From Microcella sp. (lineage in GTDB: Bacteria; Actinomycetota; Actinomycetes; Actinomycetales; Microbacteriaceae): a DNA stretch of 48,389 bases. The translations under genes and the position numbers were made by a program. Where the stretch lies: contig JAOASR010000084.1 in NCBI GenBank assembly GCA_030158585.1, positions 1 to 48,389 on the forward strand, read 5' to 3'. Under the pieces are notes generated by a model. The model saw only the letters and a program-made list of their open reading frames with translations. It searched no databases and had not been told where the DNA came from. Positions 1 to 48,389 of the stretch are shown piece after piece; position 1 is the first letter of the stretch; the number at the start of each line of letters is the position of its first letter.

Positions 1-281
1 TCTGGCTCACCGAGCTCATGGAGCGCGATGGGGTGGATGCTCTCGCCGCACTGCTGTCGGAGTCGCAGGCCCGCGTGCTCGTGTCGGTGGCCCGCGAGGA
101 CGACGTGAAGTTCCGCGGCCTGTGCGAGGGGCGCGACGTGCCCGTGCTGCGCATCGGCGTGACCGATGCCGAGGTCGACGGCCTCGAGATCCAGGACCGC
201 TTCACGCTCACGCACGCCGAGCTGCGCTACGCGCACCGGTCGACGCTGCCCGAGCGGTTCGGGGCGGTCGTCGGGGGCTAG
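1..281 (+). CDS. purL: Phosphoribosylformylglycinamidine synthase subunit PurL, C-terminal fragment (5' truncated by window edge)
   Basis: Open frame from the window edge; ALLSESQARVLVSV..., VPVLRIGVTD... and LTHAELRYAHRSTLPERFG match the PurL C-terminus. Confidence 0.82.
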   Translation, partial: WLTELMERDGVDALAALLSESQARVLVSVAREDDVKFRGLCEGRDVPVLRIGVTDAEVDGLEIQDRFTLTHAELRYAHRSTLPERFGAVVGG

Positions 282-284
282 GCG

Positions 285-1334
285 TCAGCGCTCTTTGCTG
301 AGGCGCAGGGGCGAGATCCGCGCGAGCGGCGCGAGGCCTATCGCGGCGATCGACCACCATGTCGCGCCGACGACGAGCGCCCCCGCCGCGGTCGTCACGC
401 CGCTCACGAGCCATGGGCTGAGGAGCAGCGCCGCGGTCACCCCCGAGACCGCGGCGACCCCCGCGAGCGCGAGACTCTCGAGGCCGAGGATCGCGGTGAG
501 CTCTCTCGGTCGCGTACCGGAGAGACGGTAGGCGGCGAACTCCGACAGGCGCGTCGCGCCGAGCGCGATCGTCGCGAGACCGGCGATGACGCCCATCACG
601 AGCGGCACCCAGCGGGTCGGGCGCTGCAGGAACTGCTCGGTCGCGTCGAGCGGCTGCGCGAGCACGGGCGTCGCGACGGGAAGCGGGCCCGAGACCGTGA
701 GAGCCCCGAGCGCCGCGCCAGCGACCGTCGCCAGTGAGACGCCCTGCTCGGTCACCACGATGCATCGGTCGATCTCGCGCACACTGTCGGCGATGGGCAC
801 GGCGAGCGCGCGGTCGAGCGGGATGCCCTCGGGCTGGTTCGACCCGAGCGCCGACGTCAGCACCGCGCCGGTATCGAGGCGCTCGATGCGCTCGGCTCGG
901 CTCGCGAGGTCGGCACCGACGACCGCGTCGGCGAGGGCCAGCTCGGGCAGCAGGCTGGGGCTCGTCGGCACGACCGCGACAGCCGGGCCGAGCGGAAGCA
1001 CCGCCGTGCGCGTCGATGCGAGCAGCGCCCCGGCGCGCTCGATTCCCGGCAGCTCAGCGAGTCTCTCGCAGGAGGCGCGCTCGATGGCGACCGGCCGCTC
1101 GGCCGAACCGGCCAGCACGACGACGCGAGCACCGGCCTCGTCGAGCGCGGCGCGGTCGCGCTCGAGCCCGATCGCTTCGAGACCCCCTACTGCGGCGAGC
1201 GCCGGGCCGACCAGCACTGCCACCACGAGCAGCGGCCTCAACCGCCGCGAGGTGCGCACCGACTGCAGCGCCTCGCGCGCGAGAAGGGGGAGGCGCCAGC
1301 CGCGCTCGCCCGTCGCCACGTCGGTGTCGTTCAT
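285..1334 (-). CDS. ABC transporter permease, FtsX/MacB-like with large extracytoplasmic domain
   Basis: Start at MNDTDVATGERG; N-terminal TM, ~200-aa ectodomain, 3 C-terminal TMs; ATGA overlap (1331-1334) with the upstream ATPase gene. Confidence 0.75.
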   Translation of the reverse strand: MNDTDVATGERGWRLPLLAREALQSVRTSRRLRPLLVVAVLVGPALAAVGGLEAIGLERDRAALDEAGARVVVLAGSAERPVAIERASCERLAELPGIERAGALLASTRTAVLPLGPAVAVVPTSPSLLPELALADAVVGADLASRAERIERLDTGAVLTSALGSNQPEGIPLDRALAVPIADSVREIDRCIVVTEQGVSLATVAGAALGALTVSGPLPVATPVLAQPLDATEQFLQRPTRWVPLVMGVIAGLATIALGATRLSEFAAYRLSGTRPRELTAILGLESLALAGVAAVSGVTAALLLSPWLVSGVTTAAGALVVGATWWSIAAIGLAPLARISPLRLSKER

Positions 1335-1969
1335 GCCGCATCGCTGCGGTGGCTCAGCGCCCTCACATCGATGACGCGATCGCACGCCTCCATCACGATC
1401 GGATCGTGCGTCGCCACGACGATGAGCCGATCGCGCGCGAGGTCGCGCAGGCGTGCGCAGAGCATCCGCGTGTTCGCCTCGTCGAGGCTCGCCGTCGGCT
1501 CATCCGCGAGGATGACGGGGCGCTCAGCCGCGAGAGCCCGTGCGAACGCGAGCCGCTGCAGCTCGCCGCCGCTGAGCGTGCGCGCCGCCTGAACGCGGCG
1601 GTGTTCGAGGCCCATCACGACGAGGCGGTTCTCAGCATCGGCGACGGCGTCGGCGAGCCCCGCACCGCGACCGAGGGCTCCCAGCATGACGTTGTCGAGC
1701 GCCGACCGATCGGGCAGCGCGTTGGCCGCCTGCGACACCCAGCTGAATGACGGCAGGCGCGGATGCTCAACGCCTGTTCCCGCATCGACCACCATCGCGC
1801 CCGATGCCAGGGGCACCGCGCCCGCGAGCGCGCCGAGCAGCGTGGTCTTGCCGCTGCCCGACGGTCCGGCGAGCGCGACGATCGCCGGGCCGTCGATCGT
1901 GGTCGTGATCGGGCCGACCGCGACCACATCGCCGAAGGCGACCGTGACCTCACTCAGGCGGATGCGCAT
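1331..1969 (-). CDS. ABC transporter ATP-binding protein (LolD/MacB type)
   Basis: Walker A GPSGSGKTT, signature LSGGELQR, Walker B VILADEPT, H-loop ATHD. Confidence 0.92.
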   Translation of the reverse strand: MRIRLSEVTVAFGDVVAVGPITTTIDGPAIVALAGPSGSGKTTLLGALAGAVPLASGAMVVDAGTGVEHPRLPSFSWVSQAANALPDRSALDNVMLGALGRGAGLADAVADAENRLVVMGLEHRRVQAARTLSGGELQRLAFARALAAERPVILADEPTASLDEANTRMLCARLRDLARDRLIVVATHDPIVMEACDRVIDVRALSHRSDAA

Positions 1970-3075
1970 GAGCGGCCCGAGGGAAGGCGCGTCGCGTCGG
2001 CGACGACGGTGGCGCCGGCCAGGTCGGCGTCGACGGCGGTGAGTGCCGCGGCGCCGGAAAGGGGCTCGGCGATGTCGAGCGCGCGGGGCTCCGCGTCGGC
2101 GAGCGCGGTGGCATCATCGCGGCCGGCCGAGTCGGCCGGTACGACGAAGATGCACCGGCGCCCCTCCTGGTCGAGCAGCACCGCAGCCGTGGGCAGCGTC
2201 GCCGACACCTCGGGCGCGGCGAGCGCGAGCGATACCGAGCCGTACCGCAGCTCGTCATCCTCGGCGACGATCGTCGCCGCACCTGCGCCGACGGCCTCGT
2301 CGAGCGCCGCGACGATCGCGCGTGCGGCGTCGCCCTCGATCGTTCCGGGCACGACGGGCAGGGCATCCGCGCCGACGATCAGCACCGTCTCGGCGTCGCC
2401 GTAGTCGAACAGCGGCTGATCGCTCACCGAGGCGAAGCCGAGACGGACGACCGTGTCGGCGCCGACCGCGAGGGGCCCGCTCACGGCGATGCGATCGCCG
2501 ACGGCGAGCGGTGTGCTCGTCAGCTCGGTGACCGCTGCCGGAACGAACGCCGTCGACGACACCCGGAAGACTCCGTCGCGGGGTAGACCCGCGTCGGCGT
2601 TCCACGCGTCGATCGCCCGCCTCAGCGCGAACGAGTAAGCGTCGGCCGGGGCCTCGCCGACGTCGTAGCCGGTCGCCGCCAGCAGTTCCCGCACGCGCCC
2701 GACATCCGGGCCGCGGGATCCGGGGGCGACGTCGCGCACGATGGGCGCCGCGCCCGTCTGGGCGCGAATCAGCGCGTCATCGACCCGGGCGAGGGGCATG
2801 CCCGCGGTGACCGCGGCCGGGGTCCTCACCTCGACCGCGGTCACCAGTCCATCGATGCGTGCAGCGACCACCTCGCCCGGCTGACGCTCGACGATGACCG
2901 CGACGGGCTGTCGTCGATCATCGGTCTGACTGCCGACCGTGACGAGCAGCGGGCCCGGCTCGGTGACAGCCGCGCGCTCGAGCGTCGACTGCAGCGTCAG
3001 TGCTCCCGCGAGCAGCAGCACGGGCGTGGCCCACAGTGCGACGAGCAGCAGGGCGAAGCGGCCGTCGCGCCTCAC
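1954..3075 (-). CDS. Periplasmic adaptor (HlyD/MacA-like) with peptidoglycan-binding domain
   Basis: N-terminal TM; VVAARIDGLVTAVEV lipoyl-like segment; PG-binding-like GPDVGRVRELLAATGYDVG...FALRRAIDAWNADAGLPRDGVF; overlaps neighbours at both ends. Confidence 0.72.
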   Translation of the reverse strand: MRRDGRFALLLVALWATPVLLLAGALTLQSTLERAAVTEPGPLLVTVGSQTDDRRQPVAVIVERQPGEVVAARIDGLVTAVEVRTPAAVTAGMPLARVDDALIRAQTGAAPIVRDVAPGSRGPDVGRVRELLAATGYDVGEAPADAYSFALRRAIDAWNADAGLPRDGVFRVSSTAFVPAAVTELTSTPLAVGDRIAVSGPLAVGADTVVRLGFASVSDQPLFDYGDAETVLIVGADALPVVPGTIEGDAARAIVAALDEAVGAGAATIVAEDDELRYGSVSLALAAPEVSATLPTAAVLLDQEGRRCIFVVPADSAGRDDATALADAEPRALDIAEPLSGAAALTAVDADLAGATVVADATRLPSGRSCASA

Positions 3076-3515
3076 GGGGTGCCGCAGGTGGACTCGAGAC
3101 CGTTCTCCTGGATGATCCGCCAGTCACCCGCCGAGGTCCCGTCGGACTCGTACCCCAGCCCTTCGAGGCACTCGCGGATCAGGAGCGCGGTCTCGCTCGT
3201 ATCCTCGTTCGCCACCTGCCAGGCGGCGTCGATCGGCATGAACGGTGTGTAGCAGGTCTCCTCGGCGCCACTCTGCACGGCCTCACCGGGAATGGCGTAG
3301 TCGATGACCGTGCCGGAGTCATCGTTGATGATGACGCCGAACCCCTCCGCGTCCATGCAGTCGACGAACTCGGCGAACGCGGCGCGGTATTCGCTCTCGG
3401 TGACGGTGAGTGTCTCGATCGGCTCGGGTTGCTGCGCGCACCCAGCCACTGCACCGCAGGCGAGCACCGCAACGACGACGGCACGACCGGCCACAACGCG
3501 AAACGAATCATTCAT
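3072..3515 (-). CDS. Putative lipoprotein of unknown function
   Basis: Signal peptide with lipobox-like VAGC (after LACGA); four further Cys; TGATG overlap with upstream gene (3515) and 4-nt overlap with downstream gene. Confidence 0.7.
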   Translation of the reverse strand: MNDSFRVVAGRAVVVAVLACGAVAGCAQQPEPIETLTVTESEYRAAFAEFVDCMDAEGFGVIINDDSGTVIDYAIPGEAVQSGAEETCYTPFMPIDAAWQVANEDTSETALLIRECLEGLGYESDGTSAGDWRIIQENGLESTCGTP

Positions 3516-3877
3516 CAGTTCAGAATGGCGTAACTGGTCCCATTCATCAGCGTCCCGTTATGGTGGGTCGCCAGTTGGAGGTTCCCGGTGGAGCCCCGAT
3601 AGGCGCTCGCGCTGTTGTAAACCCACGATGTGTAGTAAGTCGGGCTTCCGGGATAGGTCTGGTACGTGACCCGAACGGACATGGTTCCGCAGTCGCCGAG
3701 GATCTCGGAGCTACGACCACCTGCGTTCTCGTAGTAGGTCGCGATTACCTGTGTGTTGTTGGAGCAGTTGTACGGCCTCGAGTAGTCGGCCCACGCCGCC
3801 GTCGGTATCGCGACGAGAGCCAGAGCTCCCGCCGAAGCAGCGGCCACGACAGCAGACAGCCGGTTGAGTTTGCGCAT
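3515..3877 (-). CDS. Small secreted two-cysteine protein, predicted mature ~90 aa (candidate bacteriocin or exported peptide)
   Basis: RBS GAAGGAG before ATG 3877; Sec signal MRKLNRLSAVVAAASAGALALVAIPTAAWA|DYSRPYNC; Cys in YNCSNN and GDCGTM; first gene of overlapping operon. Confidence 0.75.
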   Translation of the reverse strand: MRKLNRLSAVVAAASAGALALVAIPTAAWADYSRPYNCSNNTQVIATYYENAGGRSSEILGDCGTMSVRVTYQTYPGSPTYYTSWVYNSASAYRGSTGNLQLATHHNGTLMNGTSYAILN

Positions 3878-3940
3878 GTGATCTCCTTCGATCTGATCGC
3901 AGTGAAGCTGAGGGGACCCCAGCAATCAGAGTCAATGGCA

Positions 3941-3956
3941 GACAGACTGGTCTGTC
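3941..3956. promoter_or_regulatory. TetR-like operator GACAGAC-TG-GTCTGTC overlapping -35 TTGACA (minus strand 3953-3958) of the secreted-peptide operon
   Basis: 7-bp perfect inverted arms with 2-bp spacer; adjoining TTGACA reads towards the peptide gene. Confidence 0.55.
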
Positions 3957-4019
3957 AACGACCGTTTTGTTCCACATTCCCGAAAATCGCTGGAACCGTC
4001 CGCCGCTAGGCTCGCGCTC

Positions 4020-6530
4020 GTGACAAGCATCACCGGGCTCAGCCGCGCCGACGTGCGCGAGCGACGCGACCGCGGTGAGATCAACACGCTGCCCAACGAC
4101 ACGGGCCGCTCGCTCTGGCGCATCCTGCAGGCCAACCTCTTCACGCTCTTCAACGCGATCGTCGGCGGCAGCTTCCTCGTGCTGCTCGCCCTCGGCTACT
4201 GGCAGGATGCCCTCTTCGGCTTCTTCGTCATCGCCAACGTCGCCATCGGGGTCGCGCAAGAGTTCCGGGCCAAGGTGACGCTCAGCCGGCTGGCGGTGCT
4301 CAACGCTCCGCGGGCGAGGGTGTTGCGCCGAGCATCCGACGACCATGCCGGCGAGGTCGACGAGGTCGCCATCGCCGACGTCGTGCTCGACGACGTTCTC
4401 GTGCTCGCCGCCGGAGACCAGGTCGTCGCCGACGCCGTCGTGCTGCAGTCGTCCGGGCTCGACGTCGACGAGTCGCTGCTGACCGGCGAGGCCGACCCCG
4501 TGCCGTCGCCCGCGGGCCGCGAGCTGCTGTCGGGGTCGACGGTCGTGGGTGGCAGCGGGCTCGCGCGGGTGATCCGCGTCGGCGCCGACTCGTATGCGAG
4601 CCGCATCACGGCCGAGGCGAAGCAGTTCTCGCTCGTCGGCAGCGAGCTGCGCGACTCGATCGCGCGCATCATCCGCTGGATCAGCATCGGCCTGCTGCCG
4701 GTCGGCGCGATCGTCGTCAACGGGCAGATGCAGGCGGTCGGCGGGTGGTCCGTTGCGCTCGAGTCGGGGGCGTGGCGCGAGGCGGTCGTCGCGGCGACCG
4801 CGAGCATCATCGCGATGGTGCCGCAGGGCCTCGTGTTCATGACCTCGGTCGCGCTCGCCGTCGGCGCGGTGAAGCTGTCGCGCCGCGAGGTGCTCGTGCA
4901 GGAGCTCGCCGCCGTCGAAGGCCTCGCCCGCGTCGACATGCTCTGCCTCGACAAGACGGGCACGCTCACCGAGGGAGGGCTGGCGCTCGCCGACGTCGAG
5001 GACGCGCCGGGTGCGGCCTCGGACGAGGCGCTGCGCGCGGCGCGGGATGCTGCGCTCGCCTGCTTCGCGGACGATCGCGACGCGAACGCCACGGCCCGCG
5101 CACTCGGCGAGCGCTTCGGTGCGCGCGGGGGTTCAGCCTCCGCTGCCGCGGTCGAGCCGTCCTTCGCCGGGGCGGCGCCAACCCTCACCGCACTGCCGGC
5201 GATCGTGGCGCGCGTGCCGTTCTCCTCCCTGCGCAAGTGGAGCGCCGCGCAGCTCGCCGACCCCGCCGGCAGCTGGCTGCTCGGCGCCCCCGACATCGTG
5301 CTCGCGTCGTCGACGGGCGAGGCGGTCGACGCCACGCTCGCGCGGTGCCGCGAGCTCGCCGCGAGCGGCCTGCGCACGCTCGTGCTCGCGCGCTCGAGCG
5401 CCCCGCTCACGACGGCGGCCGGTGACGGAGCCGACGAGCACGGGGTGATCGAGGCGCGCGAGGCCGCCCTCCCTGCCGGGCTCGAGCCGGTCGCCGTCGT
5501 CACGTTCCGCGAGCGGGTGCGGGCGGATGCGCACGAGACGCTGCAGTACTTCCGCGAGCAGGGAGTGAGCATCCGCATCATCTCGGGCGACGACCCGCGA
5601 ACGGTCGCCGCCGTCGCGCGCGAGGCGGGCGTCGACCACGTCGGCGACGGCTTCGACGCGCGACAGCTGCCCGAGGGAGTCGCCGAGCTCGACGACGTCA
5701 TGGCGCGCGAGCACGTCTTCGGCCGCGTCACCCCCGAGCAGAAGAAGGCGATGGTGAAGTCGCTGCAGCGGCTCGGCTACACGGTCGCGATGACGGGCGA
5801 CGGCGTCAACGACGCGCTCGCGCTCAAGCACGCCGACATGGGCATCGCGATGGGGTCGGGGGCGCCGGCGACGCGGGCGGTCGCGCGCCTCGTGCTGCTC
5901 GACGGGCAGTTCAGTCGGCTGCCGCGCATCGTCGCCGAGGGGCGGCAGGTGATCGCGAACGTCGAGCGGCTGGCGAAGCTGTTCCTGTCGAAGACGGTCT
6001 ACGCGATCCTGTTCGCGGTCGTGTTCGGGGCGCTGCTGTGGCCGTTCCCGTTCCTGCCGCGGCAGCTGTCGATCGTCGACGGGCTCACGATCGGTCTGCC
6101 CGCGATCGTGCTCGCCCTGCTGCCCAACGCGCGCGTCTGCCGCCCCGGATTCCTGCGTCGAGCAGCGCGGTTCTGCATTCCGTCGGGCGTGCTCGTCGCC
6201 GCGACCGTCATCGGCGTGGTCGCCTACGCGCACGCGTTCGTGGATGCTCCCGCCGACGAAGTGCAGACGACCGCGGTGATCACGCTCACGCTCTCGGCGC
6301 TGTGGGTGCTCGTGATCCTCGCGCGGCCGCTGTCGCGCGTGACGCTGCCGATCGTGCTCGCCGCGTACGCCGGGCTCGTCGTCGTGCTGTCGATCCCGGT
6401 CGCGACCGACTTCCTGCAGCTCGCGGCGCCCCCGCCGACCGACCTGCTCGTCGTCGCGCTCGGAGCGTCGCTCGCGTGCTCGCTCGCCCTCGAGGTGCTG
6501 CACCGGCTGATCGCGCGCTCGACGCGCTGA
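4020..6530 (+). CDS. Cation-translocating P-type ATPase (CtpE-like)
   Basis: DKTGTLT phosphorylation motif, SLLTGE, MTGDGVNDALALKHADMGIAMGSG hinge, multiple TMs; GTG start. Confidence 0.92.
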   Translation: MTSITGLSRADVRERRDRGEINTLPNDTGRSLWRILQANLFTLFNAIVGGSFLVLLALGYWQDALFGFFVIANVAIGVAQEFRAKVTLSRLAVLNAPRARVLRRASDDHAGEVDEVAIADVVLDDVLVLAAGDQVVADAVVLQSSGLDVDESLLTGEADPVPSPAGRELLSGSTVVGGSGLARVIRVGADSYASRITAEAKQFSLVGSELRDSIARIIRWISIGLLPVGAIVVNGQMQAVGGWSVALESGAWREAVVAATASIIAMVPQGLVFMTSVALAVGAVKLSRREVLVQELAAVEGLARVDMLCLDKTGTLTEGGLALADVEDAPGAASDEALRAARDAALACFADDRDANATARALGERFGARGGSASAAAVEPSFAGAAPTLTALPAIVARVPFSSLRKWSAAQLADPAGSWLLGAPDIVLASSTGEAVDATLARCRELAASGLRTLVLARSSAPLTTAAGDGADEHGVIEAREAALPAGLEPVAVVTFRERVRADAHETLQYFREQGVSIRIISGDDPRTVAAVAREAGVDHVGDGFDARQLPEGVAELDDVMAREHVFGRVTPEQKKAMVKSLQRLGYTVAMTGDGVNDALALKHADMGIAMGSGAPATRAVARLVLLDGQFSRLPRIVAEGRQVIANVERLAKLFLSKTVYAILFAVVFGALLWPFPFLPRQLSIVDGLTIGLPAIVLALLPNARVCRPGFLRRAARFCIPSGVLVAATVIGVVAYAHAFVDAPADEVQTTAVITLTLSALWVLVILARPLSRVTLPIVLAAYAGLVVVLSIPVATDFLQLAAPPPTDLLVVALGASLACSLALEVLHRLIARSTR

Positions 6531-6574
6531 ACGCGCGGGCGCCGGGCGCACCCTCGAGCCCTCGAGGGCGGCAG

Positions 6575-6618
6575 TTCGGTGTGACGGCGCCACATCGATG
6601 TGCCGCCCTGACACCGAA
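6575..6618. repeat. REP-like palindrome copy 1 (TTCGGTGT...CACATCGATGTG...ACACCGAA)
   Basis: 44-bp imperfect palindrome centred on CACATCGATGTG. Confidence 0.6.
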
Positions 6619-6717
6619 TCGCAGCCCCAGCCCCAGCCCGGCCCGTAGCCCTAGCCGCATCCCCAGCCGCACCTCCAGCCCGCGAAGCGCGGCGGCCTGC
6701 GTACATGTGCGCCACTC

Positions 6718-6757
6718 CGGTGAGAGTGCGCCGCATCGATGTGCCGCACATCCACCG
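6718..6757. repeat. REP-like palindrome copy 2 (CGGTGA...GCATCGATGTGC...CCACCG)
   Basis: Imperfect palindrome sharing the GCCGC(A)CATCGATGTGCCGC core with copy 1. Confidence 0.55.
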
Positions 6758-6846
6758 AACCGCCGCACTCGCGACCGCCGACGCCCCGCGGCCGCGGGCC
6801 GCACCCGAGCCCCCCGCAGAACCCGCGCCGAGCATCCGCCCGCATG

Positions 6847-6885
6847 ACGGAGGGCCCTCACCACCACCCGGTGAGGGCCCTCCGT
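6847..6885. terminator. Bidirectional hairpin terminator between convergent genes
   Basis: ACGGAGGGCCCTCACC-ACCACCC-GGTGAGGGCCCTCCGT: 16-bp perfect stem, 7-nt loop. Confidence 0.75.
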
Positions 6886-6945
6886 GTCGTTGCGGGGCGG
6901 GCGGACCAGGCTTCCGCCCGCCCCGAACCCTGTGCCGCGCAGCTC

Positions 6946-8559
6946 CTAGTGCGCGACCGACTTCTCGGCGCCGACGCCCGTGAGCGACCGCACCTCCATC
7001 TCGGTCTGCTTCGCGATGTCCTCCGTGCCGCGATCGAGCACCGACCCGAGCCAGCCGAGGAAGAAGGCGAGCGGGATCGACACGATTCCGGGGTTCGACA
7101 GCGGGAAGATCGAGAAGTCGACTCCCTGCAGCATCGATTTCTCGCCGCCCGACACGACGGGCGACAGCGAGATGAGGATGATCGCCGAAGCCAGCCCGCC
7201 GTACATGCTCCAGAGCGCGCCCTGGGTCGTGAACTTCTTCCAGAACAGCGAGTAGACGATCGTCGGCAGGTTCGCTGAGGCTGCGACGGCGAAGGCGAGC
7301 GCGACGAGGAACGCCACGTTCTGACCGTTCGCGCCGATGCCGCCGATGATCGCGACGATGCCGATGACGACGACCGTGCGGCGGGCGACCTTGACCTCCA
7401 TGCCGGGGCCGGGGTTGCCCTTCTTCACGACGCTCGCGTAGATGTCGTGCGAGAACGACGCCGCCGCGGTGATCGTCAGGCCGGCGACGACCGCGAGGAT
7501 CGTCGCGAACGCGACCGCCGAGATGATGCCGAGCAGCACCGATCCGCCGAGCTCGAAGGCGAGCAGCGGGGCGGCCGAGTTGGGTCCGCCGGGCGCGGCG
7601 GCGATGCGCTCGGCACCGATGAGGGCGGATGCTCCGTACCCCAGCACGAGCGTGAACAGGTAGAAGATGCCGATGAGCCAGATCGCCCACACGACGCTCT
7701 TGCGGGCCTCCTTCGCCGTCGGCACCGTGTAGAAGCGCATGAGCACGTGCGGCAGAGCCGCGGTGCCGAGCACGAGCGCGAGGCCGAGCGAGAGGAAGTC
7801 GAGGCGCGTGATGTCGCTGAGCCCGTACTGCAGACCCGGGGCGAGCACGGCGGGGTTGCCCGACTTCTCGACGGCCGCGTCGAGCAGCGTCGAGAGGTTG
7901 AAGCCGTTGATCGCGAGCACCCAGATCGTCATGACGCCGGCGCCCGCGATGAGCAGGCCCGCCTTGATGATCTGCACCCACGTGGTGCCCTTCATGCCGC
8001 CGACGAGCACGTAGAGGATCATGAGCGCGCCGACGACGGCGATGACGACCGACTGGCCGATGCGGTCGTTGATGCCGAGCAGCAGGGCGACGAGACCGCC
8101 GGCTCCCGCCATCTGGGCGAGCAGGTAGAAGAAGCAGACGACGAGCGTCGAGATCGCCGCGGCGATGCGCACCGGCCGCTGCTTCAGGCGGAAGGCCAGC
8201 ACGTCGGCCATCGTGAACTTGCCCGTGTTGCGCAGCAGCTCGGCGACGAGCAGCAGGGCGACGACCCACGCGACGAGGAACCCGATCGAGTAGAGGAACC
8301 CGTCGTAGCCGTTGATCGCGATCGCCCCAACGATGCCGAGGAACGACGCCGCCGAGAGGTAGTCACCCGCGATCGCCGAGCCGTTCTGACCGCCCGTGAA
8401 CGAGCGGCCGGCGGCGTAGTAGTCGGCGGCGGTCTTGTTGTTCCGCGAGGCGCGGAACACGATGATCATCGTGATCGCAACGAAGACGCCGAAGATCGCG
8501 ATGTTGAGGATGGGGTCGCCCGGCGCGGCCGGTGGGGCGGTAGCAGCGAGGTGCAGCAT
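6946..8559 (-). CDS. Sodium:solute symporter family, cation/acetate symporter-like
   Basis: TAADYYAAGRSFTGGQNGSAIAGDYLSAASFLGIVGAIAINGYDGFLYSIGF; ~13 TMs. Confidence 0.92.
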   Translation of the reverse strand: MLHLAATAPPAAPGDPILNIAIFGVFVAITMIIVFRASRNNKTAADYYAAGRSFTGGQNGSAIAGDYLSAASFLGIVGAIAINGYDGFLYSIGFLVAWVVALLLVAELLRNTGKFTMADVLAFRLKQRPVRIAAAISTLVVCFFYLLAQMAGAGGLVALLLGINDRIGQSVVIAVVGALMILYVLVGGMKGTTWVQIIKAGLLIAGAGVMTIWVLAINGFNLSTLLDAAVEKSGNPAVLAPGLQYGLSDITRLDFLSLGLALVLGTAALPHVLMRFYTVPTAKEARKSVVWAIWLIGIFYLFTLVLGYGASALIGAERIAAAPGGPNSAAPLLAFELGGSVLLGIISAVAFATILAVVAGLTITAAASFSHDIYASVVKKGNPGPGMEVKVARRTVVVIGIVAIIGGIGANGQNVAFLVALAFAVAASANLPTIVYSLFWKKFTTQGALWSMYGGLASAIILISLSPVVSGGEKSMLQGVDFSIFPLSNPGIVSIPLAFFLGWLGSVLDRGTEDIAKQTEMEVRSLTGVGAEKSVAH

Positions 8560-8918
8560 CAGCGCACGCCTTCCTTGGTCTCAAGACGGTCGCGGATGGC
8601 CGCGGCGTCGGGGTCGAGGTGCTTGTTGGCGTACGAGACATAGACCATCGTCACGATGAACGTCGTCGCCACCTGGGCGAGGCCCAGCAGGATGCCGATG
8701 TTGACGCTTCCGAAGACGGGCGTCGCCATGAAGTCGGGCGCGTAGCCCGCGAGCAGCACGTAGGCGAAGTACCAGAGCAGGCACGCCGCGGTCACCGGCA
8801 GCACGAAGCTGCGGTGCTTGCGCTTGAGGCGGCGGAACTGCTCCGACTCCTGGGTCTCTCTGAACACTGCGGCCGTTTGGCCGGACGAGTGCTCCACGTT
8901 CAGGGCGTCGTTGCCCAT
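8559..8918 (-). CDS. DUF485 domain-containing membrane protein
   Basis: RBS GAGGAG before ATG 8918; RRLKRKHRSFVLPVTAACLLWYFAYVLLAGYAPDFM...; adjacent to symporter gene. Confidence 0.88.
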   Translation of the reverse strand: MGNDALNVEHSSGQTAAVFRETQESEQFRRLKRKHRSFVLPVTAACLLWYFAYVLLAGYAPDFMATPVFGSVNIGILLGLAQVATTFIVTMVYVSYANKHLDPDAAAIRDRLETKEGVR

Positions 8919-9145
8919 GGGGATCTCCTCGAGAGGTCGCGGCAGCGACGACGGCGACGCTGCCGATTCTGGTGGCGGAACGTGCGTCAGCATCCCCCCA
9001 TCGAGGGCCAGCGTCATCGGGATGCGCGTTCGTCGTCGGTGGGCGGCGTGGCTCGTGCGACGAACGGCGCGGCGACCCTCGGGCGCGCGACCCCGGTGGC
9101 ACGTGAGACGCGCGCCGAGCATCCGCATCGCCTACCGTTGACCCG

Positions 9146-10369
9146 ATGACCGAGTCAGTGCTGCTCGCCCTCGCCGTCGGCGTGCTCGTGGGTATCGCCG
9201 CGGCGGTGCTGCTCGTCGTCGCGTGGCGCGTGATTCGGCTCTCGCGCGAGCTGGGCACGGCCGCCGAGCGCGCCACCTATTCGACGCTGCACCTCGCGAG
9301 CCAGGCGGCGACGCACGTGCGCGGAGGCCTCGACTCCGGCGACCCGCAGCGCGCCGTGCGCCCCCTGCGGCAGCTGCTCGACTGCCGCGTGCTCGCCCTC
9401 GCCGACGACCATGGAGTGCTCGCGATCGACGCGGGCCCCGCCGACCAGCGCCTCGCCGAGCACTTGCGCGAGACCGCCGAGCGGCTCGCCGCCGAAGTGC
9501 GCGCGGGCGACAAGCCGCAGGTGTTCCGCGGCATCGACCCGACCGGCCGCGGGGTGCAGGCGACGGATGCCGTGGCCGCCCCGATCATCGCCGGTGACCG
9601 CACCGCGGGCGCGATCGTCGCCTTCTCACCCTCGGTGAAGCCGGGGCTCGTGCGCGCGACCGGCGAGGTCGCCGAGTGGGTCGCGGCGCAGCTCGAGCTC
9701 GCCGAGCTCGACGCGAGCCGCGCCGCCCTCGCCGAGGCCGAGGTCAAGGCGCTGCGCAGCCAGATCAGCCCGCACTTCATCTACAACGCCCTCACCGCCA
9801 TCGCCAGCACGATCACGACGAACCCGCCTCGGGCGCGCGACCTCGTGCTCGAGTTCGCCGACTTCACGCGGTACTCGTTCCGCCGGCAGGGCGACTTCAC
9901 GACCCTCGCCGACGAGCTGCGCAGCGTCGACTCGTACCTGCAGCTCGAGCGCGCGCGCTTCGGCGAGCGCCTCACCCTCACCCTGCAGGTCGCGCCCGAG
10001 GTGCTCAGCACGGTCATCCCGTTCCTCAGCGTGCAGCCGCTCGTCGAGAACGCCGTGCGGCACGGCCTCGAGCCCAAGCCCGACGGCGGCCGCATCACCA
10101 TTCGCGCGAGCGACGCGGGCGCGTTCGCGCTCATCGAGGTCGAAGACGACGGGGTCGGCATCGATCCCGAGCGCCTGCGGGGCATCCTCGCAGGGCGGCC
10201 GTCGGCCGACCACGTGGGGGTGCGCAATGTGGATGCCCGCCTCAGGCAGCTCTATGGGGACGAGCACGGCCTCGTGGTCGATACGAACCTCGATGCGGGC
10301 ACGCTCGTGCGCATGCGCGTGCCGAAGTCGCAGCCCCAGAACACGACGACCCCCAGTGCGAGGATGTGA
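9146..10369 (+). CDS. LytS/YpdA-type sensor histidine kinase
   Basis: LRSQISPHFIYNALTAIAS (His_kinase family), RFGERLTLTL, PLVENAVRHGL HATPase. Confidence 0.9.
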   Translation: MTESVLLALAVGVLVGIAAAVLLVVAWRVIRLSRELGTAAERATYSTLHLASQAATHVRGGLDSGDPQRAVRPLRQLLDCRVLALADDHGVLAIDAGPADQRLAEHLRETAERLAAEVRAGDKPQVFRGIDPTGRGVQATDAVAAPIIAGDRTAGAIVAFSPSVKPGLVRATGEVAEWVAAQLELAELDASRAALAEAEVKALRSQISPHFIYNALTAIASTITTNPPRARDLVLEFADFTRYSFRRQGDFTTLADELRSVDSYLQLERARFGERLTLTLQVAPEVLSTVIPFLSVQPLVENAVRHGLEPKPDGGRITIRASDAGAFALIEVEDDGVGIDPERLRGILAGRPSADHVGVRNVDARLRQLYGDEHGLVVDTNLDAGTLVRMRVPKSQPQNTTTPSARM

Positions 10370-10372
10370 CCC

Positions 10373-11191
10373 GTGACCGACCCGATTACCGTGCTCGTCG
10401 CGGACGACGAGCAGCCGGCGCTCGACGAGCTCGCGTTCCTGCTCGGGCGAGACGCACGCATCGGCACCATCCACCGGGCGTCGAACGGAGCCGACGCGCT
10501 GCGCATCCTCACGCTCGAGCAGATCGACGCGGTGTTCCTCGACATCCACATGCCGGGGCTCAGCGGCATCGACATCGCGCAGGCGCTCGGGCGGTTCGAC
10601 CGCCGGCCGCCGTTCGTGTTCGTCACGGCCGATGAGGAGCGCGCGCTCGAGGCCTTCGACCTCTCGGCGGTCGACTACGTGCTCAAGCCCGTGCGGGCCG
10701 AGCGGCTCGATCGGGCGGTGGGGCGGCTGCTGGATGCGCGGGCGGCATCGGCATCGGCATCCGCCGCCCCCGGCGCTGGCGCCGGTTCGGGAGACGCGCC
10801 GGGCTCGCCCGCCACCGCGCCCGTCGCCACCCCGCCCACCGCGACCGCCCCGGCTCTCGTCGCCGTGAGCCTCGGCGGCACGACGCGCATGATCCGGCAG
10901 GACGCCATCCAGTACGTGCAGGCGCAGGGCGACTACGCGCGCCTGCACACCGACGACGGCAGCTACCTCGTGCGCGTGCCCATGAGCGACCTCGAGCAGC
11001 AGTGGGCGGCGGCCGGGTTCGTGCGCATCCACCGCTCGTATCTCGTGTCGCTCGCGCACGTCTCGCGCCTGCGGCTCGGGGCGAGCAGCCCGACCGTCGT
11101 CATCGGCGCGACCGAGTTGCCGGTGAGCCGGCGCCTGCTGCCGTCGCTGCGCGATCGGGTGTCGGCGAGCCGCATCAGGCCGCGGTCGTGA
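10373..11191 (+). CDS. LytTR-family response regulator
   Basis: REC domain (VLVADDEQPALDEL, VFLDIHMPGLSG) and C-terminal LytTR (YVQAQGDYARLHTDDGSYLVR...FVRIHRSYLVSLAHV). Confidence 0.92.
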   Translation: MTDPITVLVADDEQPALDELAFLLGRDARIGTIHRASNGADALRILTLEQIDAVFLDIHMPGLSGIDIAQALGRFDRRPPFVFVTADEERALEAFDLSAVDYVLKPVRAERLDRAVGRLLDARAASASASAAPGAGAGSGDAPGSPATAPVATPPTATAPALVAVSLGGTTRMIRQDAIQYVQAQGDYARLHTDDGSYLVRVPMSDLEQQWAAAGFVRIHRSYLVSLAHVSRLRLGASSPTVVIGATELPVSRRLLPSLRDRVSASRIRPRS

Positions 11192-11652
11192 GCGAGGCGC
11201 CGGGGGCGTCCGCGCCGGCCGAGCAGCCCGGCCCGGCCGAGCAGCCCGCGCCCGCGCCGAGCGCGACCCCCGCGCGGCTCGAGCGCGTGCGGGTCACGGC
11301 GCCGAGACCCGGCGAGCCGATCGCGGCCCCGGCGCAGCATCCGTCGATCGAGCGCAGCGACACCGCCACCGTCTACGTGCGATCGCTCATCCGATCGCAG
11401 CTACGCCTCGCCGTCATCTGCGCGACCGGCTTCGTGGTCAGCCTCGGGATGCTCTGGCTCGTGCTCGCTGCCGCCCCCGCTCTCGACCAGGTGCTGCTGT
11501 TCGGCGCTCCGGTGTCGTGGCTGCTGCTGGGGTTCGGGGCGTACCCGGCGATTCTCGCGTTCGCGATCATCTTCATCGTGGCGAGCGGCCGCAACGAGGC
11601 GGGGTTCCGGTCGCTTGTGGCGCGAGACACCGACACCGACAGCGAGCGGTGA
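11188..11652 (+). CDS. Small two-TM membrane protein preceding second symporter (DUF485-like position)
   Basis: GTG start overlapping the upstream stop (GTGA); Pro/Ala-rich N-terminus; TMs AVICATGFVVSLGMLWLVL and SWLLLGFGAYPAILAFAIIFIV; RNEAGFRSLV tail. Confidence 0.75.
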   Translation: MSEAPGASAPAEQPGPAEQPAPAPSATPARLERVRVTAPRPGEPIAAPAQHPSIERSDTATVYVRSLIRSQLRLAVICATGFVVSLGMLWLVLAAAPALDQVLLFGAPVSWLLLGFGAYPAILAFAIIFIVASGRNEAGFRSLVARDTDTDSER

Positions 11653-11656
11653 GCGC

Positions 11657-13132
11657 GTGAACCCCCTCCTCGGCTACATCGCGATCGCCGCCGTCACCCT
11701 CGCGACCGCGTTCATCGGCTTCTTCGGCCTGCGCATCTCGCGCACGACGCAAGACTTCTACGTCGCCTCGCGCACCGTGCGCCCCTGGTGGAACGCCTCG
11801 GCGATCGGCGGCGAGTACCTCTCGGCGGCGAGCGTGCTCGGCATCGCGGGGCTGATCCTGCTGCAGGGGGCGGGCGGGCTGTGGTTCCCGATCGGGTACA
11901 CGGCCGGCTACCTCATGCTGCTGCTGTTCGTCGCGGCGCCGCTGAGGCGGTCGGGCGCGTACACGATCCCCGACTTCACGGGGGCGCGGCTCGAGTCGCG
12001 GCTCGTGCGGCGGCTCACGACCGTGCTCGTCATCCTCATCGGCTGGTTCTACATCGTGCCGCAGCTGCAGGGCGCGGCGCTCACGATCCGCATCACGACG
12101 GGCCTGCCGTCGTGGACGGGCGCCCTCGCCGTCTCGGTCATCGTCGGCCTCATCGTCGCCGCGGGCGGCATGCGCTCGATCACGTTCGTGCAGGCGTTCC
12201 AGTTCTGGCTCAAGCTCACGGCGATCGCGGTGCCCGCGGTGTTCCTGCTCATCACGGTGGGGCGGGAGGGCGGGCCGGGAGTCGACCTCGACGCGGCGTT
12301 CCCCGCCGCCCTGGGCCCCGCATCCCTCGATGTCTACTCGACGGTCTCGCTCGTCATCGCGCTCCTCCTCGGAACGATGGGCCTGCCCCACGTGCTCGTG
12401 CGCTTCTACACGAACCCCGACGGGCCGGCCGCGCGCCGCACGACGCTCATCGTGCTCGGGCTGCTGTCGGTGTTCTACGTGTTCCCCACGATCATCGGAC
12501 TGCTCGGGCGGGCTTTCGCGCCCGAGCTCGCGGCGTCGGGCGAGGCCGACGCGGTCGTGCTGCTGCTGCCGAGCATGGTCATCGGCGGGCTGCTCGGCGA
12601 CGTGCTCACCGCCCTCGTCATCGCGGGAGCCTTCGGCGCCTTCCTCTCGACCTCATCGGGCCTCGTCGTCTCGCTTGCGGGCGTCATCTCGCAGGAGGTC
12701 GCGGGCGGCTCGGTGCGCGGCTTCCGCATCGCGGCGATCGCGTCATCGCTCGTGCCCCTCGCCGTCGCGCTGCTGCTCGAACCGGGCGGGCTCGCCGGCA
12801 GCGTCGGCCTCGTGTTCGCCTTCACCGCGTCGACCCTGTGCCCCGTGCTCGTGCTCGGCATCTGGTGGCGAGGGCTGACGGCGCGCGGCGCCGTGACGGG
12901 GATGCTCGGCGGCGGCCTCTTCTGCGGAGCCGCCATTCTGCTCGGGCCGCTCCTCGCGGCTGCCGGAGGTGCGCCCGCGTGGCTCGCCGCCGCGCTCGCT
13001 CAACCCGCCGCGTGGACGGTGCCCCTCACCTTCGCCCTCACCGTGGTCGTGTCGCACCTCGACCGGCGCCGCATCCCGCGCGGAGTCGACCGCGTCATGG
13101 CGCGACTGCACGTGCCCGAGGGCGCGGCGTAG
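11657..13132 (+). CDS. Sodium:solute symporter family (second paralogue)
   Basis: GTG start; TTQDFYVASRTVRPWWNASAIGGEYLSAASVLGIAGLI; multiple TMs. Confidence 0.9.
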   Translation: MNPLLGYIAIAAVTLATAFIGFFGLRISRTTQDFYVASRTVRPWWNASAIGGEYLSAASVLGIAGLILLQGAGGLWFPIGYTAGYLMLLLFVAAPLRRSGAYTIPDFTGARLESRLVRRLTTVLVILIGWFYIVPQLQGAALTIRITTGLPSWTGALAVSVIVGLIVAAGGMRSITFVQAFQFWLKLTAIAVPAVFLLITVGREGGPGVDLDAAFPAALGPASLDVYSTVSLVIALLLGTMGLPHVLVRFYTNPDGPAARRTTLIVLGLLSVFYVFPTIIGLLGRAFAPELAASGEADAVVLLLPSMVIGGLLGDVLTALVIAGAFGAFLSTSSGLVVSLAGVISQEVAGGSVRGFRIAAIASSLVPLAVALLLEPGGLAGSVGLVFAFTASTLCPVLVLGIWWRGLTARGAVTGMLGGGLFCGAAILLGPLLAAAGGAPAWLAAALAQPAAWTVPLTFALTVVVSHLDRRRIPRGVDRVMARLHVPEGAA

Positions 13133-13161
13133 GCGCAGCGCGCCTAGCTGTTTCGGGCACC

Positions 13162-13202
13162 TCGAGTCGAATCGGGCACGCCGGGTGCCCGACACGACTC
13201 GA
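13162..13202. repeat. Palindrome at convergent gene ends (terminator/REP candidate)
   Basis: TCGAGTCGAATCGGGCAC-GCCGG-GTGCCCGACACGACTCGA: 18-nt arms, 2 mismatches. Confidence 0.6.
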
Positions 13203-13218
13203 AGCGCTCGCAAACAGT

Positions 13219-13270
13219 ACTGTTCGGGGCATACCTGGCGCCCCGGGGCGTACTAGTTGCCCCGAACAGT
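13219..13270. repeat. Second palindrome with nested inner palindrome, overlapping the 3' end of the EamA gene
   Basis: ACTGTTCGGGGCA...TGCCCCGAACAGT 13-nt perfect arms; inner CGCCCCGGGGCG. Confidence 0.6.
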
Positions 13271-14212
13271 GCGGTGTGCGAGCGAGCGCGGCCAGTGCAG
13301 CCGCCGCTGCGCGAGCAGCACGCCGACGATGACGAGCGCGGCACCGACCGGCTCGTTCCAGACGAGCACCTCGCCCAGCACGAGAATGCCGAGCACGACC
13401 CCCACGACCGGCGTGATGTACGTGACCGTCGCCGCCCGAGTGGCGCCCCAGGCCCGCACGACGTTCTGGTTCCAGACGTAGGCGAAGCCCGTGCCGAAGG
13501 CTCCGAGCAGCACGATCGCGACGACGACCGGCACGTCGAGCGACAGCGGCGTCGGGCTCGCGAGCGGCGCGAGCACGAGCAGCAGCACGGCCGCGATCGC
13601 AATGTAGACGAACGTGAACGACACCGCCGAGACGCCCGTGTTCGTCAGGAACCTGCGCATGTACGACAGGCTGAACCCGTAGCAGGCGGTCGCGCCGAGC
13701 ATCGCGAGCTGCGGCACGAGGTCGCCGCCGAGCTCGATGCCCCGCCACGGCCCGATGATGACGATCACGCCGACGATGCCGATGACGATGCCGACCACCT
13801 GCGCGCGCGTGAGCCGCTCGACGCGCAGCACGAGCGCGGCGATGATCGCCGTCATGATCGGAGTCGTCGCGTTGTAGACGCTCGCGAGCCCCGAGGCGAC
13901 GTACTGCTGCGCCCACGCGAACAGCAGGTACGGCAGCACGCAGAAGGTGACGCCGACGACGGCTAGGTGCCCGTAGATGCGCCCCCGCGCCGGAAGCCGG
14001 TCGCGCGTCACGACGACGATGATGCCGAGGGTCACGGCACCGAGCAGCGCACGCCCGGCCGCGACCTGCACGGGCGTCATGCCGGTGAGCGCGATCGCGA
14101 TGAACAGGAAACTCGCTCCCCACACCAGCCCGCTGAGCGCGAACTGCGTCGCGACCCAGCCCTCGCGGGGCGCTGCGGCGGATGCCCGGGTCGCGTCGGT
14201 CTGCTCGCTCAC
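13253..14212 (-). CDS. EamA/DMT family transporter
   Basis: ~10 TMs; WGASFLFIAIALTGMTPVQVAAGRALLGA. Confidence 0.9.
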   Translation of the reverse strand: MSEQTDATRASAAAPREGWVATQFALSGLVWGASFLFIAIALTGMTPVQVAAGRALLGAVTLGIIVVVTRDRLPARGRIYGHLAVVGVTFCVLPYLLFAWAQQYVASGLASVYNATTPIMTAIIAALVLRVERLTRAQVVGIVIGIVGVIVIIGPWRGIELGGDLVPQLAMLGATACYGFSLSYMRRFLTNTGVSAVSFTFVYIAIAAVLLLVLAPLASPTPLSLDVPVVVAIVLLGAFGTGFAYVWNQNVVRAWGATRAATVTYITPVVGVVLGILVLGEVLVWNEPVGAALVIVGVLLAQRRLHWPRSLAHRTVRGN

Positions 14213-14300
14213 ATCCCGACGCTAGCGGCTTCGCATCCCGGCGCGAGTCGCCCGCGACCGCGACGTCGCGAACCCGCCGCTGCGCGGCGGCGCCGCGCGC

Positions 14301-14618
14301 CTACTCGGCCGGGTCGGTCGCGATCGTGCCGGTCGACGCGATCTGCTCGTGGTGGTGGATCACCTCGGCGACGATGAAGCTCAAGAACTTCTCGGCGAAG
14401 GCCGGGTCGAGCTCGGCCTCGGCCGCGAGGGCCCGTAGCCGCGCGACCTGCACGCGCTCGCGCTCGGGGTCTGACGGCGGCAGCCCGACCGTCGCCTTGA
14501 GTCGACCGACCGACTGCGTGCACTTGAAGCGCTCGGCGAGAAGGTGCACGAGCGCGGCGTCGATGTTGTCGATGCTCTTGCGCAGCGAGCTGAGTTCGGC
14601 GTGGGCCGCTGAGTCCAT
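14301..14618 (-). CDS. Chorismate mutase (AroQ type)
   Basis: ELSSLRKSIDNIDAALVHLLAERFKCTQSVGRLKA...FAEKFLSFIVAEVIHHHEQI. Confidence 0.9.
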   Translation of the reverse strand: MDSAAHAELSSLRKSIDNIDAALVHLLAERFKCTQSVGRLKATVGLPPSDPERERVQVARLRALAAEAELDPAFAEKFLSFIVAEVIHHHEQIASTGTIATDPAE

Positions 14619-14635
14619 GACTCGAGGGTACTGGT

Positions 14636-14771
14636 GGCCGCCTGCCCCCGCAGGCGGCCCCCTCCTCCCCCCGGAGGATGTACCTTCGCGAACGATCGGG
14701 TGCGTGCTTCGGTCCCCCCGGACCTGGCACTTCGGCTCCCCCGAGCCTTGTGTCACCCTCATTCGTTCGCG
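14636..14771 (+). ncRNA. 6C-RNA-like structured RNA (C-rich loop hairpins enclosed by an outer stem)
   Basis: GGTCC-CCCC-GGACC (14711-14724) and GGCTC-CCCC-GAGCC (14734-14747) enclosed by CGCGAACGA (14687-14695)/TCGTTCGCG (14763-14771); two more C-loop hairpins upstream (14636-14659, 14663-14678). Confidence 0.6.
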
Positions 14772-14920
14772 TGATAACAAGTTACGACGGCGCCCAGAAT
14801 CGCGCCAGAGGACCCCTCACGACTCCATTCGGAAACCGAATGCCAAGGGTCGAGATGCCTTCAATACGGCACCAGCGCGGCGCGGCGTTCTGCCACGGGG
14901 AGTGCTCGACCCCGGCCTCC

Positions 14921-15226
14921 CTAGTCCTCCGCGAGCTCGCTCTCGGCCCGCTGCGCCCACACGTCGAGCTCGTCGCGCTCGATCGCGCGAATGGCCTCAT
15001 CGACCTCGGCGGGTGTCACGAGTCCGTCGGCGACCGCCCGCTCCACGTCGCCCTCGCTCAGCAGCACCGCCGCGAGCAGCACTCCGCGCGCGGTGACGTC
15101 GCTCGGCAGGTCGCTCGTGAGAATCGGGTGCGGGCTCGGTGCAGCATCCGTCGCCTCGGCGCACGCCGCGAGCGAGACCGCGGTCGCGACCGCGATGGCA
15201 ACGGCGAGGGATGCCCTCGCCCGCAT
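14921..15226 (-). CDS. Putative small lipoprotein
   Basis: Signal peptide with LAAC lipobox; overlaps the stop of the upstream gene. Confidence 0.6.
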   Translation of the reverse strand: MRARASLAVAIAVATAVSLAACAEATDAAPSPHPILTSDLPSDVTARGVLLAAVLLSEGDVERAVADGLVTPAEVDEAIRAIERDELDVWAQRAESELAED

Positions 15227-16038
15227 CAGTCGCCGGCTGGCTTGCCGGCGTGGTCGGGCTTGCCGCCCCCGCCGCCGTTGCCGTTGCCGTTCGAGCCGGC
15301 GGGCTTCTCGGGCTTGCCGCTCGTCGACGTCTCGGTCTCGTCGCTCTCCGTGGCGGAGTCGTCGGTCGCCGACTTGTCCGCGCCCGACAGCTTCTCGAGC
15401 GCCTTCTCGAGCCGCTTCGCGTCGCGCGCCTCGACGCGTTCGCTCGTGCGGTCGAGCTTCGTCAGCGCCTTGTCGAGGCGGCGGTCGAGCTCGGCCTGTG
15501 CGGCGGCACGCTGGTCTTCGGGCAGCGCGGCGATCGCGGCCTCCTGCGACTGCAGGAACTCGACGAGAGTCTCGGCGAACGCGACCTGCAGCGTGCCCGA
15601 GAACGCGACGGCGCAGTCGCCCTTCGCACCGGGGGCAGCCTCGCCGCTCTCGGCAGCGGCGGCGTCCACCTCAGCTCGGCACGCGTCGAACTCTGTCTTG
15701 ACCTCGGCGAACGCGGTGCGCCAGAGCTCGGCGCGCTCGTTCCAGGCGAGGAACGACTCCTCGAGCTCTTCGTCGGTGGACTCGTCGTCGCCCTCGTCGC
15801 CGCCGGGCTCGCCGGACTCGTCGCCCGCCTCGGCGTCGTCGTCGAGCGCGTCGTCGAGCAGCTCGTCCTCGGCGAGGTCGTCGACGAGCTCGTCGCTCGC
15901 CTCCACGCCCAGAGACGCGAGCGCGATCTCGACGGTCGAGCGCACGTCAGCGGCGTACGCGGCGGTTCCGATGCCACCCACGAGCAGCACGGCCGCGGCG
16001 GTCCCCGCGGCGAATCCGATCAGTCGTCGATCCCCCAT
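15226..16038 (-). CDS. Hypothetical protein with N-terminal TM anchor and acidic/coiled extracytoplasmic region
   Basis: LIGFAAGTAAAVLLVGGIGTAAYA TM; Glu/Asp-rich segment; Gly/Asn/Lys C-terminus. Confidence 0.65.
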   Translation of the reverse strand: MGDRRLIGFAAGTAAAVLLVGGIGTAAYAADVRSTVEIALASLGVEASDELVDDLAEDELLDDALDDDAEAGDESGEPGGDEGDDESTDEELEESFLAWNERAELWRTAFAEVKTEFDACRAEVDAAAAESGEAAPGAKGDCAVAFSGTLQVAFAETLVEFLQSQEAAIAALPEDQRAAAQAELDRRLDKALTKLDRTSERVEARDAKRLEKALEKLSGADKSATDDSATESDETETSTSGKPEKPAGSNGNGNGGGGGKPDHAGKPAGD

Positions 16039-16161
16039 GACTGCACTGTACGGGGCTTCCGCCGTCGCGCGCGGTCCCGCGAACGGGGGTCACCGTACCC
16101 GCCGCGCGCGACGCAGGCAACGGGGTGGGGGCTCTCAGATGGCCGGGGCTACCGTGCGGGC

Positions 16162-16605
16162 ATGACTGATCAGACCGCATCCCCCACGTCCTCACCCGGC
16201 TCGACGCTCATCCAGCGCATCTCGCTCAGCCACCCCCGTTCCGGCGACGAGGGTCAGCTCTACGCCGACGCCCTGCAGGCTCTCGCCGACTGCGCGACCG
16301 CGTGCACGGTGTGCGCCGACGCCTGCCTGAGCGAGGAGAACGCCGCCTCGATGATCGAGTGCGTGCGCGTCGACCTGCTGTGCGCGGCGATCTGCGCGGC
16401 CACGACGCAAGCGGTCGCGGGCGCCCCCGAGGAGCACTCGTCGATCATGCGCGCGCAGCTGCAGGCCTGCATCGAGGCGTGCCGCTCGTGCGCCGCCGAG
16501 TGCGAGCAGCACGCCGGTCACCACGAGCACTGCCGCCTGTGCGCCGAGGCGTGCCGCCGCTGCGAGCAGGCGTGCGAGGCGCTGCTCGCGGTCATCGGCC
16601 GCTGA
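16162..16605 (+). CDS. Four-helix bundle copper-binding protein (DUF326-like, Cys-rich)
   Basis: Repeated Cys motifs: CATACTVCADAC, CVRVDLLCAAIC, CIEACRSCAAECEQH..HHEHCRLCAEACRRCEQAC. Confidence 0.85.
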   Translation: MTDQTASPTSSPGSTLIQRISLSHPRSGDEGQLYADALQALADCATACTVCADACLSEENAASMIECVRVDLLCAAICAATTQAVAGAPEEHSSIMRAQLQACIEACRSCAAECEQHAGHHEHCRLCAEACRRCEQACEALLAVIGR

Positions 16606-16659
16606 GCCGCCTGGCGCTCAGGGCGGCAAAAGCCGGCGCGTCAGCGACAGAAGCAGTAA

Positions 16660-16690
<31 letters not shown>

Positions 16691-16696
16691 GACATA

Positions 16697-16733
16697 CGAA
16701 CGGCGCGAACCCCCGAAGTGTTCGCGCCGTTCG
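16697..16733. terminator. Bidirectional hairpin terminator between convergent genes
   Basis: CGAACGGCGCGAAC-CCCCGAAGT-GTTCGCGCCGTTCG: 14-bp perfect stem. Confidence 0.7.
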
Positions 16734-16755
16734 CGCTGGTGAGAGCAGTCCGGCG

Positions 16756-17694
16756 TCAGCGGGCGTGCTCGAGCTGCCCGACATCGACCTGCCCGACCTC
16801 GACCTGCTCGACGTCGACGTCGCGCACGGCGAGAGCCGCGGCGCTCAGCACGCGGTCGTGCTCGATGACGTCGCAGTGGCGAAGGGCGCTCTCGGCGTGC
16901 ATCCACGCATCGAGGGTGTGGTCGGCGGCGGCGTGCTCGGCGTACTTGCGGGCGTCGCGCGCAAGCTTGCGCGCCTCGGTGCGCACGCTCGGCACGGGTG
17001 CCTGGTCGGCGGCGGCGACGCCGAAGCGACGCTCTGCGGCGGCGATGCACGCGCTGAGCGGCACGACCTCGGTCGGCGCAGGCGCCGACTTGGATCGACG
17101 CGGCGCCGTGGCGGCGTACATCGTCGCGGTCGTGCGGGCCGTGAGCACGCGCACGTCGACGGCATCGATGTAGTGACCCGAGGTGCAGTCGAGCCCGGCG
17201 CGCTCAAGGGCGGCGACGAGCGCGGGCACCATGACGCCCTGCGACGACACCGCGGCGATCGCGAGGAACTCGTCGAGCTCCGCCTCGCTCGCCTCCTCCG
17301 CGAGGAAGGCCTCAAGGCGCTCGGCGCCGGTGAGTCCGGCCGCGCCGCGGCGAGTGAGCTGATCGCGCAGCGCCTCGTCGAGCGCCGACTCGAGCATCGA
17401 GCGCACCGTGGCGAGTATCGCGTCGCCGGCCCAGCGCGAGTCGACTCCGACGACGCCCGTGTCGGCGAGCGCGTGCAGGAAGAACAGTGCGAGCTGCAGG
17501 TCGTCGTCGAGCAGCACGTCGCGGCTGTTGATGATTGCGCGATCGACCTGGGCGTCGAGCGACGAGACGATCGGCGGAAGGCCGATCGGCCCGGTGACGA
17601 CGGCGACGACCGCGGCGCTCACGGGGCCGCGCGGAGTGGGGATGGCCATGGGCTCGCGCGTCGAGCGCGCGGCGGGGGCGGTGCGGGTGGTCAT
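16756..17694 (-). CDS. Hypothetical protein; N-terminal half weakly resembles the iron-containing redox enzyme (heme-oxygenase-like) family
   Basis: LQLALFFLHALADTGVVGVDSRWAGDAILATVRSMLESALDEALRDQL and ALERAGLDCTSGHYIDAVDVRVLTA; family call by eye only. Confidence 0.5.
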   Translation of the reverse strand: MTTRTAPAARSTREPMAIPTPRGPVSAAVVAVVTGPIGLPPIVSSLDAQVDRAIINSRDVLLDDDLQLALFFLHALADTGVVGVDSRWAGDAILATVRSMLESALDEALRDQLTRRGAAGLTGAERLEAFLAEEASEAELDEFLAIAAVSSQGVMVPALVAALERAGLDCTSGHYIDAVDVRVLTARTTATMYAATAPRRSKSAPAPTEVVPLSACIAAAERRFGVAAADQAPVPSVRTEARKLARDARKYAEHAAADHTLDAWMHAESALRHCDVIEHDRVLSAAALAVRDVDVEQVEVGQVDVGQLEHAR

Positions 17695-17805
17695 AGTAGG
17701 CGACCGTACGAGTCGTCAACGATGGCGAACAGGGGATTGACAGGCGCTCACGACGTTGGTGTGGTCGAGGGGCGCGGGCCCCGGCTCGCGTACGAGAAGA
17801 CGACG

Positions 17806-18663
17806 ATGACGGATGCTGGAGACGAGACGCACGTGACCGATCAGGCCGAACTGCCCACCCCGACAACCCGGGCAACCGATGCTCTCTCGATCTCGGTGGT
17901 GATCCCCGTGCGCGACGACGCGCAGTACCTCGAGCGCTGCCTGCGCGCCCTCGCCGACCAGACCGTGCAGCCGGTCGAGGTGATCGTCGTCGACAACGGC
18001 AGCTCTGACGGCAGCGGCGACGTCGCGCGGCGGTTCGGGGCCCGCGTCGTCGAGCAGCACGAGGTGGGCATCCCGATCGCGAGTGCGACCGGCTACGACG
18101 CCGCGACCGGTGACGTGATCGCGCGACTCGACTCCGACAGTCGGCCCGGGCCGGAGTGGCTCGCCACGGTGCAGAGGCTGCTCACCGAGCATCCGACCGC
18201 CGACGCGATCACCGGCAGCGGACTGCTGGTGACCGACGACGACCGGCCCCAGCCCGTGCGGTCGAAGCTCTACCTCGGGCCGTACTTCGCGCTCGTTCGC
18301 GCCGCCCTCGGCAACCGGCCGGTGTTCGGCTCGGCGATGGCGGTGCGGCGCTCGGCGTGGGCGCGCGTGAGCGGCGAGGTGTGTCGGCACGACGCGACCG
18401 TGCACGACGACATGGATCTCAGCGTGCACCTCGGGCCCGCCGCGACCGTGCACTTCGACGACGCACTGACCCTGCCGGTCTCGGCGCGCCCGCTGCAGCA
18501 TGTGCCGTCGATGATGCACCGCGGCTGGCGCGGGCTCTACACGCTCGCGCGGCACTGGCCGCGGGAGCATCCGGTCGGGCGGCACGTGCGGCGGATCCGC
18601 GCGAAGCGGTCGGCGCGGCGGCGGGCCGAGCTCGCGCGCGCCTCCCGCACGCCTCGCGACTGA
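17806..18663 (+). CDS. Glycosyltransferase family 2
   Basis: ISVVIPVRDDAQYLERCLRALADQTVQPVEVIVVDNGSSDGS; alternative GTG start at 17833. Confidence 0.88.
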   Translation: MTDAGDETHVTDQAELPTPTTRATDALSISVVIPVRDDAQYLERCLRALADQTVQPVEVIVVDNGSSDGSGDVARRFGARVVEQHEVGIPIASATGYDAATGDVIARLDSDSRPGPEWLATVQRLLTEHPTADAITGSGLLVTDDDRPQPVRSKLYLGPYFALVRAALGNRPVFGSAMAVRRSAWARVSGEVCRHDATVHDDMDLSVHLGPAATVHFDDALTLPVSARPLQHVPSMMHRGWRGLYTLARHWPREHPVGRHVRRIRAKRSARRRAELARASRTPRD

Positions 18664-18696
18664 CAGGCGGCGGGCGGGCCGGCAGCGCCGGCAGGC

Positions 18697-19983
18697 CTAG
18701 TCGAGCAGGTCGTGCCGCGTGATGATCGCGTCGCGGCCCGGACCGACGCCGATCGCCGAGATGCGCGCGCCGCTCATCGCCTCGATCGCGAGCACGTACT
18801 CCTGCGCGGTCTTCGGCAACTCGTCGAAGGTGCGCGCCCCCGAGGTGTCCTCCGACCAGCCGGGGAACTCCTCGTAGATCGGCACGGCGTGGTGGAAGTC
18901 GGTCTGCGACACCGGCACCTCGTCAACGCGCACGCCGTCGACGTCGTAGGCGACACAGACGGGGATGCGCTCGAGGCCGGTGAGCACGTCGAGCTTCGTC
19001 ATGACGTAGTCGGTGACGCCGTTGATGCGCGCCGAGTAGCGGGCGATCGGGGCGTCGTACCAGCCGCAGCGGCGCGGGCGGCCCGTCGTCGTGCCGAACT
19101 CGTGGCCGTGGGCGCGCAGGAACTCGCCCGACTCGTCGAACAGCTCGGTCGGGAACGGGCCCGAGCCGACGCGCGTCGTGTACGCCTTGACGATGCCGAT
19201 GACGCGGTCAATGCGGTTGGGCGCAATGCCCGACCCGGTCGCGGCGCCGCCGGAGGTCGCGCTCGACGAGGTGACGAACGGGTAGGTGCCGTGGTCGACG
19301 TCGAGCATGGTCGCCTGGCCGCCCTCGAAGAGCACGGTCTCGCCGCGCTCGAGCGCCTGATGCAGCTCGAGGGCCGTGTCGACGACCATCGGGCGCAGGC
19401 GCTCGGCGTACGACAGCAGCTCGCTCACGATCTCGTCGACCGTGATCGCGCGGCGGTTGTAGACCTTCACGAGCAGGTGGTTCTTCTGGTCGAGCGCGCC
19501 CTCGACCTTCTGGCGCAGGATGTTCTCGTCGAACAGATCCTGCATGCGGATGCCCACGCGGTTGATCTTGTCGGCGTACGTCGGGCCAATGCCGCGACCG
19601 GTCGTGCCGATCTGGCGCTTGCCGAGGAAGCGCTCGGTGACTTTGTCGAGCGTGCGGTGGTAATGCGTGATGACGTGAGCGTTGGCGCTGATGCGCAGCT
19701 TCGAGACGTCGACGCCGCGAGCCGTCAGCGCGTCGAGCTCTTCGAAGAGCACCTCGATGTCGATGACGACACCGTTCGAGATGACGGGCGTCACGCCGGG
19801 GGTCAGAATGCCGCTCGGGAGCAGGTGCAGCGCGTACTTCTCGTCGCCGATCACGACCGTGTGGCCGGCGTTGTTGCCGCCGTTGAACTTCACGACGTAG
19901 TCGATGCGGCCGGCGAGCAGGTCGGTCGCCTTGCCCTTGCCCTCGTCGCCCCACTGGGCACCGATGATGACGGCGGCTGGCAT
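18697..19983 (-). CDS. purA: Adenylosuccinate synthetase
   Basis: [44 protein letters not shown]; full-length. Confidence 0.97.
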
Positions 19984-20040
19984 AGGGGGTCCCTTCGTGG
20001 AATGGGGATTACACCCCACCTTATCGGGAGGGCGGGTCGC

Positions 20041-20667
20041 TCAGCCGAGCCACTGGCCGCGCGCGGGCGCGCGGTCGGCGTGCGCAAGGCTGCCGGGCGC
20101 GATCGCAAGGCGGGATTCGACGACGCCGAAGACGATCTCGTCGGCGGCCCGAGCATCCACGATGCCCATCGCGTGGTGCTGCACGGCCATGCCATCGGCG
20201 AGCGCCGTGAGCATGCGCGAGTCGGCGTCGACATCGGCACTGGATGCGGCTTTCGCGGCGACCGCGCGCCTGATCACGTCCGCGAGGATCCGCTCGCAAT
20301 CGCGGTGATGGCGTGTGAGCGCGGCGGCGAGCGCGGGGTTGCGCGGGGCCTCGCTCCACGCGTCGATCCAGACGAGATAGTGGTCTTCGGGCGTCGTCGA
20401 GAACCAGGCCGAGAGCGCGGCGATCGGCTCGAGGCCGCTCAGCAGCTGCTCGTCGCTCGCGAGCTCGGCCGTGACGGCGTGGTCGAAGGCGGCGGCGACG
20501 AGCTCGTCACGGCTCGAGAAGTAGTGGCGGATGAGCCCGTGCGCGATGCCGACCTCGGTCGCGACGTCGCGCAGCGTGACACTGGCGAAGCCCTTGCGCG
20601 CGACGATGCGGAGGGTCGCGCCGATGATCTGCTCGCGACGCTCCTCCGAGCTCTTGCGTTCGGCCAC
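20041..20667 (-). CDS. TetR family transcriptional regulator
   Basis: IIGATLRIVARKGFASVTLRDVATEVGIAHGLIRHYFSSRDELV HTH. Confidence 0.92.
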   Translation of the reverse strand: MAERKSSEERREQIIGATLRIVARKGFASVTLRDVATEVGIAHGLIRHYFSSRDELVAAAFDHAVTAELASDEQLLSGLEPIAALSAWFSTTPEDHYLVWIDAWSEAPRNPALAAALTRHHRDCERILADVIRRAVAAKAASSADVDADSRMLTALADGMAVQHHAMGIVDARAADEIVFGVVESRLAIAPGSLAHADRAPARGQWLG

Positions 20668-20687
20668 GCGTCGAGCATAGGCGCTCG

Positions 20688-20734
20688 TTGTCCGGCTGGA
20701 TAAGGGGTGGTACTCTTGTTGTCCAGTTGGACAA
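20688..20734. promoter_or_regulatory. Divergent TetR/MFS promoter with two 16-bp operators (20688-20703, 20719-20734)
   Basis: TTGTCCGGCTGGATAA and TTGTCCAGTTGGACAA, 31 bp apart; -35 TTGTCC / -10 TACTCT with 17-bp spacing. Confidence 0.65.
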
Positions 20735-20750
20735 TATCGGAGAAGGAAGA

Positions 20751-22151
20751 ATGACGATCATGCAGCGGCCCACGACCGGAGCGACCGAGGCGTACGACGC
20801 CGGCGACGCGCGCCGGGCGCGCCTGCTCGTGCCGAGCGTCGTCGCGGCCATGGTGCTGCTGTCGTCGGCGTCGTTCGTGATCTTCCCGCTCATCCCCTCA
20901 CTGCAGGGATCGCTCGGCGTGAGCACGGCCGAGGTCGGCTACCTCGCCGCCGCCGGCTTCGCCGCGGCCCTCATCGCTGAGCTGCTCGTCGCGCCTGCGG
21001 CCGACCGCGGGCACGCGCGCCTCATGGCCGTGATCGGCGTACTCATGGTCGCCGGATCGCTCGGGCTCAGCGCCGCGGCGACCGAGGGATGGCAGCTCAT
21101 CGCCGGGCGCGCGGTCGGCGGCTTCGGCTTCGGCATCTTCGTCATCGCCGCGAGCGCCCTCATCGTGCGCTTTGACCACGCCCGCAGCGGCGAGCTGCTC
21201 GGCCGCCTCGGCGCCGCCGAGCTCGCCGGCATCGCCGTCGGGCCGCTCGGCTCGGGCCTCGCGCTGTCGTTCGCCGGGCCGTCGGCGATCCTCGCCGTCG
21301 CGGCCGTCGTCGTGCTCGTCGCCCTCGTGCCGGTTCTCGTGGGATTCAGGGAGGCGTCAGCCTCGGCGACGCGAGGCGGCGGGCGCGACGGCCGCGGGCA
21401 TCCGCGCACCGAAAGCGGAGCCGACGGCGACGCGACCGGCGCACCCGGCGACCGCTCGCTCGGCGACGACCCGCACCCGCGCACCGGCGGCATCGCCGCG
21501 GGCGTGCTCGGCTTCGACGGCACCGATGCGGACCGCTCGCTGCGGTTCGGGTCGAGTGCTCCGAAGACGAGTCTTGACCTGCTGCGCAGCCCGCGCATCG
21601 TCGGCATCGTGCTGCTCTACGCCGCCGTCATGGTGCCGACCGGAGCTTACGACGGCGTCTGGCCGCGCTTCATGGCCGACATCGGCGCCGACCCCGTGCT
21701 CACGGCGCTCAGCTACGCGCTCTTCGCCGTGCCGTACGTGCTCGTCGCCGGGTGGGCGGGGCGCCTCGCCGACCGCCGCGGAGGAGTGTCGGCCTACGCG
21801 CGCGGCATGCTCATCCTGCTGCCGATCGTCACGCTCTACGGCTTCGTCGGCAACCCGTTCATCGCGACGGGTATGGGCTTCGTCGAGTCGACGGGGCAGG
21901 CGCTCGCGTTCATCGGCGCGGCCGCGGCCATGGCGCACGGCGTCGATCCGGCCCGCGCGGGGTCGGCGCAGGGTCTGCTGCGCGGCATCGGACTCGCGGC
22001 CGCGACCGTCGCCGCCGCCGTCTCGGGCCTCGCGTACGAGCTCGGCGGAGCGCTGCTGCTCTTCGGCGGCACCGCCGTGGCCGTGGCGGTCATCGCCGCG
22101 GTCGGGCTGCTGCTCGCGCGCTCGCGCCGCGGCCGCGCGCCCTCGCGCTGA
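20751..22151 (+). CDS. MFS transporter
   Basis: 12-TM-type hydrophobicity; LVAPAADRGHARLMAVIGVLM; divergent from TetR gene. Confidence 0.88.
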   Translation: MTIMQRPTTGATEAYDAGDARRARLLVPSVVAAMVLLSSASFVIFPLIPSLQGSLGVSTAEVGYLAAAGFAAALIAELLVAPAADRGHARLMAVIGVLMVAGSLGLSAAATEGWQLIAGRAVGGFGFGIFVIAASALIVRFDHARSGELLGRLGAAELAGIAVGPLGSGLALSFAGPSAILAVAAVVVLVALVPVLVGFREASASATRGGGRDGRGHPRTESGADGDATGAPGDRSLGDDPHPRTGGIAAGVLGFDGTDADRSLRFGSSAPKTSLDLLRSPRIVGIVLLYAAVMVPTGAYDGVWPRFMADIGADPVLTALSYALFAVPYVLVAGWAGRLADRRGGVSAYARGMLILLPIVTLYGFVGNPFIATGMGFVESTGQALAFIGAAAAMAHGVDPARAGSAQGLLRGIGLAAATVAAAVSGLAYELGGALLLFGGTAVAVAVIAAVGLLLARSRRGRAPSR

Positions 22152-22214
22152 GTCGCGACCAGCGGCCTTGCGCGCTCGCGCACGTTGGGCGACGGTTCCG
22201 AAGCGAAGGACGCG

Positions 22215-22451
22215 GTGCGCAACTCCGGAACCTCTGCGATTGAGCCCGGCCAGCCCGTCCGGCAGCCCCGCCATTCCGGCGCAGAACTGCGTGGCAGGTG
22301 CGGAGTTCCGGAGTTACGCACGCGGGCCGTCGCCGATCGTTCGAGCGGCACCTGCCACATTCAGGAGTAGAGCAACGGACTCCGCGGGAGGCGCCTGAGA
22401 TTCCGGTCCCGCCGTCCGCACCGCCAGAGGCACTTCCTGAATGTGGCAGGT
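22215..22451. repeat. Cluster of intergenic inverted repeats
   Basis: GTGCGCAACTCCGGAA/TTCCGGAGTTACGCAC (22215-22230/22306-22321, 1 mismatch); ACCTGCCACATTCAGGA/TCCTGAATGTGGCAGGT (22350-22366/22435-22451, perfect). Confidence 0.7.
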
Positions 22452-22538
22452 TGTCGCGAGCCGGGGGTCGCCCCGAGGCGCATCGCGAGGCGGCGGATGC
22501 TCGGCGCACGCTCGGCGGTGGTGAGCAGAATGGCGGGC

Positions 22539-22991
22539 ATGGGCCGACAGCGCGAGCCGCGCAGCACCGGGCGCGAGCCGCGCAGCTCTGAGGGCGAGCG
22601 CGCCGACAAGGTGTGCCGCTCGTGCGGACGCCGCATCGAGTGGCGCGCGACGTGGGCGAAGAACTGGGACGACGTGGCCTACTGCAGCGACGCCTGCCGG
22701 GCGCGGAAGGTGCGGCCGGTCGATCGCGAGCTCGAGGAGAGCATCCGCCGCCTGCTCGGTGAGCGCGCCGCGACCGCGACGATCTGCCCATCGGAAGCCG
22801 CGCGCGCCGTCGCCGCGCAGCAGAGCGCCGCGAGCGAAGCGGCCGATGACGCCTGGCGCGCGCTCATGGAGCCGGCCCGGCGCGCAGCCCGCCGCCTCGT
22901 TGCCGCTGGCGAGGTCGAGATCACGCAGGGCGGGCGTGTGGTCGACCCGTCGACCGCGAAGGGCCCGATCCGGATCCGCCGCGCGCGCTGA
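22539..22991 (+). CDS. DUF2256/DUF3253-type protein with zinc-ribbon-like N-terminus
   Basis: KVCRSCGRRIEWRATWAKNWDDVAYCSDACRARK then LEESIRRLLGERAATATICPSEAARAV. Confidence 0.85.
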   Translation: MGRQREPRSTGREPRSSEGERADKVCRSCGRRIEWRATWAKNWDDVAYCSDACRARKVRPVDRELEESIRRLLGERAATATICPSEAARAVAAQQSAASEAADDAWRALMEPARRAARRLVAAGEVEITQGGRVVDPSTAKGPIRIRRAR

Positions 22992-23007
22992 CGGCGCCGC
23001 AGGTGGG

Positions 23008-23106
23008 TTACGAGACGGCGACGTTGCCGAGCATCCCCGCCTGATACAGCAGCACGAAGGCCACGATGAGCAGCACCACGACGCCGACGAGCACGAGCGC
23101 GCGCAC
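23008..23106 (-). CDS. Small membrane protein, 32 aa
   Basis: GTG start at 23106, VRALVLVGVVVLLIVAFVLLYQAGMLGNVAVS*; directly downstream of 23113-23481; absent from ORF track. Confidence 0.5.
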   Translation of the reverse strand: MRALVLVGVVVLLIVAFVLLYQAGMLGNVAVS

Positions 23107-23112
23107 CGAGGC

Positions 23113-23481
23113 CTACCGAATGCGGGTCTGCTGGTGCGCCGCGACCCGCCAGCGTCCTTCGACGTAGCAGTAGGTGGTCGACATGCGGCGCTCGAAGACC
23201 TGCTCGCCGCGGCGCGCGACGACGCGATAGACCAGAACGGCGGCCCGCTCTCCGAGGCGCACGATGCGGTGCTCGCTCATCGTGTACGACTCCCACGTCT
23301 GGCCCTCGAGGGCGACGATCGCGGCATCGCGCTCGATGATGCCGTCTTCGACGATGAGCACGCCGTCGGGGGTCATCGCGTGATGGTAGAAGGTGCCGCC
23401 GTCGCCTCGGCAGACCGCATCCCACCCCTCGTGCTCCTGGTGGATGAGCTGAGCGGGCAGATCGTCAGTGATCGCGGTCAT
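23113..23481 (-). CDS. NTF2-like / DUF4440-type protein
   Basis: AQLIHQEHEGWDAVCRGDGGTFYHHAMTPDGVLIVEDG...YCYVEGRWRVAAHQQT. Confidence 0.75.
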   Translation of the reverse strand: MTAITDDLPAQLIHQEHEGWDAVCRGDGGTFYHHAMTPDGVLIVEDGIIERDAAIVALEGQTWESYTMSEHRIVRLGERAAVLVYRVVARRGEQVFERRMSTTYCYVEGRWRVAAHQQTRIR

Positions 23482-23490
23482 GCCGACAGG

Positions 23491-24126
23491 CTACGACGAA
23501 GCGGGAGCGTGCACGCGCACCCACTCGTGCATGACGACCGCCGCGGCGGCGCTCGCGTTGATCGACCGCGTCGACCCGAACTGGCGGATCTCGACGACCC
23601 GGTCGGCGGCGGCGAGCGCCTCCTCCGAGAGGCCCGGTCCCTCCTGCCCGAACAGCAGGATGCACTCGCGGGGCAGGGGCGCAGCATCCACCGGCACCGA
23701 CCCGGCCACGTTGTCGACCGCGACGATCGGCAGCGAGGATGCCCGGGCGAACGCCACGAGGTCGGCGATCGTCTCGTGGTGGGTCACGTGCTGGTAGCGG
23801 TCGGTGACCATGGCGCCGCGCTTGTTCCAGCGTCGGCGGCCGACGATGTGCACCTCGGCGGCGAGGAACGCGTTGGCGCTGCGCACGATCGAGCCGATGT
23901 TCATGTCGTGCTGCCAGTTCTCGATCGCGACGTGGAAGGGATGCCGCTGGGCGTCGAGGTCGGCGACGATCGCCGCCATGCTCCAGTAGCGGTAGCGGTC
24001 GATGACGTTGCGGGTGTCGCCAGCGGCGAGCAGCTCGCGGTCGAACTCGGGGCCGCCGGGCCACGGCTCGGGGTGCGGACCGACGCCGTGCGTCGTGCGC
24101 TCGGGGTGCGGCTCGGGGTCGGTCAC
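23491..24126 (-). CDS. TrmH/SpoU family RNA methyltransferase
   Basis: NIGSIVRSANAFLAAEVHIVG; LLFGQEGPGLSEEAL; IRQFGSTRSINASAAAAVVMHEW. Confidence 0.9.
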   Translation of the reverse strand: MTDPEPHPERTTHGVGPHPEPWPGGPEFDRELLAAGDTRNVIDRYRYWSMAAIVADLDAQRHPFHVAIENWQHDMNIGSIVRSANAFLAAEVHIVGRRRWNKRGAMVTDRYQHVTHHETIADLVAFARASSLPIVAVDNVAGSVPVDAAPLPRECILLFGQEGPGLSEEALAAADRVVEIRQFGSTRSINASAAAAVVMHEWVRVHAPASS

Positions 24127-24191
24127 GGCTCCAGGCTAGAGCGGTGCGAGCCGCGCGCTCGACCGGCCGCCGCGGCTGTTAACCTCGGCCC

Positions 24192-25112
24192 ATGACGCCT
24201 GAGCCCGCCCCGCTCTGGCTCCCCGACTCCGCCGACCTGCTCATCCACGCCGACAACCTCAGTGCGATGCAGCGGATGCCCGACGCGAGCATGCGCATGG
24301 TCTACCTCGACCCGCCGTTCAACACGGGCCGCGCGCAGCTGCGCCGCACGACGAGCCACAGTCGAGCATCCGCCGCCCCGGCGGAGCCGGCCGCCGACGG
24401 AGCCGCCGCCAGCGCCCCCAGTGCCCCGACCCCCACCGCCTGGCAGGGCTTCGGCGGCGAGAACTACGTGCGCACCGTCGAGGCGCTCACCTCCTACGAC
24501 GACCGCTTCGCCGACTACTGGGCCTTCCTCGCCCCGCGATTGCAGGAGGCCCACCGCCTGCTCGACGACCGCGGCACCCTCTACCTGCACCTCGACTACC
24601 GCGAGGCGCACTACGCGAAGGTCGCGCTCGATGCGCTTTTCGGCCGCGACCACTTCCTCAACGAGATCATCTGGGCCTACGACTACGGGGCGAAGAGCCG
24701 CAGCCGGTGGCCGACGAAGCACGACACGATCCTCGTCTACGTGAAAGACCCCGACCGGTACCACTTCGACTCGACCGAGGTCGATCGCGAGCCGTACATG
24801 GCCCCGGGGCTCGTGACGCCCGAGAAGGCGGCGCGCGGCAAGCTCCCGACCGACGTCTGGTGGCACACGATCGTCGGCACGACGAGCCGCGAGAAGACCG
24901 GCTACCCCACGCAGAAGCCCGTCGGCATTCTGCGTCGCATGATCCAGGCCTCGACGGCCCCGGGCGACTGGGTTCTCGACCCCTTCGCCGGCAGCGGCAC
25001 GACGGCCGCGGCCGCGCGCGCCCTCGGGCGCCCCAGCGTGAGCATCGATGCCAGCGAGGATGCCGTGGCCGTGATCGAGCGCCGCCTCGCGCTCACTGCG
25101 CTTCGCCTCTGA
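24192..25112 (+). CDS. Site-specific DNA-methyltransferase (adenine-N6/cytosine-N4 type, beta-like motif order)
   Basis: Motif IV DPPFNTG N-terminal, TQKPVGILRRMIQASTAPGDWVLDPFAGSGTT motif I C-terminal. Confidence 0.9.
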   Translation: MTPEPAPLWLPDSADLLIHADNLSAMQRMPDASMRMVYLDPPFNTGRAQLRRTTSHSRASAAPAEPAADGAAASAPSAPTPTAWQGFGGENYVRTVEALTSYDDRFADYWAFLAPRLQEAHRLLDDRGTLYLHLDYREAHYAKVALDALFGRDHFLNEIIWAYDYGAKSRSRWPTKHDTILVYVKDPDRYHFDSTEVDREPYMAPGLVTPEKAARGKLPTDVWWHTIVGTTSREKTGYPTQKPVGILRRMIQASTAPGDWVLDPFAGSGTTAAAARALGRPSVSIDASEDAVAVIERRLALTALRL

Positions 25113-25157
25113 ATCCCGCCCCGGGCATCCCGAGAGCCCCTCGATAGGCTTTATGGC

Positions 25158-25955
25158 ATGCGAGACCGCCGAGAGATCGAATGCTGGCTCACCGACATGG
25201 ACGGCGTGCTCGTCCATGAGAACACCGCACTGCCGGGGGCCGCGGCCCTCATCCAGCAGTGGCGCGACGCGGGAACGCCGTTCCTCGTGCTGACGAACAA
25301 CTCGATCTTCACGCCGCGCGACCTGGCCGCGCGTCTGCGCGCGAGCGGCATCGACGTGCCCGAAGAGGCGATCTGGACGAGCGCCCTCGCCACCGCCGAC
25401 TTCTGCGCCAGCCAAATGCCCGGCGGCAGCGCCTTCGTCATCGGCGAGGCGGGCCTCACGACGGCCCTGCACGAGGCGGGCTTCATCATGACCGAGACGA
25501 ACCCCGACTACGTCGTCGTCGGCGAGACCCGCAACTACTCGTTCGAGGCGATCACGAAGGCCATCAGGCTCATCAACAACGGTGCGCGCTTCATCGCGAC
25601 GAACCCCGACGCGACCGGCCCGAGCGCCGACGGCGTGCTGCCCGCGACGGGCGCGATCTCGGCGCTCATCACGAAGGCGACCGGGCGCCAGCCCTATGTG
25701 GTCGGCAAGCCCAACCCGATGATGTTCCGCTCCGCGATGAACCGCATCGGCGCGCACAGCGAGAACACCGCCATGATCGGCGACCGCATGGACACCGACG
25801 TGATCGCCGGCATCGAGGCCGGGCTCTTCACGATCCTCGTCATGACGGGCATCGCCGACGAGCGCGAAATCGCGCGGTACCCGTTCCGGCCGACGGAGAT
25901 CCTCGCAGGGGTGCACGAGCTCGTGAACGCCGAGCCGATCGAGGCCGAGCTCTAG
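25158..25955 (+). CDS. HAD-IIA family hydrolase (NagD-like)
   Basis: CWLTDMDGVLVHENTALPGA; FLVLTNNS; VGKPNPMMFRSAMNRI; MIGDRMDTDVIAGIEAG. Confidence 0.92.
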   Translation: MRDRREIECWLTDMDGVLVHENTALPGAAALIQQWRDAGTPFLVLTNNSIFTPRDLAARLRASGIDVPEEAIWTSALATADFCASQMPGGSAFVIGEAGLTTALHEAGFIMTETNPDYVVVGETRNYSFEAITKAIRLINNGARFIATNPDATGPSADGVLPATGAISALITKATGRQPYVVGKPNPMMFRSAMNRIGAHSENTAMIGDRMDTDVIAGIEAGLFTILVMTGIADEREIARYPFRPTEILAGVHELVNAEPIEAEL

Positions 25956-26026
25956 CCCTTCCGTCGCCGCCGCACGCGCCGCAGCCTCAACGCGCGGCCC
26001 GCGCCAGAGCGGGCCTCCTCGACGAA

Positions 26027-26100
26027 ATGAAGGGAGGCAGGGCTGCGCTCGCGGCGTGTCGGAAGCGACACGCCGTGTCGTCACCCGGCGCTCCCTTCAT
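26027..26100. terminator. Large palindrome with central perfect hairpin between convergent genes
   Basis: Outer ATGAAGGGAG/CTCCCTTCAT and inner CGGCGTGTCG-GAAG-CGACACGCCG (26052-26075), symmetric about the same centre. Confidence 0.65.
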
Positions 26101-26150
26101 ATGGTCGAAAGCCTCGCTCACGAAGGCTGCACGGAGGCCGCCGCGCAGCT

Positions 26151-27077
26151 CTAGCGGGTCGGCGCGACCGACCCGGTGAGCGGCTCGCCGCTCGCGCGCG
26201 TCACGAAGCAGAACCAGTCGCGCTCGCCCGCGACCCACGCCTCCTCCGAGACGGGATAGGCGGCCTGCACCTGGATGTCGGCGTAGGCGCCGGCCGTCGC
26301 CAGATCGAGAGCGGTCGCCCCTCCGCAGACGTCGTCGATCTGCTCGATGAGCGCCTGCTCTCCGGGATACGCCGCCGCCGGATCGTCGCTGATCGGCCCG
26401 CGCCAGGTCAGCTGCGCGGGGTGCGGCGCCGCGCAGTCGACGACGGTGAACTCGAGCTGCCAGGGGTCGACCCAGGGGTCGAGGCACTCCCCGCCGGCGA
26501 GCGCCGTCCACTCGCCGACGCCGGGCGCGGCAGGCGCGGTCGGCCGCGGCGGCGCGGTCGACCGCTCGGGTGTCGGCGTCGCGCTCGGCTCGGCCATCGC
26601 GCTCGGCGTCGGCTCGGCGGCGGGCCCCGCCGTCCATTGGGGGATGCGCGTGCCGAGCAGGAACAGCGCCACGAGCGCGAGCACCGCCCCGAGGGCGATC
26701 GCGACGATGACGAGGATGCCCGGCCGGCGCGACGCCTCGGCGCGCGCCCGCGCGCGGCGGCCTGCGATCGCGGGCGGAGCCTCCGCGTCGGCGGCGGTCT
26801 CGGCGGCCGCTCCCGCGGCGAGCGGACCCGCGATGAGCTCAGTGATCGAGCCCGCCGGGTCATACGGCAGAGCCGGCCCGTCGACGGCGGCGCGCACTGC
26901 CTCGGTCGGGGGTGGTGTCGGCTGGTCGACGACGGACAGCGCCTCGGTCGGCTGATCGACGACGGCGAGCGCCTCGGTCGGCACGTCTGTCGCACTCTCG
27001 CCGGCTGCGCCTCGCGGCGTTGGCTGGTCGACCGCGTCGAGCGCCTCGGTGTCGGGGCTCTCGTCGCGCTCGCTCAT
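26151..27077 (-). CDS. Septum-formation-like membrane protein with repetitive cytoplasmic N-terminus
   Basis: One TM (GILVIVAIALGAVLALVALFLLG); C-terminal Cys-containing domain GGECLDPW..VVDCAAPHPAQLTW; TEALxVVDQPT repeats. Confidence 0.65.
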   Translation of the reverse strand: MSERDESPDTEALDAVDQPTPRGAAGESATDVPTEALAVVDQPTEALSVVDQPTPPPTEAVRAAVDGPALPYDPAGSITELIAGPLAAGAAAETAADAEAPPAIAGRRARARAEASRRPGILVIVAIALGAVLALVALFLLGTRIPQWTAGPAAEPTPSAMAEPSATPTPERSTAPPRPTAPAAPGVGEWTALAGGECLDPWVDPWQLEFTVVDCAAPHPAQLTWRGPISDDPAAAYPGEQALIEQIDDVCGGATALDLATAGAYADIQVQAAYPVSEEAWVAGERDWFCFVTRASGEPLTGSVAPTR

Positions 27078-27089
27078 GGGCGGAGCGTC

Positions 27090-27638
27090 CTACGCCAGAC
27101 CCAGGTCGGCGAGGCCGATGGCGGCGCGGTACTCGTAGCCGGCATCCTCGATGATCTGCTGCGCCCCCGTCGAACGGTCGACGACGACCGCGACGGCGAC
27201 GACGATCGCGCCGACCTTCTCGAGAGCCTTCGCGGCGGTGAGCGGCGAGCCGCCCGTGGTCGAGGTGTCTTCGAGCACGATGACGCGCTTGCCCTCGAGG
27301 TCGGGACCCTCGACCTGCTTGCCGCGCCCGTGATCCTTGGGCTCCTTGCGCACGACGAACGCGTCGTAGGTCTTGCCCCTAGCCACGCCCTGGTGCAGCA
27401 CGGCCGAGGCGATCGGGTCGGCGCCCATCGTGAGCCCGCCGACGGCGGCGATGTCGGGGATGTCGGCGATGAGGTCGACCATGACCTGCCCGATGAGCGG
27501 GGCGACCCGGTGGTCGAGGCTGACCTTGCGCAGGTCGATGTAGTAGCTCGCCTTCTTGCCGCTCGTGAGCGTGAAGTCGCCGTGGAAGACGGCCTCGTCG
27601 CGGATGAACTGGATGAGCTGAGTGCGCGCGTCGGTCAC
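27090..27638 (-). CDS. pyrE: Orotate phosphoribosyltransferase
   Basis: FTLTSGKKASYYIDLRKVSLDH; RVIVLEDTSTTGGSPLTAA PRPP motif; GTG start. Confidence 0.92.
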   Translation of the reverse strand: MTDARTQLIQFIRDEAVFHGDFTLTSGKKASYYIDLRKVSLDHRVAPLIGQVMVDLIADIPDIAAVGGLTMGADPIASAVLHQGVARGKTYDAFVVRKEPKDHGRGKQVEGPDLEGKRVIVLEDTSTTGGSPLTAAKALEKVGAIVVAVAVVVDRSTGAQQIIEDAGYEYRAAIGLADLGLA

Positions 27639-27739
27639 GTCGGCCAGCCTACCGAGCACCCGCGGGCGGCCCGAGCCGAGCATCCGCCCCTTGCCCCCAG
27701 CCGCCCCGCCGCACACCAGCGCCGAATACGCTTGCCCGC

Positions 27740-28576
27740 ATGCGCATCGCCACCTGGAACGTCAACTCGATCCGCACGCGACACGGTCGCGTCGTCGACT
27801 GGCTCGTCAACGCCGACGTCGACGTGCTCGCGATGCAGGAAATCAAGTGCAAGGACGACCAATTTCCGCGCGAGGGCTTCGAGGCCGCGGGCTACGAGGT
27901 CGTCACGTGGGGCCTCAACCAGTGGAACGGCGTCGCGATCGCGAGCCGCCTGCCGATGACCGACATCGAGGTCGGCTTCCGCGGGCAGCCCGGCTTCGCG
28001 AAGGGGCATGAGGGGCCGGATGCTCCGCTCGAGGCGCGCGCGCTCGGCGCCACGATCGACGGGGTGCGGGTCTGGAGCCTCTACATCCCCAACGGCCGCG
28101 CCCTCGACGACCCGCACTACGACTACAAGCTGCGCTGGCTCGCCGCCCTCGCCGACGACGCGCAGGCCTGGATGGCCGCGAATCCCGGAGCCCCGATGGC
28201 GCTCACGGGCGACTTCAACGTCGCGCCGACCGACGCCGACATGGGCGACCCGAGCTTCGTGCCGGGCGTCTCGACGCACATCTCGCCGCGCGAGCGCGAG
28301 GCGTTCGCCCACTTCGAGCAGATCGGGCTCACCGATGTGGTGCGTCCGATCCAACCCGAGGGCTTCACCTTCTGGGACTACAAGCAGCTGCGGTTCCCGC
28401 GCAACGAGGGCATGCGCATCGACTTCATCCTCGGCACGCCCGGCTTCGCCGATCGAGTGGTGGATGCTCGCATCGAGCGCGAGCAGCGCAAGGGCGACAC
28501 CCCGAGTGACCACGTCCCCGTGCTCGTCGAGCTCGCGGGCGACGACGATGACGACGATCGGCCGATGATCTTCTGA
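27740..28576 (+). CDS. xth: Exodeoxyribonuclease III
   Basis: MRIATWNVNSIRTRHGRVVDWL...LAMQEIKCKDDQFP; GDFNVAPTDADM; DHVPV. Confidence 0.93.
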   Translation: MRIATWNVNSIRTRHGRVVDWLVNADVDVLAMQEIKCKDDQFPREGFEAAGYEVVTWGLNQWNGVAIASRLPMTDIEVGFRGQPGFAKGHEGPDAPLEARALGATIDGVRVWSLYIPNGRALDDPHYDYKLRWLAALADDAQAWMAANPGAPMALTGDFNVAPTDADMGDPSFVPGVSTHISPREREAFAHFEQIGLTDVVRPIQPEGFTFWDYKQLRFPRNEGMRIDFILGTPGFADRVVDARIEREQRKGDTPSDHVPVLVELAGDDDDDDRPMIF

Positions 28577-28634
28577 GCCCGGCTGGCTGGTGACGAGCGC
28601 CGCCTCTTAACGAGCGCCGTTAGGCTCGACCCCC

Positions 28635-29270
28635 ATGGGAATCGACGAGTGGGCCATCGCCATCATGGAGTCGCTCGGCGTCGTCGGCGCCGGGCTCCTG
28701 GTCGCGATCGAGAGCCTGTTCCCGCCGATCCCGAGCGAGATCATCCTGCCCCTCGCGGGCTTCACCGCGAGCCAGGGCTCGTTCTCCCTCATCGGGGCGA
28801 TCATCGCCACGACGATCGGCTCGCTCGTCGGCGCGCTCGGGCTGTACGCCCTCGGCCGATACGTCGGCGTCGCGCGCCTGCGTCGGTGGGCCGACAAGGT
28901 GCCTCTCATGAGCGCCGACGACGTCGACAAGGCGATGGTCTGGTTCGGCAGGCACGACAAGATCGCGGTGCTGACCGGGCGCTTCGTGCCGATCGTGCGC
29001 AGCCTCGTCTCGATTCCCGCGGGCGTCGAGCGCATGCATCTGGGGCTCTTCCTGCTGCTGACACTGCTCGGCTCGGGGCTCTGGAACTCGCTCTTCATCA
29101 TCCTGGGCTTCGTGCTCGGCGAGAACTGGACCCTCGTCGAGGGCTGGATGGGTCAGTACTCCCGCGTGATCCTCGTGGTCGCGGTGCTCGCGTTCGCGAC
29201 GATCATCGTGCTGCGCATCCGCCGTCATCGCCGCGCGAACCGCCCCGCCGACCCGTCGGCCGACATCTGA
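28635..29270 (+). CDS. DedA family protein
   Basis: ESLFPPIPSEIILPLAGF; GRFVPIVRSLVSIPAGVERM. Confidence 0.92.
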   Translation: MGIDEWAIAIMESLGVVGAGLLVAIESLFPPIPSEIILPLAGFTASQGSFSLIGAIIATTIGSLVGALGLYALGRYVGVARLRRWADKVPLMSADDVDKAMVWFGRHDKIAVLTGRFVPIVRSLVSIPAGVERMHLGLFLLLTLLGSGLWNSLFIILGFVLGENWTLVEGWMGQYSRVILVVAVLAFATIIVLRIRRHRRANRPADPSADI

Positions 29271-29286
29271 CGCGAAACGCCCGCGC

Positions 29287-30210
29287 TCAGCGCGGCGCGA
29301 GCAGCGCCGCCACGACGACGAGAGCCGGCACTGCCAGCGCCGTCGTGATGAGCACCGCGTCGCGGGCGACGACCGTCGCCCGATCGAAGCGCTGCGCGTA
29401 CTGGAAGACGTTCTGCGCCGCCGGCAGCGTCGCGAGCGTCACGACCGTGAAGAGCTGCTGACCCTCGAGCCCCAGAGCGACGCCGATGCCCCACGCCGCG
29501 AGCGGCATGCCGACGAGCTTGAGCCCGGTCGCGAGCAGCACGTCGCGGCGGCCCGACCCGGGCGCGAGGATGCGCTGCCCCGTGAGCGAGAGCCCGAGCA
29601 CGAAGAGCACGAGCGGCACCGCCGCGGCCCCCATGAGGCGGAACGGCTCCATGACCGGGTCGGGCAGCTCGACCCCGGTGACGGCGATGAGCAGCCCGAG
29701 CGCCGAGCCGATGATGAGCGGGTTGCGCACGGGCTGCGCGAGAATGCGCCCGATCGACACGTGCCCGCTCGTCGACACGTCGAGCACGGTGAGCGCGATG
29801 GGCGCCACGACGATGAGCTGCCAGAGGATGACCGGCGCGACCAGCGCGGGGTCTCCGAGCACGTACGCCGCGAGCGGCAGGCCGATGTTGTTCGCGTTCG
29901 TGTAGCCCGACGCGAGCGCCCCCACCGTGGACTCGGCCGCCCCTCGCCGCCACACGAGCCGCGCCACGACCACGTAGACGACGATGACGAGGGCCGAGGC
30001 GGCGGCCGACACCGGCAGGAGCGCCGAGAAGAGCTGCTTCACGTCGGCGTCGGCGAGCACCGTGAAGAGCAGGGCGGGCGAGAAGACGAAGAACGCCGAG
30101 CGCCCGAGCACCTGCGCCGCGTGCGGGCCGAGCACGCCGAACCGGCCCGTGAGCCAGCCGACGGCCACGATCGCGCCGATGATCGCGAACCCCGTAAGCA
30201 CTCCGGCCAT
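29287..30210 (-). CDS. AEC family transporter (auxin efflux carrier-like)
   Basis: Start at MAGVLTGFAIIGAIVAVGWL; NANNIGLPLAAYVLGD; ~10 TMs. Confidence 0.9.
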   Translation of the reverse strand: MAGVLTGFAIIGAIVAVGWLTGRFGVLGPHAAQVLGRSAFFVFSPALLFTVLADADVKQLFSALLPVSAAASALVIVVYVVVARLVWRRGAAESTVGALASGYTNANNIGLPLAAYVLGDPALVAPVILWQLIVVAPIALTVLDVSTSGHVSIGRILAQPVRNPLIIGSALGLLIAVTGVELPDPVMEPFRLMGAAAVPLVLFVLGLSLTGQRILAPGSGRRDVLLATGLKLVGMPLAAWGIGVALGLEGQQLFTVVTLATLPAAQNVFQYAQRFDRATVVARDAVLITTALAVPALVVVAALLAPR

Positions 30211-30433
30211 GCGTCCAGTCTTCCGGATGCTCGGGGTGACGTCGTTCGCGCTCCGATCCGGCGCGCGCGCGGGCCATTCCTGCATGATCGTGCGCAGCGG
30301 TGTGGTCAGACGAGGTTTTCGTGCACTCGTCGCAACCAAAACCAGCGGATTCCCGCGTACGCTCGATGGAGCATCCGTCTCAGCGCGCCATCGGCGTGCG
30401 CGGGTGCCTTCACGAGCGACCGAAGGAGGATTC

Positions 30434-31945
30434 ATGACCGACATCGCACGCAGCACCGCGCCCGTCATCGGAGAGCCCGAGGTCGTCGAAGACGCCCGCA
30501 CCGCGACCGCCGTGCTCGACGCCGCCGCCCCCAGCGCCGCCGAGATCGTCGCCGACCCCCAGTGGGCGGCCCTGAAGACCGCCGCCGAGGCCATTCGCCC
30601 GCACCAGGTGAAAGACGGCTCGATCCCCGACGAGTCGGTGCACACCGAGGCGGCCCACCACGTCGGCGTCATCGTCGAGGCGCTGCAGCACTTCGCCCCG
30701 CGCATCCCGTACGACACCGATTACCTGCTCGCAGCCGCTCGCGACTTCGAAACCTGGCGCGACGGCGGCTTCGCGGTGCCCGACTTCTACGATGCGCTCG
30801 ACGCGTTCCGCCCGGCCGATCAGCGTCGTGACGGCGTCGCGCACCTCGTCGTCTTCCCGATGTACACGCAGAACGGCTCGACCGACCGCCTCGTCGAGGC
30901 CGTCGTGTTCGAGGTCATCTGGCCCGACTTCATCGCCGAGCTCGAGGCCGGCGAGTACGGCAACGCCCTCTACCTGGGCCTGCGGTTCGCCGACTTCACG
31001 CCCGGCTACGACACCAACTCGGCCGTGCTGTTCCCCGAGTCGGTCGCCGTCACGCCGCGCGTGCCGGCCGGTGCCCCCGCGGGCACGCCCGCGCAGCTGC
31101 CCGTGTTCACCTGGGGCGCGATCTTCGCCGACCGCGAGGCCGCGCGCTTCCGTCGCGTCGTGCGCGCCGCCGCCGACATCACCAAGCTCGACCTGCCGGC
31201 CGGTGCTCGCGCGATGCTCGACGACCAGCAGCTCACCGAGCGCACGTTCGTGATGTGGGACATGATCCACGACCGCGCCCACATGCGCGGCGACCTGCCC
31301 TTCGACCCGTTCATGATCAAGCAGCGCATGCCGTTCTTCCTCTACACGCTCGAAGAGCTGCGCTGCGACCTCACGGCGTTCCGCGAGGCCGTGCGCCTGC
31401 AGCGCGACGAGGAGACCGACGCCGTCACGCGCGAGCACGCCCAGCTCGTGCAGTACGCCGTCATCTTCGACCGCATCTTCCGCTTCTCGATCACCGGCAC
31501 CCGCACGCGCAACTACGACGGCGTCGGCGGCCAGCTGCTCTTCGCGTGGATGCACCAGAAGGGCGTGCTGCACTGGACCGACACGCAGCTCGCCATCGAC
31601 TGGGAGGCCGTGCCCGACGTCGTCGTCGCGCTGAGCGACGCGATCAACGAGCTCTACTGGGCCTCGATCGACCGCCCGAAGAGCGCGCACTGGCTCGCCG
31701 CGTACGAGCTCGTCTCGTCGACCCTCACGCCGCACCCCGCCTCGCACTGGGCGCAGGGGCTGCCGCGCGAGGTGCTCGAGGGCCCGCTCAAGGGCTGGAC
31801 GGACCTGGTGATGGACGACGAGTTCCCGCTGTCGATGTTCTTCGAGGCGCTGCAGAAGAAGATGGCCGTCGTCATCGAGTCGACGGCCGGCATCACGGGG
31901 TCTACCGACACCGCGGCGGCCGACGCCGCGACGCCCGCCGCGTGA
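30434..31945 (+). CDS. DUF6421-family protein (function unknown)
   Basis: RBS AAGGAGG; HVGVIVEALQHFAPRIPYDTDYLLAAARDFETW...MWDMIHDRAHMRGDLPFDPFMIKQRMPFFLYTLEELRCDLTAF; family recognised by eye. Confidence 0.8.
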   Translation: MTDIARSTAPVIGEPEVVEDARTATAVLDAAAPSAAEIVADPQWAALKTAAEAIRPHQVKDGSIPDESVHTEAAHHVGVIVEALQHFAPRIPYDTDYLLAAARDFETWRDGGFAVPDFYDALDAFRPADQRRDGVAHLVVFPMYTQNGSTDRLVEAVVFEVIWPDFIAELEAGEYGNALYLGLRFADFTPGYDTNSAVLFPESVAVTPRVPAGAPAGTPAQLPVFTWGAIFADREAARFRRVVRAAADITKLDLPAGARAMLDDQQLTERTFVMWDMIHDRAHMRGDLPFDPFMIKQRMPFFLYTLEELRCDLTAFREAVRLQRDEETDAVTREHAQLVQYAVIFDRIFRFSITGTRTRNYDGVGGQLLFAWMHQKGVLHWTDTQLAIDWEAVPDVVVALSDAINELYWASIDRPKSAHWLAAYELVSSTLTPHPASHWAQGLPREVLEGPLKGWTDLVMDDEFPLSMFFEALQKKMAVVIESTAGITGSTDTAAADAATPAA

Positions 31946-31992
31946 GCCAGGCCGGCGACGCGCACGACCTCGACGCGGCTAGCCTCGACGGC

Positions 31993-32667
31993 ATGACCGA
32001 CCCCGCCGCCGCCCCCTCCTCCGCCCACGACCGCACGGTCGTCGTCGCGGGAGCGGGCGGCGCCGCGGGCCGCGAGGTCTGCGCCGCCCTCACCGCGGCG
32101 GGCGCCTACGTCGTCGCTGTGAGCTCGCGGCCCGACACGATCGAAGAGATCGCGGCGGCCGAGACCCACGCCCTCGACCTCTCTGATGCGGATGCTGTGG
32201 CCGAGTGGGCGGGCGCGCTCCGCACCCGGCGCCCCTCGATCGATGGCCTCGTCCACTTGGTCGGAGGCTGGCGACCCGGAGCCTCGGACGAGGACTGGGA
32301 GTGGCTCGAGAAGCGGGTGCTCACGACCCTGCGGGTGACCTCGCGCGAGCTGCGCGACGACCTCAGCGCGTCGAGCGCGGGGCGTCTGGTGATCGTGAGC
32401 AGCGCATCCGTCGCCTCGCCTCGCTGGGGCATGGTCAACTACGTCACCCTCAAGACGGCCGCCGAGACGTGGGTGCAGGCGCTCGCGAACGGCTGGCGCG
32501 TGAAGGGTACCCCGACGGCCGCGGTGACGCTCGTCGTCGAGTCGCTCGAGGGCGAGGGCGTCGTCGACGCGCTCGCGCAGTCGGTCGCCGCGCTGTGGGA
32601 GCTGCCGCACGAGAAGCTCAACGGCGTCGTCGCGACGCTCGGCGACGACGTCAGTCAGGCCGAGTAG
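31993..32667 (+). CDS. SDR family NAD(P)-binding oxidoreductase
   Basis: VVVAGAGGAAGREVCAAL; LVHLVGGWRPG; SSASVASPRWGMVNYVTLKTAAETWVQAL. Confidence 0.88.
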   Translation: MTDPAAAPSSAHDRTVVVAGAGGAAGREVCAALTAAGAYVVAVSSRPDTIEEIAAAETHALDLSDADAVAEWAGALRTRRPSIDGLVHLVGGWRPGASDEDWEWLEKRVLTTLRVTSRELRDDLSASSAGRLVIVSSASVASPRWGMVNYVTLKTAAETWVQALANGWRVKGTPTAAVTLVVESLEGEGVVDALAQSVAALWELPHEKLNGVVATLGDDVSQAE

Positions 32668-32825
32668 CCGCGCGCGGGTCACAACCGGCGGGCAGCGGGC
32701 GGCCTCGCGGCGTTCTCAGTGGACACAGGATCATTGCGTCTCTGAGTGTCTTTTAGCTATGGTGAGAACGTTCCGGTTTTTGCGGAACCCGCGACGCGCC
32801 CCAGCGCACGACCCGACGAGGCCCC

Positions 32826-34319
32826 GTGTCCCCCTCTGCACCGTTCGCCCTGCCCGCGCTCGCCCTCATCGGGGTGCTCGTCGCGGCACCCGCAGCCGCG
32901 AGTGCCTCCGAACCCGAGTGGAGCCCCTCGACCGTCATCGCGAGCGGTGCGCCCAAGAGCGGCGGCGTCGCCGTCGCGCTCGAGGGGGATGCGCTCATCG
33001 CGCTGTGGAGCAGCCCGACAGGATCAGCACTCACGAGCACGTCGCTCGACGCAGGCGCGACCTGGACCGAGGAGCAGCTGCTCGGGCGCGAGAACTACGG
33101 CGCGGATGGGCCGATGCTCGTCAGCACCGGCACGAGCACGGTGGCTGGATGGGTGCCGAACGAGAACACGTCGACGCGGATCGAGTCGTCCACCACGGTC
33201 GACACCGGCGCGACCTGGAGCCCCTGGTCGCTCATCTCGGCGTACGGGGGCATCGTGCCCGCGGCGCTGCTCGCCTCCGACGACCTCGTCGTCTCCGGCT
33301 GGCGGCAGGGCAGCAGTCTCGTCGGGGTCAACGTCTCGAGGGACGCGGGCGCGACCTGGAGCCTGCCGATCACCGTCGTCGCCACGCCGGAAGTGGTCGA
33401 GGCGGACTTCGCCGTCGCGGGAGAGGTCGTCGCCGCGAGCTGGTCGCGCTTCCTCGACTTCGGGTCGGTCGTCGAGGCATCCGTCTCGGTCGATGGCGGG
33501 CTCACCTGGAGTACGCCCCAGATGCTGGCCGGCTCTGCCTCGGTCGCGTATCGGCCGAACGTCGCCGTCGACGCGAACGGCACAGTCGTCGTCGCCTGGG
33601 ATCAGCAGAGCGGGACCGATGTGCTCGCCGCCCGCACTGACGACGGCGGCGCGACCTGGTCGGCGGCAACCTCCGTCGCATCGCAGCCGAGCCTCGCGCT
33701 GGAGATGCGCCTCGTGGCGACGAGCGCGGGTTTCGTCGCGGTGTGGAACGAGGTCGTCGATGGGGTGCACGTCCTGCGTCAGGCTCTGTCGCAGGACGGC
33801 GGCCTGACGTGGAGCGACGCGACGACCATCGCGGGCCCGTCGCCGTCCTTCATCAGTGCGAGCGTCGACGCCGATGGCGACACCGTCATCGCCACGTGGA
33901 CAGAGGTGGCGAACCCCGAGCTGTCGCTGTTCACGCTGCGCAGCAGCGTCTCCCACGACGGCGGCCTGACCTGGGGTGCCACGACCGAGCTGTGGCCCGA
34001 CGCCGCGTCGGGCGCAGCGAACGTGGCGATCGATGGCACGCGTGTCGTCGTGGCGGCGACGTTCTCGACCGAGGGCGGTGCCGTCGAGCACCGGATGCGG
34101 TCGATCGGTCTCGCGCAGGCGCCGACCGACCCGACGGACCCCATCGACCCGACGAACCCGACCGACCCGATCGATCCAACGGATCCGGCGGCACCTCAGC
34201 CCGAGCTCGCCGAGAGCGGTGCGGCAGACGTGACGCTGCCGCTGACCCTCGCGGCCGCAGCTCTGCTCGGCGGCCTGCTGCTCATGCTGAGGTCGCGCAG
34301 GAGCCAGCCGCAGCGCTGA
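32826..34319 (+). CDS. Secreted, probably surface-anchored Asp-box (BNR) repeat protein
   Basis: Signal peptide; seven S-x-D-x-G-x-T-W motifs; DPxDPxNPTDP linker; C-terminal LAESG + TM + RSRRSQPQR. Confidence 0.82.
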   Translation: MSPSAPFALPALALIGVLVAAPAAASASEPEWSPSTVIASGAPKSGGVAVALEGDALIALWSSPTGSALTSTSLDAGATWTEEQLLGRENYGADGPMLVSTGTSTVAGWVPNENTSTRIESSTTVDTGATWSPWSLISAYGGIVPAALLASDDLVVSGWRQGSSLVGVNVSRDAGATWSLPITVVATPEVVEADFAVAGEVVAASWSRFLDFGSVVEASVSVDGGLTWSTPQMLAGSASVAYRPNVAVDANGTVVVAWDQQSGTDVLAARTDDGGATWSAATSVASQPSLALEMRLVATSAGFVAVWNEVVDGVHVLRQALSQDGGLTWSDATTIAGPSPSFISASVDADGDTVIATWTEVANPELSLFTLRSSVSHDGGLTWGATTELWPDAASGAANVAIDGTRVVVAATFSTEGGAVEHRMRSIGLAQAPTDPTDPIDPTNPTDPIDPTDPAAPQPELAESGAADVTLPLTLAAAALLGGLLLMLRSRRSQPQR

Positions 34320-34376
34320 GCACCCTCCGTCGCGCGACGGATGCCGAGGCGGCCTCAGCACGGCTACGGTGCTGAG

Positions 34377-35717
34377 GTGACCGCCTTCGACACCGACGCC
34401 GACGCCGACGGGCACTGGATGCGCCCCTCGCCCGGCCGCGCGGGTATGCGCGCCGACGGGCTGCTCGCCCTCGCGATCGCGCTCGGGGCGACGTTCGCGA
34501 TCGTGCTGTACGCCTCGGCGGGCTTCTTCGACGAGCCCCCCGTGCCGTGGCATGCGGCCCTCATGGTTCTCGGTGTCTCGGGCCCGCTCGTCTGGCGGCG
34601 CACGCATCCGATCATCGTCACGGTCGTCATCTCGGTCGTGTACTTCTTCGGCATCTCGAACGAGGTGCCCGAGGTGCTGTTCAGCAACATCGCGCTCTTC
34701 TCGGCGATGTACTCGATCGGCGCGTGGGGGCGCAGTCGGCGCGCGGCGCGCATCAGCCGCATCGTCATCGTCATCGCGATGTTCATCTGGCTGTTCTGGA
34801 GCGCGACGCAGGCCGCCTTCGACACGAGCCTCGTGCCCGACGACATCGAGGTCGGTCTCATCGCTCCCGGTGTCGCCTTCGGACTCATCACGCTCATCAC
34901 GAACGTGCTCTACTTCGCCGGGGCGTGGGCGTTCGGTGACCGCGCCTGGCAGGCTGCGCGCGAGCGCGCCGTGCTCGAGGCGAGCACCGCAGAGCTCGCC
35001 CGTGAGCGCGAGCGCACGGCGGCGCAGGCGGTCGCTCTCGACCGGGTGCGCATCGCGCGCGAGCTGCACGACGTCGTCGCGCACCACGTCTCGGTCATGG
35101 GCATCCAGGCGGGGGCGGCGCGGCGCGCCCTCGGAACGGGCGCCGACGACGCGCTCGACACCGCGACCGACGCGCTCGGCGCGATCGAGCAGTCGGCGCG
35201 CGACGCCGTCGACGAGCTGCACCGACTCGTCTCGACGCTGCGCAGCGCCGACACGCTGCCCGGCGATCCGGGCGACGGGCCCAGCACGCGCGGGGTCGCG
35301 CAGCTGGCTGCGCTCGCCGACGACGTGCGCGCGGCCGGGCGCACCGCCCGCTTCCAGGAGGTGGGCGAGCGGCGGCACGTGTCGCCGCTCATCGACACGA
35401 CTCTCTACCGCGTCGCTCAGGAGGCCGTCACGAACAGCCTCAAGCACGCCGGAGCGAGCGCCACGATCGAGCTGCGCCTGCGCTACACCGACGACGCCGT
35501 CGAGCTCGAGATCGCCGACACCGGGCTCGGCGGCCGCCGCGCCACCACCGCCTCGGCACCCTCGTCCACCGCGACGGCGACAGGCGGGCTCGGGCAGCTC
35601 GGCATGCGTGAGCGTCTCGCCGCCGTGGGCGGCACGCTCGAGGTCGGTGCCCGCAGTCGCGGCGGCTATCTCGTCCGAGCGCGCGTGCCCCTCACCGTCG
35701 CCGAGGCGGCCTCGTGA
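34377..35717 (+). CDS. Sensor histidine kinase, NarL/DesK type
   Basis: GTG start; DRVRIARELHDVVAHHVSVMGIQAGAARRAL (HisKA_3); TLYRVAQEAVTNSLKHAGAS HATPase. Confidence 0.93.
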   Translation: MTAFDTDADADGHWMRPSPGRAGMRADGLLALAIALGATFAIVLYASAGFFDEPPVPWHAALMVLGVSGPLVWRRTHPIIVTVVISVVYFFGISNEVPEVLFSNIALFSAMYSIGAWGRSRRAARISRIVIVIAMFIWLFWSATQAAFDTSLVPDDIEVGLIAPGVAFGLITLITNVLYFAGAWAFGDRAWQAARERAVLEASTAELARERERTAAQAVALDRVRIARELHDVVAHHVSVMGIQAGAARRALGTGADDALDTATDALGAIEQSARDAVDELHRLVSTLRSADTLPGDPGDGPSTRGVAQLAALADDVRAAGRTARFQEVGERRHVSPLIDTTLYRVAQEAVTNSLKHAGASATIELRLRYTDDAVELEIADTGLGGRRATTASAPSSTATATGGLGQLGMRERLAAVGGTLEVGARSRGGYLVRARVPLTVAEAAS

Positions 35718-36421
35718 CGGCGCCCATCCGCGTGCTGCTCGTCGACGATCAGGATCTGGTGCGCGTCGGCTTCCGGGTCATCCTGCAGTCAGAGCCGGGC
35801 ATCGAGGTGGTCGGCGAGGCGCGCGACGGCGCCGAGGCGGTGCGTCTCGCCCGCGAGCTCGAGCCCGACGTCATCTGCATGGACGTGCAGATGCCGGGCG
35901 TCGACGGCCTCGAGGCGACCCGGCGCATTCGCGCCCTGGCGACGGATGCTGCGCGCGCGTCCTCCGCGCAGCCCGGAGTTCTCGTGCTGACCACCTTCGA
36001 TCGCGACGACTACCTCTTCGCGGCGCTCGAGGCGGGAGCGAGCGGGTTCCTGCTGAAGACGGCGAGCCCCGAGAAGCTCGTGGAGGCCGTGCAGGTGATC
36101 GCCGCCGGCGACGCTCTGCTCGCGGCCGATGTCACGCGGCGCGTGATCGAACGGGCTGCGCGACCCGACGATGACGCGGCCGTCGCGACCCCATCGACCG
36201 ACCCGCGCCTCGAGACCCTCACCGACCGCGAGACCGAGGTGCTCGGGCTGCTCGCGCAGGGCCGCAGCAACGCCGAGATCGCCGCCGCGCTCTGGCTCGG
36301 CGAGGCGACCGTGAAGACGCACGTGTCGAAGATCCTGCAGAAGCTCGAGCTGCGCGACCGCGTGCACGCCGTCGTCTTCGCGTACGAGAACGGCGTCGCG
36401 GTGCCGGGCACCGCCGGCTGA
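35714..36421 (+). CDS. LuxR/NarL-family response regulator
   Basis: VLLVDDQDLVRVGFRVIL; LTDRETEVLGLLAQGRSNAEIAAALWLGEATVKTHVSKIL. Confidence 0.95.
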   Translation: MTAPIRVLLVDDQDLVRVGFRVILQSEPGIEVVGEARDGAEAVRLARELEPDVICMDVQMPGVDGLEATRRIRALATDAARASSAQPGVLVLTTFDRDDYLFAALEAGASGFLLKTASPEKLVEAVQVIAAGDALLAADVTRRVIERAARPDDDAAVATPSTDPRLETLTDRETEVLGLLAQGRSNAEIAAALWLGEATVKTHVSKILQKLELRDRVHAVVFAYENGVAVPGTAG

Positions 36422-36557
36422 GCGGCGAGCTCGCGCGGCGCATCCGCTCGTCGGCCTCCGCCGCGCGGCTGACCCCGACGGAGCACGAACCCCCCGCGCG
36501 ACGGATGTCGCGGAACGCTCGACTTCGTAGTGTGGGAGAGCAACGGAAGGAGCATCC

Positions 36558-37439
36558 ATGCTCGAGATCAGGGGCGCGACCAAGCGCTTCGGCGACCGCA
36601 CCGTGCTCGACGACGTCACCTTCGGGGTCGGCGCGGGCCGGCTGACCGGATTCGTCGGCGGCAACGGCGCGGGCAAGACCACGACCATGCGCATCGTGCT
36701 CGGCGTGCTCGCGGCCGACAGCGGCGAGGTGCTCATGAACGGGCGCCCGGTCACCGCCGACGACCGCCGCGGCTTCGGCTACATGCCCGAGGAGCGCGGG
36801 CTCTACCCGAAGATGCGCGTGCACGAGCAGCTCGTGTACCTCGCGCGCCTCCGCGGCATGCGCGCGGCCGACGCGAGCGCCGCGGCCGACGACCTCATCG
36901 ACCGCCTCGAGCTGTCGGAGCGCCGAGACGAGCCGATCGAGAAGCTCTCGCTCGGCAATCAGCAGCGCGCCCAGATCGCGGCGGCGCTCGTGCACGACCC
37001 GAGCGTGCTCGTGCTCGACGAGCCGTTCTCGGGCCTCGACCCGATGGCGGTCGAGACCGTGCTGGGGGTGCTCGCCGAACGCGCCGCGCGCGGCGTGCCC
37101 GTGCTGTTCTCGAGCCACCAGCTCGACCTCGTCGAGCGGCTGTGCGACGACATCGTCGTCATCGCCGACGGCCGCATCCGTGCCGCCGGCACGCGCGACG
37201 AGCTGCGCGCTCGCGGAGCCGGTGACCAGTGGGAGCTGCAGGTCGGCGACGACGCCGGATGGGTGCGCTCCCTGCCCGACATCGCCGTCATCGACTTCGA
37301 CGGCGACTACGTGCTCTTCGAGGCCGACGCCGCCGCTGCGCAGTCGGTGCTGCGCCTCGCCTCCGATCGCGGCGTCGTCGAGCGCTTCGCCCCCCGCCGC
37401 CCCACCCTGACCGAGATCTTCCGAGAGGTCGTGCAGTGA
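36558..37439 (+). CDS. ABC transporter ATP-binding protein (NatA-like)
   Basis: GGNGAGKTTTMR; LSLGNQQRAQIAAALVHDPSVLVLDEPFSGLDP. Confidence 0.94.
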   Translation: MLEIRGATKRFGDRTVLDDVTFGVGAGRLTGFVGGNGAGKTTTMRIVLGVLAADSGEVLMNGRPVTADDRRGFGYMPEERGLYPKMRVHEQLVYLARLRGMRAADASAAADDLIDRLELSERRDEPIEKLSLGNQQRAQIAAALVHDPSVLVLDEPFSGLDPMAVETVLGVLAERAARGVPVLFSSHQLDLVERLCDDIVVIADGRIRAAGTRDELRARGAGDQWELQVGDDAGWVRSLPDIAVIDFDGDYVLFEADAAAAQSVLRLASDRGVVERFAPRRPTLTEIFREVVQ

Positions 37440-38581
37440 TGTCGTTCTCCTCCTCCACCGCCCCCGCCGCGCGCCGCCCCGGCGACGCGCTCGACGCGCC
37501 CAGCCTCCGCGCATCCGTCGGCCTCATCGCCGGCCGCGAGATCACCTCGCGCGTGCGCTCGAAGTCGTTCCTGATCTCGACCGCGATCCTGCTCTTCCTC
37601 GTGGTCGCCGGCATCGTCGGCAGTCACCTGTTCAGCACGTCGCTCGGCGACACGAAGATCGCCGCCGTGGGCTCGGCTGCCGAGCTGCTCGAGGGCGCCC
37701 CCGAGCTCGAGGTCGAGAGCGCATCGTCGATCGCCGCCGCCGAGCAGCTCGTGCGCGACGGCGACGTCGAGGCGGCCGTCGTGCCGATCGATGACGCCGA
37801 GCCGGGAACTCCCGCAGTCGAGATCGTGGGGCTGTCGGATGCTCCCTCCGCGCTCGTGCAGGCGCTCTCGATCGCGCCCGAGGTGCGCCTGCTCGACCCG
37901 TCGCCGGTCGACGAGGGCATCGGGTTCCTCGTCGCCTTCGCGTTCGGCATCATCTTCTTCACCGCTGCGATCACCTTCGGCGGCACCGTCGCGCAGAGCG
38001 TCGTGGAGGAGAAGCAGACCCGCATCGTCGAGATCCTGCTGACAGCAGTGCCCGCGAAGGCGCTGCTCGCCGGCAAGGTCATCGGCAGCTCGGTGCTCGC
38101 GCTCGGGCAGATCCTGCTCATCGCGGTCGCCGCGGGGCTCTCGCTCATGCTGACCGGGCAGGACGTGCTGCTCGCCGACCTCGGGCCCGCGGCGGTGTGG
38201 TTCCTCGGCTTCTTCGCGATCGGCTTCGTGCTGCTCGCGGCGATGTTCGCGGCCTCGGCGGCGCTCGTCTCGCGCATGGAGGACGTCGGCACGGTCATCC
38301 AGCCCGTCACGTGGCTCGTGATGCTGCCGTACTTCCTCATCATCTTCTTCAACGACAACGAGGCGGTGCTGACGGTCATGTCGTACGTGCCGTTCTCGTC
38401 ACCGGTGGGGATGCCCGTGCGCATCTTCCTCGAGCAGGCCCAGTGGTGGGAGCCGCTGCTGGCGCTCGTGCTGCTCGCGGCGACCGCGGTCGTCATCGTG
38501 CAGCTGGGGGCCCGGATGTACCGCAACTCCCTGCTGCGCACCGGAGCCCGTGTGCCTCTTTCCGAGGCACTGCGCCGGTAG
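37439..38581 (+). CDS. ABC transporter permease (NatB-like, ABC-2)
   Basis: GREITSRVRSKSFLISTAILLFLVV; VVEEKQTRIVEILLTAVPAKALLAGKVIGSSVLALGQI; TGATG overlap with ATPase gene. Confidence 0.92.
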   Translation: MSFSSSTAPAARRPGDALDAPSLRASVGLIAGREITSRVRSKSFLISTAILLFLVVAGIVGSHLFSTSLGDTKIAAVGSAAELLEGAPELEVESASSIAAAEQLVRDGDVEAAVVPIDDAEPGTPAVEIVGLSDAPSALVQALSIAPEVRLLDPSPVDEGIGFLVAFAFGIIFFTAAITFGGTVAQSVVEEKQTRIVEILLTAVPAKALLAGKVIGSSVLALGQILLIAVAAGLSLMLTGQDVLLADLGPAAVWFLGFFAIGFVLLAAMFAASAALVSRMEDVGTVIQPVTWLVMLPYFLIIFFNDNEAVLTVMSYVPFSSPVGMPVRIFLEQAQWWEPLLALVLLAATAVVIVQLGARMYRNSLLRTGARVPLSEALRR

Positions 38582-38590
38582 CGTTGCAGG

Positions 38591-39661
38591 GTGCGACTAC
38601 ACGACATCAGCTACCGAGGCTTCGCGAGCGACAACTACGCGGGCGTGCACCCCGAGGTGCTGCAGGCGATCGCCGAGGCCAACGAGGGCCACCAGATCGC
38701 GTACGGCGAAGACCAGTACACCTCGCGCCTCGCCGACGTGATTCAGCAGGAGTTCGGCGAGCAGGCCGAGGTCTTCCCGGTCTTCAACGGCACGGGCGCG
38801 AACGTGCTCTCGCTCACGGCGCTCATGCCGCGCTGGGGCGCCGTCATTGCGAGCGGCACGGCGCACATCCACACCGACGAGGGTGGGGCGCCCGAGCGCG
38901 TCAGCGGCCTCAAGCTCTTCACCGTGCCGACGCCCGACGGGCGCCTCACCCCCGAGCTCGTCGCGACCGAGGCGTTCGGCTGGGGCGACGAGCACCGCGC
39001 GCAGCCCCTCGCGGTCAGCATCACCAACACGACCGAGGTCGGCACCGTCTACACGCCCTCCGACGTGCGCGCGATCGCCGACTACGCGCATGAGCACGGC
39101 ATGGCCCTGCACCTCGACGGAGCGCGGGTCTGGAACGCCGCGGCCGCGCTCGGCACGTCGCTGCGCGAGTTCACGGTCGACGCGGGCGTCGACATCCTCT
39201 CGCTCGGCGGCACCAAGAACGGGCTGCTCGGTGCCGAGGCGATCGTCGTGCTCGACCCGTCGCGCGTCGACGGCCTGAAGTACCTGCGCAAGATGAACAT
39301 GCAGCTCGCGAGCAAGATGCGCTTCCTGTCAGCGCAGCTGCTGACGCTCTTCGACGGCGGCCTGGGCATCCGGTCGGCGGCGCACGCCAACGCGATGGCC
39401 GCGCGTCTGCGGGCCGGCCTCGAGCGCCTCGTGTCGACGGGCGGCGTGCCGGAGGGTTCGCTCGGCTTCAGCCAGGCGACCGAGGCCAACGCCGTGTTCG
39501 CGCTGCTCGACAACGCGGTCGCCGACCGCATCCGCGAGCGGGTGCGCTTCTACGACTGGGATCGCTCGCGCGGCGAGGTGCGCTGGATGTGCGCCTTCGA
39601 CACGACGGAAGAAGACATCGACGCGTTCGTCGGCATCGTGCGCGAGGAGCTCACCCGCTAG
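38591..39661 (+). CDS. Threonine aldolase / beta-eliminating lyase family (PLP)
   Basis: SDNYAGVHPEVLQAIAEANEGHQIAYGEDQYT; FNGTGANVLSL; LHLDGARVWNAAAALG; LSLGGTKNG PLP lysine; GTG start. Confidence 0.92.
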   Translation: MRLHDISYRGFASDNYAGVHPEVLQAIAEANEGHQIAYGEDQYTSRLADVIQQEFGEQAEVFPVFNGTGANVLSLTALMPRWGAVIASGTAHIHTDEGGAPERVSGLKLFTVPTPDGRLTPELVATEAFGWGDEHRAQPLAVSITNTTEVGTVYTPSDVRAIADYAHEHGMALHLDGARVWNAAAALGTSLREFTVDAGVDILSLGGTKNGLLGAEAIVVLDPSRVDGLKYLRKMNMQLASKMRFLSAQLLTLFDGGLGIRSAAHANAMAARLRAGLERLVSTGGVPEGSLGFSQATEANAVFALLDNAVADRIRERVRFYDWDRSRGEVRWMCAFDTTEEDIDAFVGIVREELTR

Positions 39662-39741
39662 CTCAGCCGCTAGCTCTCTCGCTCTGCCGCTAGCTGAGCG
39701 TTCCCGGACGGGCTCTCGGGCCGACCGGGAAGAATGCCCCC

Positions 39742-41442
<1,701 letters not shown>

Positions 41443-41471
41443 GCCGGGTTTCGTCGCACGGCTTGCGTGAT

Positions 41472-41509
41472 CTATCGACTCTCGATAGTTTTCTATCGTT
41501 CCTCGATAG
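41472..41509. promoter_or_regulatory. Duplicated operator CTATCG-N5-CGATAG (41472-41488 and 41493-41509)
   Basis: CTATCGACTCTCGATAG and CTATCGTTCCTCGATAG; centres 21 bp apart, upstream of DUF2975/XRE operon. Confidence 0.7.
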
Positions 41510-41521
41510 ATTGAAGTTGTC

Positions 41522-42001
41522 ATGCCGCGCTGGACCCGGGTACCTCTCCTGACCTTGCTCGTACTCATCGGGCTGCTCGTGCTCGCACTGCAAGTGGGAG
41601 CGCTTCCCGTTCTCGCAGCCGAGTGGGCCCGCGAAGCCCCCGAGTTCGACTTCCTCGCTATTCCGCTCGCCATCGGCGCCGTCGGTGCGGGGGTCTGCGT
41701 GCAGCTCGCCCTCGTCGTCACGGGGCGGCTCGTGCAGTTCGTGCACCGCGGCCGGATCCTCGATCGCGATGCGTTGCGCTGGGTCGACGGGCTCGTGCTG
41801 TGCGGAGCCCTGGCCACCGCGATAGTCATGGTCACCTTCGTCACCCTGGCTGTCGCCGGCACCGGGGGACCGCCCGCGCTCAGCATCCTGATGCTGACGG
41901 CGATCGTCGGGGGAACAACCGTCACGCTGCTGCTCACGGTGCTGCGCGCCCTGCTGCGGCAGGCCGTCGCCCTCGACGCCGAGCTGCGCGAGGTCGTGTG
42001 A
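41522..42001 (+). CDS. DUF2975-type four-TM membrane protein
   Basis: FVHRGRILDRDALRWVDGLVLCGALATAIVM; ILMLTAIVGGTTVTLLLTVLRALLRQAVALDAELREVV; overlaps HTH gene. Confidence 0.82.
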   Translation: MPRWTRVPLLTLLVLIGLLVLALQVGALPVLAAEWAREAPEFDFLAIPLAIGAVGAGVCVQLALVVTGRLVQFVHRGRILDRDALRWVDGLVLCGALATAIVMVTFVTLAVAGTGGPPALSILMLTAIVGGTTVTLLLTVLRALLRQAVALDAELREVV

Positions 42002-42240
42002 TGGCGATCGTGATCTCGATCGACCGCATGCTCGCCGAGCGGGGGATGCCTGTGGGCGCCTTCGCCGACGCGATCGGCATCACTCCGGCGAACGTCGCGG
42101 TGCTCAAGAACGGCCGCGCGAAAGCGGTTCGCTTCACGACCCTCGACGCGATCTGCCGCGTGCTCGACTGCCAGCCGGGCGACCTGCTGCAGTGGGTGCC
42201 CGACGAGGCTGCGCCGGGTGTCGAGGCGGGGGCGCAGTAG
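42001..42240 (+). CDS. XRE-family small HTH regulator (YozG-like)
   Basis: MAIVISIDRMLAERGMPVGAFADAIGITPANVAVLKNGRAKAVRFTTLDAICRVLDCQPGDLLQW. Confidence 0.9.
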   Translation: MAIVISIDRMLAERGMPVGAFADAIGITPANVAVLKNGRAKAVRFTTLDAICRVLDCQPGDLLQWVPDEAAPGVEAGAQ

Positions 42241-42283
42241 CCGCGCCCAGAGCGCTCCAAGGGCCGCACCCGAGACTGGGAGC

Positions 42284-42667
42284 ATGAGCGCCGAGACCCC
42301 CGAGCCGCGCATCCTGCGCCCCGGCGACCCCGGGTACGACGCGGCCGCGCACGCCCGCCCCCACACCCCCGCCCGCTCCGCCGCTCGCGCCGCGCGCGAG
42401 GCGATCCGTCGCAACCCGCGCGTCGATTCGGCCTACCGCACGGGTGTCAAGGTCGTCGGCGGCACGACCGTCGGACTCGGCATCGTGCTCATGCCGCTGC
42501 CCGGGCCCGGGGCGCTCATCGCACTCGGCGGGCTCGCGATTCTCGGCACCGAGAACGAGCGCGCTCGGCGCCTGAACCAGCGCGGCGTCGCGCTCGCGAA
42601 GAAGGCGGCGGCCGCGTCGAAGGCTCGCCGTGAGGCGCGGAAGACGGAGACTCCGCCCCCGGCGTAG
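42284..42667 (+). CDS. TIGR02611-like small membrane protein
   Basis: RTGVKVVGGTTVGLGIVLMPLPGPGALIALGGLAILGTENERARRL. Confidence 0.8.
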   Translation: MSAETPEPRILRPGDPGYDAAAHARPHTPARSAARAAREAIRRNPRVDSAYRTGVKVVGGTTVGLGIVLMPLPGPGALIALGGLAILGTENERARRLNQRGVALAKKAAAASKARREARKTETPPPA

Positions 42668-42677
42668 CGTGGAGTCC

Positions 42678-43670
42678 ATGCGATTCGGACTCTTCATTCC
42701 CCAGGGCTGGCGCCACGACCTCGTCGACATCGAGCCGAACGACCAGTGGGCGGTGATGAAGCGCCTCGCGCTGCACGCCGACGCCGGCGAGTGGGAGTCG
42801 ATCTGGGTCTACGACCACTTCCACACCGTGCCGGTGCCGAGCGACGAGGCGACCCACGAGGCGTGGACCCTCATGTCGGCCTTCGGCGCCGTCACCGAGC
42901 GCGTGCGCCTGGGCCAGATGTGCACGTGCATGGGCTACCGCAACCCCGCGTACCTCGCGAAGGTCGCCGCGACCGTCGACCACGTCTCGGGCGGTCGCGT
43001 CGAGATGGGCATCGGCGGCGGCTGGTACGAGCACGAGTGGAAGGCGTACGGCTACGGGTTCCCCGAGATCGGCGACCGCCTGCGCATGCTCGACGAGGGC
43101 GTGCAGATCATGCGGCAGGCCTGGTCGCAAGGCACCGCGACCCTCGACGGCCGCTATTACCAGGTCGACGGCGCGATCGTTCGGCCGCTGCCGATTCAGG
43201 AGCAGGGCATCCCCCTCTGGATCGCCGGCGGCGGCGAGAAGGTGACGCTGCGCATCGCGGCGCAGTACGGGCAGTACACGAACTTCGCCGGCGACCCCGA
43301 GGAGTTCACGCGCAAGAGCGAGATCCTGCGCGGGCACTGCGAGCGGCTCGGCACGAGCTTCGAGGCGATCACGCGCTCGTCGAACTTCAACTGCGTCGTC
43401 GGGCGCGACGAGGCCGAGGTCGCCGACCGCATCGCCGCGATCGAGGCGCGCCTCACCCGCTTCATCGGCGAGGAGCGCGCGACGAAGGCCGTCGCCGACC
43501 TGCGCAACGGAGCGGGCCTCGCGGGCACTCCCGAGCAGCTCGTCGAGAAGCTGCAGGGCCTGCAGAAGCTCGGCATGACGTACGCGATCACGTACTTCGC
43601 CGAGGCCGCCTACGACACGAGCGGCATCGAGCTGTTCGAGCGCGAGGTCATGCCGGCCCTCGCCGACTGA
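42678..43670 (+). CDS. LLM class F420-dependent oxidoreductase
   Basis: MRFGLFIPQGWRHDLV; RVRLGQMCTCMGYRNPAYLAKVAATVDHVSGGRVEMGIGGGWYEHEW. Confidence 0.92.
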   Translation: MRFGLFIPQGWRHDLVDIEPNDQWAVMKRLALHADAGEWESIWVYDHFHTVPVPSDEATHEAWTLMSAFGAVTERVRLGQMCTCMGYRNPAYLAKVAATVDHVSGGRVEMGIGGGWYEHEWKAYGYGFPEIGDRLRMLDEGVQIMRQAWSQGTATLDGRYYQVDGAIVRPLPIQEQGIPLWIAGGGEKVTLRIAAQYGQYTNFAGDPEEFTRKSEILRGHCERLGTSFEAITRSSNFNCVVGRDEAEVADRIAAIEARLTRFIGEERATKAVADLRNGAGLAGTPEQLVEKLQGLQKLGMTYAITYFAEAAYDTSGIELFEREVMPALAD

Positions 43671-43983
43671 GCGGCGGATGCTCGGCGCGGGCCGCGCGGA
43701 GAGCGTCGCGCGCGCCCACCCGCACCCTGAGCCCGCCGCGCTCCGGTTCACCGCGGCCGGCACGGGCATCCGGCGCCGACGCCTGGCGCGCTTCTGAAAG
43801 TGCGGACGGCGCGAATCCCTCTCACCGGCTCCGCACTTCTGGAGGGCGGTTCGGGGATCGGCTGAGCAGCGTGAGCAGCACGGGCGTCACGAGCGGCACC
43901 AGCAGATGAGCAGCGCGGCACGTCGCGCGCGGCGGGCGAGCGGCCGATAGTGTGACCCTCCCGCGAGAGAGTGAGGCGCATCC

Positions 43984-44712
43984 GTGACCCCGACGACCCT
44001 CGGCGAGGCCGCCCTCGCCGGCATCCTCGCCGGCTACGCGATCGCGATCCCGGTCGGCGCCATCGCCGCGCTGCTCATCACGCTCGGGGCCCAGCACGGG
44101 GCGCGCACCGCCGCCGGCGGCGCATTCGGCGCGGCCACCGTCGACGGCGTCTACGCGACGATCGCCGTCGTCGCGGGGGCCGCCGTCGCGCCGATCATCG
44201 CGCTCGTCGAAGAACCCCTGCGCTGGATCTCGGTCGCGGTGCTCATCGTGCTCGCCATCATGATCGCGCTGCCCGGCCTGCGGCGGGCCCGCACCCCGGC
44301 GCCTCCCGTCGTCGGCGACGCGGATGCGCGTCGCGCCCCCGGCGCGCTCGACGGCTCCGCCGCGCTCGCGGCCGGCACCGCCGGCACGACGACAGAGCGC
44401 GGCACCCGCCGCACGACCGCTCTCCGCCTGTTCCTCACCGTCGGCGGGCTGACTCTCGTCAATCCGGTCACGGTCGTCTACTTCGCGGCTCTCGTCGGCA
44501 GCTCGACCCTCGCCGCCGACGCGAGCTGGGCCGCGCGGGCCGTCTTCGTCGTCGCCGCCTTCGCCGCATCGCTCAGCTGGCAACTGCTGCTGACGACCGC
44601 CGGCGCGCTCGTCGGGCGCGCGCTCACCGGCCCCACCGGCTCGCGCATCACGGCGCTCGTGGGCGGCGCGCTCATCCTCGTGCTCGCGGTGCGCGCGGCG
44701 CTCGGCGCCTGA
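43984..44712 (+). CDS. LysE-family transporter
   Basis: GILAGYAIAIPVGAIAALLITLGAQHGARTAAGGAFGAATVDGVYA; TLVNPVTVVYFAALVG. Confidence 0.85.
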   Translation: MTPTTLGEAALAGILAGYAIAIPVGAIAALLITLGAQHGARTAAGGAFGAATVDGVYATIAVVAGAAVAPIIALVEEPLRWISVAVLIVLAIMIALPGLRRARTPAPPVVGDADARRAPGALDGSAALAAGTAGTTTERGTRRTTALRLFLTVGGLTLVNPVTVVYFAALVGSSTLAADASWAARAVFVVAAFAASLSWQLLLTTAGALVGRALTGPTGSRITALVGGALILVLAVRAALGA

Positions 44713-44718
44713 CCGGCC

Positions 44719-45666
44719 CTACCCCTTCATGCCCGTCGTGGCGATGCCGTCGACGAAGTAGCGCTGACCGACGAAGAACAGGATGATCATCGGCAGCGTC
44801 GTGATGACCGAGGCCGTGATGATGATCTCCCAGTTCCAGTTGCCGCCGAAGCCGAACTGGTCGACGAGCGCCTTGAGTCCGCGCGGGATCGTGAACGTCT
44901 CGCTGTCGCGCAGGTAGATGAGCGGCGTCATGAGGTCCGTCCACGCCGCTTGCGCCTCGAACAGCAGCGCGATGATGAACGCGGGCTTCGCGAGCGGCAG
45001 CGCGATCGACCAGAACAGCCGGAAGTTGCCCGCCCCGTCGATGCGCGCCGCCTCGAACACCTCGCGCGGCAGGCCGAGGAAGAACTGCCGCAGCAGAAAG
45101 ACGTAGAACGCGCTGCCGAACAGGTTGCCCGCCCACAGCGGCACGAGCGTGCCCGTCATGCCGAGCGCGTTCCAGATCAGGAAGGTCGGGATCATCGTCA
45201 CGGCACCCGGGAGCATCATCGTCGCGAGCACGAAGCCGAACAGCACCCCGCGACCTTTGAACCTGAAGTACGCGAACCCCCACGCGACCATCGCGCTCGA
45301 CATCGCGACCGTCACCGCGGCGAGCGCCGTCACGATCACCGTGTTCATGAGCCAGACCGCGAGCGGCACCTCGGCCCACACGTCGATGTAGTTCTGCGGC
45401 GTGAACGTCTCGGGAATAAGTCTGTTGTCGAACACCTCGCCGCGCGGCTTGAACGACGCCGAGATGAGCCACGCGAACGGGTACATGAACACGAGGCCGA
45501 GCAGCACGAGCACGGCGCGGTTGACGATGCGCCCGATCTGCTTGCGGCGACGGTGGTTGCGCTGCCGGGGCGCGCGGGCGACATCGGCATGAGCATCCGC
45601 CGCAGCATCGTGCCGGATGCCCGTGGTCGAGCCGGCGGGCAGCGGTCGGGCCGCGTGCGCCGTCAC
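44719..45666 (-). CDS. Carbohydrate ABC transporter permease (MalG-like)
   Basis: EAARIDGAGNFRLFWSIALPLAKPAFII EAA motif; GTG start overlapping upstream stop. Confidence 0.92.
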   Translation of the reverse strand: MTAHAARPLPAGSTTGIRHDAAADAHADVARAPRQRNHRRRKQIGRIVNRAVLVLLGLVFMYPFAWLISASFKPRGEVFDNRLIPETFTPQNYIDVWAEVPLAVWLMNTVIVTALAAVTVAMSSAMVAWGFAYFRFKGRGVLFGFVLATMMLPGAVTMIPTFLIWNALGMTGTLVPLWAGNLFGSAFYVFLLRQFFLGLPREVFEAARIDGAGNFRLFWSIALPLAKPAFIIALLFEAQAAWTDLMTPLIYLRDSETFTIPRGLKALVDQFGFGGNWNWEIIITASVITTLPMIILFFVGQRYFVDGIATTGMKG

Positions 45667-46679
45667 TTCTGATCCCCCTCGTAGTAGACCAAGCGCTTCG
45701 AGACGACGAACTGCACGGCGGTGACGACCATGATCACGAGGAACAGCACCCACGCGAGCGCCGAGGCGTAGCCCATGTTGAAGAACTCGAAGGCCTGGCG
45801 GAACAGGTAGATGACGTAGAACAGCGCGGCATCCGACTGGAACGACTCGCCCCCCGCCCCGAAGAACGCCGTGTACGCCTCGGTGAAGGTCTGGAACCCG
45901 GCGATCGTGTTGACCACCGCGAGGAAGAACAGTGCGGGGCTGATCATCGGCAACGTGATGCGCGTCGTCTGCTGCCAGAGGTTCGCGCCGTCGATCGTCG
46001 CCGACTCGGTCAGCTCCTTCGGCACGTTCTGCAGCGCCGCGAGCAGGATGATGACCGCCGAGCCGATCGACCACAGGCTCATGAGCACGAGGCCCGGCTT
46101 CACCCACGCGGGGTCGGTCGTCCAGTACGGGCCAGGGATGCCGAAGGCGCCGAGCGCCTCGTTGATGAGGCCGCCCTGCCCGTTGAACAGCAGCAGGAAT
46201 AGCACGCCGACCGCGACCGCGGGCGTCATCTTCGGCAGGAAGAACAGCGTGCGGAAGAACCCTGCCGAGCGCCCCGCCCGCTGCAGCAGCATCGCGAGCA
46301 CGAGCGCGACGATGATGTGCGAGGGAACGTAGAGCGCCGTGTAGATGAGCGTGTTGAGCAGCGACTGGCCCACTCGCGGGTCCTCCGCGAGGCGCGCGTA
46401 GTTGTCGAAGCCGGTGAACTGCGCCGGGCTGATGCCGTCGTAGTCGGTGAGCGACAGGTACAGGCTGTAGCCGATCGGCCACGCCGTGAAGATCGCGAAC
46501 CCGATGAGCCACGGCGAGATGAAGCCGAGCGCCGCGAGCGTGTTGCGACGGGATGCCCGGCGCCGGGCCTTCGACGGAGGCGCCAGCTCGCGGCCGCTCT
46601 CCGTCGAGATCGTGCGGTCGAGCGCCGCGGGCACCCCCGCGGGCTCGGCGCCCGGGGGGATGCGCTGGGTCGTGGTCAC
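45663..46679 (-). CDS. Sugar ABC transporter permease (MalF-like)
   Basis: ESATIDGANLWQQTTRITLPMISPALFF EAA motif; 6 TMs. Confidence 0.93.
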   Translation of the reverse strand: MTTTQRIPPGAEPAGVPAALDRTISTESGRELAPPSKARRRASRRNTLAALGFISPWLIGFAIFTAWPIGYSLYLSLTDYDGISPAQFTGFDNYARLAEDPRVGQSLLNTLIYTALYVPSHIIVALVLAMLLQRAGRSAGFFRTLFFLPKMTPAVAVGVLFLLLFNGQGGLINEALGAFGIPGPYWTTDPAWVKPGLVLMSLWSIGSAVIILLAALQNVPKELTESATIDGANLWQQTTRITLPMISPALFFLAVVNTIAGFQTFTEAYTAFFGAGGESFQSDAALFYVIYLFRQAFEFFNMGYASALAWVLFLVIMVVTAVQFVVSKRLVYYEGDQK

Positions 46680-46685
46680 GAGCGA

Positions 46686-48074
46686 CTACTCGCCGTCGAA
46701 CTCGGCCCAGGCCTCGTCGAGCGCGGCCTGCGCCTCGTCCTGGGCTGCGGCGAGAGCATCCGCCGGCTCGGCGTCACCGGCGAGCACGCTGTTGATCGCG
46801 TCCGTCCAGATGCGCGTGAACTCGGCGTCGGCCGGGTTGGCCGCCATGGCGACTGCGGCGTCGTTGGCCTCGTACATCGCCTCGATGCCCTGCTGCCACG
46901 GCTCATCGGCGTCGCTCAGCAAGCCGCGGATCTCCTCGTCGGCGGTCGCGTTGCCAGTCAGCACGCCGGTGAAGACGCCGCCCTCCTCCTCGCGGGCCTC
47001 CTTGCGAGCCTCGGCCGCGGTGACCCACGAGTCGACGGCCGTCATGGTGGTGGCGTAGCGGCACGCGGCGGTGCCGTTCTCGGTGCCCGCGGGCACGGCC
47101 CACGCCTGGCCGCCCGCGAAGGCGATGGGCTCGCCCTCGGGGGTGCGCACGGCGTCGAACGCCATGGGGGCATCCGGGCTCACGTCGTTGAGCACGTTGA
47201 CGTACCACTGCTCCATGGGCATCGCGCCGAGCTCGTCGGCGGCGAACTGGTTGCCCTCGCCGAAGAAGTCGGCCGAATCGCGGAAGGCCTTCACGGCCGA
47301 GAAGCCGCCCTGCGCCTCGTAGATGCCGACCGCCCACTCGAGCGCCTCGATCGCGGCCGGGTCGTCGAGGTTCGCCGTGCGCCCGTCCTCCGACAGCAGG
47401 TCGACACCGCGGGCCTTCGCCCACAGCGGGAAGAACTCGGGCAGCTTGCTGTCGACGCCGATCGTCTGCAGGTCGTCGCCCGAGCGCTGCACGAGCGCCT
47501 CAGCCGCGGCGGCCATCGCGTCGGGGTCGGAGCCGTTGACGTCGTCGATCGACAGGCCCGCCTCGTCGAGCAGCTTCGCGTTCGCCATCGTCAGCTGCAC
47601 CTGGTTGAACTCGGGGATGCCGTAGACCTCGTCGTCGAAAGTCACCTGCGCGAGCGCCTCCTCGCGGAACTGGCTCTCGTCGACGTCTTCGCCCTCGATG
47701 CAGTCGGTGAGCGGCACGATCGCCCCGCGCGCGGCGAGCGAGCCGATCTGATTGCGGCTCGCGTAGATGAGGTCGGGCACGTCGCCGGAGGCGACCGACG
47801 AGAGGAACTGCTGAATGTCGAGGCCGCCCTCGACGAGCGTGACATCGACGCTCTGGCCGAGCGCCTCGAGCGCGAGGTCGTGGCGCACCTCGGCGATCTC
47901 GTCGCCGAGGCCGAAGCCGACGATCTCGAGCTCACCGGTGAGGTCGGATTCGCCCCCGTACCAGGCCTGGTTGTCGCCGGGCGCGTTCTGCGCACCGCCG
48001 TTGGCGCAGGCGCCGAGCGTCAGGGCGGTGGCGGCGGCGAGCGCCGTGACCGGAAGCAGTCGTCGTGCAGTCAT
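46686..48074 (-). CDS. Extracellular sugar-binding lipoprotein of ABC transporter
   Basis: Lipobox LTLGACANGG; FLSSVASGDVPDLIYASRNQIGSLAARGAIVPLTD; upstream of permeases. Confidence 0.93.
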   Translation of the reverse strand: MTARRLLPVTALAAATALTLGACANGGAQNAPGDNQAWYGGESDLTGELEIVGFGLGDEIAEVRHDLALEALGQSVDVTLVEGGLDIQQFLSSVASGDVPDLIYASRNQIGSLAARGAIVPLTDCIEGEDVDESQFREEALAQVTFDDEVYGIPEFNQVQLTMANAKLLDEAGLSIDDVNGSDPDAMAAAAEALVQRSGDDLQTIGVDSKLPEFFPLWAKARGVDLLSEDGRTANLDDPAAIEALEWAVGIYEAQGGFSAVKAFRDSADFFGEGNQFAADELGAMPMEQWYVNVLNDVSPDAPMAFDAVRTPEGEPIAFAGGQAWAVPAGTENGTAACRYATTMTAVDSWVTAAEARKEAREEEGGVFTGVLTGNATADEEIRGLLSDADEPWQQGIEAMYEANDAAVAMAANPADAEFTRIWTDAINSVLAGDAEPADALAAAQDEAQAALDEAWAEFDGE

Positions 48075-48172
48075 GAAGATCCCCTCGTAGCGGGCGAGCA
48101 GCATCACCCCCGAACGGGGGGTGAGCGCTGGCGACGTTACGACTGCTTCTCCGAGTGCACCAATGGCTTGAC

Positions 48173-48184
48173 AGAAGCGCTTCT
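48173..48184. promoter_or_regulatory. LacI-family operator AGAAGCGCTTCT upstream of sugar ABC operon
   Basis: 12-bp perfect palindrome with central CG, 99 bp upstream of the binding-protein start. Confidence 0.65.
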
Positions 48185-48234
48185 CGGCGATTGACTCCCT
48201 CACCGCGGATGCTCGCCCGCGGGTCGCCCGCCGG

Positions 48235-48389
48235 CTACGGCCGCAGCAGCACCTTGATTGCGCGCCGCTCATCCATGGCCGCGTAGGCCTCGGCAACCTC
48301 GGCGAGCGGCAGCTCGAGATCGAAGACGCGACCGGGCTCGATCGTGCCGTCGAGCACGAGCGGGAGCAGCTGCGCGACGTAGTTGCGCA
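48235..48389 (-). CDS. Zinc-dependent alcohol dehydrogenase family, C-terminal fragment (5' end outside window)
   Basis: Minus-strand frame RNYVAQLLPLVLDGTIEPGRVFDLELPLAEVAEAYAAMDERRAIKVLLRP*. Confidence 0.75.
   Translation of the reverse strand, partial: RNYVAQLLPLVLDGTIEPGRVFDLELPLAEVAEAYAAMDERRAIKVLLRP

Follow-up and report, generated by a model that had tools for sequence, protein, structure and literature searches.

The window analysed here, 48,389 nucleotides of Microcella sp. (contig JAOASR010000084.1, positions 1 to 48,389), carries a block of five genes on the minus strand, running from position 3877 to 285, in which a small secreted protein and a lipoprotein precede the components of an ABC transporter. 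This arrangement raises the question of what such a set of genes is for. We consider it probable that the block is an acquired operon encoding a new family of Sec-exported, presumably wall-targeting bacteriocins, in which the lipoprotein would serve as the dedicated immunity protein and the MacB-like ABC system as a second line. The killing activity, its target, the disulphide and the protein that confers immunity are what we infer from the comparisons given below.

The first gene, PEP (3515..3877, minus strand), begins with an ATG codon behind the ribosome-binding site AAGGAG (3883..3888, minus strand) and encodes 120 amino acids. Residues 1-30 (approximately 3788-3877, minus strand) constitute a signal peptide of the A-x-A type, and the mature part contains two cysteines, C38 and C63, in agreement with the original prediction of a Sec-exported mature peptide of about 90 residues with two cysteines. 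The second gene, LIPO (3072..3515, minus strand), specifies a lipoprotein with the lipobox VAGC followed by four conserved cysteines, the predicted immunity partner of PEP. It is followed by ADAPT (1954..3075, minus strand, GTG start), which encodes a membrane-anchored protein with RND/MacA-like and peptidoglycan-binding features, the PG_binding_1 module comprising residues 121-169, and by the gene for an ABC ATPase (1331..1969, minus strand) with intact Walker A (GPSGSGKTT), signature (LSGGE), Walker B (ILADEP) and H-loop (THD) motifs. The last gene, PERM (285..1334, minus strand), encodes an FtsX/MacB-like permease with one N-terminal helix and a C-terminal helix group, as assigned by eye, and an extracytoplasmic domain in between. 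The five reading frames and the overlap of all junctions, both part of the prediction, were borne out: the genes overlap at four of four junctions, which read TGATG, GTGA, 16 nucleotides and ATGA. Overlapping junctions by themselves are ordinary in GC-rich actinobacteria. More than chance is needed to explain the recurrence of the gene order in distant genomes, with peptides that are 19-41% identical, and the placement of the block between genes that adjoin in congeners.

The C-terminal portion of purL (window 3-281) served as a query and had matches in 24 congener loci. The P-type ATPase gene (window 4020-6530) follows within less than 180 nucleotides in 15 of these 24 loci, and in two further loci the distance from purL is less than 1 kb. 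No match to any of the five proteins was obtained at these purL/P-type ATPase loci. In the closest congener (L138), homology to the window breaks at position 283 and picks up again at 4005, delimiting an accessory insertion (284..4004, no strand assigned); the block is an insertion between purL and the P-type ATPase gene. None of the 25 congener genomes searched contained PEP. The G+C content is 0.72-0.75 in PERM, the ATPase gene and ADAPT, 0.66 in LIPO and 0.61 in PEP.

Two related operons, from an uncultured Microbacterium (L124, whose contig is apparently that of L136) and from Microbacteriaceae bacterium PS02068 (L125), are located behind tnsA-, tnsB- and tniB/tnsC-like genes, which have Pfam support, two of the three just below cut-off. 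A further ORF that precedes each operon we take to be tniQ-like from its position. Between these loci, the DNA of the tniQ-like ORF and the operon is 98-99.5% identical, as compared to 94.5% for TnsC, 65% for TnsB and 67% for the sequence past the operon. This identity amid divergent flanks points to a recent exchange of the tniQ-like ORF and the operon as a unit, and the two operons appear to have moved with Tn7-like elements. Together with the empty sites in congeners, the exchange indicates mobility and thereby supports the bacteriocin reading.

Complete operons with identical gene order were detected nine times, the window included, across several families of the order. In addition to the two loci described above, they are present in Agrococcus baldri (L034/L123), where PEP and LIPO are 41% and 43% identical to those of the window, in G222 (L035), where a second PEP gene follows PERM, in G147 (L086), and, in other families of the order, in G654 (L133), G538 (L134) and G473 (L193). 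The latter shows the order PEP-LIPO-PEP-LIPO-ADAPT-ATPase-PERM, that is, tandem cassettes with a single ABC set; here, HMM support is restricted to the first LIPO and PEP, being weak for PEP (0.0012), and the second pair was read from the sequence. Such recurrence, with overlapping stop and start codons in several of the operons and a homologous protein in each slot, contradicts the notion that a lineage-specific small secreted protein happens to lie beside an unrelated ABC operon. The lone PEP-like genes found in G276 and G968 would fit such a chance arrangement, which we nevertheless consider hardly credible.

Partial versions of the block were also observed. In three Herbiconiux-type genomes (G036, G348 and G407) PEP is followed by LIPO without the ABC set, and the remainder of these genomes yielded weak ADAPT matches or none. 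The PEP-like genes in G276 and G968 are accompanied by neither LIPO nor ABC genes, which counts against the bacteriocin reading. Co-occurrence of all five genes, a check proposed with the original prediction, holds for the nine complete operons, but not for the peptide homologues in the three Herbiconiux genomes and in G276 and G968. An HMM-supported LIPO adjoins PEP in 12 of 15 PEP loci and the full set is present in 9 of 15; since PEP homologues occur without the ABC transporter and adaptor, the tightest partner of PEP is the lipoprotein and not the transporter. PEP and LIPO form a cassette-like pair. At the second G473 locus (L135), PEP adjoins a Cys-rich lipoprotein without HMM support, and in G257 (L120) a weak PEP-like gene and LIPO are divergent from ADAPT-ATPase-PERM. 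Moreover, the congener G010, which lacks PEP, carries an orphan LIPO lipoprotein, as would be expected of an immunity gene. Two further candidates, L003 and L191, were judged to be chance matches. All counts are lower bounds, as the genomes were sampled (1990 genome searches) and sequences this divergent are easily missed in peptide searches; genes in the relatives were called with a simple codon-usage caller and by six-frame HMM searches.

The Herbiconiux pairs likewise bear on the possibility that a bacteriocin is encoded, yet the ABC complex serves as its dedicated exporter or maturation device, with immunity conferred by LIPO alone. The NCBIfam name of the lactococcin-972 ABC family (TIGR03608), 'putative bacteriocin export', favours such a role, the ATPase of the window reaching 110 bits and thus not the cut-off of 254.85. 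However, PEP possesses its own Sec signal peptide, and the PEP-LIPO pairs of Herbiconiux persist in genomes that otherwise show no more than weak matches to ADAPT. Protection is therefore the more likely task of the ABC system, and a dedicated exporter appears quite improbable.

Mature PEP comprises 90 residues (9.9 kDa, pI 6.9) and is hydrophilic with a GRAVY value of -0.57; Thr, Ser, Asn, Tyr and Gly account for 57% of its residues. Judged by this composition, it would not be membrane-active and would resemble Lcn972 in its hydrophilic character. The block contains no modification enzyme, and the signal peptide of PEP was read from the sequence. Neither PEP nor LIPO matched a Pfam or NCBIfam family or gave a PADLOC match. 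For PEP, the Pfam search indicated no hydrolase domain, and neither Pfam nor NCBIfam linked it to a characterised family of different function. Viral contigs, plasmids and phages contained no relatives at significant E-values. The AF2 model of PEP (pLDDT 40) is too poor for fold comparison, whereas that of LIPO has a core with a pLDDT of about 90; a fold search with the latter against the PDB gave no match (best E 1.3).

The pairing of PEP with LIPO, being tighter than that with the ABC genes, would also be in line with peptide signalling, with PEP as the secreted cue, LIPO as the receptor at the cell surface and the ABC complex as a sensor or a device for uptake or export. A perfect operator-like palindrome, GACAGAC-NN-GTCTGTC (3941..3956, no strand assigned), is present upstream of PEP as a candidate operator and would fit this reading as well. 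Its core, ACAGACNNGTCTGT, has no further exact copy in this genome assembly, and the palindrome is not kept in relatives, so that its reading as a conserved operator was rejected; a scan for sigma-70 promoters found none. In addition, a dedicated regulator is encoded neither in the block nor adjoining it, cues are rarely folded proteins of 90 residues, and the occurrence of lactococcin 972 in the same slot, described below, favours antagonism. We therefore attach little weight to a signalling function.

The three remaining genes represent a MacB-type set of adaptor, ABC ATPase and FtsX/MacB permease, several matches of which fall below curated cut-offs. The ATPase gave a full ABC_tran match (2.3e-22). 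The peptidoglycan-binding module predicted for the adaptor is upheld by the homologues, seven of nine matching PG_binding_1 (best 1.3e-10), while the ADAPT protein of the window taken alone remains at 19.8 bits, below the Pfam cut-off of 23; it also shows a weak RND adaptor match in an RND_mfp-like stretch. Likewise, the assignment of an FtsX/MacB-like permease is carried by three of six permeases that match FtsX, and PERM of the window taken alone does not reach the Pfam cut-off (22.1 against 25.5 bits). PERM did not match TIGR01654, and MacB_PCD found no match in the whole genome.

LIPO-like domains are also located at the C-terminus of ECF-sigma-linked membrane proteins. The domain may therefore sense something more general, which counts against the bacteriocin reading. 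These fusions, the peptidoglycan-binding modules of ADAPT and the presence of related ADAPT-ATPase-PERM sets next to two-component systems within the family would all be compatible with envelope maintenance, that is, an FtsX/MacB-like complex that answers wall stress with PEP and LIPO as structural or regulatory surface subunits and without any antagonism. However, the ATPases linked to two-component systems group in a clade of their own, the operon is patchily distributed, mobile and missing from most congeners, and homologous operons carry a bacteriocin family in slot 1. Envelope maintenance is thus an unlikely explanation.

This family is lactococcin 972 (PF09683), for which a search of 248 genomes of the order found 11 to be positive. 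Most PF09683 peptides with a recognisable partner are encoded next to an ABC ATPase that does not belong to the PEP clade; at L182, for example, the partners score 79 bits against TIGR01654 and 208 bits against TIGR03608, both below the curated cut-offs. At L184 (G613), in contrast to these, LIPO, ADAPT, ATPase and PERM come after a PF09683 peptide (34.1 bits, cut-off 22) in slot 1. A second PF09683 peptide (57.4 bits) at L043 (G053) precedes LIPO, ADAPT and a split PERM; this locus was rejected as a complete operon, as it is devoid of the ATPase gene and its permease is split over two frames, which leaves L184 as the intact case. The LIPO, ADAPT and PERM proteins of both loci are homologues of their counterparts in PEP operons; BLASTP comparison of the PEP operon L086 with L184 yielded E-values of 1e-12 for LIPO, 2e-17 for ADAPT and 2e-38 for PERM. 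In the ATPase tree, where several end branches are long and only the starred forks are therefore usable, L184 is the sister of L086 (100/98) within the PEP-operon clade (95/89), and this clade stands apart from the canonical lactococcin-972, the two-component-linked and the other two-Cys-peptide ATPases. G613 harbours three operons of this kind, each with its own peptide, as slot 1 contains a PEP-patterned protein of 104 amino acids at L194 and a four-Cys protein of 150 amino acids at L195, both without a Pfam match at cut-off. Three operons with three peptides in one genome fit bacteriocin arsenals.

PEP itself was rejected as a lactococcin-972 homologue by sequence, since it matched neither PF09683 nor TIGR01653 and hhalign gave a probability of 0.1%, no better than the reversed control. 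The view that the peptide resembles neither lactococcin 972 nor another recognised family hence still stands. Nevertheless, lactococcin 972 in slot 1 of related blocks renders it most likely that the block specifies an unrecognised bacteriocin family with its antidote. The predicted layout of a bacteriocin with an immunity/efflux ABC system gains strong, though indirect, support from these homologous operons, but not from the peptide homologues that lack the ABC transporter and adaptor.

Under the bacteriocin reading, PEP would be exported by the Sec pathway with removal of its signal peptide, and the mature protein, presumably compact, disulphide-bonded and hydrophilic, would act on the envelope of close relatives. 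Its target could plausibly be cell-wall precursors, as for lactococcin 972. LIPO, located on the outer face of the membrane, would bind PEP as the dedicated immunity protein, and ADAPT, the ATPase and PERM may assemble into a MacB-like machine that guards the producer's membrane or wall against PEP, as LanFEG does beside LanI. More tentatively, and with the balance of our judgement somewhat against it, the operons could represent a modular and mobile form of antagonism in actinobacteria. Its effectors would be Sec-exported, wall-targeting proteins of the disulphide or the lactococcin-972 type that can replace one another (PEP and several further families with two or four cysteines), combined with a common three-layer immunity platform of cognate surface lipoprotein, peptidoglycan-anchored adaptor and MacB-like pump. 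We found no description of this operon type in the openly accessible literature searched. If the bacteriocin reading is correct, the Micrococcales gain a family of secreted antibacterial proteins that had not been modelled before, together with an immunity architecture open to direct test, as the natural PEP-LIPO pairs and the tandem cassette array allow the roles of lipoprotein and ABC system to be separated genetically.

Several known systems share features with the block. Like FtsEX with its peptidoglycan-hydrolase partners, it combines an FtsX-like permease with an ABC ATPase at the envelope; unlike FtsEX, the operon is accessory and mobile rather than core, and PEP is without a hydrolase domain. 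MacAB and LolCDE likewise comprise an adaptor, a LolD/MacB-like ATPase and an FtsX-like permease, whereas the window set belongs to a monoderm, has a peptidoglycan-binding adaptor and separate ATPase and permease genes, and is co-inherited with a secreted peptide and a lipoprotein. Producer immunity to lantibiotics is reported to be provided by LanI and LanFEG, with the NisI lipoprotein and the NisFEG ABC transporter acting jointly in the case of nisin (PMC4828448); the block is similar in that a surface lipoprotein and an ABC transporter are encoded with a predicted toxin gene. In contrast to lantibiotic loci, no lanthionine biosynthesis genes were recognised by inspection among the genes of the window, PEP is a Sec-exported protein of about 90 residues, and LIPO, with its lipobox and its pairing with PEP, matches no LanI family in Pfam and NCBIfam. 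A further parallel in layout is offered by lactococcin 972, a lipid II-binding bacteriocin with a beta-sandwich fold and without modifications (PMC9964109). The two genes that accompany it have been proposed to confer immunity through an ABC system (PMC4055356), but what the B and C genes do has not been verified experimentally in any lactococcin-972 locus (PMC11796350). Such loci, for example lcn972-orf2-orf3 and scbABC, combine PF09683/TIGR01653 with the TIGR01654 membrane protein and the TIGR03608 ABC ATPase. They differ from the window, which has a lipoprotein, a peptidoglycan-binding adaptor and a short FtsX-like permease in place of the TIGR01654 protein and an ATPase in a clade separate from the canonical one. 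In both, however, a small, apparently unmodified and Sec-exported protein is encoded first with a dedicated ABC system behind it, and in actinobacteria PF09683 peptides head operons in which the remaining four genes have their homologues in the block.

Three paralogous five-gene operons are present in the genome G613 (L184 5537-9216, L194 5086-8780 and L195 5027-8859), and they encode three dissimilar secreted peptides, namely a lactococcin 972, a peptide with the pattern of PEP, the two-Cys protein of the window's operon, and a four-Cys peptide of 150 aa. In addition, small secreted two-Cys proteins without a Pfam match are encoded in L042 (4477-4788), L048 (9291-9614), L049 (4019-4372 and 4597-4929) and L192 (7346-7777), where they adjoin adaptor-ATPase-permease operons of a related but separate clade.

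The five-gene operon of L124 (2736-11383) and L125 (2744-11383) is carried as cargo beside Tn7-like transposition genes, comprising TnsA, a Mu-type transposase, TniB and a TniQ-like gene. The two loci hardly differ across the TniQ-like gene and the operon, whereas the adjoining TnsB shares only 65% identity.

The congener G010, which lacks PEP, harbors an orphan copy of the lipoprotein LIPO (L077 5498-5836), a candidate orphan immunity gene. G054 contains a LIPO-adaptor remnant (L036 5669-7546), whose adaptor appears to be interrupted by a transposase-like ORF. Moreover, proteins that are apparently anchored in the membrane end in a C-terminal LIPO-like domain in L075 (5107-6072; sigma70 r2/r4 confirmed for the ECF-sigma-like gene), L076, L080, L081, L083, L085 and L087, where their genes lie immediately 3′ of ECF-sigma-like genes. 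This arrangement suggests that the domain is also employed in a sensing or anti-sigma setting.

Elsewhere in the window, an ORF with a DPPF motif (24192-25112) resembles a putative DNA methyltransferase. On the minus strand, a perfect palindrome, GACAGAC-CA-GTCTGTC (3941-3956), lies about 65-80 nt upstream of where PEP starts. No regulator adjoins it, and no other exact copy of its core was found in the assembly; the palindrome resembles a TetR-type operator.
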